This document shows, one piece after another, positions 1-64,000 of a DNA stretch of 64,000 nt. The position numbers and the translations under genes were made by a program. The first letter of the stretch is position 1, and the number at the start of each line of letters is the position of its first letter. The stretch lies in assembly GCA_030637025.1 (NCBI GenBank), contig DAOVVV010000007.1, forward strand, positions 8,667 through 72,666, read 5' to 3'. This stretch comes from JAGLHV01 sp023143305 [NCBI: Clostridia bacterium]. Its GTDB lineage: Bacteria > CBDUZB01 > JAGLHV01. The notes beneath the pieces were generated by a model. It was not told the DNA's origin, made no database searches, and worked only from the letters and a program-made list of their open reading frames with translations.

Positions 1-1
1 T

Positions 2-163
2 AAGAGAGTAGAAGAAGCTTTAAGAGTATTGGAAGAATTTTCTAAGTTGATTTCTTGCGGTGCAGGATATAAATTTAAGAGAATGCGTTTTGATATTTAT
101 GAGTTGGAAAAAAAAGTAGTAATTTTATTTTTAGAAAAGAGCCGAAAAAGAAAAAAGTGTTAA
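2..163 (+). CDS. ThiD2-like domain, C-terminal end (partial gene)
   Basis: The frame is open from the window edge and ends at the TAA at 161-163, giving about 53 residues that begin KRVEEALRVLEEFSKL and continue with an MRFDIYELEK segment. This pattern (arginine-rich helix followed by ALRVLEEF and a later R-x-x-hydrophobic-Y-x-LEK helix) matches the ThiD2 domain, a small domain usually found fused to the N-terminus of ThiE and thought to supply HMP-phosphate kinase activity. Here it ends in its own stop codon and overlaps the next gene, thiE, by 7 bases, so the two would be translationally coupled rather than fused. The 5' part lies outside the window. The family call rests on this short tail only. 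Confidence 0.6.
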   Translation, partial: KRVEEALRVLEEFSKLISCGAGYKFKRMRFDIYELEKKVVILFLEKSRKRKKC

Positions 164-789
164 CGGATAAAGTGCTTTACCTTATTACTTGTGTTCCTTC
201 CCCGGGAATAAACTATGAAAAAATGGTCGAAGAAGCGATTATTGGCGGGGTGGAAATTGTTCAGCTTCGGGCTAAGGAATTGAGCAGGAAAGAGTTAATG
301 CGGTTAGCTTGCTCTTTAAGGGAAATTACCTTTAAATATAAAATAATTTTTATTATTAATGATTGGCCGGATGTTGCCCTGGCTTCTCAGGCTGATGGTG
401 TTCATCTGGGGCAGGATGACTTAGAAATAACTTATGTGCGCAAATTGATGGGTGATAAGATAATAGGGGTTTCTACCCATACCCTTGAAGAAGCACGGGC
501 CGCGCAGGAAAAAGGTGCGGATTATATAGGTGTTGGGCCGATTTTTAAAACTGTCACAAAGCCGGATTTGAGACCCGTAGGATTAGATTTAATTGCTGAA
601 ATAAAAAAAGAAATAAAAATACCGTTTTTTTGTCTGGGGGGAATAGACTCAGATAATATTAAGCAAGTTATAGAAATCGGTGGAAGAAGGGTTGCGATAA
701 GTAGTGCTATTTGTAAAGTTCGTAGTTTAGAAGAAGTAGGAAAAACAACGCATAATCTTAAAAAAATGCTTTTAGAATCGAAAAATTAA
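157..789 (+). CDS. thiE: Thiamine-phosphate synthase ThiE
   Basis: A 210-residue TIM-barrel enzyme that joins HMP pyrophosphate and thiazole phosphate to give thiamine phosphate in the cytoplasm. Family motifs are visible in order: VQLRAKELSRKELM near residue 36, IINDWPDVALASQADGVHLGQDDL near 67-90, STHTLEEARAAQEKGADYIGVGPIF near 104-128, and the phosphate-binding CLGGI with the late AISSAI near 159-185. The length is normal for ThiE. It starts with GTG inside the end of the ThiD2-like gene, and its TAA overlaps the ATG of the next gene by one base, so the three look co-translated. The split ThiD2 then ThiE order mirrors the fused ThiD2-ThiE proteins of other bacteria. Confidence 0.93.
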   Translation: MLTDKVLYLITCVPSPGINYEKMVEEAIIGGVEIVQLRAKELSRKELMRLACSLREITFKYKIIFIINDWPDVALASQADGVHLGQDDLEITYVRKLMGDKIIGVSTHTLEEARAAQEKGADYIGVGPIFKTVTKPDLRPVGLDLIAEIKKEIKIPFFCLGGIDSDNIKQVIEIGGRRVAISSAICKVRSLEEVGKTTHNLKKMLLESKN

Positions 790-1262
790 TGTGGAATAAA
801 GGATTATTTTTATTTTTTTATTTTTTATGTGCCCATTTGATGACCGAATTTGTTTTTCATTTTAGGAAACTCTGGGAATGGGAAAAAAAGTCAAGTTGGG
901 GTATTATTTTACATAGTGCTATTTTTGGATTTTTAAGTGTAATTTTATTTTTTCCCTTTTTAAATCGGGGGCTGATGTGGTGGTACATAATATTTTTATC
1001 TTTTATGCATTTTGTTATTGATTTTTTTAAAGTATCTCTTTTACAGGAAAGAAAAGATGCAGATGCAGTAATGATTTTAGATGAATTTAGCCATCTTTTC
1101 TGGATTGGGTTTGTTTCTTTTTTTGGAGCAAAGGAAATTTATGCTCCATGGATGTCTTTAGGAAGAAAATGTGATTTTTATTTTTTCCCGGTTGTTATGT
1201 GTGCAGTAATTATTTTTTTATCGAGGAAGGAAATAAGCCGGCAATTCAGGGGAGAAAAATAA
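789..1262 (+). CDS. DUF3307 family membrane protein
   Basis: A 157-residue integral membrane protein with four or more hydrophobic segments. The features typical of DUF3307 are present: an N-terminal helix with CAHLMTEFVFH, a central HSAIFG, an H-x-x-x-D-F-F-K motif (HFVIDFFK near residues 77-84) and a later LDEFSHLFW, the usual D-E/Q-x-x-H element. The conserved His and Asp residues within membrane helices suggest a metal site or catalytic role, but the function of the family is not established. The start codon overlaps the thiE stop (TAATG), so it is probably translated from the thiamine mRNA, though no link to thiamine is evident. Confidence 0.65.
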   Translation: MWNKGLFLFFYFLCAHLMTEFVFHFRKLWEWEKKSSWGIILHSAIFGFLSVILFFPFLNRGLMWWYIIFLSFMHFVIDFFKVSLLQERKDADAVMILDEFSHLFWIGFVSFFGAKEIYAPWMSLGRKCDFYFFPVVMCAVIIFLSRKEISRQFRGEK

Positions 1263-1370
1263 ATATATTATGAGTTTGTTTTGAGGAGAATTAGACTAAT
1301 TTTTATTTTAGATTATAAATCGTTTGATAAAAGAAACTTGGTCATAAAAAAGTTTTAAGGGAAGGTTTTT

Positions 1371-1703
1371 ATGAGTCAACAAAGAAATATTAAAAAATTT
1401 AGTTTGTATGCGTTTTTAGTATTTGCGATTGGGTTAGGAACCGTAGGTTGCGGAGTCCTTAAAGTTGTGGGTTATGGAACTCTTGCCTGTTTAACACTGG
1501 GAAGCGCGGTCCATACCACCATAAAGTATGAACATAAAGGTACGATTAAAAGAGTTGAGGTGAAGGAAAAGAATACTGTGATTTATTTTGAAGATGATAT
1601 TAGCTATGAAGTTATTGGCCATCCATCTGTGATGCCGGGTTATTTTGTTCACATTGAGAAAATAGAGAACGGTTTTAAAGTAAAAAGCCCGCATATTAAA
1701 TGA
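1371..1703 (+). CDS. Small putative lipoprotein, unknown function
   Basis: A 110-residue protein with a basic N-terminus, a hydrophobic stretch (LYAFLVFAIGLGTVGC) and a lipobox-like GTVGC ending at Cys27, so it is probably a signal-peptidase-II processed lipoprotein. A second small hydrophobic, glycine-rich stretch follows (about residues 29-47). The remainder, from about residue 55, is a short charged beta-rich domain ending VKSPHIK. A good AAGGGAAGG ribosome-binding site lies just before the ATG. I do not recognise the family. It sits alone between DUF3307 and purA. The ORF on the opposite strand at the same place is a shadow. Confidence 0.6.
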   Translation: MSQQRNIKKFSLYAFLVFAIGLGTVGCGVLKVVGYGTLACLTLGSAVHTTIKYEHKGTIKRVEVKEKNTVIYFEDDISYEVIGHPSVMPGYFVHIEKIENGFKVKSPHIK

Positions 1704-1740
1704 TTCAGTTTTATTAATCTGTAAATGAGAGGGAGAAAAA

Positions 1741-3027
1741 ATGTCTAATCTTTGTGTTGTAGGTGCCCAATGGGGAGATGAAGGGAAGGGAAAAGTTATT
1801 CATTTTCTTTCCCGGGAAGCGGAGTATATTTGCCGTTATCAGGGGGGGAATAATGCCGGACATACTGTGGTAATTGGCGAGGATAAATTTGTCTTACATC
1901 TTGTTCCTTCCGGAATAATTTATCCGGGGAAGAAATGTATTATTGGCAATGGAGTAGTAATAAATCCACAGGCTTTGTTGGATGAAATAAAATATTTAGG
2001 GGAAAAAGGAGTTGATGTTACCGGCCGTCTTTTTATTTCTGATATGGCCCATCTTATATTTCCTTACCATTCTATGTTGGATGAAGCAAAAGAAAGAAGA
2101 AAAGGGAAAATAGGGACGACTAAAAGAGGTATCGGTCCTGCTTATATGGATAAGGTCGACCGGGTAGGGATTAGGGTTTGTGATCTGATGGATAAGGATA
2201 TTTTTGCTCATAAATTAAAAGATACCCTTACTATGCGTAACGCCCTTTTAGAAAAAGTTTATCAAAGGCCGGGATTGAAATATAAAGATTTATATCTTAA
2301 ATACTGTGACTATGCTGAGCAATTACGTCCTTATGTTACTAATACCAGTATTATGGTTAACGAAGTAATGAAAAAAAACAAAAAAGTTCTTTTGGAAGGG
2401 GCACAGGGAGTATTGTTGGATGTGGACTTTGGGACTTACCCTTATGTGACTTCGTCAAATCCTTCCGCTGGCGGTGCGTGTGTAGGTTTAGGTATAGGTC
2501 CGAATAAAATAGATAAAATCTTAGGAATAATAAAGGCATATGTTACCAGAGTGGGGGATGGTCCTTTTCCTACCCGTTTAACATCTTCATTAGAGGAAAA
2601 AATACGGGAAAAAGGAGCAGAATATGGGGCTACGACCAAGCGGCCCCGCAGAGTAGGTTGGTTTGATGCCGTGATGGTCAAACATTCGGTAAGGGTAAGT
2701 GGTATTGATTCACTGGCAGTAATGAAATTAGACGTGTTGGATGATTTAGATAAAATAAAAATATGTACCGGTTATAAATATAAAAATAAAATAATTAATG
2801 AATACCCGAGTCAGACTGTTATTTTAGAGGAATGTAAGCCTTGTTATGAAGAGTGGGAAGGGTGGAAGACTTCTACCGTAAAGATAAAAAAATATCAGGA
2901 TTTACCTTCGAAAGCAAAAAAATATTTATCCCGGATAAAACAATTAGCAGGAGTGCCTCTTTCTTTAATTTCCGTAGGTGCGGATAAAGATGCGACCATT
3001 CTGTTAAATAAAAATTTTTTTAAATAG
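1741..3027 (+). CDS. purA: Adenylosuccinate synthetase PurA
   Basis: A 428-residue enzyme that condenses IMP and aspartate using GTP, the first committed step from IMP to AMP. The GTP/IMP site is clear: GAQWGDEGKGK at residues 8-18, GGNNAGHTV near 37-45, GIGPAYMDK near 130, LLEGAQG near 218-224, the SSNPSAGG loop, and RVGDGPFPT near 271. The length is canonical and the start is preceded by GAGGGAG. It is followed, after a strong terminator, by purB, which acts in the same branch, so the two purine genes are adjacent but probably separately transcribed. Confidence 0.97.
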   Translation: MSNLCVVGAQWGDEGKGKVIHFLSREAEYICRYQGGNNAGHTVVIGEDKFVLHLVPSGIIYPGKKCIIGNGVVINPQALLDEIKYLGEKGVDVTGRLFISDMAHLIFPYHSMLDEAKERRKGKIGTTKRGIGPAYMDKVDRVGIRVCDLMDKDIFAHKLKDTLTMRNALLEKVYQRPGLKYKDLYLKYCDYAEQLRPYVTNTSIMVNEVMKKNKKVLLEGAQGVLLDVDFGTYPYVTSSNPSAGGACVGLGIGPNKIDKILGIIKAYVTRVGDGPFPTRLTSSLEEKIREKGAEYGATTKRPRRVGWFDAVMVKHSVRVSGIDSLAVMKLDVLDDLDKIKICTGYKYKNKIINEYPSQTVILEECKPCYEEWEGWKTSTVKIKKYQDLPSKAKKYLSRIKQLAGVPLSLISVGADKDATILLNKNFFK

Positions 3028-3070
3028 AGTATTAAGGCCTTAGCAGTGTTAGAAATAGAATAAAATCACA

Positions 3071-3114
3071 AAAATTCTAAACCGTCTCCGGAGGAACTTT
3101 AGAATTTGTTTTTT
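3071..3114 (+). terminator. Rho-independent terminator after purA
   Basis: A perfect 10-bp stem (AAATTCTAAA at 3072-3081 with TTTAGAATTT at 3098-3107) encloses a 16-base loop that contains the small palindrome CTCCGGAG, followed by GTTTTTTG. This is a convincing intrinsic terminator for purA, although the stem is A+T rich. Confidence 0.75.
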
Positions 3115-3209
3115 GTTCATAGCTGTTGACTATTGGTTATTCTTTGTTTTGTTTGTGATTTATAACTATTTGTTGTAGTCTATACTAAGCATTTGGTGGA
3201 GGAGGATAT

Positions 3210-4505
3210 ATGATTTCTCGGTATGCATTACCGGAAATGGAGCGTATTTGGGCGGAAGAAAACCGGTTTGAAAAGATGTTAGAGGTGGAAATAGCTGTTT
3301 GTCAGGCTATGGCCGATTTAGGTGAAATTCCGGTAGAAATAGTCCTGGAGATAAAGAGAAAGGCGAAAATTGATGTACAGAGAATAGGAGAAATAGAAAA
3401 GGAGACACATCATGATGTAATTGCTTTTTTAAATTCCATTACTGAAAGTGTGGGAAAAGATGCATCGAGATTTATTCATCAGGGATTGACTTCTTCCGAT
3501 GTCTTAGATACGGCATTGGCTTTACAAATGAAAGAATCGGCAGAAAAAATTTGTTTGGACTTAAAAAAATTGGCTGTTGTTTTAAAGAAAAAGGCTTTAG
3601 AGTATAAGATGGTCCCGATGATAGGTAGAACGCATGGAGTACATGCTGAGCCGATTACTTTCGGTTTAAAACTTGCTCTGTGGTATGAAGAGATATTAAG
3701 GAACTTAGAACGTATAAATAGAGCTAAAAAAGTTATTGCTGTGGGAAAAATTTCCGGGGCGGTAGGTACTTATGCGCATATTAGTCTTCAATGGGAAGAG
3801 TTGGTTTGTAAGAAATTAGGTTTAAAGATAGAACCGGTTTCCAATCAAATTACTCAACGTGATCGGCATGCCGAGTTTATGTCGGCAATAGCTATTACAG
3901 CTTGCTCTTTGGAAAAATTTGCCGGGGAGATAAGAAGTTTACAAAGAACTGAAATTCTGGAGTTAGAAGAGCCTTTTATGCCGGGACAAAAGGGTTCTTC
4001 GGCAATGCCCCACAAACGAAATCCTATAAAATGTGAACAAATTTGTGGATTAGCCCGTATAATAAGGGGAAATCTTCATGCTTCTTTAGAAAATATTGCT
4101 TTATGGAATGAACGGGATATTTCTCATTCTTCGGTAGAGCGAATAATTCTTCCTGATAGTACTATCCTTATAGATTATTTGCTACAGAAATTTACCTGGA
4201 TTATGGAGGGAATATTAGTTTATCCCCGTAATATGTTGAAAAATATAAATCTTACCGGGGGATTAATCTTTTCCCAGAGGGTCTTTTTGGCTTTAGTAGA
4301 TAAAGGGTTAAGCCGGGAACGTGCTTATGAATTAATTCAAAAAAAAGCGATGCAGGCCTGGAAGAAAAAAGGTGATTTCAAGAGCTTAATATTAAAAGAT
4401 CCGGAGATTAAAAAACATTTAAACAAGGATGAAATAAAAAAATGTTTTAATATTGAGTGGTTTTTGCGTAATGTTGATAAAATTTTTAAACGGATAAACT
4501 TATAA
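3210..4505 (+). CDS. purB: Adenylosuccinate lyase PurB
   Basis: A 431-residue lyase of the fumarase/aspartase superfamily that acts twice in purine synthesis, on SAICAR and on adenylosuccinate. The superfamily signature GSSAMPHKRNP appears near residues 262-272, together with the TSSDVLDTA segment near 93 and the GRTHGVHAEP segment near 141. The start is preceded by GGAGGAGG at a good distance. The size and motif order are those of the shorter bacterial PurB type. It lies directly after purA and before the ribosomal rplU promoter. Confidence 0.97.
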   Translation: MISRYALPEMERIWAEENRFEKMLEVEIAVCQAMADLGEIPVEIVLEIKRKAKIDVQRIGEIEKETHHDVIAFLNSITESVGKDASRFIHQGLTSSDVLDTALALQMKESAEKICLDLKKLAVVLKKKALEYKMVPMIGRTHGVHAEPITFGLKLALWYEEILRNLERINRAKKVIAVGKISGAVGTYAHISLQWEELVCKKLGLKIEPVSNQITQRDRHAEFMSAIAITACSLEKFAGEIRSLQRTEILELEEPFMPGQKGSSAMPHKRNPIKCEQICGLARIIRGNLHASLENIALWNERDISHSSVERIILPDSTILIDYLLQKFTWIMEGILVYPRNMLKNINLTGGLIFSQRVFLALVDKGLSRERAYELIQKKAMQAWKKKGDFKSLILKDPEIKKHLNKDEIKKCFNIEWFLRNVDKIFKRINL

Positions 4506-4533
4506 AAAGGGATAAATAAAAAGGCTTTTTGTC

Positions 4534-4563
4534 TTGACAAGACGAAAGGAAATGTGGTATGCT
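4534..4563 (+). promoter_or_regulatory. Sigma-70-type promoter for rplU-rpmA
   Basis: A perfect -35 TTGACA at 4534-4539, an 18-bp spacer and -10 TATGCT at 4558-4563 lie about 30 bases before the rplU start, as expected for a strong ribosomal-protein promoter. Confidence 0.7.
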
Positions 4564-4594
4564 AATTGTTTCAATCTTAAGGGAGGGATAAATT

Positions 4595-4909
4595 ATGTAT
4601 GCAGTAATTGAAAGTGGAGGAAAGCAATATAAAGTTAAAGAAGGCGAAAAGATAATAGTAGAGAAAATAGATGTTCCGGTAGGCAATGAAATACAACTGG
4701 ATAAAGTACTATTAGCGTCCAAAGAAAACGAAGCGTTGCTGGATAAATCTGCTCTGGAAAAAGTTAAGGTGGTAGGGGCAGTTATCAAGCAGGGCAAAGG
4801 TAAAAAGATAATCGTTTTTAAGAAAAAGAGAAGAAAAGATTATAAAAAAACTAAAGGACACCGTCAGTATTATACTCAAATAGAAATAAAACAAATAATA
4901 ATTAATTAA
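4595..4909 (+). CDS. rplU: 50S ribosomal protein L21
   Basis: A 104-residue protein with the full L21 pattern: the start MYAVIESGGKQYKV, then KVVGAVIKQGKGKKIIVFKKKRRK, and the C-terminal KGHRQYYTQIEI. It binds 23S rRNA in the large subunit. A GGGAGGG ribosome-binding site precedes the ATG, and the leader starts from a near-consensus promoter. The downstream order rplU, rpmA, obgE is one of the most conserved bacterial gene strings. Confidence 0.97.
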   Translation: MYAVIESGGKQYKVKEGEKIIVEKIDVPVGNEIQLDKVLLASKENEALLDKSALEKVKVVGAVIKQGKGKKIIVFKKKRRKDYKKTKGHRQYYTQIEIKQIIIN

Positions 4910-5006
4910 GCAGGATTTATTTAAATTTACCGATTAATTTTCGGTTTACAAATTCGATTATTATAATTCTAATTAGGGCCGGGATAAAAAGGAGGAGATA
5001 CGAAAA

Positions 5007-5264
5007 ATGGCACATAAAAAAGGTCAAGGCAGTAGTTCTAATGGCCGGGATAGTTGCGGAAAAAGATTGGGTGTGAAGAGATTTGGGGGGCAGGTTGTCA
5101 CTGCCGGCAGTATCTTAGTTCGTCAGCGAGGAAGAAAATTTAAACCGGGCAGGAATGTAGGCATTGGTTCGGATGATACTCTTTTTTCTAAAATCCAGGG
5201 AACAGTGGCTTTTGAACGAATAGACCGTAAGCACAGGAAGATAAGTGTATATCCTTTGAATTAA
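5007..5264 (+). CDS. rpmA: 50S ribosomal protein L27
   Basis: An 85-residue protein with [16 protein letters not shown] at the start and [15 protein letters not shown] plus [13 protein letters not shown] in the middle. Its N-terminal tail reaches the peptidyl-transferase centre. The tail begins directly with MAHKKG, so there is no cleavable N-terminal extension of the kind found in Firmicutes L27. An AAGGAGGAG ribosome-binding site lies just upstream. About 100 bases separate it from rplU, with no evident terminator. Confidence 0.97.
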
Positions 5265-5585
5265 GCAATAAAACACGAGATTTATAAAAAATTTATAATA
5301 AGTATTTTAATAACAATGGGAAACAGTTGATTATGGTGATAGAACTTCAAAAAGAAATATTGTTTTGAATTTTTAAACACTGTAACCAAGCGTTTCTCAT
5401 TTTTTTTAAAGGTTATTGTTTTTGGTTATGGGGGAGTAATGTGTATTTGGAGTGCATTGTTCAAAACAGATTTTGTTTTTAATTTTCTGTTTTAGATTTA
5501 CTGTCTTTTTTATATTATTTAACATTATTTAAGAAAGAATTTTATTTGCGTTCATTAATTGATTATAAGGGGAAGAAAAAATATA
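5265..5585. other. Intergenic gap rpmA-obgE, nothing recognised
   Basis: About 320 A+T-rich bases without a convincing ORF, hairpin with T-run or consensus promoter. I see nothing to annotate beyond the AAGGGGA ribosome-binding site of obgE near 5568-5573. Confidence 0.4.
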
Positions 5586-6863
5586 ATGTTTATTGATCTG
5601 GCAAAAATTTATGTTCAGGCAGGAAATGGCGGAAATGGATGTATGAGTTTTCGCAGGGAGAAATATGTTCCTTTAGGTGGACCTGATGGAGGAGGGGGAG
5701 GTAAAGGGGGAGATATTATTATTAAGGCTAATAAGAGGTTAAAAACTCTTCTGGATTTAAGGAGGCATCCTCATTATCGGGCAGAAAATGGCAAGCACGG
5801 CCAGGGAAAAAAGAAACAAGGAAAAAAGGGAAATGATAAGGTTATTATGGTCCCCTGCGGAACCATGGTTTATAAAATAAATGCTTCCTCTTCAGAGAAA
5901 ATAAAAGAAAAAAAAGAATTGATTACTGATTTGGTTGAGGATAAAAAAGAAATAAAAATAGTTATCGGTGGCCGTGGAGGAAGAGGAAATGCAAGTTTTA
6001 AAACAGCGAAAAATGTTGCCCCCCATTTTGCGGAAAAGGGAGCATCAGGGGATAAAAGCATATTAAAGTTAGAGTTAAAACTCATTGCCGATGTGGGACT
6101 GGTCGGTTATCCTAATGCGGGTAAATCTACATTTTTATCAGTAGTTTCCTCTGCTCATCCTAAAATTGCTGATTATCCGTTTACTACTTTATTTCCCAAC
6201 TTAGGGATGGTAAAAATAGGAGACGAAAGTTTTATTTTTGCTGATATTCCCGGATTAATTGAGGGGGCGCATTCAGGGATAGGGTTGGGAGATAGTTTTT
6301 TACGGCATATTGAACGAACGCGTATTTTACTTCATATGGTAGACCTTTCCGGATTTCAGGATAAATCACCGGAGGAAATATTTAAAATTACCAATAAAGA
6401 GATAAAATTATACAGCAAGAAGCTTTCAAGAAAAAAACAAATAATTGTCGCCAATAAAATGGATTTACCGCAGGCAAAAAAGGCATTAAAAGCGTTCAAG
6501 AAAAAATTACCCGGCTTTAAGATTTTCCCGATTTCCGCTGTTACCAAAGAAGGGATGGAGGATTTATTATATGAAACAGGGAAAGCGGTAAAAAAGATAG
6601 AAATTCCAAAAGAAGAGGTTGTACCGGTAAAATATGTTTATGAGCCGGAGTTTAAAATAGAAAAGAGAACAGGTGTTTTTATAGTTTATGGTAAAAAAGT
6701 AGAAACTTTAATTGAGATGACCGATATAACTAATGATGAAGCTGTGGGAAGATTGCAAAGGATTTTTAAAAAAATGGGTGTGGAAGAAGCTCTTAAAAAA
6801 AAGGGAGTTAAAGACGGAGATGGTGTTAAAATAGGGGATTATGAATTTATTTATGAAGAATAA
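5586..6863 (+). CDS. obgE: GTPase Obg/CgtA
   Basis: A 425-residue ribosome-associated GTPase involved in 50S assembly and stress signalling. The glycine-rich Obg fold opens with FIDLAKIYVQAGNGGNG. The G domain shows G1 GYPNAGKST near 179, G3 DIPGLIEGAHSG near 220, G4 NKMD near 293 and G5 ISAV near 320. The C-terminal OCT domain is present and ends in a short acidic tail (YEFIYEE). I chose the ATG at 5586 because AAGGGGA lies 12 bases before it and homologues begin MFIDLAK. The longer reading from TTG at 5559 adds nine residues with no homology. Confidence 0.95.
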   Translation: MFIDLAKIYVQAGNGGNGCMSFRREKYVPLGGPDGGGGGKGGDIIIKANKRLKTLLDLRRHPHYRAENGKHGQGKKKQGKKGNDKVIMVPCGTMVYKINASSSEKIKEKKELITDLVEDKKEIKIVIGGRGGRGNASFKTAKNVAPHFAEKGASGDKSILKLELKLIADVGLVGYPNAGKSTFLSVVSSAHPKIADYPFTTLFPNLGMVKIGDESFIFADIPGLIEGAHSGIGLGDSFLRHIERTRILLHMVDLSGFQDKSPEEIFKITNKEIKLYSKKLSRKKQIIVANKMDLPQAKKALKAFKKKLPGFKIFPISAVTKEGMEDLLYETGKAVKKIEIPKEEVVPVKYVYEPEFKIEKRTGVFIVYGKKVETLIEMTDITNDEAVGRLQRIFKKMGVEEALKKKGVKDGDGVKIGDYEFIYEE

Positions 6864-7036
6864 ATTATAGATTTTGAGATGATTGTAAATAATGCGGGGA
6901 AAAAGTATTAATGTTTATATTTAATTAAGTTATTCCGGATTATTTACGGAAAAACAGAAATAGAGACAAAAGCATAAAAAGGTGTCAACTATTTTAGAAT
7001 AAGACAAGATGAAGTATTGTTGCGGAGGGTAATTAG

Positions 7037-8140
7037 TTGAAATCAAGACGGATAATATTAAAGATAGGAACAGGTGTTTTAATTACACCGGAAGGAATAT
7101 TTAATAAAAATCATATTAGCAAAATAGTAAATGATATAGCAGCAGCACATAAAAGGGGAGAAGAAGTTGTTTTAATTAGTTCAGGGGCGATTACGGCAGG
7201 GATAAATAAATTAAAGTGGAAAGGTAGGTCTCTAAGCCTTCGGGAAAAACAGGCAGCTGCTGCTGTTGGTCAGAGTCAATTGATGAACCTTTATGAAGAG
7301 ATATTTAGAAAGGTGAATTGTTTAACGGCTCAGATTTTATTGACCGCTGATGATTTAAGTAATCGTCAGCGATATTTAAATGTGCGTAATACTTTGTTTA
7401 CGCTTTTAAAACATAAAGTAATTCCGATAATTAACGAGAATGATAGTGTTGCGGTAGAAGAAATAAAGTTTGGGGATAATGATACTTTATCTGCTCTGGT
7501 ATCCAGCAAAATGGATGCTGATTTTTTAATTCTTTTAACCAATGTGGAGGGGTTTTTTACCGGTGATCCCCGAAAAGACAAAAAAGCTCAATTAATTAAA
7601 GAAATAAATGAAATATCTTCTTGTTTACAAAAGAAGGCACAGGGATCCGGGGATTGGCGTAGTACCGGAGGAATGCAAACAAAATTAGAAGCAGCAAAAA
7701 TTGCTATTGCCAGTGGGGTGACTACTTTTATTGTAAATGGACTGAAAGAAGGAGTAATTACTAAAATACTGGATGGAGAAAATCCGGGAACAAAATTTTT
7801 ATCTAAGAAAGTTAAAATAGCAGGGAAAAAGAGATGGATTGCCTTTGGTGCTCGGATGAAAGGGAAAATAATGGTAGATGAAGGAGCGAAAGAAGCGTTA
7901 GTGGTTAAAGGTAAAAGTCTTTTACCTTCAGGTGTTAAAAAAACAGAAGGGGAATTCGGAATAGGAGATGGTGTTAGTATAGTAGATTTAAGCGGTCATG
8001 AATTTGCCCGGGGATTGAGTTTTTATTCTTCCGGGGAAATTAAACGAATAAAAGGGAAGTTAACCAAAGAAATAAAACATATTCTGGGATATAAGGATTA
8101 TGATGAAGTAATTCATCGTGATAATTTAGTAGTTTTGTAG
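7037..8140 (+). CDS. proB: Glutamate 5-kinase ProB with PUA domain
   Basis: A 367-residue enzyme that phosphorylates glutamate in the first step of proline synthesis. The amino-acid kinase domain (about 1-255) shows LKIGTGVL at the start, SSGAITAG near 49, NENDSVAVEEIKFGDNDTLSA near 133 and GGMQTKLEAAKIA near 211. The C-terminal part (about 275-355) is a PUA domain, as in standard ProB. Translation starts at TTG 7037, supported by GGAGGGT eight bases upstream. The usual partner proA is not adjacent; the next gene is an unrelated epimerase. Confidence 0.95.
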   Translation: MKSRRIILKIGTGVLITPEGIFNKNHISKIVNDIAAAHKRGEEVVLISSGAITAGINKLKWKGRSLSLREKQAAAAVGQSQLMNLYEEIFRKVNCLTAQILLTADDLSNRQRYLNVRNTLFTLLKHKVIPIINENDSVAVEEIKFGDNDTLSALVSSKMDADFLILLTNVEGFFTGDPRKDKKAQLIKEINEISSCLQKKAQGSGDWRSTGGMQTKLEAAKIAIASGVTTFIVNGLKEGVITKILDGENPGTKFLSKKVKIAGKKRWIAFGARMKGKIMVDEGAKEALVVKGKSLLPSGVKKTEGEFGIGDGVSIVDLSGHEFARGLSFYSSGEIKRIKGKLTKEIKHILGYKDYDEVIHRDNLVVL

Positions 8141-8186
8141 ATAAAAATATTTTGATTTTTTAAATTTAAAGGAAAAATTACAAAAA

Positions 8187-9170
8187 GTGAAAGTATTAGT
8201 AACCGGAGCAAATGGATTTATCGGCAGTCATTTAGTCGAAGCGCTTATTCAAAAAGGATATAAAGTAAAGTGTTTAGTAAGAAAAACAAGTGATTTGAAA
8301 TGGCTGGACAGGGAGAAAGTAAAACTTGTTTACGGTGATATTACTCAAAAAGAAAGTTTATTTACAGCTGTAGAAGGGGTGGACTATATTTATCATACAG
8401 CTGGTATTGTCAGAGCAGTAGACCGGAAAAAATATTATTTGGTTAATCAATACGGGACACGAAATTTAATTCAGGTTTGTGCTCAGGTAAATTTTAATTT
8501 AAAAAAATTTGTGTACTTAAGCAGCCAGGCAGCCAGCGGTCCTGCGGATAAAGCAGATAAATTATTAAAAGAAGAAGACTGTCCCCACCCGATAACCGAT
8601 TATGGGAAGAGTAAACTAAAAGGGGAAGAGGAAATTATAAATTTTAAAGGCAAAGTGCCTTTTGTAATATTGCGCCCTTGCTCAGTTTACGGTCCGCGGG
8701 AAAAAGATATTTATGTTTATTTTAAAATGGCTAAATGGGGAATTGTCCCTGTTTTAGGGAGAGAAGAAAAATATATAAATCTTTGTTATATTAAAGATTT
8801 AGTATCGGGCAGTATTCTGGCAGCAGAAAAAGAAAAAAGCCGGGGAAAAATTTATTTTATAGGTGATGGGCAAATATATTCCTGGACCCAAATCGGGAAA
8901 ACAATTAATGAAGTATTCCGGGTAAGAGCACGAAAAATCGTAATTCCGGAAAAATTATTAAACGTTGTTTCTTTTTTTAACGAAGGAATATCTTCAATAA
9001 CACAAAAACCCACAGTAGTTAATAACCAGAAAGTTTTAGAAATGAAACAAAAATATTGGCTTTTTGATATCTCACAAATTAAAGAAGATTTGAATTTTTC
9101 ACCTAAAATTCCTTTATGCAGAGGAGTAAAACTTAGTGTTGATTGGTATCGTCAAAATCATTGGTTATAA
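8187..9170 (+). CDS. NAD-dependent epimerase/dehydratase family protein
   Basis: A 327-residue extended short-chain dehydrogenase. The Rossmann motif GANGFIGSHLVEAL sits at residues 7-20, LSSQAA in the position of the catalytic Ser/Thr, and YGKSK (Y-x-x-x-K) near 141-145; the nearby LRPCSVYGPRE is typical of nucleotide-sugar epimerases and dihydroflavonol-reductase-like proteins. The substrate cannot be read from the sequence. It starts with GTG at 8187 with a weak AAAGGA upstream. A sugar-nucleotide or 3-beta-hydroxysteroid-like role is possible, but neighbours give no help. Confidence 0.85.
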   Translation: MKVLVTGANGFIGSHLVEALIQKGYKVKCLVRKTSDLKWLDREKVKLVYGDITQKESLFTAVEGVDYIYHTAGIVRAVDRKKYYLVNQYGTRNLIQVCAQVNFNLKKFVYLSSQAASGPADKADKLLKEEDCPHPITDYGKSKLKGEEEIINFKGKVPFVILRPCSVYGPREKDIYVYFKMAKWGIVPVLGREEKYINLCYIKDLVSGSILAAEKEKSRGKIYFIGDGQIYSWTQIGKTINEVFRVRARKIVIPEKLLNVVSFFNEGISSITQKPTVVNNQKVLEMKQKYWLFDISQIKEDLNFSPKIPLCRGVKLSVDWYRQNHWL

Positions 9171-9384
9171 GATTCCGATTTTTTTTGTAAGCGAAAGAAC
9201 TTTAGTTAAATATAATTATTGATATGTTTTTTTAAATTCCCTTGAAGGGAAACGAAGGGGCTCGGTTTTATTTCCTCTCATTTTGCTGTGTAAAAATTAT
9301 GAGGGATAAACCGTTTGATGTCCCGTAGCTTGTTGCGGGAAAGAAGGTATTTTAAAATTTATTGAAAGGAGTGAAGATAAAAAG

Positions 9385-10263
9385 ATGGCTACAAAAATTA
9401 TTAAAGGGAAAGAAATTGCTTTTCATTTACGGGAAGAATTGAAGAAAAAAGTCTCCGATCTTAAAACAAAAAAAGGAATTATTCCGGGATTAGTTACAAT
9501 TCTGGTGGGGGATGATCCTGCTTCTAAGATCTATGTAAGAAGTAAAAAAAAGGCATGTGAGGAGATTGGTATTTATTCTGAAATTTGTCAATTAGATGCC
9601 AATACGGGAGAGGGAGAATTGCTGGAACGCATTAGACGATTTAATAATAACCCCAAAATTCATGGTATTTTAGTACAATTACCACTTCCCAAACATATAA
9701 GAACGGAAAAAATGATAGAGGCTATTTCCCCTAAAAAAGATGTAGACGGTTTTCATCCTTTAAATATGGGGAAATTATTACTTAAAAAAACAATGGCGGA
9801 AATTTTAAGATCGGAAATATTTATTCCTTGTACCCCTTACGGAATTATGGAGCTGTTGAATTTTTGCGGAACACCAATAAAAGGGGCAGAAGCAGTAATA
9901 GTAGGGAGAAGTAATATTGTAGGGAAACCCTTAGCCATTTTATTATTAGCGGAAAATGCTACAGTGACTATTTGTCATTCGCAAACAAAAAATTTAGCAG
10001 AGATAACCAAAAAAGCTGATATATTAGTTTCTGCTGTAGGAAAACCCGAAGTAATTACGGCTAAAATGGTTAAAGAAGGAGCGGTTGTGATTGATGTAGG
10101 TATGAATCGATTAGAGGTTGGTTTAGTCGGGGATGTAAAGTTTGATTCTGTGGCTAAAAAAGCAAGAGCTATTACCCCTGTTCCCGGAGGGGTGGGGCCA
10201 ATGACCATTAGTATGCTTTTAGTAAATACAGTAAAAGCAGCGAAATGGTCAGCAGGATTGTAG
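9385..10263 (+). CDS. folD: Bifunctional methylene-THF dehydrogenase/cyclohydrolase FolD
   Basis: A 292-residue enzyme that interconverts 5,10-methylene-THF and 10-formyl-THF. Family motifs are complete: DDPASKIYVRSKKKACEEIGI near 46-66, including the catalytic Y-x-x-x-K, HGILVQLPLP near 92, KDVDGFHPLN near 118, IVGRSNIVGKP near 172 and the C-terminal TPVPGGVGPMT. The length is typical. A GAAAGGAGTG ribosome-binding site precedes the ATG. It connects to the purine genes upstream by supplying formyl-THF, but a 214-base gap separates it from the previous gene. Confidence 0.97.
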   Translation: MATKIIKGKEIAFHLREELKKKVSDLKTKKGIIPGLVTILVGDDPASKIYVRSKKKACEEIGIYSEICQLDANTGEGELLERIRRFNNNPKIHGILVQLPLPKHIRTEKMIEAISPKKDVDGFHPLNMGKLLLKKTMAEILRSEIFIPCTPYGIMELLNFCGTPIKGAEAVIVGRSNIVGKPLAILLLAENATVTICHSQTKNLAEITKKADILVSAVGKPEVITAKMVKEGAVVIDVGMNRLEVGLVGDVKFDSVAKKARAITPVPGGVGPMTISMLLVNTVKAAKWSAGL

Positions 10264-10394
10264 AATAAAAATGTGATAGAAGGCACATAGCAAAATTGAT
10301 AGATTTGTGATATATTTAGATATAAGAAAAAATAAGTAATAAAAATATCTGAAAAAGCAAATCTGCTGTAAGGTAGAAACTCTTACAGGAATTT

Positions 10395-10484
10395 CTGTGG
10401 GATCCGATTAAAAATCGGAGCAAAGCTGAGGGATCCATCTGAGACGGATTAGCCGAGCTGCCGAAGATATAAAAGGCAGGTCGG
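10395..10484 (+). ncRNA. Cyclic-di-GMP-I (GEMM) riboswitch, copy 1
   Basis: A small stem CCGAT-TAAAA-ATCGG is followed by AGCAAAGC, a variable GGGATCC...GGATT stem and then TAGCCGAGCTGCCGA. This is the arrangement of GEMM-I aptamers, with conserved GCAAAGC and AGCCGGG/ATTGCCG elements. The 3' strand of the aptamer is re-used in a terminator immediately downstream, as in expression-platform switches that turn on when ligand stabilises the aptamer. The stem lacks the GNRA loop, so this copy is more degenerate than the one near 13.1 kb. The gene now downstream is a truncated secreted-protein gene. Confidence 0.65.
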
Positions 10485-10496
10485 TTTTTGTTTTTT
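10453..10496 (+). terminator. Riboswitch-linked intrinsic terminator, copy 1
   Basis: CCGAGCTGCC (10453-10462) pairs with GGCAGGTCGG (10475-10484) with a single internal mismatch, followed by TTTTTGTTTTTT. The left arm is part of the aptamer, so aptamer folding and termination are mutually exclusive. Confidence 0.75.
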
Positions 10497-10624
10497 AAGC
10501 TATGTTTTCATAATCTGCAGAATAGATATAAAGACAGTTAAAAGACGATTAAAAAACAGTTTCAATTGGTTTAGATTAGTTTAATTAGTTAGAAAAGACA
10601 GAATTATCAAATAGGGACAAAAAG

Positions 10625-10661
10625 TGTAAACGATGTCCCCGGTTTAAAATGTAAACCATGT
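10625..10661 (+). mobile_element. Possible insertion-element end remnant
   Basis: Two direct copies of TGTAAACSATGT (10625-10636 and 10650-10661) are spaced 25 bp apart, the first followed by CCCCGG. Repeated TGTNAAC-ATGT motifs of this form are common in the ends of some insertion sequences (IS481-like and IS21-like), where transposase binds. No transposase remains nearby. The remnant lies exactly where the upstream part of the next gene should be, so it probably marks the break that truncated it. Confidence 0.4.
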
Positions 10662-10715
10662 TGGTGTTGCACAGTACCTGTAAATACTAATGTTTCTATT
10701 TACATAAGCTCCTCC

Positions 10716-11159
10716 TTGAATAATTCAATGTGGACCGATTGGATTTTAGTTGAAGAAAATGCAGTTAGTGATATATTTTATGAATTACCAGAAATAAATC
10801 AGCAGAGATATGCTAAATGGAAATTAGTTTTAAATACTGCTAATTCGTTGATAACACCGGAGATTGAGAAAGTTGTTTTTGTCTCTGGAACGGGAGCGGA
10901 TAGAATTATAGTGTTTCCTAATCCTTATATAACAAAATTAAATTCAAATAAAATTATAATTTTTGCTAATTTATCAGAAGAAGCGACGATAAGGATTTAC
11001 ACTATATCGGGCAAGTTAATAAAAATAATAAAACACAAAGATATAGCCGATGGAGGTAGTGAAGAATGGAATGTTTCCGATGTAGCCAGCGGTATATATA
11101 TATATTGCATTGATGGACCTTCAGGAAGAAAAAAAGGTAAAGTAAGTATAATAAAATAA
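10716..11159 (+). CDS. C-terminal fragment of a secreted protein with sorting-type domain
   Basis: The 147-residue reading has no signal peptide. Its first half (WTDWILVEENA ... RYAKWKLVLNT ... TPEIEKVVF) resembles the end of a discoidin or laminin-like repeat that normally follows longer secreted sequence. Its second half (RIIVFPNPY ... ATIRIYTISGKLIK ... GIYIYCIDGPSG ... KGKVSIIK) is a FlgD/T9SS type-A-like C-terminal domain, used in related proteins for outer-membrane export or sorting. The frame stays open upstream to 10593, through sequence like VPVNTNVSIYISSS, and then meets a stop beside an IS-like remnant. No good start or ribosome-binding site exists, so I regard this as a 5'-truncated gene that once lay under riboswitch copy 1. 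Confidence 0.6.
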   Translation: MNNSMWTDWILVEENAVSDIFYELPEINQQRYAKWKLVLNTANSLITPEIEKVVFVSGTGADRIIVFPNPYITKLNSNKIIIFANLSEEATIRIYTISGKLIKIIKHKDIADGGSEEWNVSDVASGIYIYCIDGPSGRKKGKVSIIK

Positions 11160-11257
11160 TTGATAAAAAGGGAATATTAGGAAAATACAAAAAAAAAGAA
11201 GAAGGAAGATAAGCTTTATTAAAATTGTGGTATGTGTTTTTTTTATTTAAAAAATTT

Positions 11258-11486
11258 GCGTTATATTTAAAAAACAGATATAATAATAGAAAAAAAATAA
11301 TTAGCTGTAGTATCATTAGAAGTGCTGAAAAATAGAGAAGTGACCAAAATCACCTACCTAAAACAGAAAATCTGTGTTATGTTTAAAAAGGAAATGGAAC
11401 AATAATAAATTTTTTTGATTGCAAAACCGCTAAAATGTTAAAAAACAAAGAAGTGACCAAAAACACATCAACAAAATAAAATGCTC
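11258..11486. repeat. Diverged tandem repeat, two units of about 115 bp
   Basis: Unit 1 (11258-11373) and unit 2 (11374-11486) align from GYGTTATRTTTAAAAA to AAGTGACCAAAAWCAC, with offsets of 116 and 113 bases for the two anchor motifs. The shared AAGTGACCAAAATCAC motif can form a small hairpin in unit 1. The repeats lie in the 390-base gap before the PorV-like gene and contain no ORF. Function is unknown; a duplicated regulatory or structured-RNA segment is possible. Confidence 0.5.
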
Positions 11487-11549
11487 GTGATACATTTCGG
11501 CAGAGTATAATTAAATTTTTTTTAATGAAATTTAAGTGCAGGGTAAAAA

Positions 11550-13013
11550 ATGAAAAAGATTATAAAAAAACAAAAGCAGGCAAAAAAAACGAACCGGACA
11601 TTAATATTAAAGGTTTTTTTTATTACATACCTTATACTTTATATATTCCAGAGTGTATTTTGTTTTGCCGGTGAAGGTGCAGGGACAACAGCCTTCAACT
11701 TTTTAAAAATAGGTGCGGGAGCAAGGCCGGTTGGTATGGGAGAAGCATATAGTGCCTTAGCTGATGATATTAATGCTATTTACTGGAATCCGGCAGGATT
11801 AGGATGTATAACCGAACGGGAAGTTACCGCTTCTTATTTAAGTTATGTAGCAGATATTAACTCAGGATATTTTGGTTATACCTTGCCTTTAATGAAGGGC
11901 GGTTTAGGTATAAGTGTCGTTTATTTGGATTATGGGCAGATACGGGAAACTACCGATGATGACCCTGATGGAGTAAATTTGGGTTATTACCGGCCGTATG
12001 ATCTGGCAGTAATAGCTGCGTATGGGTGTAATGTTGGTGGTGGATTAAATTTGGGTATAAATATGAAAGGAATACATGAGGATATACAAGGGTATACCGC
12101 AAATGCCATTGCCTTTGATATAGGGACATTGTATGATTTACCGGTAAAAGATTTAATTTGTTCCTTCTCGATAAAAAATTTGGGATTACAAACAAAAGCT
12201 TTTATTGAAGAGAAGCATGATTTACCTTTAGTCTTTGATTTTGGTTTAGGGTATAGTATGTTAGACAATGCTTTAAAAGTAGGTTTGGACTTATATCAAC
12301 CGCAGGGCGGGGATTTTAATTTTAATATCGGGGGGGAATATTATTGGAAGAAACTTGTTGCTCTTCGAATGGGGTATAAAAATGCAGGTAAAGATTTGAA
12401 GACGGGTTCGGATAAGGATCTTTTGACCGGTTTTTGTTTTGGATTAGGGGTAAATATGGAAATGTACCGGGTAGATTATGCCTTTGTTCCCTTTAATGAA
12501 TTAGGAAATGCTCACCGCCTGTCTTTCGGATTAAAATGGGGTAAGAGTAATAATCGGAAATTAAAAGAACAGACAGTAAAGAGAAAAAAGAAAAAGGTTA
12601 ATAGAAAACAGAAGGCCGGTATAAAGAAAAAAGTTAATAAACAACAAACGGTTAAAAAACATAAAATAAAGAACAAAAAAGAGTGTAATAAAAACAAAGG
12701 CAAAAATAAAGAAGAACCGGGTATAATAAATTATAAAAAAGGACAAAAACATTCTAAACAAAAGAAATATAAAATAGCACTTAAAGAATATAGAAAAGCA
12801 TTAAAGTATGGATATAAAAAGGCTAAATTATATGCAAGTATGGGCTTTTGTTATTATAAATTGGGTAATCGGAAGGCAGCAAAAAGTTTATATAAACAAG
12901 CCTTGGATATTGAGCCGGATAACAAAAAAATTAAACAGAACTTAAAAAATATCAGCAAAAAAGGAAAAACAAAAAACAATAAAAAAATTATTGACAAATG
13001 GCGAAATCTGTGA
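11550..13013 (+). CDS. PorV/PorQ-like outer-membrane protein with C-terminal TPR domain
   Basis: A 487-residue protein. A long basic N-terminus leads into a hydrophobic export signal (about residues 20-43). It is followed by GAGTTAFNFLKIGAGARPVGMGEAYSALADD, the opening of UPF0164/PorV-type 14-strand outer-membrane barrels, then a beta-rich region to about residue 335. An extremely lysine-rich linker (about 340-400) connects to two to three TPR-like helical repeats (YKKGQKHSKQKKYKIALKEYRKALKYG ... ASMGFCYYKLGNRKAAKSLYKQALDIEPDN). PorV is the shuttle/anchor protein of type IX secretion and recognises C-terminal sorting domains, which fits the sorting-domain genes on either side, but no other T9SS gene is here. 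The fusion to a poly-Lys linker and TPR is unusual. Confidence 0.75.
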   Translation: MKKIIKKQKQAKKTNRTLILKVFFITYLILYIFQSVFCFAGEGAGTTAFNFLKIGAGARPVGMGEAYSALADDINAIYWNPAGLGCITEREVTASYLSYVADINSGYFGYTLPLMKGGLGISVVYLDYGQIRETTDDDPDGVNLGYYRPYDLAVIAAYGCNVGGGLNLGINMKGIHEDIQGYTANAIAFDIGTLYDLPVKDLICSFSIKNLGLQTKAFIEEKHDLPLVFDFGLGYSMLDNALKVGLDLYQPQGGDFNFNIGGEYYWKKLVALRMGYKNAGKDLKTGSDKDLLTGFCFGLGVNMEMYRVDYAFVPFNELGNAHRLSFGLKWGKSNNRKLKEQTVKRKKKKVNRKQKAGIKKKVNKQQTVKKHKIKNKKECNKNKGKNKEEPGIINYKKGQKHSKQKKYKIALKEYRKALKYGYKKAKLYASMGFCYYKLGNRKAAKSLYKQALDIEPDNKKIKQNLKNISKKGKTKNNKKIIDKWRNL

Positions 13014-13019
13014 TATACT
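12991..13019 (+). promoter_or_regulatory. Sigma-70-type promoter for the riboswitch RNA
   Basis: TTGACA (12991-12996), a 17-bp spacer and TATACT (13014-13019) lie across the stop codon of the PorV-like gene. It is the best promoter in the region and would start transcription about 50 bases before the c-di-GMP aptamer. Confidence 0.75.
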
Positions 13020-13074
13020 TCTAATTGAGAAGTGATAGTAAAAATTTGAAAAAGAATTATTATTTTGCTTGATA

Positions 13075-13147
13075 AGAGCAAAGTACAAGAAATTGTACGA
13101 CGCAAAACCACGGGGTTCGTTTCTGACGAGTTAGCCGGGTTGCCAAG
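13075..13147 (+). ncRNA. Cyclic-di-GMP-I (GEMM) riboswitch, copy 2
   Basis: GAGCAAA is followed by the stem GTACAA-GAAA-TTGTAC with a GAAA tetraloop (13083-13098), then GACGCAAAACCACGGG, a variable GTTCGT...GACGAG stem, and TAGCCGGGTTGCC. These are the hallmark parts of the GEMM-I aptamer: tetraloop hairpin, GACGCAAAGCC-like joining region and AGCCGGGTTGCC 3' strand. It is driven by a near-consensus promoter and runs into a terminator that uses the aptamer 3' strand, which predicts that c-di-GMP binding prevents termination (an ON switch). It precedes a small MshEN-type gene. Confidence 0.87.
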
Positions 13148-13174
13148 CCAAAAGTGGCAATCGCGGCTTTTTTT
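13133..13174 (+). terminator. Riboswitch-linked intrinsic terminator, copy 2
   Basis: AGCCG and TTGCCA (13133-13145) pair with TGGCAA and CGGCT (13155-13168) across a small internal loop, followed by a run of seven T. The left arm overlaps the conserved aptamer 3' strand, so aptamer and terminator exclude each other. Confidence 0.8.
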
Positions 13175-13229
13175 ATAAGTAATATTTGAGGAAGGGAATA
13201 TATCCTGTCGTAATAAAAGGAGGATGAAA

Positions 13230-13475
13230 ATGACAAGATTAGGAGAAATGTTAAGAAAAGAAAAAATAATAACCGGAAAACAATTAAGGGAAGTATTGGA
13301 ATCGCAAAAGAAGAATCATAAACGGTTAGGTAAAATACTGGTTTCCAGTGGATATACAGATAAGGAAGTAATTCTTGGTCTTTTGGATCAGCAACAAAAT
13401 AGTCCTTATTGGGAGATGTTTAAAGAAACCGGTTCTGTAGAAGCGTATTTGAAAATTAAAAAAATTAGATTATAA
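13230..13475 (+). CDS. Stand-alone MshEN-type c-di-GMP-binding domain protein
   Basis: An 81-residue protein made almost entirely of an MshEN (T2SSE_N) fold. It has two 24-residue motifs, RLGEMLRKEKIITGKQLREV...Q at residues 3-26 and RLGKILVSSGYTDKEVILGL...Q at 32-55, separated by exactly five residues. This is the 24-5-24 arrangement of MshEN domains that bind c-di-GMP through R-L-G-x-x-L and L-x-x-x-L-x-x-Q residues. Motif 2 is close to consensus; motif 1 has Lys where the conserved Gly is expected. Such domains normally sit at the N-terminus of PilB/MshE ATPases; here it stands alone, directly below a c-di-GMP riboswitch. I chose the ATG at 13230 because AAAGGAGG abuts the earlier ATG at 13224 too closely. 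It may act in trans on a pilus ATPase; that is inference. Confidence 0.75.
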   Translation: MTRLGEMLRKEKIITGKQLREVLESQKKNHKRLGKILVSSGYTDKEVILGLLDQQQNSPYWEMFKETGSVEAYLKIKKIRL

Positions 13476-13560
13476 CTTTGTAAAATTATAGGGCTCGTTA
13501 GACAATAAAAATGCTTTTTAAAATTAATTAGGTAATATTATCAATGTTGAGGAAAAAGTT

Positions 13561-13594
13561 AAAATCCGCCGTTATTTTATGGCGGATTTTTTAT
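13561..13594 (+). terminator. Rho-independent terminator
   Basis: A perfect 10-bp stem, AAAATCCGCC (13561-13570) with GGCGGATTTT (13581-13590), 10-base loop and T-run. It ends the riboswitch-MshEN transcript and isolates it from the secreted-protein gene that follows. Confidence 0.87.
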
Positions 13595-13694
13595 TTGACT
13601 TTGGTTAAAAAGTTTTGTATAGTTTTGATTAAAGCAGGAGATAATTTCGTAGATGTTATAGAATAAAAAGCAAAAAAAGAGAGAGGGGGGTAAT

Positions 13695-15251
13695 ATGATT
13701 AGGAAAATAATCGCGATGGTGGTTGTTTTCTTTGTTTTTTTAGGGTATTGCCAGGCAAAGACTATTACTATAGACGGAGATGCCGGTGATTGGACGGATT
13801 GGGCAGTGATTACGGATTCAGATACAATAAGCGTTAATTCTGCAATAGTATATAATGACGAGTGGATATGGAAAGATACAAGCAATGATGAAAGAAGAAA
13901 TAATACTTATTATGAAACAGGGGGAATGACCCCTTCCTGTGATATTACCCGGGTGCGTGTTACCGCAGACACGAATGCGTTATATTTTCTGGTAGAATTT
14001 ATGGATTTAAGTTTAGGAACAACAGGGATTTCTTACCCTTTTGTTCAGATAGCGGTAGACCATGATAAAAATGAAGGTTTGAATTTATTGCCTCTATCGA
14101 CCACACAAAATGATTTAGCCCATATAAATGATGATGCTTCCTGGGAATATTTAATTTTAGCTTACCAGGACAATATTGCCGTACTTGATTATTTGTCGGG
14201 AGGTGGGCCTGAAATTGGAGGGAGTAATTATAGTCAATATGCCTCTACTAATCCGGCAACAAGTCCTTATTGTATGGAATTTAGTGTGCCTTTTTCTGTT
14301 TTGGGAGGTTCAACATATTATTTAAATAAAACGGTTAGTTTTAGTTTGGTTTGTTTTTTTCATTCCGCAGCCTGGCCGGCAGGAAGTTCACACGAAGTAA
14401 GGCCTTTTGAAACCGGTTTTTCTCATATTATAGATTGTATTTCTGTAATAGACAACCTTCAAACAACCTGTGAAAGCGATCGTGTTGACCATAGTGGCAC
14501 GGCAGGTACCTGGGAGGAAGTAAGTGATAATGTGGTAAATACCTATTTGGATATTAAGTTTGATTCATCAGGTAATGTTGCGGCTAATAACAAACCTACC
14601 ATGGTGGCAGTTACTTTCAAAGTAGATGATGTAGAAAACAATCAGGAGGTGGTTGTGGAAGGGAGAGGTCCTCTTTTTTCCTGGGAAGGAGCTTTTTCGG
14701 ACGTTGATTCCGGGGATAGTCAAAAAGCAATACAAATAGAGGTTGATGTTGATAGTGACAGTGAAAATGGGAACCAACTATGGATTTCTTCGCCTGTTTT
14801 GGAGCTAAACGAAATCCGGTATGGAGGAACTACGGATTTACAAACTAAGCAGACTTTTTATTGGCGGCTGAGAATAATGGATAATCACGGTGAATGGAGT
14901 GATTGGATAGAAGCAGGTAGTTTTTCTACGGTAAAGCAAGCCAGACCGTTTAATATTACTAAAAACAACCTTTCTATTGACTGGAATAATCCTTTTAATC
15001 CGGTAAAAGGGGATTATACCAAAATACGGTATATAATAGAGCAGGATGAACATGTAACAGTTAGGATTTATGATATAAGTGGAAGATTGATTAAAACTTT
15101 AGTAGATGATAATAGATTAAATAATATCGTTTATACCCAAATATGGGATGGGCGCAATGAAGATGGCAATCTGGTCGCCAGTGGAGTATATTTGGTTAAT
15201 ATTATATCCGGTAATTTTACTAAAACGGAAAAAATTGTGGTAATAAAGTAA
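13695..15251 (+). CDS. Secreted protein, CBM9/DOMON-like domain plus C-terminal sorting-type domain
   Basis: A 518-residue exported protein. The signal peptide (MIRKIIAMVVVFFVFLGYCQA) is cut after about residue 21. The mature protein begins TITIDGDAGDWTDW, the usual opening of CBM9-like or DOMON-like beta-sandwich domains that bind sugars or cofactors (about 22-240). A middle beta region carries an Ig-like segment with SWEGAFSDVDSGDSQ and TFYWRLRIMDN. The last 80 residues (EQDEHVTVRIYDISGRLIKTL ... GNLVASGVYLVNI ... KTEKIVVIK) form a FlgD/T9SS-A-like C-terminal domain, equivalent to that of the fragment at 10.7 kb. It probably ends on the cell surface. A GAGAGGGGGG ribosome-binding site precedes the ATG. 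Confidence 0.75.
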   Translation: MIRKIIAMVVVFFVFLGYCQAKTITIDGDAGDWTDWAVITDSDTISVNSAIVYNDEWIWKDTSNDERRNNTYYETGGMTPSCDITRVRVTADTNALYFLVEFMDLSLGTTGISYPFVQIAVDHDKNEGLNLLPLSTTQNDLAHINDDASWEYLILAYQDNIAVLDYLSGGGPEIGGSNYSQYASTNPATSPYCMEFSVPFSVLGGSTYYLNKTVSFSLVCFFHSAAWPAGSSHEVRPFETGFSHIIDCISVIDNLQTTCESDRVDHSGTAGTWEEVSDNVVNTYLDIKFDSSGNVAANNKPTMVAVTFKVDDVENNQEVVVEGRGPLFSWEGAFSDVDSGDSQKAIQIEVDVDSDSENGNQLWISSPVLELNEIRYGGTTDLQTKQTFYWRLRIMDNHGEWSDWIEAGSFSTVKQARPFNITKNNLSIDWNNPFNPVKGDYTKIRYIIEQDEHVTVRIYDISGRLIKTLVDDNRLNNIVYTQIWDGRNEDGNLVASGVYLVNIISGNFTKTEKIVVIK

Positions 15252-15308
15252 ATGTGTTCCTCTTTGTTTTAGTAAAAAAGAGTTATAAGAAAAACATAGG
15301 AGTAATGT

Positions 15309-15860
15309 ATGTTTTTTTGTCGGTTGAAGGAAAGAATTAAATCAACAAAAAAAGTAAAATTATTATTTAACATTATATTTGTTGTTTTAATAATTTTTTT
15401 TATAATAACTGTTTTTAGAGTAATTTGGTTTTTGAAAAGCCGACAGACGATGAAAGAATATCTAAAAGAAAGAAAAGAAAATAAACAGTTAGTGCTTAGT
15501 CAAGTGTCAGGAGGAAAAACAAAAAAAAATAAAGAGAAAAAAGATGTTATAGGAGAGGATATTTTGGGAATACCTCGTTATTCGGGGATGATTAGGACTT
15601 GGTATACAGACGATGGTCAATCTAAAATGATAATTTATGAAGTAAAAGCTACTAAAGAGGAGTTGTTAAAATTTTACAAAAAGGAAATGGTTTCTCGAGG
15701 ATGGAAACAAGACGATAAACTTACACAAGGAAAAAAATTGCTTACTTATCTTAAAGGAAAGAAAGAAATACAAATAATTGTTAATAGTAATGTTTTTAGT
15801 AAAGATAAAATTGCTACGGTTACTTTTTTAAGCCGGAATATAGAAAAAAAACAACAGTAA
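15309..15860 (+). CDS. Single-pass membrane protein of the pilus cluster, unknown
   Basis: A 183-residue protein with a basic N-terminus and one transmembrane helix (about residues 20-43), then a charged linker and a compact C-terminal domain. The domain holds DILGIPRYSGMIRTWYTDDG and LLKFYKKEMVSRGWKQDD, a pattern (short PxYxG strand, then a helix with F-Y-x-x-x-M-x-x-x-G-W) seen in small periplasmic proteins of unknown function. Its TAA overlaps the ATG of the next prepilin gene by one base, so it belongs to the Tad-like operon. I cannot assign a function. Confidence 0.6.
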   Translation: MFFCRLKERIKSTKKVKLLFNIIFVVLIIFFIITVFRVIWFLKSRQTMKEYLKERKENKQLVLSQVSGGKTKKNKEKKDVIGEDILGIPRYSGMIRTWYTDDGQSKMIIYEVKATKEELLKFYKKEMVSRGWKQDDKLTQGKKLLTYLKGKKEIQIIVNSNVFSKDKIATVTFLSRNIEKKQQ

Positions 15861-16039
15861 TGAAAAAAAAATCAATTTTTTTAAATTGCCGGGGACAATC
15901 AGTAACTGAATATATTTTGTTAAGTTTCGTTTTAATTATAGCTGCTATGGGAGTAAATAAACTCTTTGCCCGCTCAATTGCAAAATATTTTAATCATGTA
16001 GCATCTTTACGAACAGGTGGAGTAGGAATGTTGCCTTAA
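15860..16039 (+). CDS. Small Flp-type prepilin-like protein (59 aa)
   Basis: A 59-residue frame (MKKKSIFLNCRGQSVTEYIL...) with a short basic leader, a G-Q-S-x-T-E-Y processing site and a 20-residue hydrophobic helix, i.e. the class III (Flp) signal that the prepilin peptidase TadV/CpaA cleaves after Gly. The Glu at mature position +5 is present. It is coupled to the preceding gene by a TAATG overlap and lies 19 bases before a TadE-like gene. It is probably a pilin or pseudopilin subunit. Short enough to be missed by automatic callers. Confidence 0.7.
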   Translation: MKKKSIFLNCRGQSVTEYILLSFVLIIAAMGVNKLFARSIAKYFNHVASLRTGGVGMLP

Positions 16040-16058
16040 AGGAATAGGAAAGTTTAAA

Positions 16059-16610
16059 ATGTATAAAGGACAATCAGGTCAGGCAATGGTGGAAGCAATG
16101 GCGGTTGTTTTAATTATATGTGCTTTTGTCTTCGGGTTGATGCAGTTGGCTTTAATTGGAACTACCTATATGTCCGGTTATGATGCTGTACAGGCGGCAA
16201 TACGTTCAAGAATAGTAAATGGAAACGGGGAAAATTCTGAAATAATTTCCCGTTGGGTAGGACGGGTTGTATTATTAAGTACACAATTTAGAAAGCTTGT
16301 TTTGTTTGGTCCGGGAGGGATTTATCCAAGGGTTGATTTTTCCTATAAAGATGTAATTAATGGTAAGAAAGATTATGCCGATAAGCCGATAAAAATTGTG
16401 ACTACAAAATTAATTTATTTGGAAAAATTAATTTTTGCTTTTCTTTTTCGTCCTGTCAATTCTTCTCCCGGAGGAACAATTTTTTATAATGGATTCCATA
16501 CAGCCTCTCTCCCTCCTTTTATGAAACCCAGGATTACTTTTTCAAGAATGGTTATTTCTCCGGATGAGAATTTTTATTATAAGGCTTATCCCGGAGCAGA
16601 TAATGATTAA
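16059..16610 (+). CDS. TadE-like pseudopilin
   Basis: A 183-residue protein beginning MYKGQSGQAMVEAMAVVLIICAFVFGL. The GQ-A-M-V-E motif with a Glu five residues after the processing site, followed by one hydrophobic helix and AVQAAIRSR, is the TadE family signature. TadE/TadF are minor pseudopilins processed by the prepilin peptidase and needed for Flp pilus assembly. The C-terminal periplasmic part is not recognisable. Its end overlaps the TadG-like gene by 8 bases. Confidence 0.72.
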   Translation: MYKGQSGQAMVEAMAVVLIICAFVFGLMQLALIGTTYMSGYDAVQAAIRSRIVNGNGENSEIISRWVGRVVLLSTQFRKLVLFGPGGIYPRVDFSYKDVINGKKDYADKPIKIVTTKLIYLEKLIFAFLFRPVNSSPGGTIFYNGFHTASLPPFMKPRITFSRMVISPDENFYYKAYPGADND

Positions 16611-17475
16611 ATCAAAATTGAGCAATAAACAAGGACAAACATTACCTTTTATGTGTTTAATCGTATTGTCTTTAGTGATGTTTTGGATGCTGGTGGTAAA
16701 TATGGGGGTAATGCTCAGGAATAGAATTATTGTTCAAAATGCAGCTGATTGTGCGGCACAGACAGCAGCTTGTTATCGGGCGAGGGCATTGAATATGGTG
16801 GGTATGTATAATGCTGTTTTGGGAAGCTATATTATTTATGAAGGTTCTAAAATTATGCCTCCTCAAGGAGCCTGGATTCCTTATGCCAATGCGTATCATA
16901 CTTATCGGTTAACCCGAAGTTTAAACCGTATTACCGAAATTGTGCGTTCTTACGGAGGAGGGTGGGCTTATTTAAAAGCAAATGAAGTAGCTAAAAAATC
17001 CGGGGCGGATGGAATAAAAAGTCTTGCTATACCCCGGATGTATTCCCTGCGGCTTAAAGTAGATAAAGTTAGAATTAGATTCTGGAGTACAATAATGGTG
17101 TATGGTTTACCGGCTCCCGGTCCTCCTTGTTTTACCAGGAGGGTAAATACCTGGTATTATTTTAAGGATAAATCCGGCCCCAGGAAAAATATTGCTATTG
17201 CTTATAAGAAATCTCAATCAGATTTTTTCCCCTTAGGAAAGAATCTACTGGGTATAACACGGATTCCGGAAATATTAGCAGTAGCTGCAGCACGGCCTTA
17301 TAATACAAAAGGTTCAATGTTTCCACAAAAAAAAACAAAGTTGGGTTTGAAAGTTCTTTTTAAATGGCTTCAGGCTGCTTCCGGAGGGTGGGAAGCACAT
17401 CTTGTTCCGGTAGGAAATATTTCCCTAATTCCCGGTTTTGGGGATTTACCTGTGGGTAAAGTGGTAAAACATTAA
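16603..17475 (+). CDS. TadG-like pilus-assembly protein
   Basis: A 290-residue protein starting MIKSKLSNKQGQTLPFMCLI. The GQT-x-P helix followed by MGVMLRNRIIVQNAADCAAQTAA is the Tad/TadG N-terminal domain, in which a membrane helix is followed by an N-A-A-D-x-A-A-x-A-A motif. It is normally the membrane anchor of the Tad apparatus. I prefer the ATG at 16603 to the earlier start at 16564, which runs for 13 codons inside the previous gene and has no family similarity. The downstream von Willebrand-type part of long TadG proteins is missing; the protein is short. Confidence 0.68.
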   Translation: MIKSKLSNKQGQTLPFMCLIVLSLVMFWMLVVNMGVMLRNRIIVQNAADCAAQTAACYRARALNMVGMYNAVLGSYIIYEGSKIMPPQGAWIPYANAYHTYRLTRSLNRITEIVRSYGGGWAYLKANEVAKKSGADGIKSLAIPRMYSLRLKVDKVRIRFWSTIMVYGLPAPGPPCFTRRVNTWYYFKDKSGPRKNIAIAYKKSQSDFFPLGKNLLGITRIPEILAVAAARPYNTKGSMFPQKKTKLGLKVLFKWLQAASGGWEAHLVPVGNISLIPGFGDLPVGKVVKH

Positions 17476-17506
17476 TTTGTTTATTAGATGATAGGGTGAT
17501 ATTTAA

Positions 17507-17956
17507 ATGTATAAGCCAATGAAATTTAAAAATAAAAAAGGGCAGGCATTACTGGAAACACTTTTTATTATTCCCATTGTTGCTTCTTTAATATCCGGTA
17601 TCTGGTTTTTTACTGCTGTTTTCATTACCCAGATACGGTTAAATATGGCTTGCCGGCATGGAGTATTTCTCATTGTGCATGCGAATTATAATGCAGAACA
17701 GGTAATAGAGGAAGTAAAAGATTTTTTAAAAGAGAACAAATTAGCTGAAAGTAAAATTCGAATGAATTATTTTGATATAGATACATCTTGTGGTAGAAAA
17801 CCAGCCGGAGTCAGGGTAAGATATGAATTAAAGCCGCCGCTGTTGTTAAGAACAATTCCCGGGTTTCCAGACCCTATGGTTCTTAAAGGTTGTTGTGAGT
17901 GTTACAATGATACCTGGTTGTTTGGTATTCCGGGAAGTAATTTATCTCATTCGTAG
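17507..17956 (+). CDS. Second TadE/TadF-like pseudopilin
   Basis: A 149-residue protein beginning MYKPMKFKNKKGQALLETLF with a class III prepilin signal (K-G-Q-A-L-L-E, Glu at mature +5) and one hydrophobic helix to about residue 36, followed by QIRLNMACRHGVFLIVHA. The C-terminal part has five Cys residues (CGRKPAG, CCECYND), possibly forming disulfides in the periplasm. It is a paralogue in layout, not in detail, of the TadE-like gene at 16.06 kb. Confidence 0.65.
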   Translation: MYKPMKFKNKKGQALLETLFIIPIVASLISGIWFFTAVFITQIRLNMACRHGVFLIVHANYNAEQVIEEVKDFLKENKLAESKIRMNYFDIDTSCGRKPAGVRVRYELKPPLLLRTIPGFPDPMVLKGCCECYNDTWLFGIPGSNLSHS

Positions 17957-18086
17957 AAATTAAAAATTACATATTAGCAATTTTAGATTAACTGATAAAA
18001 ATAAAAAAATTTGCAATTGGTGCTAATTGGGTAATTTAGTAATTGGCAAAAAGCAAATACAGAAAGATTAAGGGGATGTTTTAGAA

Positions 18087-18293
18087 ATGAGAAAGTATTA
18101 TGACTGTCAAAATTTTGGTAAGAGTAAGTTCTGTGATGAATGGATTCTTGATAACAAAAAGAAATTAGAGAAATCTGTTATTATGAGGAATGTTATCCTT
18201 GGTGAAAAAATTGAAGTTCCAGGAATTTCTCGAGGTGAGTTGGAAAAGGCTGATGAAACATGTGGAAAGTGTTGTAATTTTGAGCAAAAATGA
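18087..18293 (+). CDS. Small Cys-containing protein, unknown
   Basis: A 68-residue soluble protein, MRKYYDCQNFGKSKFCDEWI at the start and ETCGKCCNFEQK at the end. The five Cys residues (7, 16, 59, 62 and 63) could bind a metal ion. No membrane segment or signal. The ribosome-binding site is weak. It sits between a TadE-like gene and the Flp pilin in the same direction. I do not recognise it. Confidence 0.45.
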   Translation: MRKYYDCQNFGKSKFCDEWILDNKKKLEKSVIMRNVILGEKIEVPGISRGELEKADETCGKCCNFEQK

Positions 18294-18369
18294 TAAGAAA
18301 CAGAGGGATTTTGTTTGGAATTTGTGATTTGGGAGTTTGAGTTTGTTTTTTAAGGGGGGTGAAATAAAA

Positions 18370-18540
18370 ATGATGAATTTAAGAAGAAATCGGAAGGGAC
18401 AGGGATTGACAGAATATGTTTTATTGGTGCTTTTGATAGCGATTGTTGTTTTTGGATCAATAAAAGTTTTTGGCGGTAAAGTCAAAGATGGATTTGAGAA
18501 AGCTTCCGACAAAATTGAAGAAGCACAAAGTGATGAATAA
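18370..18540 (+). CDS. Flp-type pilin
   Basis: A 56-residue Flp prepilin: MMNLRRNRKG leader, cleavage at G/QGLTEY, hydrophobic helix VLLVLLIAIVVFG and a short helical tail. This is the major subunit type of Tad pili. An AAGGGGGGTG ribosome-binding site lies nine bases before the ATG at 18370; a longer reading from TTG at 18337 has no such support. The downstream cpaB-like gene starts 12 bases later. Confidence 0.82.
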   Translation: MMNLRRNRKGQGLTEYVLLVLLIAIVVFGSIKVFGGKVKDGFEKASDKIEEAQSDE

Positions 18541-18552
18541 TGGAGAAAAGAA

Positions 18553-19395
18553 GTGAAAAATAAAAAATTATTAATAATAGCATTAAGTATCGCTTTTGTG
18601 ACGGTATTTTTAGTAGGCGGATATCTTAATAATTTAGAGAAGGCGTATTTATTTCAGGGCAAAAAAGTGGAAGTTTTAGTTGCCAGGGATTATATTCCTT
18701 CCGCTGCATTTCTTAAAAAAGAAATGGTAAAGTCGGTTAAAGTTCCTTTAGCTTTTCGACAGCCGGGAGCACTTGTTTCTTTAGAAGAGCTTACCGGAAA
18801 AAAAGGGAGAAATATTTATTCAACCATTGTTCCGATTATGATTGGAGAACAAATAGTGGCTACTAAACTTAATTCTCTTGAAAAAGGGACGAGATTATCT
18901 TTTGTAATTCCTCAGGAAAAGGGGGCTATTTCCTTAGGTGTAGATAGGGTTAGTGGTGTATCGGGATTGATTAGAGCCGGTGACCGGGTTAATTTAATTT
19001 GTACTTTTGAGTATGAAAAGAGAAACAAACTGCAGGTAAAGACCATTACCTTATTACAAAACCTATTAGTTTTGGCGGTAAATAAACGTCTGATAGGGAC
19101 AATCATTCCTAAAACAAAAAAAGGGAAATATCAAAATAGTATTACAGAAGAAGAATTGCGAACAGTGACTTTGAGTGTAACACCCGAAGAAGCAGAAAAA
19201 ATTATTTTTGCCGCCCATCAGGGAGAAATGATACTCTATTTGAAAGCGCAGGGAAACATAGGGACAGTATCTATCCGAGGAATAAATTTATCTTCTTTGC
19301 TGAATGAAAAAAACATAAACCCCGCACCTGTAAGTAAATTAGATATGCCTCCCATTATTAAAGGAATTAGAGAGATGATGCCTGATGGGTATTAA
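18553..19395 (+). CDS. cpaB: Flp pilus assembly protein CpaB
   Basis: A 280-residue protein with one N-terminal membrane helix and an SAF domain (VEVLVARDYIPSAAFLKKEMVKSVKVPLAFRQPGALVS, about residues 37-75) followed by the RcpC/CpaB core (KGAISLGVDRVSGVSGLIRAGDRVNLI). CpaB/RcpC is a periplasmic partner of the Tad secretin. The start is GTG, with AGAAGTG context. The order flp, cpaB, secretin is classic for Tad loci. Confidence 0.85.
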   Translation: MKNKKLLIIALSIAFVTVFLVGGYLNNLEKAYLFQGKKVEVLVARDYIPSAAFLKKEMVKSVKVPLAFRQPGALVSLEELTGKKGRNIYSTIVPIMIGEQIVATKLNSLEKGTRLSFVIPQEKGAISLGVDRVSGVSGLIRAGDRVNLICTFEYEKRNKLQVKTITLLQNLLVLAVNKRLIGTIIPKTKKGKYQNSITEEELRTVTLSVTPEEAEKIIFAAHQGEMILYLKAQGNIGTVSIRGINLSSLLNEKNINPAPVSKLDMPPIIKGIREMMPDGY

Positions 19396-19413
19396 TAAAT
19401 ATTCAAGGGATAA

Positions 19414-20388
19414 ATGATGAGATATCGATTAATATTTAAGAAATTAATAAGTGTTTTTTTCCTCTTGGTTTTATTAACAAGTTGTCTTTCAGCAAAAGAT
19501 AAAGTTTTAAAGTTAATGGTGGGAGAATCCACGGTACTTAAAGTTGCCTATTCCATAAAAAAAATAGCTATTGGTAATCCTCTGGTAGCAGATGTTACCA
19601 TGGTTTCCAAAAAAGAAATATTAATCAATGGAACGGGTAGCGGGACTACTTCTTTACTGGTATGGAATAATAATGGCAGGCAAGAAAAATATTATGTGCA
19701 AGTATTGCATTCGTTACTTCCTAAACCATTAATTCAACTACAGGTTCAGGTAATAGAAATGAAAACCGGTTCACTTAAAAAGTTGGGTATTCAATGGGTA
19801 GATACTATTTCTTTCGGGGAAGAGAATATTCCCGGCGTTTTTGATTTAGGCACTATTGAGCGAATGACCAAGCTTACAGCCAGTTTAAACATGCTGCTTC
19901 AATCAGGGGAAGCACGTATTTTAGCAAAGCCAAATCTGGTATCTGTAAGCGGAGGGAAAGCGGATTTTCATGTAGGAGGAGAAATTCCTTTTCTCGTTCC
20001 TCAGGAAGAAGGCAGAACTACTGTGGAATGGAAGCAATATGGAATAAGTCTGAATATTAGCCCTGTTGGTGACGAAGTAAAAAAAATAATTGCTTCAGGG
20101 ATTACAGTTAGTTTAAGTTTGTTAGATTACGACAATGCCGTAAAAATGGAAGGATATTTAATTCCGGCTATTACCCAGAGGAAAGCCGGTACGCAAGTAC
20201 AGGTTCCTGCCGGAGCTACTATTGTGATTGCAGGACTAAAGCAGACAATAGAGCAAAAAAGAGAACAGAAAGTGCCTGTTTTAGGAGATATTCCTTTGTT
20301 GAAATATTTTTTTAAAGTGGCTGATTTTGATAAAGGAAGTACAGAGGTTACTGTGTTTATTACCCCAACTTTCCTGAAGATCAATTAA
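19414..20388 (+). CDS. cpaC: Short Tad-type secretin (CpaC/RcpA family)
   Basis: A 324-residue outer-membrane secretin subunit. It has a signal peptide with LLTSC (possible lipobox), then the N-terminal pilus secretin domain (LKLMVGESTVLKVAYSIKKIAIGNPLVADVTMVSKKEILINGTGSGTTSLLVW) and the C-terminal secretin channel domain (ARILAKPNLVSVSGGKADFHVGGEIPFLVP ... VPVLGDIPLLKYFFK). The BON domain that usually lies between these parts in CpaC is absent, which explains why it is about 130-180 residues shorter than usual. It would form the outer-membrane gate for the Flp pili encoded just upstream. Confidence 0.83.
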   Translation: MMRYRLIFKKLISVFFLLVLLTSCLSAKDKVLKLMVGESTVLKVAYSIKKIAIGNPLVADVTMVSKKEILINGTGSGTTSLLVWNNNGRQEKYYVQVLHSLLPKPLIQLQVQVIEMKTGSLKKLGIQWVDTISFGEENIPGVFDLGTIERMTKLTASLNMLLQSGEARILAKPNLVSVSGGKADFHVGGEIPFLVPQEEGRTTVEWKQYGISLNISPVGDEVKKIIASGITVSLSLLDYDNAVKMEGYLIPAITQRKAGTQVQVPAGATIVIAGLKQTIEQKREQKVPVLGDIPLLKYFFKVADFDKGSTEVTVFITPTFLKIN

Positions 20389-20463
20389 GGAGTAAAGAAA
20401 GAGAAAGAGTTTGTTGATTTTTCCTAAGTTTAAAACAAAACTGTTTCCTTAGATAATATAAAA

Positions 20464-23013
20464 ATGACTAAAATTAATCCGGATCAAGTTTTACCTTTAG
20501 TAAGAAAGCCTTCGCGATATACTAATTTTGAATGGAATAGTATACATAAAAAGGGAAGAAATCTTTTGAGATTTTGTTTGTGCTTTCCCGATCTTTACGA
20601 AATTGGCATGTCCAATCTGGGAATGCAGATTTTATATAATATTATTAATTTTCGTAATGATGTGTTTTGTGAGCGGGTCTATGCTCCGGATGTAGATTTA
20701 GAAAAAATTTTGCGCAAAAAAGATAGTCCTCTTTTTTCTTTGGAGACAAAAAAATCCTTAAGAGAATTTGATGTTTTAGGATTTTCCATCCCTTGTGAAT
20801 TAAATTATACCAATATTTTAAATATTCTTGCTTTAGCAAAAATACCGTTATATTCCAGAGAGCGGGAAAAAGGATTTCCCTTGATTATTGCCGGTGGGTT
20901 TGCAGTTTGTAATCCGGAACCGATAGCTGATTTCATAGATGCTTTTATTCTGGGAGAAGGAGAAGAAGTTATAGGAGAAGTGATTGATGAGTTTTCTAAA
21001 ATAGGATATAAAAAACAAAATTCAAAAAAAGAAATATTACTGCACTTAAGTAAGATTCCGGGGGTATATATCCCTTCTTTTTATAGTGCAAATTATAAAA
21101 AAAACGGCATTCTTAAAAGTATTATTCCCAATCAGGAAAATATTCCGGAAAAAATAAGTAAAAGAGTAGTGGATTTAGAAAAAGCTCCTTTTCCTCTCCG
21201 TCCTTTAGTTCCCCTGATGGATGTTGTGCATAATCGGTTAACTTTAGAAATTCAGCGCGGTTGTACCCGGGGATGTAGGTTTTGTCAGGCAGGAATGATT
21301 TTGCGTCCCAGAAGAGAAAGAAGTAAAAAGAAATTAATGAAGATTACCGAAGAATGTTTGAGAAATACGGGATTTAAAGAGATTTCATTGCTGTCACTCT
21401 CTACCAGTGATTATACTCAGATTTTAGATTTGCTGGATTCCCTTGATAATAAATATAAAGACGAAAGAATATCTATTTCTCTTCCTTCGTTAAGAAGTGA
21501 CTGTTTTTTTCCTGTTTTAGCAGGACATTTACCAAAGGTTAAAAAAACAGCCTTGACTTTTGCTCCTGAAGCGGGGAGTCAAAGATTGCGGGATATTATT
21601 AATAAAGGAATTACGGAAGAAGATATATTTTCTTCTATTGATTGTGCTGTACAATATGGCTGGAAGAAAATTAAGTTGTATTTTATGATTGGATTGCCTT
21701 TTGAAGAAGATGAAGATATCCAGGCAATAGAGTTATTAGTAAAAAAAATTAAGAAGAAACACCCCTTTCTGAATCTTAATTTCACGGTTTCTTTTTTTGT
21801 TCCTAAGGCCCATACCCCTTTTCAATGGGTGGCCCAGGAAAGACAGGAAGAGTTAATAAGAAAAAAAACATATTTAAGTAAGGTCTTGCCGGGCAAGGTA
21901 AAAACATCGCAGGTCGAAAGTAGTTTTTTGGAAGCTGTGTTTGCCCGGGGGGATAGGAGGTTGGGGAAGGTTATAGAAGAAGCTTATCTTAGGGGATGCC
22001 GGTTAGACCAGTGGAGGGAACATTTTCAATTTATTCTCTGGAAGGAAGCGTTTGATAAAACAGGGATAGATCCGGCAAGTTACAATCAAAGGACGAGAGA
22101 TTCCAAAGAATTATTTTGCTGGGACCATTTGGATTTCGGAGTGGAAAAGGAATTTTTGCGAAGAGAATATCAAAAAGCTAAAAAAGGGAAAACAACGGGT
22201 GATTGTTATCAGGAAAAATGTAATGATTGCGGATTGAACAAAAAAATGGATAACAATATGATTTATAATATAAAGGTAAAAAATAAAAAGACCAGGGTAA
22301 TTTCAACAACAAAGAAAAAGAAGAAAACAATAGAAAATGAAGTTTTTGTTGAAAAAAAAGTACAAAAAATAAGGATTAAATTAAAAAAAGGGAAACAAAT
22401 AAAATATATTTCCCATTTAGGATTTATAGATAATTTGCGAAAAGCATTGCGTAGAGCAAGGTTGCCTTTTGTTTATTCGCATAAATTTAATCCTCAAATA
22501 AAAGTTTCTTTTAGTCCTGCTTTACCGGTAGGATATATTAGTGATATGGAATTTATGGATGTAGAATTAACTCAAAAGTTGGATTTAAGAGAGATAAAGA
22601 AAAAAATAACAATACAGTTGCCTGTCGGTATGAAGCTGTCGGGAATAAAAGAAATTATCCTTTCCAGCCCTTCTTTAGAGTCATTGATTGATAGGGCCGA
22701 ATATATTATTAAAGGGACGAAGATTAAAAGTAAAACAGCAGATAAAATAAAAGAGTTTTTATCAAAAGAAGAAGTGTTGATAACCAAACAGACAAAAAAG
22801 GGATATAAAAAAATAAATATATGTCCATTAGTTTTTAGCATAAACTGTGATAATAAAGGGGTAATAAATTTAGTTTTATGCTGTGGACAGGGGGGGCAGA
22901 TAAAACCGGAGGTAGTTATCAGGGAGATTTTTAATTTAAATGATGAAGAGACGAAGACTTTAAATATAAAAAGAATAAAATTATTTAATAGTTCGGGAAC
23001 AACTATTTTTTAA
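20464..23013 (+). CDS. B12-binding/radical SAM protein fused to DUF2344
   Basis: An 849-residue protein. The N-terminal region (about 1-220) is a B12-binding-like fold (LCFPDLYEIGMSNLGMQILYNI, GEGEEVIGEV). The radical SAM core follows, with the cluster motif RGCTRGCRFCQAG near residue 265 and FAPEAGSQRLRDIINKGI near 365. The C-terminus (about 637-849) is a DUF2344 domain (KKGKQIKYISHLGFIDNLRKALRRARLPFVYSHKFNPQIKVSFSPALPVG). In many bacteria these two families are separate neighbours and sit before RNase G and rplU/rpmA. Here they are fused and next to rng, while rplU/rpmA/obgE lie 15 kb away. A role in tRNA or rRNA modification is suspected, not known. Confidence 0.87.
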   Translation: MTKINPDQVLPLVRKPSRYTNFEWNSIHKKGRNLLRFCLCFPDLYEIGMSNLGMQILYNIINFRNDVFCERVYAPDVDLEKILRKKDSPLFSLETKKSLREFDVLGFSIPCELNYTNILNILALAKIPLYSREREKGFPLIIAGGFAVCNPEPIADFIDAFILGEGEEVIGEVIDEFSKIGYKKQNSKKEILLHLSKIPGVYIPSFYSANYKKNGILKSIIPNQENIPEKISKRVVDLEKAPFPLRPLVPLMDVVHNRLTLEIQRGCTRGCRFCQAGMILRPRRERSKKKLMKITEECLRNTGFKEISLLSLSTSDYTQILDLLDSLDNKYKDERISISLPSLRSDCFFPVLAGHLPKVKKTALTFAPEAGSQRLRDIINKGITEEDIFSSIDCAVQYGWKKIKLYFMIGLPFEEDEDIQAIELLVKKIKKKHPFLNLNFTVSFFVPKAHTPFQWVAQERQEELIRKKTYLSKVLPGKVKTSQVESSFLEAVFARGDRRLGKVIEEAYLRGCRLDQWREHFQFILWKEAFDKTGIDPASYNQRTRDSKELFCWDHLDFGVEKEFLRREYQKAKKGKTTGDCYQEKCNDCGLNKKMDNNMIYNIKVKNKKTRVISTTKKKKKTIENEVFVEKKVQKIRIKLKKGKQIKYISHLGFIDNLRKALRRARLPFVYSHKFNPQIKVSFSPALPVGYISDMEFMDVELTQKLDLREIKKKITIQLPVGMKLSGIKEIILSSPSLESLIDRAEYIIKGTKIKSKTADKIKEFLSKEEVLITKQTKKGYKKINICPLVFSINCDNKGVINLVLCCGQGGQIKPEVVIREIFNLNDEETKTLNIKRIKLFNSSGTTIF

Positions 23014-23055
23014 AATTTATAGATGGTTTTTAATGAATTAGATAGGGAGGTATAA

Positions 23056-24471
23056 TTGGACAGAGAAATAATAGTTAATTGTAATGAAGAAGAGATTAGA
23101 ATTGCTATTTTAGAAAAAGAGAAACCTGTAGAATTTTTCATAGAGAGGGGAGAAGAAAAAAAAATAGTGGGAAATATTTACAAGGGAATAATAGCAAACA
23201 TTCTGCCGGGAATTCAATCAGCTTTTGTTAATATCGGTTTGGAGAAAAATGCTTATTTAGATTTTTCGCATATAAAGGAAGCCGACAGGAAAAAATTGGT
23301 TACCGGAAAAGAAATTATTGTCCAGGTAATTAAGGAAGCTATTGGAACGAAAGGAGTTAAAGTTTCTAATCTTATTTCTTTGCCGGGGAGATCCCTTGTG
23401 TATATCCCTGACAGCAAAAAGATAGGCGTTTCTCAGCTTATTACGGATAAGAGCGAAAGAAAAAGATTAAGAGAAATAATGAGCAGTATTTTGTCGGGCA
23501 ATGACGGCTGTATTATTCGGACGGAAGCAGAAGGTGCTGTTATAAGTGATTTAAAACGCGAGACTAGATTTTTAACTAATTTGTGGAAATCTATTACTAA
23601 CCGATACCGCGTATTTTCTGCACCTGCTTTACTGCACAAAGATTTGAGAATTATATTCAAAGTAATAAGGGATATGTTGTCTTTAAATGTAGATTTGTTT
23701 TTAATTGATTCTTCCAAGGAGTATGAAGCTGTTTTAGAATTTGTCAGTTTAGTCCTTCCTCATCTGAAAAAGAAAATAATTCTTTACCAGGATAAAACTC
23801 CCATATTCGAAAAATATAATTTAGAAAAAGAAATAAAAAAGGTAAAAAAACCCAGAGTGAATTTGCCTTCCGGAGGGCATATTATTATTCAGGAAACAGA
23901 AGCTCTATGCGCTGTTGATGTAAATAGCGGCCGTTTTGTGGGTAAGAAAAATTCCGAAGAAACAGCTCTGGCAGTTAATTTAGAAGCAGCAGTGGTTATT
24001 GCCCGCCAATTAAGGCTGAGAAATATCGGGGGAATTATTATTATGGATTTTGTTAGTATGCGCTACCGAAAAAATAACGAGAAAGTAATTACCATTTTAC
24101 AAAAAAACATAAAAGCGGATAAAGCAAAAATTAAAATAGTTCCTGTAACTAGTTTGGGTGTAGTGGCAATGACCCGGGAAAGAAAAAGAGAAAGTATTAT
24201 TAATGTGTTGTGTGATACCTGTTCCTATTGCGGGGGTATAGGCAAGATAACTTCGATAAAAACTATAAGCATAGAAATTAAAAGGGAAATTATTCAAATG
24301 GCTAAAACTCCGGGAATAGCAGGGGTTAGGGTAACTTTATCTTCCCAGGCAGCAAATTATTTTTCCGGAGAAATAATAAAAAAATTGGAAGAAAAAACAG
24401 GAAGAAAAATAAAGGTGAAATCTAATTCGAAAATGCAGATAGACGATTACAGTATTAGTCCCTGGATATAG
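23056..24471 (+). CDS. rng: Ribonuclease E/G family protein
   Basis: A 471-residue RNase G type endoribonuclease. It has an S1-like domain near 36-120 (GNIYKGIIANILPGIQSAFVNIGLEKNAYLDFSHI), the catalytic ALCAVDVNSGRFVGKKNSEETA region (Asp near 287) with the second metal Asp in IIIMDFVSM near 332, and the zinc-link CDTCSYCGG near 387. The long disordered tail of RNase E is missing. Translation starts with TTG at 23056, preceded by AGGGAGG. It follows the B12/radical SAM-DUF2344 gene, its usual partner. Confidence 0.93.
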   Translation: MDREIIVNCNEEEIRIAILEKEKPVEFFIERGEEKKIVGNIYKGIIANILPGIQSAFVNIGLEKNAYLDFSHIKEADRKKLVTGKEIIVQVIKEAIGTKGVKVSNLISLPGRSLVYIPDSKKIGVSQLITDKSERKRLREIMSSILSGNDGCIIRTEAEGAVISDLKRETRFLTNLWKSITNRYRVFSAPALLHKDLRIIFKVIRDMLSLNVDLFLIDSSKEYEAVLEFVSLVLPHLKKKIILYQDKTPIFEKYNLEKEIKKVKKPRVNLPSGGHIIIQETEALCAVDVNSGRFVGKKNSEETALAVNLEAAVVIARQLRLRNIGGIIIMDFVSMRYRKNNEKVITILQKNIKADKAKIKIVPVTSLGVVAMTRERKRESIINVLCDTCSYCGGIGKITSIKTISIEIKREIIQMAKTPGIAGVRVTLSSQAANYFSGEIIKKLEEKTGRKIKVKSNSKMQIDDYSISPWI

Positions 24472-24523
24472 GTGGTCATTAAAGATTCACAGTCGATAGA
24501 TAAAGATAAATGCAAAGAATAAA

Positions 24524-24577
24524 GACAGTCCATCGTCCACAGTCGATAGTCCATAGACAACAGATAAAAAATAAATT
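24524..24577. repeat. Dispersed CAGTCCATAG-type repeat, copy 1
   Basis: GACAGTCCATCGTCCACAGT followed by CGATAGTCCATAGAC and an A-rich AGATAAAAAATAAAT. A near-identical copy lies at 24669-24720 and a partial copy at 39739-39756. The 290-base gap between rng and the convergent regulator holds only these repeats and a small GGCACAAAGGCA-type microrepeat (about 24599-24630). Confidence 0.6.
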
Positions 24578-24668
24578 CAAAACAAAAAACTAAAAACAGG
24601 CACAAAGGCATCAAGGCACAGAGGCACAAAGTTAAAACAAAAGACAAAGAATAACAACAAAGACTACA

Positions 24669-24720
24669 GACAGTCCATAGTCCACAGTCGATAGTCCATA
24701 GATAGAGATAAAAAATAAAT
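24669..24720. repeat. Dispersed CAGTCCATAG-type repeat, copy 2
   Basis: Same unit as at 24524, here GACAGTCCATAGTCCACAGT plus CGATAGTCCATAGATAGAGATAAAAAATAAAT in two parts. Internal 9-mers (GTCCATAGT, GTCGATAGT) are themselves repeated, suggesting growth by slippage or recombination. Confidence 0.6.
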
Positions 24721-24764
24721 ACTAAATTCGAAATTCTAAAAAGTGGGCTGGTCTATTTATATTC

Positions 24765-25655
24765 CTATTTTGTTCGTTCATTTTTTTTATAAGTACTTGT
24801 TTTAAAACTTTGAGCATATCGTTTTACTGTTTCGGCGACAGATAATACTTCAATTGGATTGGTGAATTGACGGTATTGGTTAGTTGCTATGCCGATTGCT
24901 ATAGAGACAACGGAAAAGCCTTGTTTTATATCTTCCGGGGTATAAAAAGAAAAAACACTCTGGTCAAAATCTTCAATAATGGAAGAACATATATTATCTG
25001 CTTTTTTAGGTGTGGTTATTATGATGAACTTATCTCTGCCGGGATGGCCAATGAAGTCATCAAAAGTTCCTTCCTTACTTATAGCTTTGTTTATTATTTT
25101 TGCTGTCTGACAGATAAGCCTATTACCTTTTAAATGCCCGTATTTATCATTATAGCTTTTAAAATTATTTAAATCCATGGAACAGACTGCATATTTTAAA
25201 TTTTTGTTTATTTTATTGTTGATTTCATGTTCAATAGAATGATTTCCCGGTAAACCGGTCAAAGGATTACTTTCTTTTTTTATGGAGGAATAATAAAGAA
25301 TTTTTTCTATTCTTAGTAATAATTCCTGTAAATCGAAAGGTTTAGTAAGATAATCATCCGCACCTGCTTTTATACCCTCAATTTTATCGTCATAAGAAGT
25401 TTTAGCGCTTAACATAATAATAGGCAATGAATGAGTTTCTTCGTTCTGCCTTAATTCTTTGCATATAGTTAAACCATTCCTTTCGGGCATGCGTATATCC
25501 AGTAAAGTTAAATCAGGTAATTCTTCTTTGGCTTTAATCAATCCTTCTTTCCCCCCAAAAGCAGTGGAAACAGTAAAACCTTTGCTCAGTAGATATTTTT
25601 CAATAAATTCAACTATGTGAACTTCATCATCTATAATTAATATTTTTTGTTTCAC
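24765..25655 (-). CDS. Response regulator with degenerate GGDEF domain
   Basis: A 296-residue protein: receiver domain at 1-125 (ILIIDDEVH, phospho-acceptor in LTLLDIRMPERNG, late LTKPFD) and a GGDEF-type domain from about 135 (LTGLPGNHSIEHEI, SMDLNNFKSYNDKYGHLKGNRLI). The signature loop reads GHPGRDKF where GG(D/E)EF is expected, so the second Gly is Arg and the catalytic acid is Lys. The substrate-binding Asp-Asn helix remains. It is probably not an active diguanylate cyclase; it could bind a nucleotide or act as a dimerisation output. It is the last gene of the four-gene minus-strand signalling unit. Confidence 0.8.
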   Translation of the reverse strand: MKQKILIIDDEVHIVEFIEKYLLSKGFTVSTAFGGKEGLIKAKEELPDLTLLDIRMPERNGLTICKELRQNEETHSLPIIMLSAKTSYDDKIEGIKAGADDYLTKPFDLQELLLRIEKILYYSSIKKESNPLTGLPGNHSIEHEINNKINKNLKYAVCSMDLNNFKSYNDKYGHLKGNRLICQTAKIINKAISKEGTFDDFIGHPGRDKFIIITTPKKADNICSSIIEDFDQSVFSFYTPEDIKQGFSVVSIAIGIATNQYRQFTNPIEVLSVAETVKRYAQSFKTSTYKKNERTK

Positions 25656-25697
25656 TATTTTTCCTTTTAAATAAAATTTTTCGATTTCTTTTTAGTA

Positions 25698-28187
25698 TTA
25701 ATGGATATCAAGTATCTTTTTTATTTTTTGAGACAATAATTCATAATCAAAAGGTTTGACAAGGTATTCAGAAGCACCGGAAGTATAACCGGTTAATTTA
25801 TTTTTAATCTGGCCTAAAGCAGTGAGCATAATTATGGGAATAAAATGAGTTTTGTCATCTTTCCATAATTCCTGGCAAACTTCATATCCATTCATTTTCG
25901 GCATAAGGACATCTAAGATGATAACATCGGGAAATTCTTTTTTTGCTTTGGCTAATCCTTCTTCCCCGTTATAAGCGGTCACAACCTGGTAATTGTCATT
26001 TTCCAATCTGATTTGTAATGACCTTACTACCCCCGGCTCGTCATCAACTAAAAGAATTTTTTTTGGTTTTGATTTTTCTCCCTTATCTGTTGTGGCAGAA
26101 AAAGGTTGAATTTCAGAGGTAAAAATACCGGGCTTATATTTAGGCAGGGTAAAGATAAATTTAGTGCCTTTTCCTAATTGACTTTCTACCTGTATTTTAC
26201 CGGAATGCAATTGGATAATATCTTTGGTTATCGGCAGTCCTAATCCTGCTCCCTGGAAAAAAGTATCGTTGTTTTGGTTAATTCGTTTAAATTTTTCAAA
26301 AATTTTATTAAAATTTTCAGGTGCTATTCCTATTCCGGTATCCTGAACGGTTGTTTCTATTAAATCATTTTTTTCCCGGATAGAAATAGTGATACTTTTA
26401 TTAACCGGGGTGAATTTGACGGCATTTCCGATTAAATTGGTAAAGACCTGAGTAATTTTATCAGAATCTGCGTATATAGGAGGTAAAGTAAGGGGAAAAT
26501 CGGTATTGAGGGTAATATTTTTTTTACTGGTTTCGGATTTAAAAGAGGTAACCACTTTTTCCACAAGAGGGGGAAGATCTAAAGTTATTTTATTCAATTG
26601 CATTCTTCCTGTTTCAATTCTGGATAAATCCAGGAGATTAGATATTATTCTTGCTAAGCGATGGATACTATCTTCAATAATGAGTAAATATTCTCTCTGT
26701 TCTTTATTAATTTTTCCGGATATTTCATCTAACATAATAGAAGCAAAACCTTTCATATTAGTTAAGGGAGTACGTAATTCGTGAGAAATGATGGAGATAA
26801 ATTCCATTTTCATTTGTTCTAAATTTTTTTCTTTAGTAATATCTCTGAGCAAAGTTACTATTCCTAATTTTTCTTCTTTATGATTTTTAACCTGGGAAAG
26901 AGTTACTTTTAGATGAGTATTGGCGGGTGGGGATAACTTTATCTCTTTAGTAATAGGGGAAGAACTAATTATTTTAGAATATAATCCGGATAAGTATAAG
27001 TTTTTGAATTTATTCCATTGATGGGTTTTCTTTTCCTGTGAATCGGAATCAGAGGGTATTCCAATTAGTTTTTTAGCCATGGGATTAAGAAAAATTAATT
27101 TTCCTTCTTCGTTAGTCATAATTACTCCTTCGATCATACTTTTTACCATTGACTCCATTTTGCTTTTTTCTTCAGCCATAAGCGATTCTATTTCTTTAGT
27201 TCGCTTTTCTACTTTTTTTTCAAGAGAAATGCTGTATTCTTTAATTTCTTTTTCTGCTTTTCGCAGATCCTTAACTAACGCTTTTATTGTACGCATATCT
27301 CTGGCGATTCCCACAATTGCTGTTATTTTGCCTGATTCATCGGTTATTGTAGAAGCATTAAAGTTGACAGGTATTTCCTCGTTTTTTTTTGTTAAAAAAG
27401 TCAGGTCACAATCTCTGATCGCTCCTTTTCGGGATAAATTGTTTAATAGCGATTCATCTAAAAATGTTTTATTACTAAAAATAATATTTGCCGGCTGTCC
27501 GATAAGAGCATCTTTTTCATATTTCAGCAAGTTTAAAGTTGCCGGATTGACTGTTTTTATTTTATTATCAGGGTCTACTACAATTAAGCAATCAAGCATA
27601 CCCTCGATTATATTGGAAATGTAATCTTTGCTTTTATATAGTTCCCGGCTTTTATTTTTAAATTTAATTTCGTAGTTCTTTTCCAGGTCTACTACTTTTT
27701 TAAAAAGAGTAGCGATTACGAAAAATATGCTTATTTTCAATAGCAACCAACCAAAATGTGTGGCCTGTAAACTTTTTATTTCTCCAAGATGAAAGCAAAC
27801 CAGAATAGTGCTTATTGCTAAAGTGGCCAGTAGTAATGTTTTTTTTGTGCAAATTAAACTTATGGTAATTAAAGGGAAAATAAACATTATCCACAAATTT
27901 GATTTATATCCCCCGGTATAATAGATTAATAATGTAATAAGAAAAATATTGGAAAGGCCGATAAAGGTTTTACTTACTAATAATGCTTTGTTTCGAAGCA
28001 ATGATTTGATACTTATGATATTAAAAAAAATAATTGTTAAAATTACTGAAAACACCTGAGGAAATATAGAAAGTTCTATATCTCTTAAAATTAGAAGTAA
28101 CGGCCAGATAAATCCCAATAGTAGCCCCATATATTTATAAAGTACATTCAATAAAGAAAAATCATTTTTGAAATTATTCTGCTGCAT
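25698..28187 (-). CDS. Membrane hybrid sensor histidine kinase
   Basis: An 829-residue kinase with about six transmembrane segments at residues 15-165, a coiled linker, two PAS domains (about 190-310 and 350-455; LDCLIVVDPDNKIKTVNPATLNLL and IEGVIMTNEEGKLIFLNPMAKKLIG), HisKA with ISIISHELRTPLTNMKG near 462, HATPase with TNLIGNAVKFT near 585 and DTGIGI plus GAGLGLPI, and a C-terminal receiver (LLVDDEPG, VIILDVLMPKMNG, LVKPFD; about 705-829). All catalytic residues appear intact. It lies 42 bases from the GGDEF-like regulator and is probably co-transcribed with it. Confidence 0.9.
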   Translation of the reverse strand: MQQNNFKNDFSLLNVLYKYMGLLLGFIWPLLLILRDIELSIFPQVFSVILTIIFFNIISIKSLLRNKALLVSKTFIGLSNIFLITLLIYYTGGYKSNLWIMFIFPLITISLICTKKTLLLATLAISTILVCFHLGEIKSLQATHFGWLLLKISIFFVIATLFKKVVDLEKNYEIKFKNKSRELYKSKDYISNIIEGMLDCLIVVDPDNKIKTVNPATLNLLKYEKDALIGQPANIIFSNKTFLDESLLNNLSRKGAIRDCDLTFLTKKNEEIPVNFNASTITDESGKITAIVGIARDMRTIKALVKDLRKAEKEIKEYSISLEKKVEKRTKEIESLMAEEKSKMESMVKSMIEGVIMTNEEGKLIFLNPMAKKLIGIPSDSDSQEKKTHQWNKFKNLYLSGLYSKIISSSPITKEIKLSPPANTHLKVTLSQVKNHKEEKLGIVTLLRDITKEKNLEQMKMEFISIISHELRTPLTNMKGFASIMLDEISGKINKEQREYLLIIEDSIHRLARIISNLLDLSRIETGRMQLNKITLDLPPLVEKVVTSFKSETSKKNITLNTDFPLTLPPIYADSDKITQVFTNLIGNAVKFTPVNKSITISIREKNDLIETTVQDTGIGIAPENFNKIFEKFKRINQNNDTFFQGAGLGLPITKDIIQLHSGKIQVESQLGKGTKFIFTLPKYKPGIFTSEIQPFSATTDKGEKSKPKKILLVDDEPGVVRSLQIRLENDNYQVVTAYNGEEGLAKAKKEFPDVIILDVLMPKMNGYEVCQELWKDDKTHFIPIIMLTALGQIKNKLTGYTSGASEYLVKPFDYELLSQKIKKILDIH

Positions 28188-28266
28188 AAATTAATTCTCC
28201 TTGCTGAATTTATTTTTTTCCTGTGTACAATGAAAACAGCGAAAGCGTCCTTTAAATTCTGATTTT

Positions 28267-29715
28267 TCATAATTGACCCTTTTCTTTTTTTAATTTATTT
28301 AATTCTTTAAATAAATCTTGTTTTTTTATTGGTTTTATGATGAAATTTTTATTGCCCCAGTCAAAAACCAATGTTTTGGTTTTTGAAGAGGAAATGACAA
28401 TAATAGGGATAGACATAGTTTTGGGATTATTTTTTAAATCTCTCAGTATTTTTCCCTGCTCGGATTCTGCAGTCATAATATCCAGTATAATAGCAAAAGG
28501 GTTGGTATGAACAGGTTGTTTCAATGCTTCCTCTTTAGTTAAACAACCGACAACCTGATATTCTGTTTCTTTGGTAAAATTGCAAATTCGCCTGATAACT
28601 GCCGGATTAATATCGATAACCAAAATATTTTTTTTAGTTTCTTTTTGCAAGGCTGTTGGTTGATAAGGGAGGGTAAGAATAAAGGAAAAATCGTTGTTGG
28701 AGATATTTTTTATTTCCAGAGTTCCTCCTATAGATTCTGTTAAAGTTTTCGCAAGGTTTAAATTTATAGTTACTTCGTCATATTCGTGAGCAGAGAACTG
28801 GTGGGCTGTTTTAAAAGGAGTAAAAGTAAAATTTTTACGGAGGGGATTTATTAATAAAGGGATTATACCGATTTTTATTGTTTTTTTACAGGCAACGTTT
28901 AAAATAGAAATAATGAATTGTCCCGGGGAAGACAATTTAATAGTATAATCTATTATGTTAGTTAGAATTTGTTTTATATGTGATTTATCACTAATAATAA
29001 AAGGTAAATTTGGGTCAATATGAATTTTAGCAGCGAGGTTTTTTTCTTTTAATAAAGGATTTGCTTCTATAATTATTTCTGCCAGGATATTTTTTATTTT
29101 AATTTTTTCCCAGTGAGGAACCATTTTATTAAGAGTAATATTGGATAAATCCAGAAGATTATTAATCATCTGTAATAACTTTTTAGAATTAATATTTATT
29201 TTATTTAAAATTTGGTGTTGTGGGGAGATTTGTTGACCATTCGGGTTATTTAATAAAAAAGTTGTTTGATCAACAATGGCATTAATCGATGTTTTTAAAT
29301 TATAGTTTGTATCAGTAAATATAGAGGGGTGGATTTGTTTAGCCGCTATCCTTTTTTTTATACACCGTTCAACCGTTGCATTAAGATGGGAAAGGTCAAA
29401 AGGTTTACTTATGTAATCGTAACTTCCTAAACGCATGGCTTTTACTGCTGTTTCAATAGTTGCATATCCGGTAAGAATAATAGTATCAGTGTTTATGTTG
29501 TTTTTTTTAATATCTTTTAATACTTCCAAGCCGTTAATGCCGGGCATTTTTAAATCAAGTAAAACAAGGTCAAAAAAGTTACTGTGTAACATGGTTAAAC
29601 CTTCTTTTCCGTTTTTAGCTGATTCTACATGATAATATTTTTGCCGAAGAAGTTTGCTGCAAAGCTCCCTTATCTCAAATTCATCATCAATTACCAGAAT
29701 ATTCGCTTTATTCAT
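28267..29715 (-). CDS. REC-pseudokinase-REC protein
   Basis: A 482-residue protein. The first receiver (1-125) is complete (ILVIDDEFE, LVLLDLKMPGING, LTGYAT, SKPFD). The middle (about 145-350) has the shape of HisKA plus HATPase, but the His is missing from the dimerisation helix (NYNLKTSINAIVDQ), the N-box reads TNIIDYTIKLSS with Asp for the key Asn, and the DTGIG loop is absent. A second receiver-like domain ends the protein (ILVIDINPAV, FAIILDIMTAE, IIKPIKK), with part of the acidic pocket lost. I infer a scaffold or phosphate sink that has lost kinase activity. It overlaps no gene and is 15 bases from the next kinase. Confidence 0.78.
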   Translation of the reverse strand: MNKANILVIDDEFEIRELCSKLLRQKYYHVESAKNGKEGLTMLHSNFFDLVLLDLKMPGINGLEVLKDIKKNNINTDTIILTGYATIETAVKAMRLGSYDYISKPFDLSHLNATVERCIKKRIAAKQIHPSIFTDTNYNLKTSINAIVDQTTFLLNNPNGQQISPQHQILNKININSKKLLQMINNLLDLSNITLNKMVPHWEKIKIKNILAEIIIEANPLLKEKNLAAKIHIDPNLPFIISDKSHIKQILTNIIDYTIKLSSPGQFIISILNVACKKTIKIGIIPLLINPLRKNFTFTPFKTAHQFSAHEYDEVTINLNLAKTLTESIGGTLEIKNISNNDFSFILTLPYQPTALQKETKKNILVIDINPAVIRRICNFTKETEYQVVGCLTKEEALKQPVHTNPFAIILDIMTAESEQGKILRDLKNNPKTMSIPIIVISSSKTKTLVFDWGNKNFIIKPIKKQDLFKELNKLKKEKGQL

Positions 29716-29730
29716 AAGTCTCCCTTTTAC

Positions 29731-31635
29731 CTAAAGCGGTAAAATTATAACAAATTTAGACCCTTTTCCTGTTCCTTTACTTTCAGCCCAAATATTTCCG
29801 TTATGTTTTTTTAAGATTCCATAACTTACGGAAAGCCCCAACCCTGTATTATTCCCTACTTCTTTAGTAGAAAAGAAAGGATCGAATATTTGGGGTAAAG
29901 CTTCTTTTTCAATTCCCTGTCCCTGATCATGGAAAGTGACGGCAATATATTTTCCTTTATAGTTATCAGTTTTATTAGTAAGTAATTGTTCTTTTGAAGA
30001 TGAGTAATCATAAATTCTGGTACTAATGGTTAATTTTCCTCCCTTAGGCATTGCTTGCTGTGCATTGACAATTAAATTAAGAAATACTTGTTGTATTTGA
30101 GGGGCGCTAAGTTTTATTTTAGGTAAATTTGGAGCGTATTTTTTAATTATCTGAATATTTTCAATAGCTAATTGGCGTCCATATAAGGAGAAAGTCTTAT
30201 CGATTATTTCATTAATATCAATTACTTGAAAATCAAACTCCTGTTGCCGGGAGAAGCCCAGTAAATTAGTAACAATACCTTTACATCTCTGGGCGGCCTC
30301 TTCTATTTTTTTTATTTCGGTATACCCATGATTGTTTTTGGATAATTGCATTAAGAGCAATTGGGCATTACCCAGAACACTGGTTAAAGGATTATTAATT
30401 TCATGGGCTACACCTCCGGCTAATTGTCCCAGAGTAGCCATTTTATCTGCCTGGATTAACCGGATTTGAAGTTGTTTTCTTTCGGTTATATTTTTGACGG
30501 TTACCATCATTTCCATAGATTCATTTTCTTTGTGTTTCATTGGGCAAATGTATAATTCAGCAGGAAACTTTTTGCCGTCTTTTTTTTTCATCATTACTTC
30601 CTGGGCGTAAGTTTTTTTTGGTATTTGAGGGTCTAAAATATTTTTTATTAAAGAAGATATATTGGTGTTATCAGTAAATAGTGTGGTTAATTTTTTACCC
30701 AGCATTGTTTGCACAGGATAATTAAATATTCTTTCTACCGCTTCATTACAGGAAGTAATAGTCATATCGGATTTTAAGGAGAAAATAGCATCCTGAATAC
30801 TGGCAAATAGTTCCTCTAAATAATATTTTGATTTTTTGATTTCTGCTTCCATTTTTTCCCTTTGGGTAATATCACGCATAATGGCTCTTATTCCTGTGAT
30901 TTTTTCATTTTGTTTTATTACCGAGGAATTGATTTCCACAATGATTTTTTCGTCGTTTTTATTGATTAATTTTATTTTAAATCCGGAAAGAGTGCCTTGT
31001 TCAATGGTTTTTTGTATAAAATCTGAAATATTTTCCAGGGTACAGGGAGAAAAAAATTGTTTAAAGTTCATTTTAAGTATTTTGTCTTTTGGATAGAGAA
31101 AAAACAAAGCGGCTTGTTTGTTAATAGTGACAATTGCTCCCTGGGTATCTAAGGTGCAGATTAAATCGTTGGCATTTTCTACCAAATCTCTATATTTTTC
31201 TTCGGATTCTGCTAAACTTCTTTGCAGTACGTCCTGTATTTTTTTCGTTTGAAAAGCACTGATTGCTTTTTCTACTACTAAAGGTAATAAATTAAGATAA
31301 TTAACACTTTTAGTGATATAATCGTAAGCGCCCAATTTCATTGCATTTACTGCTATTTTTTCATTTCCTTCCCCTGTTACAAAAATAACAGGTAAATGAT
31401 AATTTTTTCTTATCTTGTTTAGTATCTCCAATCCATTTTCTTTCGGCAGATTATAATCTAAAAGCAGAATGTCAAAATTATTGTGACCAAGCATTTTCAA
31501 ACATTCTGCACCGGAAGAAGCGGTTTTAACATGATATTTAGAATTAATACTTAATAACTTGTCTTTAGCTAATTGGGCATGGTCAAAATTGTCATCTACT
31601 ACTAAGATATTAATCTTTTTTTTATTAGAAATCAT
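29731..31635 (-). CDS. REC-PAS-PAS sensor histidine kinase
   Basis: A 634-residue soluble kinase: receiver at 1-125 (ILVVDDNFDHAQ, ILLLDYNLPKENG, VTGEGN, ITKSVN), PAS at about 145-260 and 275-390, then HisKA with QLAGGVAHEINNPLTSVLGN near 405 and HATPase (LNLIVNAQQAMPKGG, DQGQGI, GLGLSVSYGI). The HisKA type is that of NtrB-like kinases. It is the first gene of the minus-strand unit and is divergent from the REC/Hpt gene across a 450-base gap. Confidence 0.88.
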   Translation of the reverse strand: MISNKKKINILVVDDNFDHAQLAKDKLLSINSKYHVKTASSGAECLKMLGHNNFDILLLDYNLPKENGLEILNKIRKNYHLPVIFVTGEGNEKIAVNAMKLGAYDYITKSVNYLNLLPLVVEKAISAFQTKKIQDVLQRSLAESEEKYRDLVENANDLICTLDTQGAIVTINKQAALFFLYPKDKILKMNFKQFFSPCTLENISDFIQKTIEQGTLSGFKIKLINKNDEKIIVEINSSVIKQNEKITGIRAIMRDITQREKMEAEIKKSKYYLEELFASIQDAIFSLKSDMTITSCNEAVERIFNYPVQTMLGKKLTTLFTDNTNISSLIKNILDPQIPKKTYAQEVMMKKKDGKKFPAELYICPMKHKENESMEMMVTVKNITERKQLQIRLIQADKMATLGQLAGGVAHEINNPLTSVLGNAQLLLMQLSKNNHGYTEIKKIEEAAQRCKGIVTNLLGFSRQQEFDFQVIDINEIIDKTFSLYGRQLAIENIQIIKKYAPNLPKIKLSAPQIQQVFLNLIVNAQQAMPKGGKLTISTRIYDYSSSKEQLLTNKTDNYKGKYIAVTFHDQGQGIEKEALPQIFDPFFSTKEVGNNTGLGLSVSYGILKKHNGNIWAESKGTGKGSKFVIILPL

Positions 31636-32088
31636 TTTGGTAAAAAACCTTTCTTTAAGTAGTTGGTTTTATACATACTTCATAAAACTTAAATAAAATT
31701 TAAATAAGATGGCAAAAAAAATAATTTCGCTCATTTTAATGTCTCTTTCTACTCAATATTTTAACGATTTAAATGAGTTTTGTCAAGGAAAATATAAAAT
31801 TAAAGGGGGGGGGGATTTAGGTTTTAGTTGCCGGTTTATTACCGGAAGAAAAAAAGATAAATTTTTTACTTGCTTTTAAAAATGTATTTTTATAAAATAA
31901 CTAAAGTAGTATTGTATTTATTTTAAATAATAATTTATTTTGTATCCTAAAAGTTAAGTATAAATGCAATTATTTTTACTATTAGTTTATTTAAACGGAT
32001 AAAAGGTGTGTGTATTAATAATAAAGATTAGTTTCATTACTAATTAAATTCAGTTAAAGATCACCTAATTAGAAAGGAAAAAATTAAA
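31636..32088. other. Divergent intergenic region with a G10 tract
   Basis: No ORF. The region separates the minus-strand kinase unit from the plus-strand pilus-ATPase unit and must hold both promoters, though I see no consensus pair. At 31805-31814 there is a run of ten G in otherwise A+T-rich DNA. Such homopolymers can slip and alter promoter spacing; whether this one does is unknown. Confidence 0.45.
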
Positions 32089-32793
32089 ATGTGTTCTACT
32101 TCGAAATCTGTAGTTAAGATTATTTTTTGTACTTCCAATCCGGATGAAAAGATGTTGCTCTGGAGTTTTTTACCGGATGGAGTGGTGTTGGATACAGTGA
32201 AAAGAGAGGAAGAATTACTTGAAAAGTTTAAGGAAACGGGCTGTAATATAATTTTATTGGATACTCAAATGGGCGTGCAGGATGGGTTTGCCGTTATTAA
32301 AAAAATAAGGGAGTATGAATCTGCTTCCGATTGGAAAGCAGTGCCTATAGTGGGAATAGTTCCCAATAAGGAAAATGCTTTATCCTCAAAATTCAGTGAT
32401 CATATATTTCGTCCTTTTCAGCAGCAGGAGGTATTAAAAGTTATTAACAAATATGTTTCTTTGCCTCCTTTATCGGCAATAGTTATTACTCTTGACCTGG
32501 AAATTAAAGATTTTGTTCCTGAATTTCTGGAAAACAGAAAAAAAGACAGTCTCTCGATTGGTGTGAATTTAAAAGAAAATAATTTTGTAAAAATTAAGGA
32601 ATTAGGGCATAAGATGGTTGGTTCGGGAAAACTTTATGGCTTTGAACGAATTAGTAAAATAGGATATTTATTAGAAAAAGCAGCTAAAGAAGAACGAATA
32701 GAACCGATAAAAAAATTATCTCAGGAATTAATAATTTATCTTAATCAAGTGAAAAGCAGGTGGTTATATGCAGTCAAAGATTGTGGTCATTGA
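32089..32793 (+). CDS. Degenerate receiver plus histidine phosphotransfer (Hpt) protein
   Basis: A 234-residue protein. The first half is receiver-like (NIILLDTQMGVQDGFAVIKKIR keeps the phospho-acceptor Asp), but the N-terminal acidic pair is missing (IIFCTSNPDEK) and the late Lys is Arg (FRPFQ). The second half (about 130-230) is an Hpt helix bundle with LGHKMVGSGKLYGFERIS, the phosphorylatable His in H-K-M-x-G-S-G. It would pass phosphate between receivers. Its end overlaps the next gene, the REC-PilB-REC ATPase, by 26 bases, which ties it to that ATPase. Confidence 0.78.
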   Translation: MCSTSKSVVKIIFCTSNPDEKMLLWSFLPDGVVLDTVKREEELLEKFKETGCNIILLDTQMGVQDGFAVIKKIREYESASDWKAVPIVGIVPNKENALSSKFSDHIFRPFQQQEVLKVINKYVSLPPLSAIVITLDLEIKDFVPEFLENRKKDSLSIGVNLKENNFVKIKELGHKMVGSGKLYGFERISKIGYLLEKAAKEERIEPIKKLSQELIIYLNQVKSRWLYAVKDCGH

Positions 32794-35320
32794 TGATGAC
32801 CAGGAAATTTTAAAGATATTTAAACGGTATCTGGAGAATGAAAATTATATAGTTTATACCGTTGATAATAGTTTTAAAGCACTGGAAACGGTAGAAAAGG
32901 TAAAACCAGGTTTGATTTTACTGGATGTTCAGATGCCGGAAATGAATGGATATGAAGTTTGTTCAAAAATACGAAATAACGAAAGTTTGTCCGGGGTTCC
33001 TGTAATATTTATAAGTGCTCTGGATGAACAACAGGATAAGACAAAAGCATTTTCTCATGGTGCTGTTGATTATATAGTAAAGCCGCCCAGCAAAAAAGAA
33101 ATAGTAGATAAAATTAAAAAGCATTTAAAAGGGATTATCGATGAGCAGGGGAAAGAAGAAGATGCTCATATAAAAAAAATAAGTTTCCCCGGGAAATTTA
33201 AAGATTTTAAAAAATTTTTAGAAAATAAATTAAGTTTAAATGCAGAAAAAAAAGAAATATTATTAGCAACAAAAGCGAACGCAATAAATTCACTGGGTGG
33301 AGCTTTAAGTCTTTCCAGTGCACAATTAGCACAGTATATTGCCGAATTTTTAAAATTGAAATATATTCCTTATCTGGATCCGGAACTTTTACAGCTGGAT
33401 ATCCTTCCCAATTCTTTTTGCCGAAAGTATCATGTATTAACTATAAATGATGAAAATCAAAACAAAGAAGCAGAAGATAAAGTTTTTGCTTTGAGCAATC
33501 CTTTTGATTGGGAACTGATGGAATTTTTAAGTAAGATGAACGGGAATAACCGGGTGGTGATTACTGAATCGGAAAACATTGATTCCTTTTTTAAAGAAAA
33601 AGGAGAAGACAAAACGACTATTGATATTATTTCCCAGGGTGCCTCTCAGCAGGAAATAGAAAATCGTCCGGTTAAATATATAAGCGACCATATTATTTAT
33701 AAAGCAATAATTCAAAGAGCAAGTGATATACATATAGAACCTAAAGAATCGGAAACAAGTATTCGCTTTCGTGTCGATGGGGATATGCAGCCTGCTTTTT
33801 TTCTGAAAGATAAGACCGCTTTACGCTTGATTGCCCGATTTAAAGTACTTGCTGACTTAGATATTGCCGAAAGGCGAAAACCGCAAGATGGTTCTTTTGC
33901 TATAGCCATGGGCAATAGAAAGTTTAAATTAAGAGTGGCTACTACCAATACAGCTTTCGGAGAGAGTGTTGTTTTACGTTTGTTAGAGCCTAAAGGAAAA
34001 CCAAAATCATTGGAATTGTTGGGAATGACTGATGAACAAGAGAAGACTATTCGCGAATTTTCCCGGCAGACCAGCGGTCTGATTTTGCTGGTTGGGCCCA
34101 CGGGTTCGGGGAAAACTACTACTATTTATAGTCTTCTAAGCCAGATAGACTGCAAAACCAGGAGTTTAATTTCAGTAGAGGACCCTATTGAATATACTAT
34201 CCCGGATGCTAATCAACAACAGGTAAATGAAAAAATCGGAGTTACCTTTCATATGCTTTTAAGATCGGCAATGCGTCAGGATCCGGATATACTCTTTATC
34301 GGTGAAATGAGAGACCGGTTTTCTGCTTCGGTAGCAACAGAAGCAGCCAGTACCGGCCATTTAGCTATCAGTACTATGCATTCAGCCAATGCTACCAGTG
34401 CAATTTTTCGTATGGAAACATTGGGTGTAGTCCGTTCGGTTATGGCTGATTCAATTTTGGGGATAGTATCACAGAAACTGCTTAAGGTTCTTTGTCCTTA
34501 TTGCCGGGAAGAGTTACCTATTACCAAGGAAGAAATCCGCTTGTTATCAAAATATACAACTAATTTTCCCGGTAGTGTTGCTCATCCGGGAGGATGTCCA
34601 CAGTGTAATTATACCGGTTATTATGGAAGGGAAGCAGTTTATGAAATTTTAAAATTTGATTCGGAAATATCGAAAATGGTGCGTGATAATATTCCGGTGG
34701 GAGAGATAAGGCGGTTTATTAAACAGCAAGGCGATTATTTAATCGGTGACCATGCTTTGGAAAAAGTAAAGAATTTTAAATTTTCAGTAAAACAAATTTG
34801 TGGTACGGTGTTAATAGAGGAAGCAGAGCTTGTTTCACCTGCTAAAAAAACAACCCGGATTATTCAGGACAGAAAATTAGAGGGTGAACAAATAGAAAGT
34901 AAAATGGTGCAAGATGAAAAATTACCGGATAATAAACATATATTACTGGTGGAAGACGATAGGGATATTCGCCGGGTGGTGGCCCGGTTATTGGAAAAAG
35001 ATGGGTATTCGGTTACTGTTGCCGAGGACGGTATAGCTGCTCTGCTGCATATGGGTAAATCAACTTTTGAATTGATTCTTTCCGATGTAGAGATGCCTAA
35101 TTTAGACGGATTTAAATTATTGGAGATGAAAAACCAAAAGGGAATTAAAACCCCTGTAATATTTTTAACTTCAAGGGCGAATGTACAGGATGAAGCACTG
35201 GGATTTAAAATGGGTGCTGTTGATTATATTAGAAAGCCGTTTAATAAAGAGACTTTATTGTTAAGAATTAATAGTATTTTAAAGATATTGAAAAACGGGG
35301 GGAATGTAAAAAATGGATAA
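32768..35320 (+). CDS. PilB/GspE-type ATPase with receiver domains at both ends
   Basis: An 850-residue protein. REC1 (1-125; VVIDDDQE, ILLDVQMPEMNGYEV, VKPPS) is complete. A T2SSE_N-like segment follows (SSAQLAQYIAEFLKLKYIPYLDPELLQLDILP), but without the RLG-x-x-L c-di-GMP motifs. The secretion ATPase core has SDIHIEPKE, Walker A GPTGSGKTT near 443, Walker B region DILFIGEMRD near 507, TGHLAISTMHSANA, and a tetracysteine metal site CPYC (576) with CPQC (610). REC2 (about 723-845; LLVEDDRD, LILSDVEMPNLDG, RKPFN) is also complete. It would power pilus or pseudopilus assembly under direct phosphorelay control. Start codon lies inside the Hpt gene; the next gene overlaps by 8 bases. Confidence 0.92.
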   Translation: MQSKIVVIDDDQEILKIFKRYLENENYIVYTVDNSFKALETVEKVKPGLILLDVQMPEMNGYEVCSKIRNNESLSGVPVIFISALDEQQDKTKAFSHGAVDYIVKPPSKKEIVDKIKKHLKGIIDEQGKEEDAHIKKISFPGKFKDFKKFLENKLSLNAEKKEILLATKANAINSLGGALSLSSAQLAQYIAEFLKLKYIPYLDPELLQLDILPNSFCRKYHVLTINDENQNKEAEDKVFALSNPFDWELMEFLSKMNGNNRVVITESENIDSFFKEKGEDKTTIDIISQGASQQEIENRPVKYISDHIIYKAIIQRASDIHIEPKESETSIRFRVDGDMQPAFFLKDKTALRLIARFKVLADLDIAERRKPQDGSFAIAMGNRKFKLRVATTNTAFGESVVLRLLEPKGKPKSLELLGMTDEQEKTIREFSRQTSGLILLVGPTGSGKTTTIYSLLSQIDCKTRSLISVEDPIEYTIPDANQQQVNEKIGVTFHMLLRSAMRQDPDILFIGEMRDRFSASVATEAASTGHLAISTMHSANATSAIFRMETLGVVRSVMADSILGIVSQKLLKVLCPYCREELPITKEEIRLLSKYTTNFPGSVAHPGGCPQCNYTGYYGREAVYEILKFDSEISKMVRDNIPVGEIRRFIKQQGDYLIGDHALEKVKNFKFSVKQICGTVLIEEAELVSPAKKTTRIIQDRKLEGEQIESKMVQDEKLPDNKHILLVEDDRDIRRVVARLLEKDGYSVTVAEDGIAALLHMGKSTFELILSDVEMPNLDGFKLLEMKNQKGIKTPVIFLTSRANVQDEALGFKMGAVDYIRKPFNKETLLLRINSILKILKNGGNVKNG

Positions 35321-35861
35321 TGAAATGAGTTCAACTTTAAAATGTGCTAAATGTGAGCAGGAATTTAATAAAAAAGAATTAACTATAATTAATGAAAATC
35401 CCTATTGTCACCAATGTACGATGGAATTTGCTAATGAATTTATAAAGATAAAAAGTGAGCAGTTAAGTAAAAAAACAAAAAAAACAGCGGTAATAAAAAA
35501 TAAAAATTGGAAAAATGTACTCATTTGTTTGTTTTTTATTTGTATGGGATTGAATGCAATTTTAATACCTCAAATGATTAATTCTTTAAAAGGGAATAAA
35601 GTAATTCGTAAAGGAGTAATTAAAACCGATAAACAAACGGATAATTGTATTAAAAATCTTTGGCAAATATCCAGAATGCTGCAAGAAGGCAAATTGCCTC
35701 CGGGTAATTTAGTCTGTCCGGTTAGTAAAAAAGTTTATTTGGTAAAAGAGGATGGAGAAAATATAATAGTTTTTTGTCCTACCCCTTCCCGGCATGGGCA
35801 AGGTAAATTTAAACAAATTAAAGTAAGCAGGTCTTCTCCTATTCCGGAGGTGATAGAATAA
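35313..35861 (+). CDS. Zinc-ribbon single-pass membrane protein with pilin-like C-terminus
   Basis: A 182-residue protein. The N-terminus has a two-CxxC motif (CAKCEQEF ... CHQCTMEF, residues 11-35), probably a zinc ribbon, followed by a basic linker and one membrane helix (about 68-88). The C-terminal part (CIKNLWQISRML ... NLVCPVSKKVYLV ... VFCPTPSRHG) follows the same Cys and His-Gly pattern as the globular ends of the pseudopilins at 35.9 and 44.7 kb, but without a prepilin signal. It may be an inner-membrane partner of the pilus ATPase. Overlaps the ATPase gene by 8 bases. Confidence 0.65.
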   Translation: MDNEMSSTLKCAKCEQEFNKKELTIINENPYCHQCTMEFANEFIKIKSEQLSKKTKKTAVIKNKNWKNVLICLFFICMGLNAILIPQMINSLKGNKVIRKGVIKTDKQTDNCIKNLWQISRMLQEGKLPPGNLVCPVSKKVYLVKEDGENIIVFCPTPSRHGQGKFKQIKVSRSSPIPEVIE

Positions 35862-35862
35862 G

Positions 35863-36744
35863 ATGTCCGCTAAGAATAAGGGGTTTACTTTTATTGAGAT
35901 TTTAGTCATCGTAATAATAATATCATTTTTAATTTCTGTTGGAATGATTAAGTATGTTGAGATGGTTCGGAAAGCGAGGGTTACCCAATGCCGGGTAAAC
36001 CGGACGACGATAGAAGATGCAGAACAGCGTTATTATTATGCTAATAATGAATCCTGTTTAAATATTTCTAAACTGGTAGAGGATGGTTATTTGAATAAAA
36101 TGCCTGTGTGTGCTGCCGGGGGGCAATATGTCTGGATCAGTACTTTTACAAATTCTTCCGTTTATCCTCTGGTGGGATGTTCGGTTCATTATTGGTTTGA
36201 TTCAGAATCGGAAATGGTAACTGAACTATTATTTTCGCATGATTTTAATAATATGGATTCTCTTACTTCCTTGAGAGGTGACTGGTATATTGCAGATAGT
36301 ACACTTAGGCCTACGGTGAGAGGGGGAGAGCACCGCCTGGTTTTTGGAGAGTTGGATTGGACGGACTATACAATAGAAGTAGAGGCAATTTTGCATGAAG
36401 GAAGGGGCTATGGGATTTATTATCGCAGTGACGGAGAAGAAAGAATAAGTGGTTATTGTTTTCAATATAATCCCGGAGACAGGGACTCTTTTTTGGTAAG
36501 AAGGGTATTTAACGGCCGGGAGGAAAGCCCTTTTCAGCGGGTAAGTATGCCGGAAGGATTTTCTGTTTACGGTCAGTCTCATACTATTTCTATTACCGTT
36601 GATGGAAACAACCATACAATCAGTGTTGATGGCCGGCAAATAATGGATTTTAATGATAATGCCTTTTCTTCCGGGATGGCCGGGTTTAGCTCCTGGGGAC
36701 ATTCGGAAGTAAGTTTTGACCAGGTTAATGTTTATGAGAACTGA
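35863..36744 (+). CDS. Type IV prepilin fused to a lectin-like (LamG/ConA-type) domain
   Basis: A 293-residue prepilin. The leader and processing site NKG/FTFIEILVIVIIISF (Glu at +5) are canonical, and the helix runs on to VRKARVTQCRVNR. A short pilin domain with CAAGGQYVW and VGCSVHYWF ends near 118. Then comes a beta-sandwich of about 170 residues (LLFSHDFNNMDSL, GDWYIADSTLRP, DWTDYTIEVEAILHEGRGYGIYYRSDG, HTISITVDGNNHTISVDGRQIMDF) that resembles LamG or DUF1080-like concanavalin folds, which often bind carbohydrate. I infer a minor or tip pilin with an adhesive domain. It starts two bases after the zinc-ribbon gene. Confidence 0.78.
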   Translation: MSAKNKGFTFIEILVIVIIISFLISVGMIKYVEMVRKARVTQCRVNRTTIEDAEQRYYYANNESCLNISKLVEDGYLNKMPVCAAGGQYVWISTFTNSSVYPLVGCSVHYWFDSESEMVTELLFSHDFNNMDSLTSLRGDWYIADSTLRPTVRGGEHRLVFGELDWTDYTIEVEAILHEGRGYGIYYRSDGEERISGYCFQYNPGDRDSFLVRRVFNGREESPFQRVSMPEGFSVYGQSHTISITVDGNNHTISVDGRQIMDFNDNAFSSGMAGFSSWGHSEVSFDQVNVYEN

Positions 36745-37068
36745 CAGAAACGACAGTTATGAGTGACGAGTTATAAGTTTAAAGATAGCAACTGGCTCAT
36801 GATTCCTATCAAAAGAGGTTCCCTCTTTTTCTCCCCTCGGGGGTTAGAGGGATTTGGGAGTGTAGAACAAAGGCAAAATATGTTTTTCTCTAAACGCATA
36901 ATTTTACCCTGCGGGCACGCAAAAACAGGATAGTTATTTAAATGTAGGGGGTGACCCTTGGTCGCCCGAAAGACTCTTTATTTTTCAGTTTTCCCCTTTT
37001 TGAAAAAGGGGGTTAGGGGATTTATTTAAGACAGTAAGATAAAAGAAGTAAATTAAGGGAAGGATAAA
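36745..37068. repeat. Intergenic region built from dispersed repeats
   Basis: No ORF. It contains GACAGAAACGACAGTTAT (near 36744), a hairpin with CCCCTCGGGG flanked by CCCTCT/AGAGGG (36822-36855), GTAGAACAAAGGCAAAATAT (near 36860) and the palindromic TTCCCCTTTTTGAAAAAGGG element at 36989-37023. The first, third and fourth elements recur in the same order in the gap before the paralogous kinase at 39.96 kb. Confidence 0.6.
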
Positions 37069-39729
37069 ATGAAAATAGCTAACAAAATAAGCATTTCTTT
37101 TTTTATAATTACATTAATAATAATAACCGGTGTTAGTCTTATTTTTTACAAAATGGTGGAAACTAATTTAAGAAAAAGAATATTTGCTCATTTGGTTACT
37201 ACCGCACAAGCAAAAGCGCCGCATATTGAAACATTTTTAGAATTAAAAGGAGAAGCAATTAAACAATTAGCACAAAGTGAAATATTAAAAGAGTTATTAT
37301 TAACGAACAAAAAAGATAAGGATTATAGATTCCTATTTAAGAAGGTCTTGTCCCGGTTGAAAAATACCGTTAAAGAGACGAAGTATATTTTTGATATTTC
37401 ACTGATAAATAGAAAAGGAATAAGTATTGTTTCCACTATGCAGAAAGAAATAGGACAGGATAAAAGCAACTGTTTATGTTTTTTAAACGGGAAAAAGGAT
37501 ATATTTATTAAAGATGCCTGTATTTGCAAAAATAAAAAAGTGCCGGCTTTTACTTTGTCCTCTCCGATAACAGATGAAGAAAATAATTTTTTGGGAGTGG
37601 TACTAGTCAAAGTTTTAATGGAGGGAATAAACCGGATAACTACCTCCCACATTGGTTTGGGAAAAAGGGGAGAAATATATTTGGTAAATAAGGATGGTTA
37701 TATGATTACCCCTTCCCGTTTCAAGGGGGATACTTTTCTTAAACAGAGAGTGGAAGCTAAAGGGGTAGGAGATGCTTTAAAAGATGTTTATGACCTTCAA
37801 AGTGAAAAGCACCGGCATATCTTTGAGAATGTTGATGGTGATAATCTTGATCAATTCGCTAAAGGACACAAAAAGGTAACTTTTAGTTATAAAAATTACC
37901 AGGGTAAATGGGTTCTGGGGGTGCATGAGCATATTCATCAGTTACCCTGGGGATTGATAGTAGAAATGGATAGAAAAGAGGCTTTAGCCCCATTAAAAAA
38001 AATAAAATATTTATTTATCGGGATAATGGGAATGGTCCCTTTAATCGTTTGGGTAGGGGGGAGTGTAGTGGGGGGAATTATTGCTAACCCGATTAAAAAA
38101 TTGCGCCGGGGGGTAGAAAAAATAGGAAAGGGAGAATTAAATTATAAAGTAGGGACAAAAGCAGAAGACGAAATCGGTCAGCTTTCCCGGGCGTTTGACC
38201 AGATGGCTCAGGATTTAAAAGAGTCAACTATTTCGATAGACTTTCTTAATTATGAAATTGCCCGGCGAAAGCAAATAGAGGAAAAACTACAATTATTTTC
38301 CCATGCTGTGGAAAGTGCTGCGGAGGGTATAGTGCTGGGTAATCTTATGGGTGAGATTACTTATATGAATGAGTCTTTTATTAAAATGTTTGGTTATTCA
38401 AGAGAAGAGATAACGGGAAGAAAAATTACCTTTCTTTATTCTCAAGATGAACAGCCAAAGGTGCAGGAGACATTAAATATAAATATGCAGAATAGTTGGA
38501 AAGGGGAGATGACGGTCAGGAGAAAAGATGGTACCCCTTTTCCCATGGAAATACATTCATCAGTGGTAAGGAATACCTCAGGAAGGATTATTGCTTGCAT
38601 GGTCACTTATCTTGATATTACCGAGCGTAGACAAATAGAGGAAAAACTACAATTATTTTCCCATGCTGTGGAAAGTGCGATTGTAGGCATGGCTATAGCC
38701 AATCTTGAAGGCAGGTTTATTTATGTAAATAAAGCGTTTATTAAGATGTTTGGCTATACAAAAGAAGAGTTAATAGGTAGAGAAATTGCTTTTATTTATT
38801 CTAATGATAAGAATGAAAGGGCAAAGTTGCAAGAAGCGATAGAGAAGACGAAGACAATAGATGGATTTAAAGGGGAGTTGTTGTGCAGGAGAAAAGATGG
38901 TTTATGTTTTCCTCTAGAGGTGAATGCCTCGGCAGTGAAAGATGCTTCAGGACAAGCTATTGCCCTTGTAGCCGGGCATGTAGATATTACTCAACACAAG
39001 CAAGCCCAGGAAAAGATGAAGGAAGCAGTCAGGATAAAATCGGATTTTTTATCCAGGGTTTCCCATGAATTAAGAACCCCGCTTACCGCTATAAAAGAAG
39101 GCATCGGCATAGTGCTGGATCGTTCTGCCGGAGAAATAAACGCTGACCAGGAGGATTTTTTAGCTACGGCCAAGAGAAATGTAGACCGTTTGCACCGCTT
39201 AATCAATGATGTTCTGGATTTTTCTAAATTGGAAGCCAGAAAAGCTGAATTCAAGATGAAAGAGAATGACCTTAATTCTACGATAAAAGAGATAGTAAAG
39301 ATGCAGCAGCCGGTACTTCAGGAGAAAGGACTTTATCTTAAACTGGATTTGAGTAATAATATGGAAAAAATATTATTTGATGAGGATAAAATAAGTCAGG
39401 TACTTACCAATCTGATGAGTAATGCCATTAAATACACCAGTAAAGGCGGAATAACCATAAACAGCAGAAAAAATGGAGAGGTTATCCGGGTGGGGATCAA
39501 AGATACGGGTCAAGGGATAAAAACAGATGACCTGAATAAATTATTTCAACAATTTCAGCAGGTGGGAAAGGAATTCAGAAAGCCGGGTAGTACGGGACTG
39601 GGTTTAGCCATATCTAAAGAAATAATAGGTGGACATAAGGGGAAAATTTGGGCGGAATCCCGGGATAATGTAGGTTCTGAATTTATTTTTACTTTGCCCA
39701 TCATTAAAGAGAGAAGAAAAAAAGTTTAA
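37069..39729 (+). CDS. Cache/HAMP/PAS sensor histidine kinase, paralogue 1
   Basis: An 886-residue membrane kinase. TM1 at about 7-27, an extracytoplasmic Cache-type sensor to about 310, TM2 at about 313-338, HAMP (KLRRGVEKIGKGELNYKVGTKAEDEIGQLSRAFDQMAQ), two PAS domains (about 406-525 and 526-640), HisKA with SRVSHELRTPLTAIKEG near 663 and HATPase (TNLMSNAIKYTSKGG, DTGQGI, STGLGLAI) to the end. The sensor carries a Cys cluster (NCLCFLNG, DACICKNK) absent in part from the paralogue. The two PAS units share the same leader (EEKLQLFSHAVESA) and arose by internal duplication. It lies below the pilin genes. Confidence 0.9.
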   Translation: MKIANKISISFFIITLIIITGVSLIFYKMVETNLRKRIFAHLVTTAQAKAPHIETFLELKGEAIKQLAQSEILKELLLTNKKDKDYRFLFKKVLSRLKNTVKETKYIFDISLINRKGISIVSTMQKEIGQDKSNCLCFLNGKKDIFIKDACICKNKKVPAFTLSSPITDEENNFLGVVLVKVLMEGINRITTSHIGLGKRGEIYLVNKDGYMITPSRFKGDTFLKQRVEAKGVGDALKDVYDLQSEKHRHIFENVDGDNLDQFAKGHKKVTFSYKNYQGKWVLGVHEHIHQLPWGLIVEMDRKEALAPLKKIKYLFIGIMGMVPLIVWVGGSVVGGIIANPIKKLRRGVEKIGKGELNYKVGTKAEDEIGQLSRAFDQMAQDLKESTISIDFLNYEIARRKQIEEKLQLFSHAVESAAEGIVLGNLMGEITYMNESFIKMFGYSREEITGRKITFLYSQDEQPKVQETLNINMQNSWKGEMTVRRKDGTPFPMEIHSSVVRNTSGRIIACMVTYLDITERRQIEEKLQLFSHAVESAIVGMAIANLEGRFIYVNKAFIKMFGYTKEELIGREIAFIYSNDKNERAKLQEAIEKTKTIDGFKGELLCRRKDGLCFPLEVNASAVKDASGQAIALVAGHVDITQHKQAQEKMKEAVRIKSDFLSRVSHELRTPLTAIKEGIGIVLDRSAGEINADQEDFLATAKRNVDRLHRLINDVLDFSKLEARKAEFKMKENDLNSTIKEIVKMQQPVLQEKGLYLKLDLSNNMEKILFDEDKISQVLTNLMSNAIKYTSKGGITINSRKNGEVIRVGIKDTGQGIKTDDLNKLFQQFQQVGKEFRKPGSTGLGLAISKEIIGGHKGKIWAESRDNVGSEFIFTLPIIKERRKKV

Positions 39730-39811
39730 AAACAAAAAACAGTCCATAGTCCACAGACAGAAACGACGGTTATTAATTAAAGAATGGCGAATGGCAAAAG
39801 AGTAAAGATAA

Positions 39812-39846
39812 TTTTTCCCCCTTTGAAAAAGGGGGTTAGGGGGATT
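39812..39846. repeat. Palindromic CCCCCTTTGAAAAAGGGGG repeat
   Basis: CCCCCTTTGAAAAAGGGGG followed by TTAGGGGGATTT, then nine T and eight G. Relatives lie at 36989-37023 and 53829-53864. It is a dispersed palindromic element, similar in style to repeats found in many bacterial genomes. The gap also contains the CAGTCCATAG fragment (39739-39756) and CTTGTCCGCCAGTCTCTAAG (near 39919), which recurs near 62460. Confidence 0.65.
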
Positions 39847-39956
39847 TTTTTTTGGGGGGGGTAGAACAAAGGCAAAACATATTTTACCTTCATTTTTTTG
39901 TTTTGAATTTACTTGTCCGCCAGTCTCTAAGTCGGGAAGCTTGAAGAGGATGACAG

Positions 39957-42947
39957 ATGAAAATAGCTGATAAAATAACTTTTTCTTTTCTTATAACAGT
40001 TTTAATTTTAATAGGTATGGGGATGGGGTTTTCTTTTATCAAAAATAAAAATGATATGAAAAAAGAAATATTCGAACATTTAACCTCAACTGTACAATCA
40101 AGAGAAGCTCATATTCAAACATTCTTGGATTTACAGGAACAAGCAGTTAGACAACTATCACAAAGTGAAATTTTAAAACAATTTTTATTAACTACTAAAA
40201 AAGATGAAAATTATAGGTCTCGATTGCAAAAAACTAATCAGAGATTAAGAAACACTGTAAAAGGAAAAAGATATATTTTTAAAATTTTCCTATTGAATAA
40301 GCAGGGAATAATTGTGTCTGCCAGTGATGAAAAGTTTTTAGGGAAAGATAAAAGTGAAGATATATTTTTTTTAAGGGGGAAGAAAGGTTTTTTTATTAAG
40401 GATGCTTGTAGGTGTATGGACAAAGAAGTACCCCATCTTTCTTTTTCCTGTCCGGTTTGGGATGAAGAAAAAACAAATTGTCTGGGAATAATAGCTCTAA
40501 TAGTTTTAATGAAAGGGATAGATGAAATAACCACGATGCAAACGGCTTTAGGAGAAACAGGAGAGATATATTTAGTAAATAAAGACGGATTTATGATTAC
40601 CCCTTCCCGTTTTAGGGAAAACACTTTTCTCAACTTAAAGGTGGATAGTAAAGGGGTAAAAAAATGCCTGGAAGATATACAAGATTTTGGTGAGGAGGAA
40701 CATAAACATCAAGCTTTTATCTATAAAAATTATCAGGCTATTTCCGTTTTAGGAACACATGCACATATTTCTCGGTTGTCCTGGGGGGTTATCGCTGAAA
40801 TAAGTGAGAAAGAAGCAATGTTTCCTCTTCATCAGCAAAAAACATTTTTTTTAATAATGGGTTTGATTGTTTTAACAAGTGCCTGGGTTTGTGGATTTTT
40901 TATCTCCCGATTAATTGTGCGGCCAATTCACGACTTGCATAAAGGGATGGAAAAAATAGGAGGGGGAGATTTAGATTATAAAGTAGGAACAAAAGCAAAG
41001 GATGAAATTGGCCAACTTTCCCGGGAATTTAACAAAATGACTCAGAATTTAAAGGCTTCAACTACTTCAGTACACAGACTTAATCAGGAAGTTATCCAAC
41101 GGCAGAAAGCAGAACAGCTATTACTGGAGGCTAAAGAAAGAGTGGAATTGTTATTGAAGATTGTTCCCAGTGCTATTTTTACCGTTGATACCCAAAATAT
41201 AGTGACCAGTTTTAATAATAAAGCAACGGAGATAATCGGGTATCAGCCAAAAGAAATTATCGGAAAATCCTGTAAAATTTTTGCGATTCCGTGTCCCGAA
41301 CATGGGTGTCCCCTTCTCTCTAAAGAAGTTAAAAAACCAATTAGAAGACTGGAATTTTTGGTTAAAAGAAAAAACGGAGAAATTCGAACAGTGATAAAAA
41401 ATGCCGATATTATAAAAAATGAAAAAGGAGAATTTATTGGCGGTGTTGAAAGTTTCGAAGACATTACCCATATCAAGCAAGCAGAGGAAAAAATAAAGAT
41501 ATTTTCACATTCTACGGAAAGTGCAATGGAGGGAATAGCTATTGTTAATCTTGAAGCCAGGTTTACCTATATAAATGCAGCATTTGTTGAAATGTTTGGC
41601 TATTCAAAAGAAACATTATTAGGAAAAGAACTTACCTTTATTTATAGTCAAGGTAAGGATGCGCAGTCAAAGTTGCAAGCGGCGGTAGAGGGAACGAAGA
41701 AGGGTAAATGGAAAGGAGAATTACTTGCCCGGAGAAAAGGTGGTAGATGTTTCCCAATAGAAGTAAATTCATCAATAGTAAAAAATGATAGCGGACAGGT
41801 TATTGCACTTGTGGCAAGCTACACGGATATTACTCAACGCAAGCAGGCAGAGAGAGAATTACAATTATATTCCCATTCTGTGGAGAGTTCGATAACGGGT
41901 ATAACTATAGCTAATCTTAAAGGCCGGTTTATTTATATAAATAAGGCGTTTAGGGAAATATTTGGCTATACAAAAGAAGAGTTAATAGACAGAGAAATTT
42001 CCTTTATTTTTCCTCCGGATAATATTAGTCAGTCAAAGGTGCAAGAGGCAATAGCGAAAGCGAAGACAAGAGAAGGATTTAAAGGGGAGTTGTTGGGCAG
42101 GAAAAAAGACGGTATATGTTTTCCAATAGAAGTAAGTGCCTCGGCAGTGAAAGATGCTACAGGACGAATTATTGCTCTTATGGTAAACCACACGGATATT
42201 ACACAACGCAAGCAAGCTGAAGAAAAGATGAAAGAAGCAGTAAAGGTAAAATCGGATTTTTTATCGATGATTTCGCATGAACTAAGAACTCCGCTTACGG
42301 CGATAAAAGAAGGGATTGGTATTGTTTTGGACGGGTCTGCCGGAGAGATAAACGTTGACCAGGAAGATTTTTTAGCTACGGCTAAGAGGAATGTAGACAG
42401 ATTGCATCGCTTAATTAATCAGGTACTTGATTTTTCTAAATTGGAAGCCAGAAAAGCTGATTTCAGAATGGAGGAAAACGACCTTAATCAAGCGATAACA
42501 GAAATAGTAAAAATGCAGCAACCGGTAGCTAAAGAAAAAGGGCTGTACCTTAAAATGAATCTGGGTGATAATTTTGAAAAAATCTTGTTTGATAGAGATA
42601 AAATCAGTCAGGTATTGACTAACTTAACCAATAATGCCTTTAGACACACAGACAAAGGAGGAATAACGGTAAGCAGTAGAAAAGACAAGGACGGTAAATT
42701 TATCCGGGTGGGAATAAAAGATACCGGTGAAGGAATAAAAGAAGAAGAATTAGGCAAATTATTTGAACAATTTCAGCAGGTGGGAAAAAAATTCAGAACA
42801 CCGGGTAGTACGGGACTTGGTTTAGTTATATCTAAAGAAATAATAGGAGGACATAAAGGGAAAATCTGGGCGGAATCACGGTATAATGTAGGTTCTGAAT
42901 TTATTTTTACTTTGCCTACGATTAAAGAAAAAAGGGATAAAGTTTAA
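39957..42947 (+). CDS. Cache/HAMP/PAS sensor histidine kinase, paralogue 2
   Basis: A 996-residue paralogue of the kinase at 37.07 kb, with the same TM-Cache-TM-HAMP start and nearly the same kinase core (SMISHELRTPLTAIKEG near 768, STGLGLVI, ending in LPTIKEKRDKV). It has three PAS domains instead of two. The extra first one (about 395-505) carries the Cys pattern GKSCKIFAIPCPEHGCPLL, a PAS variant common in other sensors and possibly metal- or redox-active. The Cache domain has fewer Cys (DACRCMDK). It starts with ATG at 39957 with only a GAGGATGAC context upstream. Probably formed by tandem duplication together with its repeat-rich leader. Confidence 0.9.
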   Translation: MKIADKITFSFLITVLILIGMGMGFSFIKNKNDMKKEIFEHLTSTVQSREAHIQTFLDLQEQAVRQLSQSEILKQFLLTTKKDENYRSRLQKTNQRLRNTVKGKRYIFKIFLLNKQGIIVSASDEKFLGKDKSEDIFFLRGKKGFFIKDACRCMDKEVPHLSFSCPVWDEEKTNCLGIIALIVLMKGIDEITTMQTALGETGEIYLVNKDGFMITPSRFRENTFLNLKVDSKGVKKCLEDIQDFGEEEHKHQAFIYKNYQAISVLGTHAHISRLSWGVIAEISEKEAMFPLHQQKTFFLIMGLIVLTSAWVCGFFISRLIVRPIHDLHKGMEKIGGGDLDYKVGTKAKDEIGQLSREFNKMTQNLKASTTSVHRLNQEVIQRQKAEQLLLEAKERVELLLKIVPSAIFTVDTQNIVTSFNNKATEIIGYQPKEIIGKSCKIFAIPCPEHGCPLLSKEVKKPIRRLEFLVKRKNGEIRTVIKNADIIKNEKGEFIGGVESFEDITHIKQAEEKIKIFSHSTESAMEGIAIVNLEARFTYINAAFVEMFGYSKETLLGKELTFIYSQGKDAQSKLQAAVEGTKKGKWKGELLARRKGGRCFPIEVNSSIVKNDSGQVIALVASYTDITQRKQAERELQLYSHSVESSITGITIANLKGRFIYINKAFREIFGYTKEELIDREISFIFPPDNISQSKVQEAIAKAKTREGFKGELLGRKKDGICFPIEVSASAVKDATGRIIALMVNHTDITQRKQAEEKMKEAVKVKSDFLSMISHELRTPLTAIKEGIGIVLDGSAGEINVDQEDFLATAKRNVDRLHRLINQVLDFSKLEARKADFRMEENDLNQAITEIVKMQQPVAKEKGLYLKMNLGDNFEKILFDRDKISQVLTNLTNNAFRHTDKGGITVSSRKDKDGKFIRVGIKDTGEGIKEEELGKLFEQFQQVGKKFRTPGSTGLGLVISKEIIGGHKGKIWAESRYNVGSEFIFTLPTIKEKRDKV

Positions 42948-43017
42948 ATTTTAAAGACAGTTGAATTTGTTTAGATTGGTTTTATTTGTTACATTGTTTT
43001 AAAAAGGAGAAATTTTT

Positions 43018-44217
43018 ATGACTACTAAGTTTGTAACAGGGATAGCTGCTGGGGGGGATAGTTTTGCAGTAGGAAAAGAAGCTGCTTGGAAAGCAAGTAA
43101 TAAAATGCCGCAAGAGAAAAAAAAGGATTTGATAATTATATTTTGTTCTTCAGTGTATAATTATACAGAAGTGATAAAGGGAATAAAAGAAGTAATTCCC
43201 AATGTTCCTCTTATTGGCTGTTCCAGTGCCGGGGAATTTACCGAAGAAGGGGTTGGTAAAAAAAGTGTATGCTGTGCTTTGATTTCTTCTGATACCCATA
43301 AATTTTTTCTGGGGTGGGGAAAAGGACTCAGAGAGAATGAAATAGAGACAATAGAGCAGGCTACTAAGGATTTTCCGCAAACGGTAAATGATTATCCTCA
43401 TTTATCTTGTATTGAATTTATCGATGGATTAGCGGGAAAAGGGGAAGAAGCCACTTCGGCTGTATGTAATATTTTAAGTAATCTGGGAGGGTTAAGCGGA
43501 GGAGCGGCTGCGGATGATTTAAAATTTAAAGAAACTAATATATTTGTAAATAATCAGATAAATTCCGATGCTGTGGCTTTATGTTTAATGGCTTCAAAAG
43601 TTCCGGTAGCAATAGGGGTAAAACATGGACATAAGCCACTTAGTCCGGCTTTAAATGTAACTAAATCCGAAGGTTGTATTCTTTATGAACTAAACGGAAG
43701 GCCTGCCTTTGAAGTTTGGAAAAAACACACTAAACAGAGAGCTAAAGAGAAATTTAGTATAGATGTGGATAAATTGTCTGAACCTTCGGAAATAGGAAGT
43801 TTCCTTATTAAATATGAAGCAGGATTGCTTACCGGAATGGAATATAAAGTACGGGTTCCCCTTTCTATTAATGCAGATGGGTCTTTGAACTTTGTTTGTA
43901 ATGTTCCTGAAGGGTCAGTATTAAAAATTATGGAAAGTCCAAAAGATGCTCAGATTAATTCGGCAAAAGAGGCAGCACAAAATGCAGTTGATTCTTTAAG
44001 AGGACATAAAATTGCCGGGGTAATTATTTTTGATTGTGTTTGCCGTGCCCTTATTTTAGAAGATAAATTTTCTCAGGCGATTGAATCTATCATGGAAGTT
44101 ATTGGAAAAGATATTCCCATTATTGGATTTGAAACATACGGAGAAATAGGTATGGAAGCAGGACAATTAAGTGGATTTCATAATACGACTACCAGTATTT
44201 TGCTGATACCGGCATAA
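43018..44217 (+). CDS. FIST domain sensor protein
   Basis: A 399-residue soluble protein with FIST N (FCSSVYNYTEVIKGIKEVIPNVPLIGCSSAGEFTEEG, GLAGKGEEATSAV, LGGLSGGAAADDLKF) and FIST C (VPLSINADGSLNFVCNVPEGSVLKIM, GVIIFDCVCRALIL, IPIIGFETYGEIG) domains. FIST proteins are proposed small-ligand (amino-acid-like) sensors tied to two-component systems. It lies between two kinases and a lone receiver, so it probably feeds this signalling cluster. An AAAAGGAG ribosome-binding site precedes the ATG. Confidence 0.9.
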   Translation: MTTKFVTGIAAGGDSFAVGKEAAWKASNKMPQEKKKDLIIIFCSSVYNYTEVIKGIKEVIPNVPLIGCSSAGEFTEEGVGKKSVCCALISSDTHKFFLGWGKGLRENEIETIEQATKDFPQTVNDYPHLSCIEFIDGLAGKGEEATSAVCNILSNLGGLSGGAAADDLKFKETNIFVNNQINSDAVALCLMASKVPVAIGVKHGHKPLSPALNVTKSEGCILYELNGRPAFEVWKKHTKQRAKEKFSIDVDKLSEPSEIGSFLIKYEAGLLTGMEYKVRVPLSINADGSLNFVCNVPEGSVLKIMESPKDAQINSAKEAAQNAVDSLRGHKIAGVIIFDCVCRALILEDKFSQAIESIMEVIGKDIPIIGFETYGEIGMEAGQLSGFHNTTTSILLIPA

Positions 44218-44309
44218 TAATGTGTTAATATAAGGAAAATAGTTATTTTATAAAATGACCGGAGAATAAATAAAAATAAATTAGTCGGCAAAAAAAAAGG
44301 AGGAGATAA

Positions 44310-44678
44310 ATGGATGAAGCTAAAAGGATATTAGTGATAGAAGACGAGATGGATGTTTTAAAAATGACTGTGTTCAGGTTAAAGAAGGCAGGTTATGATG
44401 TTTTAACTGCTGATGACGGAAAAAAAGGTTTAGAAACTGCTGAACAGGAAAGGCCTGATTTTATTTTTCTTGATTTAAACCTGCCGGTGATGGACGGATA
44501 TGAGGTGTGCCGTGAATTAAAAAAGGATGAAGAATTAAAGAAAATACCCGTAGTTATACTGAGTGCCAGTTCGGACGGGATAAAGGAAAAATCAATAGAA
44601 ATCGGAGCGGATGATTATATAATTAAGCCTTATGAACCACAGGAATTATTGAACAAAATAGAAAAATTTTTGGGGTAA
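44310..44678 (+). CDS. Single-domain response regulator (CheY-like)
   Basis: A 122-residue receiver with ILVIEDEMDV, phospho-acceptor in FIFLDLNLPVMDGYEV, ILSASS and IIKPYEP. No output domain, so it must act by binding a partner or in a phosphorelay, for example with the Hpt protein at 32.1 kb. An AAGGAGGAG ribosome-binding site lies upstream. Confidence 0.92.
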   Translation: MDEAKRILVIEDEMDVLKMTVFRLKKAGYDVLTADDGKKGLETAEQERPDFIFLDLNLPVMDGYEVCRELKKDEELKKIPVVILSASSDGIKEKSIEIGADDYIIKPYEPQELLNKIEKFLG

Positions 44679-44727
44679 AAACTGAGATAAAAGAAGTAAG
44701 AAATATATTATTTTAGAGAGGTATAGT

Positions 44728-45096
44728 ATGTTAGCAAAAAAGAAGGGTTTTACTTTAATAGAGATTTTATTGGTAGTAGCGGTGAGCGGGATATTGACTA
44801 CTGCGGCTGTTCCTAAATTTTTTAATGTTCGTAGGAAAGCACAGGAAAATGTTTGTTTGGCTAATCGCCATCTTATTGACCGGGTCGATACTTTGTATTT
44901 TGTTCAGGAGGGGAAACATTCAGCAAGCGTTCAGGAATTGGTGGATGCCAAGTATTTAGGTGATTTGCCCGAATGCCCTTGCGGAGGAGTATATCTCTGG
45001 GTCCCTGCTTCAGAGGATAATGCACAATATAATGTGGTTATTTGTTCTATGCATGGAACAAATATATCTGGGGAGAAAAAAGTTGCGGCTGAATAA
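44728..45096 (+). CDS. Type IV pseudopilin (ComGC/GspG-like)
   Basis: A 122-residue prepilin with KKG/FTLIEILLVVAVSGIL (Glu at +5) and a compact globular domain: CLANRHLIDRVDTLY, LVDAKYLGDLPECPCGGVYLWVP, VICSMHG. The Cys-NR start, CP-GG-Y-W middle and C-S-x-H-G end repeat the pattern of the pilin part at 35.9 kb. It is probably the main pseudopilin driven by the REC-PilB-REC ATPase 12 kb upstream; that link is inference from context. It starts with ATG after AGAGAGG. Confidence 0.82.
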   Translation: MLAKKKGFTLIEILLVVAVSGILTTAAVPKFFNVRRKAQENVCLANRHLIDRVDTLYFVQEGKHSASVQELVDAKYLGDLPECPCGGVYLWVPASEDNAQYNVVICSMHGTNISGEKKVAAE

Positions 45097-45486
45097 GTTG
45101 TGGAAAGGGTTATCAATGGGAACACATAAAATGCAGGAGAAAGATTAGAATGTTATTCGGATTAAATTTATAGCTAATAATTTTCCGCTAAATTTTTTAC
45201 GCAGTGATATTACTAAAAATTTATATTGCAATCTTTCTTGGATAATGTTATTATAATTTGTCTTGTTTACAGTAGTGCATATATTATATCTGAAAAAATA
45301 ATGTCTACAATAAAAAAAATAATTTCTTACCTTTTATAGTCGGGTCTTTGTAATTAAAACTAAATTAATAAAATATTTGTATTGAAAAAGTCATTGAGCA
45401 TTTGTTATTATAAATTGTTTCCTTGGCGATGATGTTTGTGGTGATTTCAGTTTTTATATCTTTAAAAAATATTAAAAAAAGGGAGG
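45097..45486. other. A+T-rich intergenic region before the TULIP/PKD-like operon
   Basis: About 390 bases with no supported ORF. It separates the signalling-pilus cluster from the next operon and holds a candidate promoter at 45382-45411. No clear terminator hairpin with T-run was seen for the upstream pseudopilin. Confidence 0.4.
45382..45411 (+). promoter_or_regulatory. Candidate promoter for the 45.5-52.9 kb operon
   Basis: TTGAAA (45382-45387), an 18-bp spacer and TATTAT (45406-45411), about 80 bases before the first start codon. Only a moderate match. Confidence 0.4.
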
Positions 45487-45492
45487 TTGAAT

Positions 45493-46119
45493 ATGTGTCC
45501 CGAAAAGAAAAAAATTAATAAAAAAATTGAAAATTTTAAAGATTTTCACCGGCTCATACCTGAGTTTATAAAAGAAATTAATAAAGATCAACAATTGGCT
45601 ATTAGGGCAGCGGTTAATCCTTTGCTGGCTTTTGAGGAATTAGGATATGTTTTACCGCTCGAAGTTCAAAAAAAAGTGGGAATATTTATTCGTTTTCGTC
45701 CTAAAGATCGCAAGCGTTTGACAGAATTAGAGGCGGAGATTTATAAAGCAGCAGGATGCACTTTTGATATTGATTCTCCCCGGGAAGTGGAAACAGTTTT
45801 GTTTAAAACTTTAAAGATGCGTAAACCCAAGGGAATGGAAAAAATGGTTGCTTTAAATGTAATTAAAAAAGGGATGGCAATAGCAATGAAGCAGAAAAAG
45901 AAAAAAGTAGAAGAAGTCGATCCTTTGCAAGAATTAAAAGAAAAACATGCTATCATTGCTCCTTTATTGTCTTATCGTAAAATCCAGGCAGGCAGCTCTG
46001 GTTTTGCTTCCCGCTCTCTTTATGAAGAACTAAAAGCCGGGAAAAAGAAATTTCCTATAAGTAAAATGCGCGTGCGTTTTCCCGAACAACACGAACACGA
46101 GGAGGTAGAAAATGCCTAA
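45493..46119 (+). CDS. Unknown protein with DNA-polymerase-I-thumb-like segment
   Basis: A 208-residue soluble, basic protein of no family I can name. The ATG at 45493 is preferred to TTG 45487 because GGGAGG directly abuts the latter. The segment LTELEAEIYKAAGCTFDIDS followed by PREVETVLFKTL resembles the polymerase I thumb (ELEEEI-hydrophobic-AG-x-x-F-N-x-x-S-P-x-Q-hydrophobic-ILF). A later segment, KHAIIAPLLSYRKI, resembles the following HP-x-x-x-x-ILEYR helix. No polymerase catalytic residues exist. The N-terminal NPLLAFEELGYVLPLEV resembles leader-type motifs of other short proteins. Its end overlaps the 1243-residue gene by 8 bases. Confidence 0.55.
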   Translation: MCPEKKKINKKIENFKDFHRLIPEFIKEINKDQQLAIRAAVNPLLAFEELGYVLPLEVQKKVGIFIRFRPKDRKRLTELEAEIYKAAGCTFDIDSPREVETVLFKTLKMRKPKGMEKMVALNVIKKGMAIAMKQKKKKVEEVDPLQELKEKHAIIAPLLSYRKIQAGSSGFASRSLYEELKAGKKKFPISKMRVRFPEQHEHEEVENA

Positions 46120-49100
46120 TACCCGTGGTTTTGAAGTAGTAGCGGAAGTAATAGTATCGGTTTTAACGGAAATTCTTAAAGCAGCCTGGGATAACGGAGG
46201 AACTAATGATCCTGGATCTATTCCTCATGAGGTTGTTATAGAAGAAGGGTTAATGTTTGGTACATATCGGATAACCAGTGGTCAGGTTAGTATTCCCCAG
46301 GAAGGTCTTAGTCTGAATATGGCTCCGGCTGATAACGGAGTAACCGTAAGATTAGCTACGGGAATCCAGGTAGATCTGGATCCAACTACCATACCTGTCC
46401 CTTCTTTATCTCAATTTAATATGACGGCGGATATTGACATAACCGCTCCTTTTGGAATTATTCCGGAAACTGAGTTTAATGTAGGGGTTATTTTTGAGGG
46501 GTTGCCCCGGGATAAGGTAGTTGTTGCTCTTACCAGTGGGGATCCTATTGAACCGATTTCAGATACCCTTATTGCCGAGTATATACACAACCTTTATGAA
46601 CAGAACGGAGATACTTTCCCACATACCCTTACCCTGGAAGATCAGAGTTGGGGTGCTTTTACTTTTGATGCCTTTGTTGAATTTTTTGATGATCTTTCCG
46701 ACCCGGCACGGCGAATTACTGTACAGCGTCCCGATTCAAATCATGTGGCCGTATCTATACCTATTCATTTAAGGTTAAATGATATAAATTGTTCTTATAC
46801 TACTGTTCTTTCCCCAATGGGAGTGACCGCTAGAATTGTTCTTACCGCACCTTATCAACAGAGCTCAGACCTGATTACCGCTACCTTGAGCGCAGCAGTG
46901 GTTACCGTAGAGGATTTAGCACCTGCTTCGGGAATTGAAGGAACTAATTATAATTTAAATAAAGCAGGAGCAGCTGCTTTAGGAATAGATCTTGACCAAT
47001 TATTTGAGACGGAAATTACTCAGCGGGGTACGGTGCTGGCACAATCAATGGGAGATATTGAAGTTCAATATCCTACGGTGGCTCAGATAGAACAATTTAT
47101 CGGTGACCATGTTTACCATGAGTTGCTCAATCGGCGTTACATAGGAGCCTGGACCCCGGAAACCCCGGAAGATTCCCCGGTAGAAATCAGAGAAGTCCGT
47201 CCCAAAGCATTGTCCGATGCTTTAGCCATAGGAATTAATCCGGGTACAGGTGCTGATGAAAATCTTTTAATCAATTTTGTTCCCTCTGACCAGTCTTTTG
47301 CTATTGCTCTGGATGCGGATTTTGTCAACCAAACAATTAGAGACATTATTGATACTCCCGAACCCGATGGTTTTGGGGGGGTTCCCAAACATTTTGATAA
47401 TATAGAAGGACATGAAGCGCAACTGGAATCGCTTAATTGGGCACTGCAATCCGGTGTTATTCATTTTTGGGGGGATGTAACTGTTTACGATGTTTTTTGC
47501 AAAGCCGATGCCGAATGCAGTTTTTGGGCAGACATAAAACTTAAATGGAATCCTCCGGATGGCTCCGGTGCTCAGGTTCTGGAACCATATCTTCATGATG
47601 ATGATGTAGATTTACCCTGGTGGGCCTGGCTTATTGCCGTATTGGGTTTTATTTTTGGATTGATTATCGGGATTATTATGATAGTAGTTACTGTGGTAGT
47701 TGAGCGGGTTGCCGAACGGATAGGTGGAGCAGTAATGGAAGACGAAGTGGCTGGTCAATTACAGGTTTTGGGAGCATGGCCTCAGCAATTGCAGGGAATT
47801 GGAAACATTATTTCTACCTTTCAGGAAGCAGTAGGTATTGATTCTGAGGGACTTCTGTTTTCCGGTTCGATATTAGTAATAGCTACTTATGGTCTTACTT
47901 TAACCGATCCGGCTTGTGCCGGCGGGCCTTACTTTTGTTTTGCCGGTGGTCCTTCCATTGATTTTTTTGCCGGTCCCGGCAACCCTAAAATTGATTATCA
48001 CTGGAATTTTTGGGGGGGAATTACTGCCCTGGGACATCATGTAACTCATAAATACAATGATAATGGTTTATATATAGTTCGTTTGACCAGCACGGTCAAC
48101 GAGCCTGGAGGAGCAATTACTCATAACTCTGTTTTGGTTCATGCGGAAAATGTGCCGCCGGTGGTTGATGCCGGCGAGGATAAAGTGATAAATGAAGGAG
48201 AAGAGGTTTTATTCTCCGGTAAATTTACCGATCAGGAATGGCCGGATACTCACGAAGCTATCTGGGATTTTGGAGATGACTCACTTCCCGTAGAAGGAAT
48301 GATTACCCAAACTAATAATCCGCCTCAGGCAGAGGGTGTAGTTACGGCCAGTCATGCCTTTTGTGACCAGGGGGAATATACAGTAATCCTGCGTATGCGC
48401 GATGATAACGGCGGAGTTAGTGAAGATACGCTTAAAGTTACTGTGCTTAATGTTCCACCTACAGTAGATGCGGGAGAAGATATGTTTGCTTATATTTGTA
48501 CGCCGATTACTTTGGTAGGGCGTTTTTTTGATCCCGGTTGGTGTGATCAGCACACCGGTTCCTGGAATTTCGGTGATTGTACACCTACTCATCCTGCTAT
48601 TATTCGGGAGAAAAATGAACCGCCTATGGGTACGGGTATTGTAGTGGCTACCCATACCTATAATCGTTGTGGAATTTATTGGGTAGAATGTGTGGTTATT
48701 GATGACGATGGAGGAGTTGGCAGGGATGTTATTACGGTACGGGTAGTAAATATATTAAACCGCGATTTCGAAGCAGGTTTTCGTAACCGTACGGTAGGAA
48801 CAGTAGCTAATCACTGGGAACCTTATTCAGTTAGTGCCTCTACACATACATTGGGAATGGTAGAAGCTATAGATGTTGGTGCAGCTCTTTTTAGTGCCGA
48901 AGAATTTGTGGTTCACGGTGGACAGCGTTCTCAAAAAATAGAAGGAGTGGGAAAATTTAGTGCCGGTATTTATCAACAGGTGGGAGCGAATTCTAATTGG
49001 GACTATCAGGTATCGGTCTGGTATCATATAGATGAGAAAACAGGAGGAAGGTGCCGTTTGGGAGTAGATCCTTTAGGGGGTACCAATCCTGCTTCATCCG

Positions 49101-49843
49101 ATGTAGAATGGGTTGAGGGAAATCAACAGCGTAATTGGGCACAATTGGTCTGGCGGGTGACAGCAAAAAAACGGGCTATTACTGTTTTTCTTGAAGTAGT
49201 CGGTGAAACACAGAATACAGCTGCTTATTTTGACGATGTTGTTTTAAGTCCTTATCCCTGTCCGTTAAAAGAGCCGGAAACGATAGAACAACCCGAGCCG
49301 GAATTACGGGAAATATGTGTTAATTGGGCGGAGGAGAAAAAAGGTGGGGAAGTGGGTACTGTTTATGAAAAAAACGGTTTTATTTTTAAATCTGCCAATC
49401 AGGAACAATTACGCATTATAATATGGGGTTCGCCGGAGGGTGAGGGTAAGTTAGTTCTTCCTCAAGATGGGATGGATGTTTTATTACCTTTTGTAGCTGA
49501 TGGCGTTATTGCTCATGTCGGATTGTATACCCAGCGGCCGATTACCTTAAAAGCTCTGGATGCAGAAGGTAATACCTTAGAAGAAGTAACTACGCCTGCT
49601 GCTCAGGGGGAAGCTTATACTCTGGAAATAAATACAGCGGGGATTGCATCTCTTTTCTTTTCCGGAGGAGGCGGTGAAGGTTTGTTGCTTAATCTGTGTA
49701 TTTCTGAGGGAACAGGAGAGAAAAAGGGCCCGCTCAAAAAAATTGAAGATGTTAAGAAAGAATTGAGTCGGGTTGCAGAGAAAATAGGTGCTAAACTAGA
49801 AAGAAAAAGGATGAAGATAAAGAAGAAAAATAAAAGAAAATAG
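46112..49843 (+). CDS. Large multidomain protein: beta/TULIP-like N-terminus, one TM, PKD repeats
   Basis: A 1243-residue protein without an N-terminal signal peptide. Residues 1-500 are beta-rich with alternating motifs (GTYRITSGQVSIPQEGLSLNM, MTADIDITAPFGI, LAIGINPGTGADENLLINFV, LQSGVIHFWGDVTVYDVFCK) that recall TULIP/P47-type lipid-binding folds; this is a low-confidence inference. One membrane helix follows (WWAWLIAVLGFIFGLIIGII, near 506). Then come a PKD-like segment and two clear PKD domains (VPPVVDAGEDKVINEGEEV; VPPTVDAGEDMFAYICTPI), a CBM4/9-like jelly roll (about 890-1045), a C-terminal domain shared with the next gene (EICVNWAEEKKGGE ... LVLPQDGMDVLLPF) and a basic tail. Probably membrane-anchored; which side each half faces is unclear. 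Confidence 0.75.
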   Translation: MPNTRGFEVVAEVIVSVLTEILKAAWDNGGTNDPGSIPHEVVIEEGLMFGTYRITSGQVSIPQEGLSLNMAPADNGVTVRLATGIQVDLDPTTIPVPSLSQFNMTADIDITAPFGIIPETEFNVGVIFEGLPRDKVVVALTSGDPIEPISDTLIAEYIHNLYEQNGDTFPHTLTLEDQSWGAFTFDAFVEFFDDLSDPARRITVQRPDSNHVAVSIPIHLRLNDINCSYTTVLSPMGVTARIVLTAPYQQSSDLITATLSAAVVTVEDLAPASGIEGTNYNLNKAGAAALGIDLDQLFETEITQRGTVLAQSMGDIEVQYPTVAQIEQFIGDHVYHELLNRRYIGAWTPETPEDSPVEIREVRPKALSDALAIGINPGTGADENLLINFVPSDQSFAIALDADFVNQTIRDIIDTPEPDGFGGVPKHFDNIEGHEAQLESLNWALQSGVIHFWGDVTVYDVFCKADAECSFWADIKLKWNPPDGSGAQVLEPYLHDDDVDLPWWAWLIAVLGFIFGLIIGIIMIVVTVVVERVAERIGGAVMEDEVAGQLQVLGAWPQQLQGIGNIISTFQEAVGIDSEGLLFSGSILVIATYGLTLTDPACAGGPYFCFAGGPSIDFFAGPGNPKIDYHWNFWGGITALGHHVTHKYNDNGLYIVRLTSTVNEPGGAITHNSVLVHAENVPPVVDAGEDKVINEGEEVLFSGKFTDQEWPDTHEAIWDFGDDSLPVEGMITQTNNPPQAEGVVTASHAFCDQGEYTVILRMRDDNGGVSEDTLKVTVLNVPPTVDAGEDMFAYICTPITLVGRFFDPGWCDQHTGSWNFGDCTPTHPAIIREKNEPPMGTGIVVATHTYNRCGIYWVECVVIDDDGGVGRDVITVRVVNILNRDFEAGFRNRTVGTVANHWEPYSVSASTHTLGMVEAIDVGAALFSAEEFVVHGGQRSQKIEGVGKFSAGIYQQVGANSNWDYQVSVWYHIDEKTGGRCRLGVDPLGGTNPASSDVEWVEGNQQRNWAQLVWRVTAKKRAITVFLEVVGETQNTAAYFDDVVLSPYPCPLKEPETIEQPEPELREICVNWAEEKKGGEVGTVYEKNGFIFKSANQEQLRIIIWGSPEGEGKLVLPQDGMDVLLPFVADGVIAHVGLYTQRPITLKALDAEGNTLEEVTTPAAQGEAYTLEINTAGIASLFFSGGGGEGLLLNLCISEGTGEKKGPLKKIEDVKKELSRVAEKIGAKLERKRMKIKKKNKRK

Positions 49844-49882
49844 ATTTAAAGAAATAAAATTTATCGTTGGAAAGGAGAAATT

Positions 49883-50620
49883 ATGCCTGAAGAAAGAATA
49901 GTTAAAATTGTTGCCTGGCCCAAAGAGCCGGCAAAACTGGAGCATCGTTTTAATAGCGAAAAACCCTGTCCGGTTTCTATTTCTTTTGAAAAGACTCCGG
50001 CTAATGTAATCGTTCGTTCTAACCCCAAAGAGCCATTCAATGTAGATATGGCCATGAATGTTATAGCAAAGGAAACAATTCCGGTATGTATTAAATTATG
50101 TGAACCAATCTGTGTAAAAAGCAAATATGCTATTGCTATTGATATTTTTGATCGTCCGGTAGCCAATATTGCTTTGCAGGGAGAGACCAGAATATTTAAT
50201 TGTCGTGAAGGGGATAATAATGTTAGACCGGTTTGTGTTGATTTTAATAAGTTAAAAGAGGGAATGGAATTTACGGAAGCATTTACCCATCAAGAATTTA
50301 AGTTTACTCCGCTGGGAGACAAATTACGGACGGTAAATTTCGGAGAGCCGGCCGGCCGGGTAAAATTAGCTTTTCCGCCGGAAGGTATCCGTATAGATCT
50401 TCCGCAGGAAGCAAATCAGGTAAAACTTACAGTTAATAATTATGCCGGTCAGACCCTTGATTTTTTTGTTTACACCGGAAGCACGTTGGCTAACCAATTT
50501 TCCCAGGACATTGTAAATGAAGTAAAAGAAATTTTTATTTCCCGCTCCGGAGTTACGGCAATAGAGATTAAAGGGGGAAGAAATGAATCAGCAGTAGTGG
50601 AGGTTTGTTTTTCTTTATAA
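49883..50620 (+). CDS. Two-domain beta protein, unknown family
   Basis: A 245-residue protein without signal or membrane helix. The N-terminal 110 residues (EERIVKIVAWPKEPAKLEH, EKPCPVSISFEK, IPVCIKLCEPICVKSKYAI) recur in the next gene as an 85%-like copy. The C-terminal 130 residues (RPVCVDFNKLKEGMEF, PAGRVKLAFPPEGIRIDLPQ, ITAIEIKGG-like end) match the C-terminal domain of the 1243-residue protein in pattern: VCV(D/N), G-x-x-x-L-x-x-P, G-hydrophobic-LP, GG-x-x-E and a final Cys. Both halves look like beta-sandwiches. It may be a binding partner of the large protein through a shared fold. Confidence 0.7.
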   Translation: MPEERIVKIVAWPKEPAKLEHRFNSEKPCPVSISFEKTPANVIVRSNPKEPFNVDMAMNVIAKETIPVCIKLCEPICVKSKYAIAIDIFDRPVANIALQGETRIFNCREGDNNVRPVCVDFNKLKEGMEFTEAFTHQEFKFTPLGDKLRTVNFGEPAGRVKLAFPPEGIRIDLPQEANQVKLTVNNYAGQTLDFFVYTGSTLANQFSQDIVNEVKEIFISRSGVTAIEIKGGRNESAVVEVCFSL

Positions 50621-50714
50621 ACTTTATGGAATAATATTGAGTATGGGATAAAAGATTGATTTTTTTTTAAAAATAAATTAGAATAAAACAGTTATTATTA
50701 AAAGAGGAAAATAT

Positions 50715-51059
50715 ATGGCTGAAGAAAGAATAGTTAAAATTACAGCCTGGCCCAAAGAGCCGGTAAAACTGGAACATTATTTTAATAGTGAAAAACCCTG
50801 TCCGGTTTCTATTTCTTTTGAAAAAAACCCGGCCAATGTAATCGTTCACTCTAATCCCAAAGAACCATTTAATGTAGATATGGCTATGAATCTTATAGCA
50901 AAGGAAACTATTCCTGTCTGTATTAAATTATGTGAACCGATTTGTGTTAAAAGTAAGTATGCAATTACCGTTGATATTTTTGATCGTCCGGTAGCAACCA
51001 TTACCCTCAAGGGGGAAACCAGATTATATAATTGTCAGGAGGAGAGAGATGTTGAATAA
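50715..51059 (+). CDS. Partial paralogue of the preceding beta protein
   Basis: A 114-residue protein almost identical to residues 1-112 of the previous gene (AEERIVKITAWPKEPVKLEH, EKPCPVSISFEKNPANVIVH, CIKLCEPICVKSKYAITVDI), ending where the second domain would begin. It reads as a tandem duplication followed by loss of the second domain, or as a natural one-domain variant. The conserved Cys residues are kept, which suggests selection. A GAGGAAAATAT ribosome-binding region precedes the ATG, and the stop overlaps the next start by 11 bases. Confidence 0.68.
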   Translation: MAEERIVKITAWPKEPVKLEHYFNSEKPCPVSISFEKNPANVIVHSNPKEPFNVDMAMNLIAKETIPVCIKLCEPICVKSKYAITVDIFDRPVATITLKGETRLYNCQEERDVE

Positions 51060-51837
51060 AAGTAAAAAAATGCCGAAAAGTAAATTAAATGAGTCCGGAG
51101 GAGATTCAACAGCAAAGTTTCAAACAAGCGGTTTGGGTTCTAAAAAAGGAAACAAAGAGTGGAAAGGAACAGGTGCCGGAGAAAAAAAGAAAATAAGCAA
51201 GGATGTAATTAAAGGATTGGCCAATGCTACTTCCCGTGTAGTTCAGCAGGCTGCTTCCATTTTGGAAGAAGAAGTCGCTGCCGGTATTGTTGCGGCAAAA
51301 CAGGTAGAAGACCGTTTGATTAATGTAAAGGACCTTCGTTCCGGTAAACCGGATGAAGTAATACACCGCTTTCGGCGTGACGCACACGAGGTAATGGATA
51401 TTTTTATTGATTTAGCTCATGCTGCCAGTAAATATGTCGGGGGGCTTGCTCAACGGGTGGTTACTATCCGGGGCTCAGAAAGAAAAGAAAAATCAGAATA
51501 TACGGCTTCCGGGCAATTACCTACGCTTAAAACCAATAAAGCAATGAAACCGGGTGAAGTGGCTAAAATCCCGATGGATTTAGAAAATAACAGTGATAAA
51601 ATAATGGATAAATTTAGTTTTCACAGTACCGATTTAGTAGATGCTTCCGGGAAAAGGATTGCAGCTGAAAGGATAACCTTTACTCCTTCCGCACTTTCTC
51701 TGGCTCCATATAAAACCCAAAAGGTATTGGTAGCAGTTAATATTCCTGCCAAAACTTCCGCAGGTATTTATTCCGGTTTAATCCGGGCGACAAAGATGGA
51801 TCAGTTACAGGCGATATTGGTAATTCAAGTCGATTGA
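51049..51837 (+). CDS. Phasin-like helical protein with C-terminal Ig-like domain
   Basis: A 262-residue protein without signal peptide. A basic, low-complexity N-terminus (1-48) is followed by long amphipathic helices (KDVIKGLANATSRVVQQAAS, ILEEEVAAGIVAAKQVEDRL, RFRRDAHEVMDIFIDLAHAA; 49-140) that look like phasins, the proteins that coat lipid or polymer inclusions. The last 100 residues form a beta-sandwich (MKPGEVAKIPMDLENNSDK, LSLAPYKTQKVLVAVNIPAK, AGIYSGLIRATKMDQLQAIL) like the COG1470-type domains that bind or dock on surfaces. AGGAGGAGAG precedes the ATG. A coat protein for a hydrophobic store is possible but unproven. Confidence 0.65.
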   Translation: MLNKSKKMPKSKLNESGGDSTAKFQTSGLGSKKGNKEWKGTGAGEKKKISKDVIKGLANATSRVVQQAASILEEEVAAGIVAAKQVEDRLINVKDLRSGKPDEVIHRFRRDAHEVMDIFIDLAHAASKYVGGLAQRVVTIRGSERKEKSEYTASGQLPTLKTNKAMKPGEVAKIPMDLENNSDKIMDKFSFHSTDLVDASGKRIAAERITFTPSALSLAPYKTQKVLVAVNIPAKTSAGIYSGLIRATKMDQLQAILVIQVD

Positions 51838-51878
51838 TTTTGGTGTAATTAAGGGAGAATGATTAAGGAGTTTTATTT

Positions 51879-52919
51879 ATGCCCGGGGTTAATCGTTTTG
51901 AATTAGTGGAAACAGCTTTAAAATATTATAAAGATATTACTATGGAAACTCTTTTGACTTTTTTACCGTCAAAAGAGCCCAGGAAGTACCTTTATGATTT
52001 AATTCCATCTTATCCTATGCGTCCGGGAAAAGGTTTACGCCCGGGGTTATGTATGGCTACCTGTGAAGCTTTTGGAGGAAATGTCCGCAATGCTCTTAGG
52101 TCGGCTGTAGCTATTGAATTGTTTCATAATGCTTTTTTAATTCATGATGATGTGGAAGATGGAAGTGAATACCGGCGGGGCGAGAAGACCTTACATGCTA
52201 AATACGGGATGGAAATTGCCGTGAATGCCGGTGATGCAATGAATGTTCTCAGCATTCGTCCTTTAATGGAAAATCTTACCTTTCTCGGTCCGGAGTTAAC
52301 CTGGCAGATTTTTACCGAAATTGAACATATGGTGCGGCAATCAGTTGAAGGACAGGCGATGGAGTTGGGTTGGGTACACGATAATATTTGTGATTTAACC
52401 GAAGAGGATTATTTGCGTACAACCCTTAAGAAGACCTGCTGGTATACCAGTATTCATCCCTGTAGAATAGGTGCTTTGATTGCTAAAGGGGGAGAAATAA
52501 ATTTAGATTCTTTTAATCATTTTGGTTTTTATATGGGAGCAGCTTTTCAGATTCAGGATGATGTTCTTAATCTTGTAGGTCAGCGTAAAAAATACGGCAA
52601 GGAAATCGGAGGGGATATCTGGGAAGGAAAGCGAACCGTAATGCTTATTCATTTGCTGAATAATTGCACTAAAAGAGAAAAAGAAAAAATCACAATGTTT
52701 TTGTCCCTGCCCCGTAAGCAGCGGTTACCTAAAGAAGTTAAGTGGGTTTATTCTTTGATGACCGAATATGGTAGTATCGAGTTTGCCCGCAAAAATGCCC
52801 GCCAACTGGCTGGAGCGGCTTTACGAGAATTTTTCGTAGCCTATGGAAGTTTACCTGACAGCCGGGCTAAACAATTTATTTATGATATTGTGTTATATAT
52901 GGTGGAGAGGGATCTTTAA
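51879..52919 (+). CDS. Polyprenyl diphosphate synthase family protein
   Basis: A 346-residue trans-isoprenyl diphosphate synthase. The first aspartate-rich motif is FLIHDDVEDGSEYRRG near 86-101; the GKGLRPGLC region lies before it. The second motif reads QIQDDVLNL, that is DDxxN where DDxxD is usual. Members make C15 to C50 isoprenoid diphosphates; the product length cannot be read here. It is the last gene of the operon that starts at 45.5 kb, 41 bases after the phasin-like gene, suggesting that an isoprenoid is part of that system. AAGGAG precedes the ATG. Confidence 0.85.
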   Translation: MPGVNRFELVETALKYYKDITMETLLTFLPSKEPRKYLYDLIPSYPMRPGKGLRPGLCMATCEAFGGNVRNALRSAVAIELFHNAFLIHDDVEDGSEYRRGEKTLHAKYGMEIAVNAGDAMNVLSIRPLMENLTFLGPELTWQIFTEIEHMVRQSVEGQAMELGWVHDNICDLTEEDYLRTTLKKTCWYTSIHPCRIGALIAKGGEINLDSFNHFGFYMGAAFQIQDDVLNLVGQRKKYGKEIGGDIWEGKRTVMLIHLLNNCTKREKEKITMFLSLPRKQRLPKEVKWVYSLMTEYGSIEFARKNARQLAGAALREFFVAYGSLPDSRAKQFIYDIVLYMVERDL

Positions 52920-52925
52920 ATTTTA

Positions 52926-53753
52926 TTATCTTTTCTGCTGCATCATCTGTTGCATCATTTCCTGCATATTAGGCATATTGGGCATAGAACTTCCTTTTGT
53001 TGTTACCTTATCCGGATCAAACAAATCATTAGATAATTCCTGGTTTAGTTTTAAAGATTGCACTACTAAAGTAGACATAAGTTGCTTATCATAATATACA
53101 TTGGTTTTATAAGGCATTTCCCATATACTTTTTATTTTCTTAAAATCAGAGTTTATTATGGATAATACTCTTTCTTTTTTTTCCTGTCCTTGTGCTTTAA
53201 TTAACAGTAGATTCTTTTTTTCTATCCATATTTTGGTGAAAGAAAAGGAATCATTAGGTTTAAACTCAATTACATAACAGTTATGTTTGCCGATTTTTTC
53301 ACTGCCGGTAATTTTTGCTTTTGTTGGTAATTGGTCGTACCAGTTTGTACCTATTTGATAATTTTTTTGTTCTTTCGGGGGAATTTTTTTCTTGCCCATA
53401 AAAGGTGAAATTACCCACTCGTTCCGGCCATCAAAAATAAAAATTGTTTTCATTTGTTTCATTTTCCCCGTAGTTTCTGCGTCAGAGGGTGTAGGTATGC
53501 TGGTTTCTATACGGTACTTTTTGCCTTTTCTATATACTTTGTTTTTTGAGATTACCTGGTTTTTGCCCTGCTGGATTTGCATTTCCTGAACAATAGTTAT
53601 ATCTTTTACTTCTTTTTTAAAGGAAGCATCTTTTTCCTTTAATTTTTTATGAATGCTTGACCATTCTGCAGTAAAACCCTGATTGATTCCTAAGGTTAGA
53701 GTTAAAAATGCCGTTAGCAATACAATTTTTAACCCATTGAATTTTTTTGTCAT
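52926..53753 (-). CDS. Periplasmic LolA-like lipoprotein-sorting fold protein
   Basis: A 275-residue exported protein with a signal peptide (about 1-28, ending QGFTA). The rest is a LolA/LolB/RseB-type half-barrel with typical strands: KNKVYRKGKKYRIETSIP, IFIFDGRNEWVISPFMGKKK, HNCYVIEFKPNDSFSFTKIWIEKKNLLLIKAQ. Related proteins are annotated as outer-membrane lipoprotein-sorting proteins or DUF4412. The C-terminal tail is rich in Met and Gln (MPNMPNMQEMMQQMMQQ). It is convergent with the polyprenyl synthase gene, only six bases away. Confidence 0.78.
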   Translation of the reverse strand: MTKKFNGLKIVLLTAFLTLTLGINQGFTAEWSSIHKKLKEKDASFKKEVKDITIVQEMQIQQGKNQVISKNKVYRKGKKYRIETSIPTPSDAETTGKMKQMKTIFIFDGRNEWVISPFMGKKKIPPKEQKNYQIGTNWYDQLPTKAKITGSEKIGKHNCYVIEFKPNDSFSFTKIWIEKKNLLLIKAQGQEKKERVLSIINSDFKKIKSIWEMPYKTNVYYDKQLMSTLVVQSLKLNQELSNDLFDPDKVTTKGSSMPNMPNMQEMMQQMMQQKR

Positions 53754-54130
53754 TTTGTTTTCCTTTTAATACTTTTAGTAATGTCAAAAATATCTGACAT
53801 TTAGTTTATAATTTGTATTCTCGTCGTCCTTCCCCCTTTGAAAAAGGGGGTTGGGGGGATTTTATTTACATTCTTTTCTTTTACTGTCCGATAAATCACA
53901 TTCATAACAAAATCCAGTTTCTGCAAAACTTGTAGATTGTTAAAACGTAATATATATATAATCCCTCTTTAATTAAATATACTATATTAATTACTCATCA
54001 ACAATTTTACCACTGTTAAAAAATAAAGTCAATGTATTTAGTGCATGTTTTTTATTGACTTGACCGATAATAAATGTTAATATAATTTTAGGTTTAGTAA
54101 ATAAATTAATGAATGTAATGGGGGGAAGGA
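53754..54130. other. Intergenic region with divergent promoters and a palindromic repeat
   Basis: No ORF. It holds the repeat CCCCCTTTGAAAAAGGGGG with TTGGGGGGATT (53829-53864, third copy in the window) and, at its right end, a promoter-like pair for the FKBP gene. The rest is A+T-rich without recognised structure. Confidence 0.5.
54055..54083 (+). promoter_or_regulatory. Candidate promoter for the FKBP lipoprotein gene
   Basis: TTGACT (54055-54060), 17-bp spacer, TAATAT (54078-54083), with an overlapping TATAAT at 54081-54086 that would give a 20-bp spacer. About 45 bases before the start codon. Confidence 0.45.
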
Positions 54131-54727
54131 ATGAGGAAAAGTAAGATTTCAACCGGTTTAATCTGGATTGTTTCGGGAGTATTATTGGTAATGGGGTTGG
54201 TTGTAGTTAATGGTTGTGGTAGAAAAAAAGAAGAACTGATAGAAGAGGGAACCAGAGAAAATACTGCTGAAATAATTCCGTTGGAAGAAGGTGGGAAAAA
54301 GATGATAGTTACCAAGGGCGATAAAGTCAAAATAGAATACATAGGAAGTTTTGAAGACGGAACTATTTTTGACCGGTCAAAAGAAGGAAGTCCCTTAGTA
54401 TTTGAAGTAGGAAGCAGGAGAATAATACCCGGACTTGAACGGGGGGTGAAGGGGATGAAATTGAATGAAGAAAAAAAAATAGAGATAAATGTAAATGATG
54501 CTTATGGCCCCAGAAGAGAAGACATAGTTAGAAGTATGCCCAGAACTTCTTTTCCCCCGGACCTCCAGGTAGAAAAAGGAAAGGTGCTGCGGTTAAAAGA
54601 TAAAGAAGGAAGATTAATAATGGGGAAGATACTGGAGATAAAAGGAGATGATTTAGTGGTTGATTTTAATCATCCTTTAGCCGGTAAAAATCTTGTGTTT
54701 GAAGTTAAAGTTGTTGGTATTGAATGA
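54131..54727 (+). CDS. FKBP-type peptidyl-prolyl isomerase lipoprotein (SlyD-like)
   Basis: A 198-residue lipoprotein: signal helix with lipobox VVNGC near residue 33, an acidic linker, then an FKBP domain (KGDKVKIEYIGSFEDGTIFDRS, PLVFEVGSRRIIPGLERGVKGM, INVNDAYGPRRED). The later part is the insert-in-flap domain of SlyD-type FKBPs (MPRTSFPPDLQVEKGKVLRL, DLVVDFNHPLAGKNLVFEV). SlyD proteins are usually cytoplasmic; this one is apparently exported and membrane-bound, like some periplasmic foldases. The metal-binding tail of E. coli SlyD is absent. GGGGGGAAGG precedes the ATG. Confidence 0.88.
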   Translation: MRKSKISTGLIWIVSGVLLVMGLVVVNGCGRKKEELIEEGTRENTAEIIPLEEGGKKMIVTKGDKVKIEYIGSFEDGTIFDRSKEGSPLVFEVGSRRIIPGLERGVKGMKLNEEKKIEINVNDAYGPRREDIVRSMPRTSFPPDLQVEKGKVLRLKDKEGRLIMGKILEIKGDDLVVDFNHPLAGKNLVFEVKVVGIE

Positions 54728-54842
54728 TTGTGCAGGGAAAATGATGGAAATATAAATAATAAATATTGAATAAGAAGAAAAGATATTTATTTATTGAAAA
54801 ATAAGTTTAAAAACGGCTGGAAAGAAAAGGAGGGGATAAACC

Positions 54843-55130
54843 ATGGATATTTATATAGGTAATTTGCCTAAAGAAATTACTGAAGAAGATTTACAAAAAA
54901 CTTTTGAACCTTTTGGAGAAGTAGAAATAATTAGTATTATTAAAGATAAACTAACCGGTAAATCAAAAGGATTTGGTTTTGTGGAGATGTCCAGTAGAGC
55001 AGAAGGGCAAGTCGCGATTAAATCTATGAACGGTAAAAAGTTAAAAAAACGGAAACTTATAGTAAGAGAGGTTCTTAACCGTTCCGGGGAGCGTAGAAAA
55101 AGCAGTAATGGAAGGCGGCATTTGTTGTAA
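54843..55130 (+). CDS. RRM-type RNA-binding protein
   Basis: A 95-residue protein with one RRM domain: RNP2 IYIGNL at residues 3-8 and RNP1 KGFGFVEM near 40-47, followed by AIKSMNGKKLKKRKLIV and a basic tail. Such small single-RRM proteins occur in many bacteria and bind RNA or single-stranded DNA; targets are unknown. AAGGAGGGG precedes the ATG. The rRNA methyltransferase gene begins at the next base after the stop. Confidence 0.93.
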   Translation: MDIYIGNLPKEITEEDLQKTFEPFGEVEIISIIKDKLTGKSKGFGFVEMSSRAEGQVAIKSMNGKKLKKRKLIVREVLNRSGERRKSSNGRRHLL

Positions 55131-56537
55131 ATGAATATAGGCGATAAAGTAAAAATAAAAATAGAAAAAATAGTTTTAGGAGGAGACGGGTTAGGACACA
55201 TTGGACGTTTAGTTGTTTTTGTGCCTTATACCTGTCCGGGTGATGAAGTTTTAGTTGAAATTACTAAATTAAAGTCAAATTATTCAAGCGGAAAGATAGT
55301 AGAAATTATTAACCCTTCCAATGAAAGAGAAGTTCCTCAATGTCCTTATTTTTTTCAACCGGGAAAAGAAAATTTTTGTGGCGGTTGTAATTGGCAGCAT
55401 CTTAACTATTCTGTTCAAATAAAATATAAATTGGACTTGATACAAGAAACCCTTAAGCAGTTAGGAGGGGTAAGTTTTAAAGGAGTAAAAATAAAACCAT
55501 CCGTTTCTTCCTCCTTTATTTGGCGTTACCGCAATAAAATGCAGCTTCCGGTTAGAAAACAGGAAGGAAAAATTATAGCCGGTTTTTATAGTCCCGGAAC
55601 CCATAAAATAGTGGATTTTAGCGATTGCTTATTGCATTCTTCGTTAATGAATAAAATTGTGCAATATTTTAAGGGAATGGTTACAGCTTCTGCGGTTTCT
55701 ATTTATAATGAAACTACCGGGGAAGGATTATTGCGGCATTTAGTTTTACGTCAATCATTTTTTAAAGACGAAATTGAATTGATTTTAGTAATAACAAAAA
55801 GAAAGATGACTTCAATAAATGTAATTATTAAAAAGTTGCTCGATAAATTTCCCTCGATTAATGGGATATTTATAAATATAAATCCATTAAAAAGTAATGT
55901 TATTTTGGGGAACCAAACAATAAGAATTTATGGAAAAGATTATTTAATGGAAAAACTTGGAAAAAGGAAATATTTTATTTCTCCTGCATCATTTTTTCAG
56001 GTAAATAAATCGCAGGCAGAAAATCTTTATAAGTTGGTGGCCGAACAAGTTAGGGATGAGAAGGCAACCTTATGGGATATTTATTGTGGATGCGGAACTA
56101 TTGGATTGAGTTGTGCATCGTTGGTCAAGAGGGTTTATGGCATAGAAGAAAATAAATCTGCTATTAGGGATGCTGAAAATAACGCGCGAGCGAATAATAT
56201 TACCAATGCCAGTTTTTTTCATGGTAAAGCGGAAAAAGTTTTATCCGGATTTTTTAAAAATAAATATCAAAAGCCTATTAAAAATTCAATAGTGATATTG
56301 GATCCTCCCCGTGCCGGTTGTTCCCGGGCAGTTTTAGAAAATATTAGTAAAATTTATCCATGGAAAATAATTTATATTTCCTGTAATCCGGCTACTTTAG
56401 CCCGGGACATTAAATTTTTAAAGGGGAAAGGATACCATTTAAAAGAAGTACAGTTAATAGATATGTTTCCGCAAACCGCACATATTGAATGTTTATCTGT
56501 TTTGGAAAGAGAAACACCGAAGGGCAGGATTGTATAA
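55131..56537 (+). CDS. rlmD: 23S rRNA (uracil-5-)-methyltransferase, RumA/RlmD family
   Basis: A 468-residue SAM-dependent RNA methyltransferase. TRAM domain at 1-60 (KVKIKIEKIVLGGDGLGHIG), iron-sulfur Cys set (CPYFF ... FCGGCNWQHL; third and fourth Cys also seen), SAM-binding LWDIYCGCGTIGLS near 319 and the catalytic SCNPATLARD near 424. The DPPRAGC motif lies at about 391. It methylates a uridine of 23S rRNA or tRNA; RlmC, RlmD and TrmA-like members are not separable by eye. It is immediately downstream of the RRM gene, so both probably act on RNA in one operon. Confidence 0.9.
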   Translation: MNIGDKVKIKIEKIVLGGDGLGHIGRLVVFVPYTCPGDEVLVEITKLKSNYSSGKIVEIINPSNEREVPQCPYFFQPGKENFCGGCNWQHLNYSVQIKYKLDLIQETLKQLGGVSFKGVKIKPSVSSSFIWRYRNKMQLPVRKQEGKIIAGFYSPGTHKIVDFSDCLLHSSLMNKIVQYFKGMVTASAVSIYNETTGEGLLRHLVLRQSFFKDEIELILVITKRKMTSINVIIKKLLDKFPSINGIFININPLKSNVILGNQTIRIYGKDYLMEKLGKRKYFISPASFFQVNKSQAENLYKLVAEQVRDEKATLWDIYCGCGTIGLSCASLVKRVYGIEENKSAIRDAENNARANNITNASFFHGKAEKVLSGFFKNKYQKPIKNSIVILDPPRAGCSRAVLENISKIYPWKIIYISCNPATLARDIKFLKGKGYHLKEVQLIDMFPQTAHIECLSVLERETPKGRIV

Positions 56538-56631
56538 ATAAAGAAAAAGTCATTGTAATTATAACGAAGTTATGAATTTTTTTTGTTTTGACCAAAAAAA
56601 GGCAGTGAATATTTTTTTATTTTTGTAGCCA

Positions 56632-56645
56632 CAACTTTTAAGTTG
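56632..56645. repeat. Small palindrome CAACTT-TT-AAGTTG
   Basis: CAACTT, two bases, AAGTTG, within GCCACAACTTTTAAGTTGCG, in the 207-base gap between two convergent genes. It resembles a dispersed repeat found in other bacterial genomes; only one copy is visible here. No T-run follows, so it is not a clear terminator. Confidence 0.35.
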
Positions 56646-56744
56646 CGTAGGGTTTAAGTCGCTATTTACGCAGGTTTCCTAAGCTACCAATAATATCTTA
56701 TTATGTAATATTTGCCACAAATATGAGTAAATTTCGAAAAAGTT

Positions 56745-57215
56745 TTAATATGCTTTTTTATTTTTTTGACCAAACCATAATTTAAACAAATCTATGTTTT
56801 CTTCCCGAAGAAAATCTCCTATTATTTCTATTGAGCTCTTACCGGCTTGTTTCATTTTTTTATTGGAAATAGTACATTCATTAAATTCAAATTTTTGAGC
56901 ATCCTTTATTCGTGCACCATAAACTATTTTATCCATTCTTGCCCAATGGCAGGCAGTAAAACACATCGGACAGGGCTCGCAAGTGGAGTAAATCACGCAT
57001 CCGGATAAATCAATGGTCTTTAATTTTCTGCAAGCGGTTCTGATAGCATTAATTTCAGCATGAGCGGTGATATCAGTGTTTTTCCAGACAACATTATGGG
57101 TACAGCTGATAATTTCCCTTCCTTTGACAATACAGGCTCCAAAAGGGGTTTGTCCTTTTTTAATTCCCTGCTTTGCTTTGTTAATAGCAAGTCTCATAAA
57201 TTTTTCATCGTTCAT
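56745..57215 (-). CDS. Nucleoside/nucleobase deaminase (CMP/dCMP deaminase superfamily)
   Basis: A 156-residue zinc deaminase. The zinc and catalytic motifs are HAEINAIRTAC near 52-62 and PCPMCFTACHWARMD near 82-96. GQTPFGACIVKGREIIS near 20 and VYGARIKDAQKFEF near 99 point to the guanine/cytosine deaminase group rather than the tRNA deaminase TadA, because the substrate-loop HTRN-like and PKTGA motifs of TadA are not evident. The exact substrate is uncertain. Convergent with rlmD. Confidence 0.83.
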   Translation of the reverse strand: MNDEKFMRLAINKAKQGIKKGQTPFGACIVKGREIISCTHNVVWKNTDITAHAEINAIRTACRKLKTIDLSGCVIYSTCEPCPMCFTACHWARMDKIVYGARIKDAQKFEFNECTISNKKMKQAGKSSIEIIGDFLREENIDLFKLWFGQKNKKAY

Positions 57216-57284
57216 TTATTTTTCTCCGTAAAAATAAAGCGTAGATATTATTTTATTTTTCTTATTTTTTTATCAGCTGCAACC

Positions 57285-57301
57285 TGTTCCATTTTAGAAC
57301 A
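57285..57301. promoter_or_regulatory. Palindrome TGTTC-N7-GAACA, site 1
   Basis: TGTTCCATTTTAGAACA, extended outwards to AACCTGTTC...GAACAGGTT (57281-57305). It lies about 65 bases upstream of the deaminase start. A related palindrome lies at 57432-57448. On the plus strand it is followed by AATTTTTTAT, so a terminator role is also possible. Confidence 0.4.
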
Positions 57302-57431
57302 GGTTAATTTTTTATCATTTTTTATCTTTCGTCAAGTATCTTATTAGTTTGAGACCGTCCCGTATTATACCGAAATAATAGCATCTAAATTATAAAACCG
57401 GGTTTTGTAAACTTTGCCATCGGTGGCAATG

Positions 57432-57448
57432 TGTTCCAAAATGGAACA
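57432..57448. promoter_or_regulatory. Palindrome TGTTCCA-N3-TGGAACA, site 2
   Basis: A perfect 17-bp palindrome of the same type as site 1, 147 bp away. Just before it is a second hairpin, TTGCCA-TCGG-TGGCAA (57414-57429). Both lie in the 430-base gap between divergent genes and may be regulator binding sites; no cognate regulator is recognised. Confidence 0.4.
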
Positions 57449-57548
57449 TACTGAATTTTTATCAAGTTCGCTTATTTTATATATTTATATTACATAAAAC
57501 AGCTAATTTTATCAATATTTTTTTAATTTAACTTGTAAAAATTATTTC

Positions 57549-57608
57549 TTGACTTTTTTTGAAATTCATGTTAACCTCTATGTGTATGGTTAACCAAAGT
57601 TAACCATA
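57549..57608 (+). promoter_or_regulatory. Promoter and operator of the HTH/Doc module
   Basis: TTGACT (57549-57554), a 17-bp spacer and TAACCT (57572-57577) form a promoter-like pair. A perfect 10-bp inverted repeat, TATGGTTAAC-CAAA-GTTAACCATA (57585-57608), lies right downstream. Two more GTTAAC sites (57570 region and 57617-57622) flank it. The arrangement fits autoregulation by the HTH antitoxin. Confidence 0.6.
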
Positions 57609-57676
57609 TTAATGAAGTTAACAAGAAAAATGTATTTTTATAAGCGTTGAAATGGATAAGGATTATAGGAGGTTTT

Positions 57677-57934
57677 GTGGTAAAAGACAAATATATTACT
57701 ATTCCCCAGTTAGCTAAAATTCTGGGTATGAGTAGAATTGCTGTATATAAGAAAGTTAAAAAAGGTCAGATTAAAGCAGTGAAAATAGGAAGAAGTTATG
57801 TTATTTCCCAAAAATATATCACCAATATTTTGGGTAAAGAATTAAACGAAAAAGATAAAAAAGAAATTGATGAGGCAGTAAAAAAAACAGTGAAGGAATA
57901 CGGAGAACTGCTTAAACTTTTAGGTAAGGAATGA
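57677..57934 (+). CDS. HTH antitoxin-like protein (excisionase-type HTH)
   Basis: An 85-residue protein with a winged HTH of the MerR/excisionase type (YITIPQLAKILGMSRIAVYK, KVKKGQIKAVKIGRSYVIS) and a C-terminal helix (DKKEIDEAVKKTVKEYGELL) that could wrap the toxin. The GTG at 57677 is preferred because AGGAGG lies four bases before it; TTG at 57647 would add ten residues. It overlaps the Doc-like toxin gene by four bases (ATGA), the standard antitoxin-first order. Probably binds the GTTAAC operator upstream. Confidence 0.8.
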   Translation: MVKDKYITIPQLAKILGMSRIAVYKKVKKGQIKAVKIGRSYVISQKYITNILGKELNEKDKKEIDEAVKKTVKEYGELLKLLGKE

Positions 57935-58359
57935 TGCTTAAAATTACTATTACTGTGAAAGAAGTAGAATATATCGCTTTTAGAATGGCAAAAGAAAACC
58001 TATCTTTTAACGAGCCGATTCCTGCTTTTTCTACCCGTTTTCCAAGTATTTTGGAAAGCTGTTTAGTTACTCCTTTTCAAAGTTTCTCAGGAAAGTATTT
58101 TTATCCGACTTTTATTGCTAAAGCAAGTATTCTTTTTTATCTTATGATTAAAAATCATCCTTTTCAAAATGGGAACAAAAGAATTGCTATGACCACTTTA
58201 TTATTTTTTTTCCATAAAAATAAAAAATGGATAAAGGTAAATATTCAAGAATTCTATAATTTTACGATGTGGGTTACGCAAAGTCCTCGTATAGCCAAAG
58301 AAGAGACAATAAACGCAACAGAAAAGTTTCTAAAAAAGTATATAATAAATCTTGAATAA
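57931..58359 (+). CDS. Doc-like toxin (Fic/DOC family)
   Basis: A 142-residue protein with the Fic motif HPFQNGNKRIAMTTLLFFFH near 72-91, i.e. H-x-F-x-x-G-N-K-R. Doc toxins are kinases that phosphorylate EF-Tu, whereas longer Fic proteins AMPylate targets; the size and GNKR form favour Doc. It would stop translation unless neutralised by the HTH partner. The start overlaps the antitoxin stop. No sign of truncation. Confidence 0.87.
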   Translation: MMLKITITVKEVEYIAFRMAKENLSFNEPIPAFSTRFPSILESCLVTPFQSFSGKYFYPTFIAKASILFYLMIKNHPFQNGNKRIAMTTLLFFFHKNKKWIKVNIQEFYNFTMWVTQSPRIAKEETINATEKFLKKYIINLE

Positions 58360-58374
58360 AATTAATGATACAAC

Positions 58375-58406
58375 GTTGTTAAATAGTTATTTAACTATTT
58401 AACAAC
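58375..58406. terminator. Strong hairpin after the Doc gene
   Basis: A perfect 14-bp stem (58375-58388 with 58393-58406; left arm GTTGTTAAATAGTT) and a four-base loop, followed by ATCCCCTTTTT. It lies between convergent genes and can serve as terminator on the plus strand; the palindrome is symmetric, so it may affect both. Confidence 0.65.
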
Positions 58407-58467
58407 ATCCCCTTTTTACCTAAAACAGTATTATTAATTTTATTTTCCTACCATAATTTTCACATAA

Positions 58468-58836
58468 TTAAGAGGCTTTTATCATTGGCGTAACAACTAT
58501 TAGAAGATAAAATATAAGCACTATAATTGTCACTGTAGTAGTTGCCCAAATAATTTTTTCGCGTAAAGACATTGGGAAACAATCTGCATCTGATCCTATT
58601 CTTCCCCATGAGACGCATGACCACATCCTTTCGTAAAAATAGTACATTATCATGCGTGTTGAATGGTGATATATTACAATGAGAGTCGCAAGCCAGGCGG
58701 CTGTTTTAAATTGCTTGGGAACCAGCAAGATTATGACATATGCGCCCACCCAAGTCCATATTATGCCTATGAACCTCCAGAGCAAAGATTTTACAATAGA
58801 ACGCCTTTTATATTCTGTCGTTTTATTATTCTTCAT
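58468..58836 (-). CDS. DUF2061 family membrane protein
   Basis: A 122-residue protein with three hydrophobic segments. The DUF2061 pattern is clear: RRSIVKSLLWRFIGIIWTWV at the start and a late IMYYFYERMWSCVSWGR (the usual Y-Y-x-x-E-R-x-W-x-x-x-x-W-G-R). Family function is unknown; members often sit next to sulfur or sugar-nucleotide metabolism genes. A GGAGGAG site between the stop of the upstream gene and this ATG shows coupling to the radical SAM fusion gene. Confidence 0.83.
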   Translation of the reverse strand: MKNNKTTEYKRRSIVKSLLWRFIGIIWTWVGAYVIILLVPKQFKTAAWLATLIVIYHHSTRMIMYYFYERMWSCVSWGRIGSDADCFPMSLREKIIWATTTVTIIVLIFYLLIVVTPMIKAS

Positions 58837-58845
58837 TAGCTCCTC

Positions 58846-61800
58846 CTATTTGTTAGGCCACAAAGGGCAATCTTTATTAATACATTCTTGATTTTTTTTA
58901 TATTGAGAGCATACTAAACCTTTATTGGCGGGCAAATAAACCGGTGAATATTTTTTAGAAAGCTCAGAAACAGCTTTCAAGGCAATCCAGCAATCACGCT
59001 GGCAACACCTTGGAGCATTGTATTCTCCTATTTTCCTCAGAACTTCAGAAGTTATTTGTTGAACGATCTGGCGCTCTTTGCCTTTGTAAGGATTGGATTT
59101 TAATATTACAGAATATCCTATACCGGCTCCGACAGCGGCTCCACATACACCCATAAAAGCACAGGCTCCTCCGGCTACGGTCCTTCCCCTTTCAATTCCC
59201 TCTATAATATCTTCGTTTGAAATATCCCCACCTCTATTTTTATAAACTGATAAAATAACACCGGGAACCAATGAGTGATGCTCCGGACCGTTTAACGGAA
59301 CACTATTGTGTCTCCTTATCTTTTTTAACATCTCTACCATGTCATCATATTTTGATTCCAGGCAGATGTTTTTTATAACTTCAATCGCATCCTGCGAATG
59401 GCACCTATCACAAACGAAATGGTCATTTACACAGACGGCATTAGCATTAAAGGATTTATTACAGTAATGGCAGATTTCGGTATGTTCTTTATCAAAATAT
59501 TCAAGCTTAGCACCGCATACTAAACAACCGCTTTTGTATTTTTTCTCATCTGACTTATTGCCGGACTCTTTTTTTGCTTCAGGAACTATAAAACATGAAC
59601 AGCTCATTTCTTGCTTAACATTGGTCGGGTTACCCTTTTCGTCCAAAACAAAAAACGACTCATTAAGCTCGATGTTAGATGGAATATCTACTACAGCCTT
59701 CCTCCCCTGACGAAGAGTTTGCCCTTCGCATAAAGAAACAGAATGTAACGGCCCCCTATAAATTATCTCTCGCGTGACACTTTTTTTTGGTTTATGAGTA
59801 AAATATGTTACGGCGTAAAAATTATATTCCTTAATCTGCCTGTACAAAAATCTTTTCTTTATATATAAACTTTCAAAACCAATATCTTCTATCATAGAAA
59901 ACAAATCATTTTCTTTCATAGCCCCGCCGATACATTCACCTCGAAGCTTTTCATTATATTTTATTTCGAGTGGAACCTCATCGTCGCATACGATATCTGA
60001 TATGCAAATCCTTCCTCCGGGTTTTAAAATCCTCAATATTTCACTTAATGTTTTCCGCTTGTCAGGAGAAAGATTTATAACACAATTTGATATTACAACA
60101 TCTGCAGAGCTTGATTCTAAAGGAATATTTTCTAGAAAACCCTTTCGGAATTCTGTATTCTTATAACCAAGATTTTGTGATACTCTTTCCAGAGATTTAT
60201 CAGCAATCTTTAGCATCGCATCAGCCATATCTATTCCATATACATGCCCCTGGGGACCCACTATGCGGGAAGCAATAAAACACTCTGTTCCGGTTCCTGA
60301 ACCCAGGTCAACTAACACCTCTTCTTCTTTAAGACCGCAATCTTTCACCGGACTGCCGCATCCATAACTGCGCACTTTGGATTCTTGGGGTATATGCGAT
60401 ATATCATGTTCATCGTATTGAACCGGATTGATTATATCTTCATTAACATCTCGAGCCGCATTGGAATAAAAAGAATTTACGGAAGAATATCCATCTTTTC
60501 CCGGCAGGGACAGAACACAGTTAGAATGAGTAAAGCCTACTGATGCACTGTCTTCATTGCACTCATAAAGACGTTCTCCCATTTTGCAGACCATACCAGG
60601 AATATCTCTTTTGATATAGTTTTGGGATTCTTTTGCCAATAGATACAAAGCACAAAAATTGTATAATTCTAAATATGGATCTGCTCCCACAAAAGTTTTT
60701 GATGCAACATAGCTATGGTCAATATCTCCGCCACCGGAGAAATACTTTAATGGGTGATTTCTAATTTTGTCACTTTCAATCAAAGAAGCTCCTCTAATTT
60801 TTTCGAAAACACTGCTTTTTTTCCACACATTTTTTAATCCTTCTTCAATATTTCCTGCGATTAATCCATTTTCGCCAATCAGCGCAGGAGAAGGATAGAT
60901 ATCGCCCTCGGGGCCTATCGCTATGCTTTCCCATGCGGCATTGCTTAAATCAAAACGGGTTCCTGGTAAACAAAATAGTTGACTTTTAAGTATTTCAAAA
61001 TTATCAATCGTAATTCCCAAAGTGTTTGCCTTCTCATAAGCCTTGACCAGGTGTTTGAATATTTCTTCCGGTTTGACGAAAAGAGTTGAAACACCTTTGC
61101 CTTTTTTGAAAAACCAGAGATAGTGAATATTTTTTATATTAAAGTCTGAAGCTATTTCAATCATGCTACTCATTTCGCCTACATTTTTTTTATTTACTGA
61201 CATGGCAAGACTGACCGGAAAATTAAACTTCTGAAGATAATGAAGTGATTTAAGTAATTCATCGAACGTTCCCTTTCCCCGAATAGTTTCATGGTTTTCT
61301 TTAAGTCCGTCTATACTGATCTGAAAATGAACGCGGTCTGTATGTGTGCTCCTTAACCATTCATCAAATGACTTTATATTCTTGGCGTTGGTAAGTACAA
61401 CAATATGAGTATTATCCTTCTTTAATATTTCGTCACATACTTTTGTGAATTTTGGATAAACAAACGGCTCTCCTCCTGTAAAATAGAAAATCCTGCATCC
61501 CAATTGATAGGCCTCATTGCTTGCCTTAATAACATCGCCGTATGCCAGTGAAGGTTGTAATTTATTATCGGAAGAAAACATGCAATGAGAACACGCCATA
61601 TTGCATTGATTTGTGATATGGAACCAGCATTCTTTGAGAGTTTTCAACTCTCTATAATGGATTCGTCCTTTATACGGTGGGGTGTAATTGTTGTTTATTC
61701 GAAACAGAAAGTTTTCAATTTGCATGTACGCCTTATTGAAGTCACAGCTATACTTTCGCGCATATTTACTTACAGCACTTGAAATATCGTTATTTTCTTT

Positions 61801-61920
61801 AAGTAAACCCAACACATAGTCTGCGTTATTTGTGGGCACGAACCAATCCGGCTTGTTTCCATTAATATATATTGGGATTTTTTTATATTCAAACCGCTTA
61901 TAACAAACAAGTTTCTCCAT
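58846..61920 (-). CDS. Radical SAM / ArsM-like methyltransferase / DUF5714 fusion
   Basis: A 1024-residue protein in three parts. (1) Radical SAM with CNMACSHCMF (CxxxCxxC, near 105) and YFTGGEPFVYPKF, to about residue 460. (2) A methyltransferase of the arsenite methyltransferase type (YGCGSPVKDCGL, DLGSGTGTECFIAS, NCVINLSPDKRKTLSEILRI), about 500-700. (3) A Cys-rich C-terminus (CLVCGAKLEYF, CHYCNKSFNANAVC, HFVCDRCHSQDAI) followed by GRTVAGGACAFMGVCGAAVG, as in DUF5714 proteins. I chose the ATG at 61920 because GGAGAG lies five bases upstream. A longer reading to 61980 runs into a dispersed repeat. Proteins combining radical SAM with ArsM make or process organoarsenic compounds; that role here is inference. 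Confidence 0.78.
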   Translation of the reverse strand: MEKLVCYKRFEYKKIPIYINGNKPDWFVPTNNADYVLGLLKENNDISSAVSKYARKYSCDFNKAYMQIENFLFRINNNYTPPYKGRIHYRELKTLKECWFHITNQCNMACSHCMFSSDNKLQPSLAYGDVIKASNEAYQLGCRIFYFTGGEPFVYPKFTKVCDEILKKDNTHIVVLTNAKNIKSFDEWLRSTHTDRVHFQISIDGLKENHETIRGKGTFDELLKSLHYLQKFNFPVSLAMSVNKKNVGEMSSMIEIASDFNIKNIHYLWFFKKGKGVSTLFVKPEEIFKHLVKAYEKANTLGITIDNFEILKSQLFCLPGTRFDLSNAAWESIAIGPEGDIYPSPALIGENGLIAGNIEEGLKNVWKKSSVFEKIRGASLIESDKIRNHPLKYFSGGGDIDHSYVASKTFVGADPYLELYNFCALYLLAKESQNYIKRDIPGMVCKMGERLYECNEDSASVGFTHSNCVLSLPGKDGYSSVNSFYSNAARDVNEDIINPVQYDEHDISHIPQESKVRSYGCGSPVKDCGLKEEEVLVDLGSGTGTECFIASRIVGPQGHVYGIDMADAMLKIADKSLERVSQNLGYKNTEFRKGFLENIPLESSSADVVISNCVINLSPDKRKTLSEILRILKPGGRICISDIVCDDEVPLEIKYNEKLRGECIGGAMKENDLFSMIEDIGFESLYIKKRFLYRQIKEYNFYAVTYFTHKPKKSVTREIIYRGPLHSVSLCEGQTLRQGRKAVVDIPSNIELNESFFVLDEKGNPTNVKQEMSCSCFIVPEAKKESGNKSDEKKYKSGCLVCGAKLEYFDKEHTEICHYCNKSFNANAVCVNDHFVCDRCHSQDAIEVIKNICLESKYDDMVEMLKKIRRHNSVPLNGPEHHSLVPGVILSVYKNRGGDISNEDIIEGIERGRTVAGGACAFMGVCGAAVGAGIGYSVILKSNPYKGKERQIVQQITSEVLRKIGEYNAPRCCQRDCWIALKAVSELSKKYSPVYLPANKGLVCSQYKKNQECINKDCPLWPNK

Positions 61921-61979
61921 TTCACTCTCCAGTCGCAGAGGGTCATAACCTCCATCCACAAAAATAGTTGGGGGGAACA

Positions 61980-62062
61980 TTGCGTCGTTTTTTAACTAAT
62001 TATTCTGGTTTGTTTTTAGTTACTTCTTCCCTTCAACGGTATAATTTGCTTATTACACTTGA
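61980..62062 (-). repeat. RAYT-end repeat, copy A
   Basis: TTGCGTCG ... TTCTGGTTTGTTTTTAGTTA ... AATTTGCTTATTACACTTGA matches the copy at 63465-63560 in the same orientation. Read on the minus strand, it carries the last codons and 3' flank of a RAYT-like transposase. The repeat abuts the upstream end of the radical SAM fusion gene. Confidence 0.55.
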
Positions 62063-62068
62063 AAAAAC

Positions 62069-62245
62069 ATGGTTCTCCGCCAAAAACTTAAAGTTTATGA
62101 CGGACCCGGTACTGCATCGCAAATAACCGCCCGAATCAAAATACCATTTGCGTATCAATCTATTTTATATCAAAAATTAGCCAAAAAAGCAACCCAATTA
62201 CATCTACTCGGAATGTCCTATCGAGATAAATCGCTAAAAGTTTAA
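62069..62245 (+). pseudogene. Transposase-like HTH fragment
   Basis: An open frame of 58 codons containing RIKIPFAYQSILYQKLAKKA followed by LHLLGMSYRDKSLKV and then a stop. The (L/T)-x-L-x-x-L-G-M-S-Y-R-(D/E) pattern is that of the HTH of several transposases, in which it continues with an IA-x-x-L-x-V-S helix. No start site or rest of the protein is present. Probably a remnant; the exact IS family is not known. Confidence 0.35.
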
Positions 62246-62683
62246 ACATAAAGCTATAAGAGCTTGCAAATATTACAAAAAGAACCGTGTGTCATCTTAA
62301 GCGAAGAAACTTTACTTTATTTGTCATTCCTGCGCAAGCAGGAATCTATACAACTATTTTCTCCTCCCCTTGCCTGTCCGTTTCTGGAGGAATTGTAGGG
62401 GTGGCATGAACTTGTACTGAGCTTGTCGAATGTATGACACCCGCATATTAGTTTGCTTGCCTGTCCGCCAGTCTTTAAGGCGGATCCGTCAGTTTGTAAG
62501 GAGGAAGATATTAAGAGGAGAGGGGAATAATTTGTGTTCTGACCATTTAATATTAACAAATTTTTATATCCACAAGAAAAATACATTTGGATACAAATCC
62601 GCATCTTTCGCCCGCATCTTTTGCCTAAAATGCCCACAAAATAATGGACATTTATTTGTTAATTAGCTTGACTTATGCATGAA
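62246..62683. other. Gene-free region of dispersed repeats
   Basis: No supported gene. It contains the palindrome ATTCCTGC-GCAA-GCAGGAAT (62326-62345), TACTGAGCTTGTCGAA (near 62418) and CTGTCCGCCAGTCTTTAAGG (near 62462). The last matches the CTTGTCCGCCAGTCTCTAAG element at 39.92 kb. The first two resemble widespread bacterial repetitive palindromes. Confidence 0.5.
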
Positions 62684-62755
62684 TATTACATATAATGTAA
62701 TAAAAGTGCTTGACAAACCCATTTAAAATGTATATTTATTACATAAAGTGTAAGG
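62684..62755 (+). promoter_or_regulatory. Promoter of abiEi with two operator-like inverted repeats
   Basis: IR1 is TATTACATATAATGTAATA (62684-62702, perfect 8-3-8). IR2 (62737-62755) starts TATTACATAAAGTGTAA and keeps one arm plus part of the other. Between them lie TTGACA (62710-62715), a 17-bp spacer and a weak -10 TATTTA (62733-62738). AbiEi proteins are known to repress their own promoter by binding a pair of inverted repeats, so this is a good operator candidate. Confidence 0.6.
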
Positions 62756-62765
62756 ATTGTGTATT

Positions 62766-63377
62766 ATGAAAAATACTAAAAAACAAAAACTATTTGAGAT
62801 AGTCTCTCTCCAGCAGGGATATTTTACTGCGAAACAAGCTATCAATGCAGGATTCTCTTATAGGATGCATTCACATTATAGGCAAAGAGGGGAATGGCTT
62901 GAAATTGACAGAGGCATTTTTCGACTGGCACAATTTCCTAATTCACCAGACGAGGATTATGTTAGATGGTCTCTGTGGAGCAGAGATAGAAATGGTCAAC
63001 CCCAGGCGGTTATATCTCATGAGTCAGCACTTAGTATTCATGAGCTTAGCGATGTTATGCCATCAAAAATCCATTTTACTGTTCCGCTTGGGTTTAGAAA
63101 AAAAATACCTAAAGGATGTTTTTCCCACAAAGGAAAAATTTCAAATGATGAAAAAGAACAGAGAGAAGGTTTTTTTGTTACAACTCCTCTTCGCACAATA
63201 ATTGACTCTGCCGAATCAAATCTCAGCATTGATTATCTTGAACAGGCTATACAACAAGGATGCGATAGAGGAATGTTTCAGATCCTTGACATTGTGAGCA
63301 CTGAAATGTCGCAAAAGGCAAAAGAAAAAATAATGATAGTTTTTAAAAAGATAAAAATTGAAAGAGAGAAAAACTAA
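62766..63377 (+). CDS. abiEi: AbiEi-type antitoxin (type IV TA)
   Basis: A 203-residue protein with an N-terminal winged HTH (LQQGYFTAKQAINAGFSYRM, HYRQRGEWLEIDRGIFRLA) and the AbiEi C-terminal domain (SHESALSIHELSDVMPSKIHFTVP, TTPLRTIIDSAESNLSIDYL). The ATG at 62766 is preferred: AAGGA lies nine bases before it, whereas TTG 62757 is too close. AbiEi represses its operon and counters the nucleotidyltransferase toxin AbiEii. The toxin start codon overlaps the stop of this gene, but the toxin is broken after about 23 codons, leaving an orphan antitoxin. Confidence 0.85.
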   Translation: MKNTKKQKLFEIVSLQQGYFTAKQAINAGFSYRMHSHYRQRGEWLEIDRGIFRLAQFPNSPDEDYVRWSLWSRDRNGQPQAVISHESALSIHELSDVMPSKIHFTVPLGFRKKIPKGCFSHKGKISNDEKEQREGFFVTTPLRTIIDSAESNLSIDYLEQAIQQGCDRGMFQILDIVSTEMSQKAKEKIMIVFKKIKIEREKN

Positions 63378-63484
63378 TGTCGGCTGATTTTAAAAAATAT
63401 GACAATGCAATAGCTTTCAGGAAAGCCCTTGAACGGGAAAACATAGGGGAAAACATAGGGGACGTTGCGTCCTTTAGGAACTAA
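63377..63484 (+). pseudogene. AbiEii toxin, truncated N-terminus
   Basis: MSADFKKYDNAIAFRKALER is the typical opening of AbiEii nucleotidyltransferase toxins and starts at the TAATG overlap with the antitoxin. After that the frame reads ENIGENIGDVASFRN and stops. The last part is translated repeat DNA (AACATAGGGG twice, then the hairpin GGACG-TTG-CGTCC), so the toxin was cut by a REP/RAYT element. Confidence 0.75.
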
Positions 63485-63560
63485 TTATTATTTGTATTAC
63501 TTCTGGTTCGTTTTTAGTTATTTATTTCCCTCTCCGGTATGATTTGCTTATTTCACCTGA
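63465..63560 (-). repeat. RAYT-end repeat, copy B
   Basis: Aligns with copy A (61980-62062) over TTGCGTC, ACTAATTATT, TTCTGGTTCGTTTTTAGTTA and ATTTGCTTATT-CAC-TGA, with a 12-base insertion in the middle. Preceded by the hairpin GGACG-TTG-CGTCC (63460-63472). Lies between the broken AbiEii and the RAYT C-terminus. Confidence 0.55.
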
Positions 63561-63656
63561 ACTCACTTTCAATTCTTTTTCAAACCTGCTTTCGCTTAAA
63601 CCAAGATAATCTATTCCTAAATTCACAAACACTGCTCTTGCTTTCGCTATTGGCAT
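63522..63656 (-). pseudogene. C-terminal remnant of a RAYT/TnpA-REP-like transposase
   Basis: Minus-strand frame of 44 residues: MPIAKARAVFVNLGIDYLGL continuing SESRFEKELKVSSGEISKSY and RRGK, then stop. This helix-turn-helix (G-x-x-Y-L-G-L-S ... L-x-V-S-S-x-x-(I/V)-S-K-x-x-x-R-G) is the DnaA-like C-terminal domain of REP-associated tyrosine transposases. The catalytic HUH part is missing. Linked to the REP-like hairpin just downstream on that strand. Confidence 0.6.
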
Positions 63657-63789
63657 GACTCAAGGAGAACAACAGTTTTACAATTAGTCAGGTTAGTACG
63701 CAACGTTATATAATAAAAAATGTCACAAGAGCACCTCAATCATGTTATAATTTGTGTGAAAGCATAAACTAAAACAAGGAGGAGCTCTT

Positions 63790-63951
63790 ATGACAAAGAA
63801 CAATAATATCAACGAATTGTATCAATTACGAAAAAGTATTAGAAACAAAAATAATACTTTATTAATCGGGTTTGATGCATATTCCGGAGTACTTCTACCA
63901 CTAAATCCGGAAAACTTCTACCACCCATTCCGGTTAACTTCTACCACCTAA
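63790..63951 (+). pseudogene. Transposase 5' fragment, IS110-like (interrupted)
   Basis: AGGAGG precedes an ATG that opens MTKNNNINELYQLRKSIRNK and NNTLLIGFDAYSG. The hydrophobic strand with an Asp (LLIGFDA) after a short helix resembles the start of IS110-family DEDD transposases (IGIDVSK). The natural frame is lost at about 63888, where a 22-23-bp repeat array begins; the reading then ends at TAA 63949-63951. Confidence 0.4.
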
Positions 63952-63968
63952 TCCGGTAACTTCTACCA
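63882..63968. repeat. Tandem 22-23-bp repeats at the window edge
   Basis: CTTCTACCA begins at 63892, 63915, 63938 and 63960, separated by (A/T)ATCCGG-type blocks, e.g. ACTTCTACCACCTAATCCGG. Arrays of such spacing occur in the ends of IS21-like elements as transposase-binding sites. It interrupts the IS110-like fragment, so it probably is the left end of another IS that continues beyond the window. Confidence 0.5.
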
Positions 63969-64000
63969 GTCCAAAAGAGCAAATCAACGAAATATAAAAT

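What the first reader, a model, noticed from the sequence alone, without database searches (positions are those of the whole stretch)
12991..13475. A c-di-GMP riboswitch controls a free-standing c-di-GMP-binding domain
A near-consensus promoter, a well-formed GEMM-I aptamer with GAAA tetraloop, and a mutually exclusive terminator precede an 81-residue gene that is just an MshEN fold with the exact 24-5-24 motif spacing. The same ligand would thus control both synthesis and activity of this small protein. The window's PilB-type ATPase at 32.8 kb has lost the RLG-x-x-L motifs from its own N-terminal domain and carries receivers instead. The small protein might therefore supply c-di-GMP sensing in trans, or act as a ligand buffer.
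Basis: partly seen in the sequence, partly recalled or inferred. Interest (0 to 1): 0.85.

Follow-up and report, generated by a model that had tools for sequence, protein, structure and literature searches.

The report
Riboswitch-controlled mini c-di-GMP receptor
An uncultured bacterium has a tiny gene, apparently switched on by an RNA sensor of a cyclic-dinucleotide signal, whose product looks like a free-standing receptor for such a signal with a widespread but unexplained tail, so both its making and its action may be under messenger control.

Summary
The unit is real and conserved: a promoter, a GEMM-I aptamer (Rfam RF03168, 70.1 bits, E 3.7e-13), a terminator sharing the aptamer's 3' strand (predicted ON switch), and an 81-aa gene with its own terminator. 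Two sister species keep the pair (aptamer 78/81 and 76/81 identical; dN/dS about 0.1). Residues 3-55 match NCBIfam's MshE-type c-di-GMP-binding domain end to end (55.5 bits, cut-off 38).

Two corrections. First, the aptamer and both orthologous aptamers have A, not G, at ligand-selective position 20, as in published cGAMP-type riboswitches; 38 of 42 above-cut-off GEMM-I hits in three congeneric genomes have G. No Hypr-type GGDEF was seen (22 of 24 readable), so 'the same ligand controls both' is unproven. Second, residues 57-81 are a YqzL-like tail. After weak rows were dropped by eye, the same tail ends PilZ proteins and MshEN-ATPases in two other lineages; all six fusions carry a c-di-GMP-type receptor domain. 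Elsewhere it forms tiny genes beside pheS or era/recO.

Best reading: a messenger-induced adaptor receptor whose tail docks on a partner in surface-structure assembly. Anatomy is strong, ligand identity open, function inferred.

The parts
12991..13019 (+). sigma-70-type promoter with extended -10 (TTGACA-17-TATACT)
   Evidence: 11 of 12 consensus matches, TG before -10; same element in G003, aligned in G002 and G003
13068..13148 (+). GEMM-I (c-di-GMP-I type) riboswitch aptamer; base 13077 = A at Vc2 position 20, 13104 = A47, 13143 = C92
   Evidence: RF03168 70.1 bits, E 3.7e-13; orthologues 70.2 and 70.6 bits; position 20 read; Vc2 numbering partly recalled
13133..13174 (+). intrinsic terminator whose 5' arm is the aptamer's 3' strand (ON-type expression platform, predicted)
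   Evidence: MFE fold -33.9 kcal/mol, z -2.3; equivalent stem predicted in G002 and G003
13219..13223 (+). Shine-Dalgarno GGAGG
   Evidence: read in the sequence; aligned in the orthologues
13230..13475 (+). 81-aa MshEN_N plus YqzL-tail protein
   Evidence: open frame (listed from the earlier ATG 13224); orthologues 84 and 83% identical; dN/dS 0.085-0.141
13236..13307 (+). MshEN motif I, residues 3-26
   Evidence: NF053729 1-53 of 53 over residues 3-55; AF2 pLDDT 91-95 over the first 40 residues
13323..13394 (+). MshEN motif II, residues 32-55
13398..13472 (+). YqzL-like C-terminal tail, residues 57-81, predicted two-helix hairpin
   Evidence: PF14006 E 0.0069, below its cut-off; profile of six standalone YqzL-like ORFs scores 18.4 bits, best of 20,000 shuffled tails 8.6; AF2 helices 59-67 and 70-76, pLDDT 71-72 over residues 61-80
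13561..13590 (+). intrinsic terminator after the gene, so a monocistronic unit
   Evidence: 12-pair stem plus T-run; same kind of element in G003

Best explanation
A self-contained regulatory cassette. RNA polymerase starts at the promoter. If a cyclic dinucleotide binds the GEMM-I aptamer, the aptamer holds the strand that would otherwise form the terminator and the 81-aa gene is transcribed (ON switch, inferred from folding). The protein is an isolated MshEN_N c-di-GMP receptor domain with a YqzL-like helical tail. It most likely binds c-di-GMP through its two RLG...Q motifs, and the tail docks the loaded receptor on a partner. The tail recurs on PilZ proteins and on an MshEN-bearing pilus/secretion-type ATPase elsewhere, and this genus's GEMM-I regulon holds many pilin-like and surface-protein genes, so pilus or surface-protein assembly is the likeliest target. 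Shown: anatomy, conservation, domain match, tail homology. Inferred: ligand binding by RNA and protein, switch direction, partner. The riboswitch ligand is c-di-GMP or cGAMP; the A20 base leans to cGAMP, the apparent lack of a Hypr cyclase leans to c-di-GMP.
For: Riboswitch; terminator overlap; conserved pair in two sister species: (the two named contigs have the lengths of the same two contigs and are not further cases); purifying selection on domain and tail. Receptor domain: NF053729 above cut-off, PDB profile hits to PilB and MshE, AF2 model closest to MshE/PilF GSPII domains, best 5htl_B (MshE with c-di-GMP), prob 1.00, query TM 0.68, rmsd 0.8. Isolated V. cholerae MshEN_N 1-62 binds c-di-GMP with KD 0.35 uM (PMC5013675, section 12). 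All six ligand-contact residues kept in motif I; in motif II five kept and I48 for Leu. Tail: same module on PilZ proteins (G211, G341) and MshEN-T2SSE ATPases (G241, G369); with the two orthologues, 6 of 6 fused proteins kept after weak rows were dropped. Regulon: 12, 18 and 12 GEMM-I hits above cut-off in G001, G002, G003, many before pilin-like, TadG-like and secreted surface proteins (names by eye).
Against: Motif I lacks the consensus Gly and one hydrophobic residue, so the strict and the relaxed 24-residue patterns of PMC5013675 are not fully met; binding may be weak. Foldseek E-values are poor for so short a chain (best 0.026, none at or below 0.001). No partner was identified, and I know no function for the tail anywhere; 9 of the 15 genomes with a clear tail carry it as a tiny free ORF beside pheS or era/recO, not obviously a c-di-GMP context. 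The A20 base argues against a simple c-di-GMP loop. ON direction rests on folding only.
Confidence: 0.5

Rival explanations
1. Two-signal coincidence device: the A20 riboswitch senses 3',3'-cGAMP and induces a protein that senses c-di-GMP, so the output needs both messengers.
For: A20 in all three species while 38 of 42 above-cut-off congeneric aptamers have G20; A20G switches a cGAMP riboswitch to c-di-GMP (PMC6456294, passages); V. cholerae MshEN prefers c-di-GMP to cGAMP about 660-fold (PMC5013675). Each of G001, G002 and G003 carries a GGDEF protein with Asn instead of Asp at the selectivity position and a GGDEF (not GGEEF) motif (L122, L126, L124), a possible unusual cyclase (inference).
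Against: No GGDEF with Ser/Thr at the Hypr position among the 22 of 24 hits that I could read by eye; L133 starts beyond that position and L134 gave no readable segment. The other two above-cut-off A20 aptamers (G001:C125, G001:C323:7260) stand before the same kinds of gene as G20 aptamers in the sister species, so the base can drift. PMC9262584 calls the G20 position a selectivity factor rather than a hard filter, and a title in its reference list says cGAMP riboswitches can bind c-di-GMP when adenine is protonated. CD-NTase cGAMP synthases were not searched.
Confidence: 0.2
2. One reading: c-di-GMP controls both synthesis and activity, and the protein supplies c-di-GMP sensing in trans to the REC-T2SSE-REC ATPase at 32.8 kb.
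For: The ATPase lacks RLG motifs, has no NF053729 hit in residues 119-300, and has a receiver at each end. Binding of an adaptor to a PilB N-terminal domain is known for PilZ in Xanthomonas citri (7lkm, 7lkn and 7lko, which are weak fold hits here).
Against: 19 kb apart, no shared operon; the genus has PilB-type ATPases with their own NF053729 match above cut-off (G001:C24, G002:C83, G002:C70, G003:C57). A20 weakens the same-ligand claim. Presence of the ATPase in the sister species was not tested.
Confidence: 0.13
3. A c-di-GMP sink or buffer: an abundant small receptor induced when the messenger is high, damping the signal.
For: A near-consensus promoter, an ON switch and an isolated binding domain would fit negative feedback.
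Against: A buffer needs no conserved tail, yet the tail has dN 0.068 (window against each sister) against 0.103 and 0.112 for the domain, and 0 between G002 and G003, and recurs on other receptors.
Confidence: 0.08
4. An ATPase fragment or decaying gene.
For: Most of the domain's homologues in other genomes are the N-termini of PilB-type ATPases of about 540-600 aa.
Against: dN/dS 0.085-0.141, orthologues with the same start, stop, promoter and riboswitch, and a terminator after the gene; only about 220 nt separate the gene from the next one.
Confidence: 0.01

Closest known systems
cGAMP-type GEMM-Ib riboswitches of Geobacter (pilM, pgcA)
   Same: GEMM-I fold, A at position 20, C at 92, terminator that sequesters the ligand-pairing C; pilM is an ON switch (PMC9262584, passages)
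   Different: distant host with no recognised Hypr GGDEF; controls a lone receptor domain rather than cytochrome or pilus genes
c-di-GMP-I riboswitches (RF01051, RF03168)
   Same: orthologue scores 63.0 and 60.8 against RF01051 (gathering 35); window 70.1 against RF03168
   Different: neither G20 (RF01051 consensus) nor U20/U92 (the name-giving bases of RF03168, inferred from its consensus)
MshEN_N domain of MshE and PilB (NF053729; PDB 5htl, 5tsg)
   Same: two 24-residue motifs, four-helix bundle, ligand-contact residues
   Different: no MshEN_C subdomain and no ATPase; own gene; extra tail; spacer 5 or 7 among orthologues
YqzL-like proteins (PF14006)
   Same: W-x2-F-x2-[TSC]-G-x3-[AI]-Y-L signature
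   Different: here the C-terminal module of a receptor domain, not a tiny free protein

Membership tests
c-di-GMP-I (GEMM-I) riboswitch fold | covariance-model score above the gathering threshold | tested here: met
   RF03168 70.1 against 65.9 in the window; orthologues above RF01051's 35
c-di-GMP-I (GEMM-I) riboswitch fold | binds c-di-GMP | not testable with these tools
   needs in-line probing; G20, the c-di-GMP-associated base, is absent (for orthologues, for the window)
c-di-GMP-I-UAU (RF03168) by name-giving bases | U at 20 and U at 92 | tested here: not met
   window has A (13077) and C (13143) (alignment); meaning of the name inferred from the consensus
cGAMP (GEMM-Ib) riboswitch | A at position 20 in a GEMM-I aptamer | tested here: met
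   criterion from PMC6456294 (passages)
cGAMP (GEMM-Ib) riboswitch | Hypr GGDEF (Ser/Thr at the selectivity position) in the organism | tested here: not met
   0 of the 22 readable among 24 GGDEF hits in G001-G003; the window's own assembly is not held and these genomes are 94, 97 and 86% complete
MshEN_N c-di-GMP receptor | NF053729 above curated cut-off over the full 53 positions | tested here: met
   55.5 bits against 38; orthologues 51.9 and 49.8
MshEN_N c-di-GMP receptor | strict RLGxx(LVI)(LVI)xxG(LVI)(LVI)xxxxLxxxLxxQ twice with a 5-residue linker | tested here: not met
   motif I deviates at positions 7 and 10, motif II at 11, 12 and 17; linker 5 in the window, 7 in orthologues
MshEN_N c-di-GMP receptor | binds c-di-GMP | not testable with these tools
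   contact residues kept, not assayed
YqzL-like (PF14006) | score above the Pfam gathering cut-off | tested here: not met
   17.1 bits against 27 for the window protein; the G211 PilZ-tail protein reaches 27.4
YqzL-like (PF14006) | homology of the tail to standalone YqzL-like ORFs | tested here: met
   18.4 bits with a profile of six standalone ORFs only; best of 20,000 shuffled tails 8.6
PilB/MshE ATPase | T2SSE ATPase domain | tested here: not met
   81 aa only; no Pfam T2SSE hit at E up to 1

The most novel reading that the evidence does not exclude
A two-messenger AND gate: a cGAMP-type RNA switch makes a c-di-GMP-type protein receptor, whose YqzL-like tail is a previously unrecognised docking module shared by several cyclic-dinucleotide receptor classes (MshEN_N, PilZ, MshEN-ATPase) in unrelated bacteria.
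Probability: 0.15. Interest if true: 0.78.

Novelty: new variant of a known kind. Interest (0 to 1): 0.55.

Why it matters
MshEN domains are described mainly as parts of larger effectors. A conserved, riboswitch-controlled, single-domain MshEN receptor would be a minimal adaptor with control at both the RNA and the protein level. The A20 base makes it testable whether one cassette reads two different messengers. The YqzL-like tail gives a lead on a little-studied family (one paper in the searched library contains the name) and a handle for fishing out a common partner of PilZ- and MshEN-type receptors.

Tried and rejected
ATPase fragment: rejected on conservation and dN/dS. Mobile or viral origin: the viral-contig scan matched 45 stretches by pattern, none encoding a relative. 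Loss of the gene in the nearest genome G001: explained as an assembly gap; the flanks match at 100% and contigs end at about window 11918 and restart at about 14502. Pfam alone would have dismissed the MshEN call; NCBIfam and structure comparison reversed that. DUF4388 as the best Pfam family (E 0.0023-0.0033, below cut-off) was set aside because only residues 2-27 match. A wider tail search centred on G211 mostly re-sampled the same genomes and added no architecture; two further genomes of G211's genus (G387, G388) had no tail at E up to 5e-4. The PorV-like neighbour as an established functional link: not claimed, because such matches are abundant (17-29 per genome). The best Rfam label (UAU or GGC) as a guide to ligand: rejected, because the name-giving bases differ.
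Full report
WHAT IS THERE. At 12991-13019 lies TTGACA-17-TATACT with a TG extension. At 13068-13148 a GEMM-I aptamer scores 70.1 bits with Rfam RF03168 (gathering 65.9; E 3.7e-13 over the window). The minimum-energy fold of 13066-13175 pairs 13133-13145 with 13155-13168 before a U-tract (3 of 200 shuffles fold as well). This terminator uses the 3' strand of the aptamer, including the C at 13143 that corresponds to the ligand-pairing C92/C75, as described for the Geobacter pilM ON switch (PMC9262584, passages). An SD (13219-13223) and an 81-aa frame from ATG 13230 follow, and then a 12-pair terminator at 13561-13590. The next gene has its own promoter-like site at 13595.

CONSERVATION. The window's own assembly is not held. 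The nearest genome, G001, matches at 100% in the flanks but its contigs break across the locus. G002 and G003 (same genus) carry the orthologue at 83-84% identity as a free-standing frame, with aptamers at 70.6 and 70.2 bits, the promoter and, in G003, a terminator after the gene. Aptamers are identical at 78 of 81 (G003) and 76 of 81 (G002) positions; the 2.4 kb that contain them are 74-75% identical. dN/dS is 0.085-0.141 by two methods over the three pairs. The genome-contig scan, which looks only for two short peptides, gave 2 loci from 68 candidate stretches: MAG contigs JAGLYT010000026.1 and JAUVLC010000099.1, whose lengths equal those of G003:C179 and G002:C56, so they are the same two cases with names. 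Apart from G001-G003, the genomes share only the domain with this genus. The viral scan found no relative.

THE DOMAIN. Residues 3-55 match NF053729 (MshE-related c-di-GMP-binding domain) over 1-53 of 53 with 55.5 bits, cut-off 38, in the window protein; the orthologues score 51.9 and 49.8. A profile of the three hits PilB and MshE chains in the PDB. An AlphaFold2 model from a 31-row alignment (3 orthologues, 28 MshEN stretches of ATPases and other proteins) has mean pLDDT 85.5, 90-95 over the first 50 residues. Foldseek's first 12 hits are MshE/PilF GSPII structures; the best is 5htl_B (MshE with c-di-GMP; prob 1.00, query TM 0.68, rmsd 0.8), with E only 0.026 and no hit at E of 0.001 or less. 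Wang et al. 2016 (PMC5013675; abstract, passages, sections 9 and 12 read) define two 24-residue motifs with a 5-residue linker and report KD 0.35 uM for isolated MshEN_N 1-62. In the window protein all six contact residues of motif I are kept (R3, L4, G5, L19, L23, Q26), and in motif II R32, L33, G34, L52 and Q55 with I48 for Leu. Against: motif I has R9 and K12 where a hydrophobic residue and Gly are expected, motif II has Y42-T43, and the linker is 7 in both orthologues. Pfam finds no MshEN in the small ORF.

THE TAIL. Residues 57-81 (NSPYWEMFKETGSVEAYLKIKKIRL) are almost invariant in the three species. Pfam YqzL gives E 0.0069, below its cut-off. I searched the tail alone (A3, three orthologues, no MshEN residues) in 386 genomes at E up to 0.05: 19 genomes, 20 rows. 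After translating most of them I kept ten rows by eye for the W-F-G-YL signature and dropped ten: G251 (E 0.0028, a protein that reads as a rhodanese fusion, no W), G200, G330 twice, G189, G192, G349, G358, G075 and G239. Two of these (G192, G239) were not translated. The eight kept rows that are not orthologues, the three orthologues and two ORFs from a PF14006 search made a 13-row profile, A4, which gave 32 of 386 genomes at E up to 0.02. In 15 of them E is below 1e-5. Twelve of these 15 supplied rows to A4, so only G165, G304 and G329 are new. The other 17 genomes have short partial matches (E 0.002 or more) and were dropped. Of the 15, six carry fused proteins: the two orthologues; PilZ proteins in G211 and G341 (Pfam PilZ 30.3 against 22.5 and YqzL 27.4 against 27 for the G211 protein; the G341 protein is a near copy, not scanned); and MshEN-T2SSE ATPases in G241 and G369 (NF053729 57.8 bits for the G241 protein; the G369 protein matched A1 with E 5e-11). 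All six, in three lineages, carry a c-di-GMP-type receptor domain; this count rests on the by-eye choice above. Nine carry tiny free ORFs: seven lie upstream of pheS and two between era and recO (PheS in L188, Era and RecO read by eye). A second sample centred on G211 (386 genomes, largely the same) added none. A profile of six standalone tails only scores the window protein at 18.4 bits; of 20,000 copies with shuffled tails the best scored 8.6. In G241 and G369 the ATPase gene is followed at once by a G20 c-di-GMP-I riboswitch and a gene that reads as a secreted protein.

THE LIGAND. Position 20 (base before the P1a GC) is A in the window and in both orthologues. In G001-G003 there are 42 RF01051 hits above cut-off (in G002 150 of 173 first-look candidates were scored); 38 have G and 4 have A: the two orthologues plus G001:C125 and G001:C323:7260. 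The last two stand before the same kinds of gene as G20 aptamers in the sister species, so the base does change within the genus. Three hits below cut-off (one G, two A) were kept out of the count. Published work ties A20 to cGAMP and G20 to c-di-GMP (PMC6456294, passages and section 12), and V. cholerae MshEN prefers c-di-GMP (0.5 against 330 uM cGAMP). Of 24 GGDEF hits in the three genomes, none of the 22 readable by eye at the Hypr position has Ser/Thr; five have Asn (L115, L122, L124, L126, L130). So either cGAMP is made by an enzyme not recognised here, or this A20 aptamer works with c-di-GMP.

THE REGULON AND NEIGHBOURS. First ORFs after the congeneric riboswitches include pilin-like and TadG-like N-termini and secreted surface proteins (by eye). 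Upstream of the cassette is a PorV-like/UPF0164 protein with a TPR, downstream a protein with weak FlgD_ig/Por_Secre_tail matches. In G341 and G211 the PilZ-tail gene also sits between a PorV-like gene and a protein that ends like an FlgD_ig domain by eye, but PorV-like matches number 17-29 per genome, so this is only suggestive. The 32.8 kb ATPase has REC-T2SSE-REC with a residual PF05157 match at 203-275 and no NF053729 match in its residues 119-300; its presence in sister species was not tested.

CONCLUSION. A conserved cassette: GEMM-I ON-type riboswitch (A20 variant) plus an 81-aa MshEN_N receptor with a YqzL-like tail. Most likely it is a messenger-induced adaptor for surface-structure assembly. 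Whether RNA and protein read the same messenger is open. Literature searches 'MshEN'+'c-di-GMP' (56 papers, 25 listed), 'MshEN'+'riboswitch' (34 papers, 10 listed), 'YqzL' (1 paper) and a receptor/riboswitch query (56 papers, 12 listed) listed no title about a riboswitch-controlled free-standing MshEN domain; the unlisted papers were not seen. Of PMC6200980 and PMC12943098 only passages were seen, likewise of PMC9943018 and PMC7266159.

CHANGES AFTER CHECKING. The dropped rows of the tail searches, the overlap between profile and hits, the identity of the two named contigs with G002 and G003, and the capped first look in G002 were added. The probability of the novel case was lowered from 0.20 to 0.15, because the docking-module half rests on rows chosen by eye.

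Noticed in passing
window 10346-10465: A second, weaker GEMM-I aptamer (27.1 bits, gathering 35) with about 50 extra bases in its first hairpin and A at position 20; the ORF after it shows no signal peptide by eye and looks like the C-terminal end of a surface protein, as if the unit were decayed.
   Followed up: partly
L168, L188, L189, L190, L191, L192, L193 (pheS); L167, L169 (era/recO): YqzL-like tiny ORFs lie upstream of pheS in 7 of 9 genomes (four families, f16, f65, f127, f245) and between era and recO in the other 2; no function known to me.
   Followed up: partly
L122, L124, L126: One GGDEF protein in each of G001, G003 and G002 has Asn instead of Asp at the base-selecting position (GHxxGN) with an otherwise intact GGDEF motif; a candidate for altered nucleotide specificity.
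   Followed up: no
G001, G002, G003: 12, 18 and 12 GEMM-I riboswitches above cut-off per genome, many before pilin-like and surface-protein genes; two hits (G001:C31:4467, G003:C336:3944) are 142 nt long and may hold a partly duplicated aptamer end.
   Followed up: partly
L184 615-2226, L185 206-1929: MshEN-T2SSE ATPase with a YqzL-like tail directly followed by a c-di-GMP-I riboswitch and a gene that reads as a secreted protein, in two genomes of another family.
   Followed up: partly
window 32089-35320: Receiver protein with a weak Hpt match overlapping a REC-T2SSE-REC ATPase: possible phosphorelay input into a pilus/secretion-type ATPase that lacks the c-di-GMP motif.
   Followed up: partly
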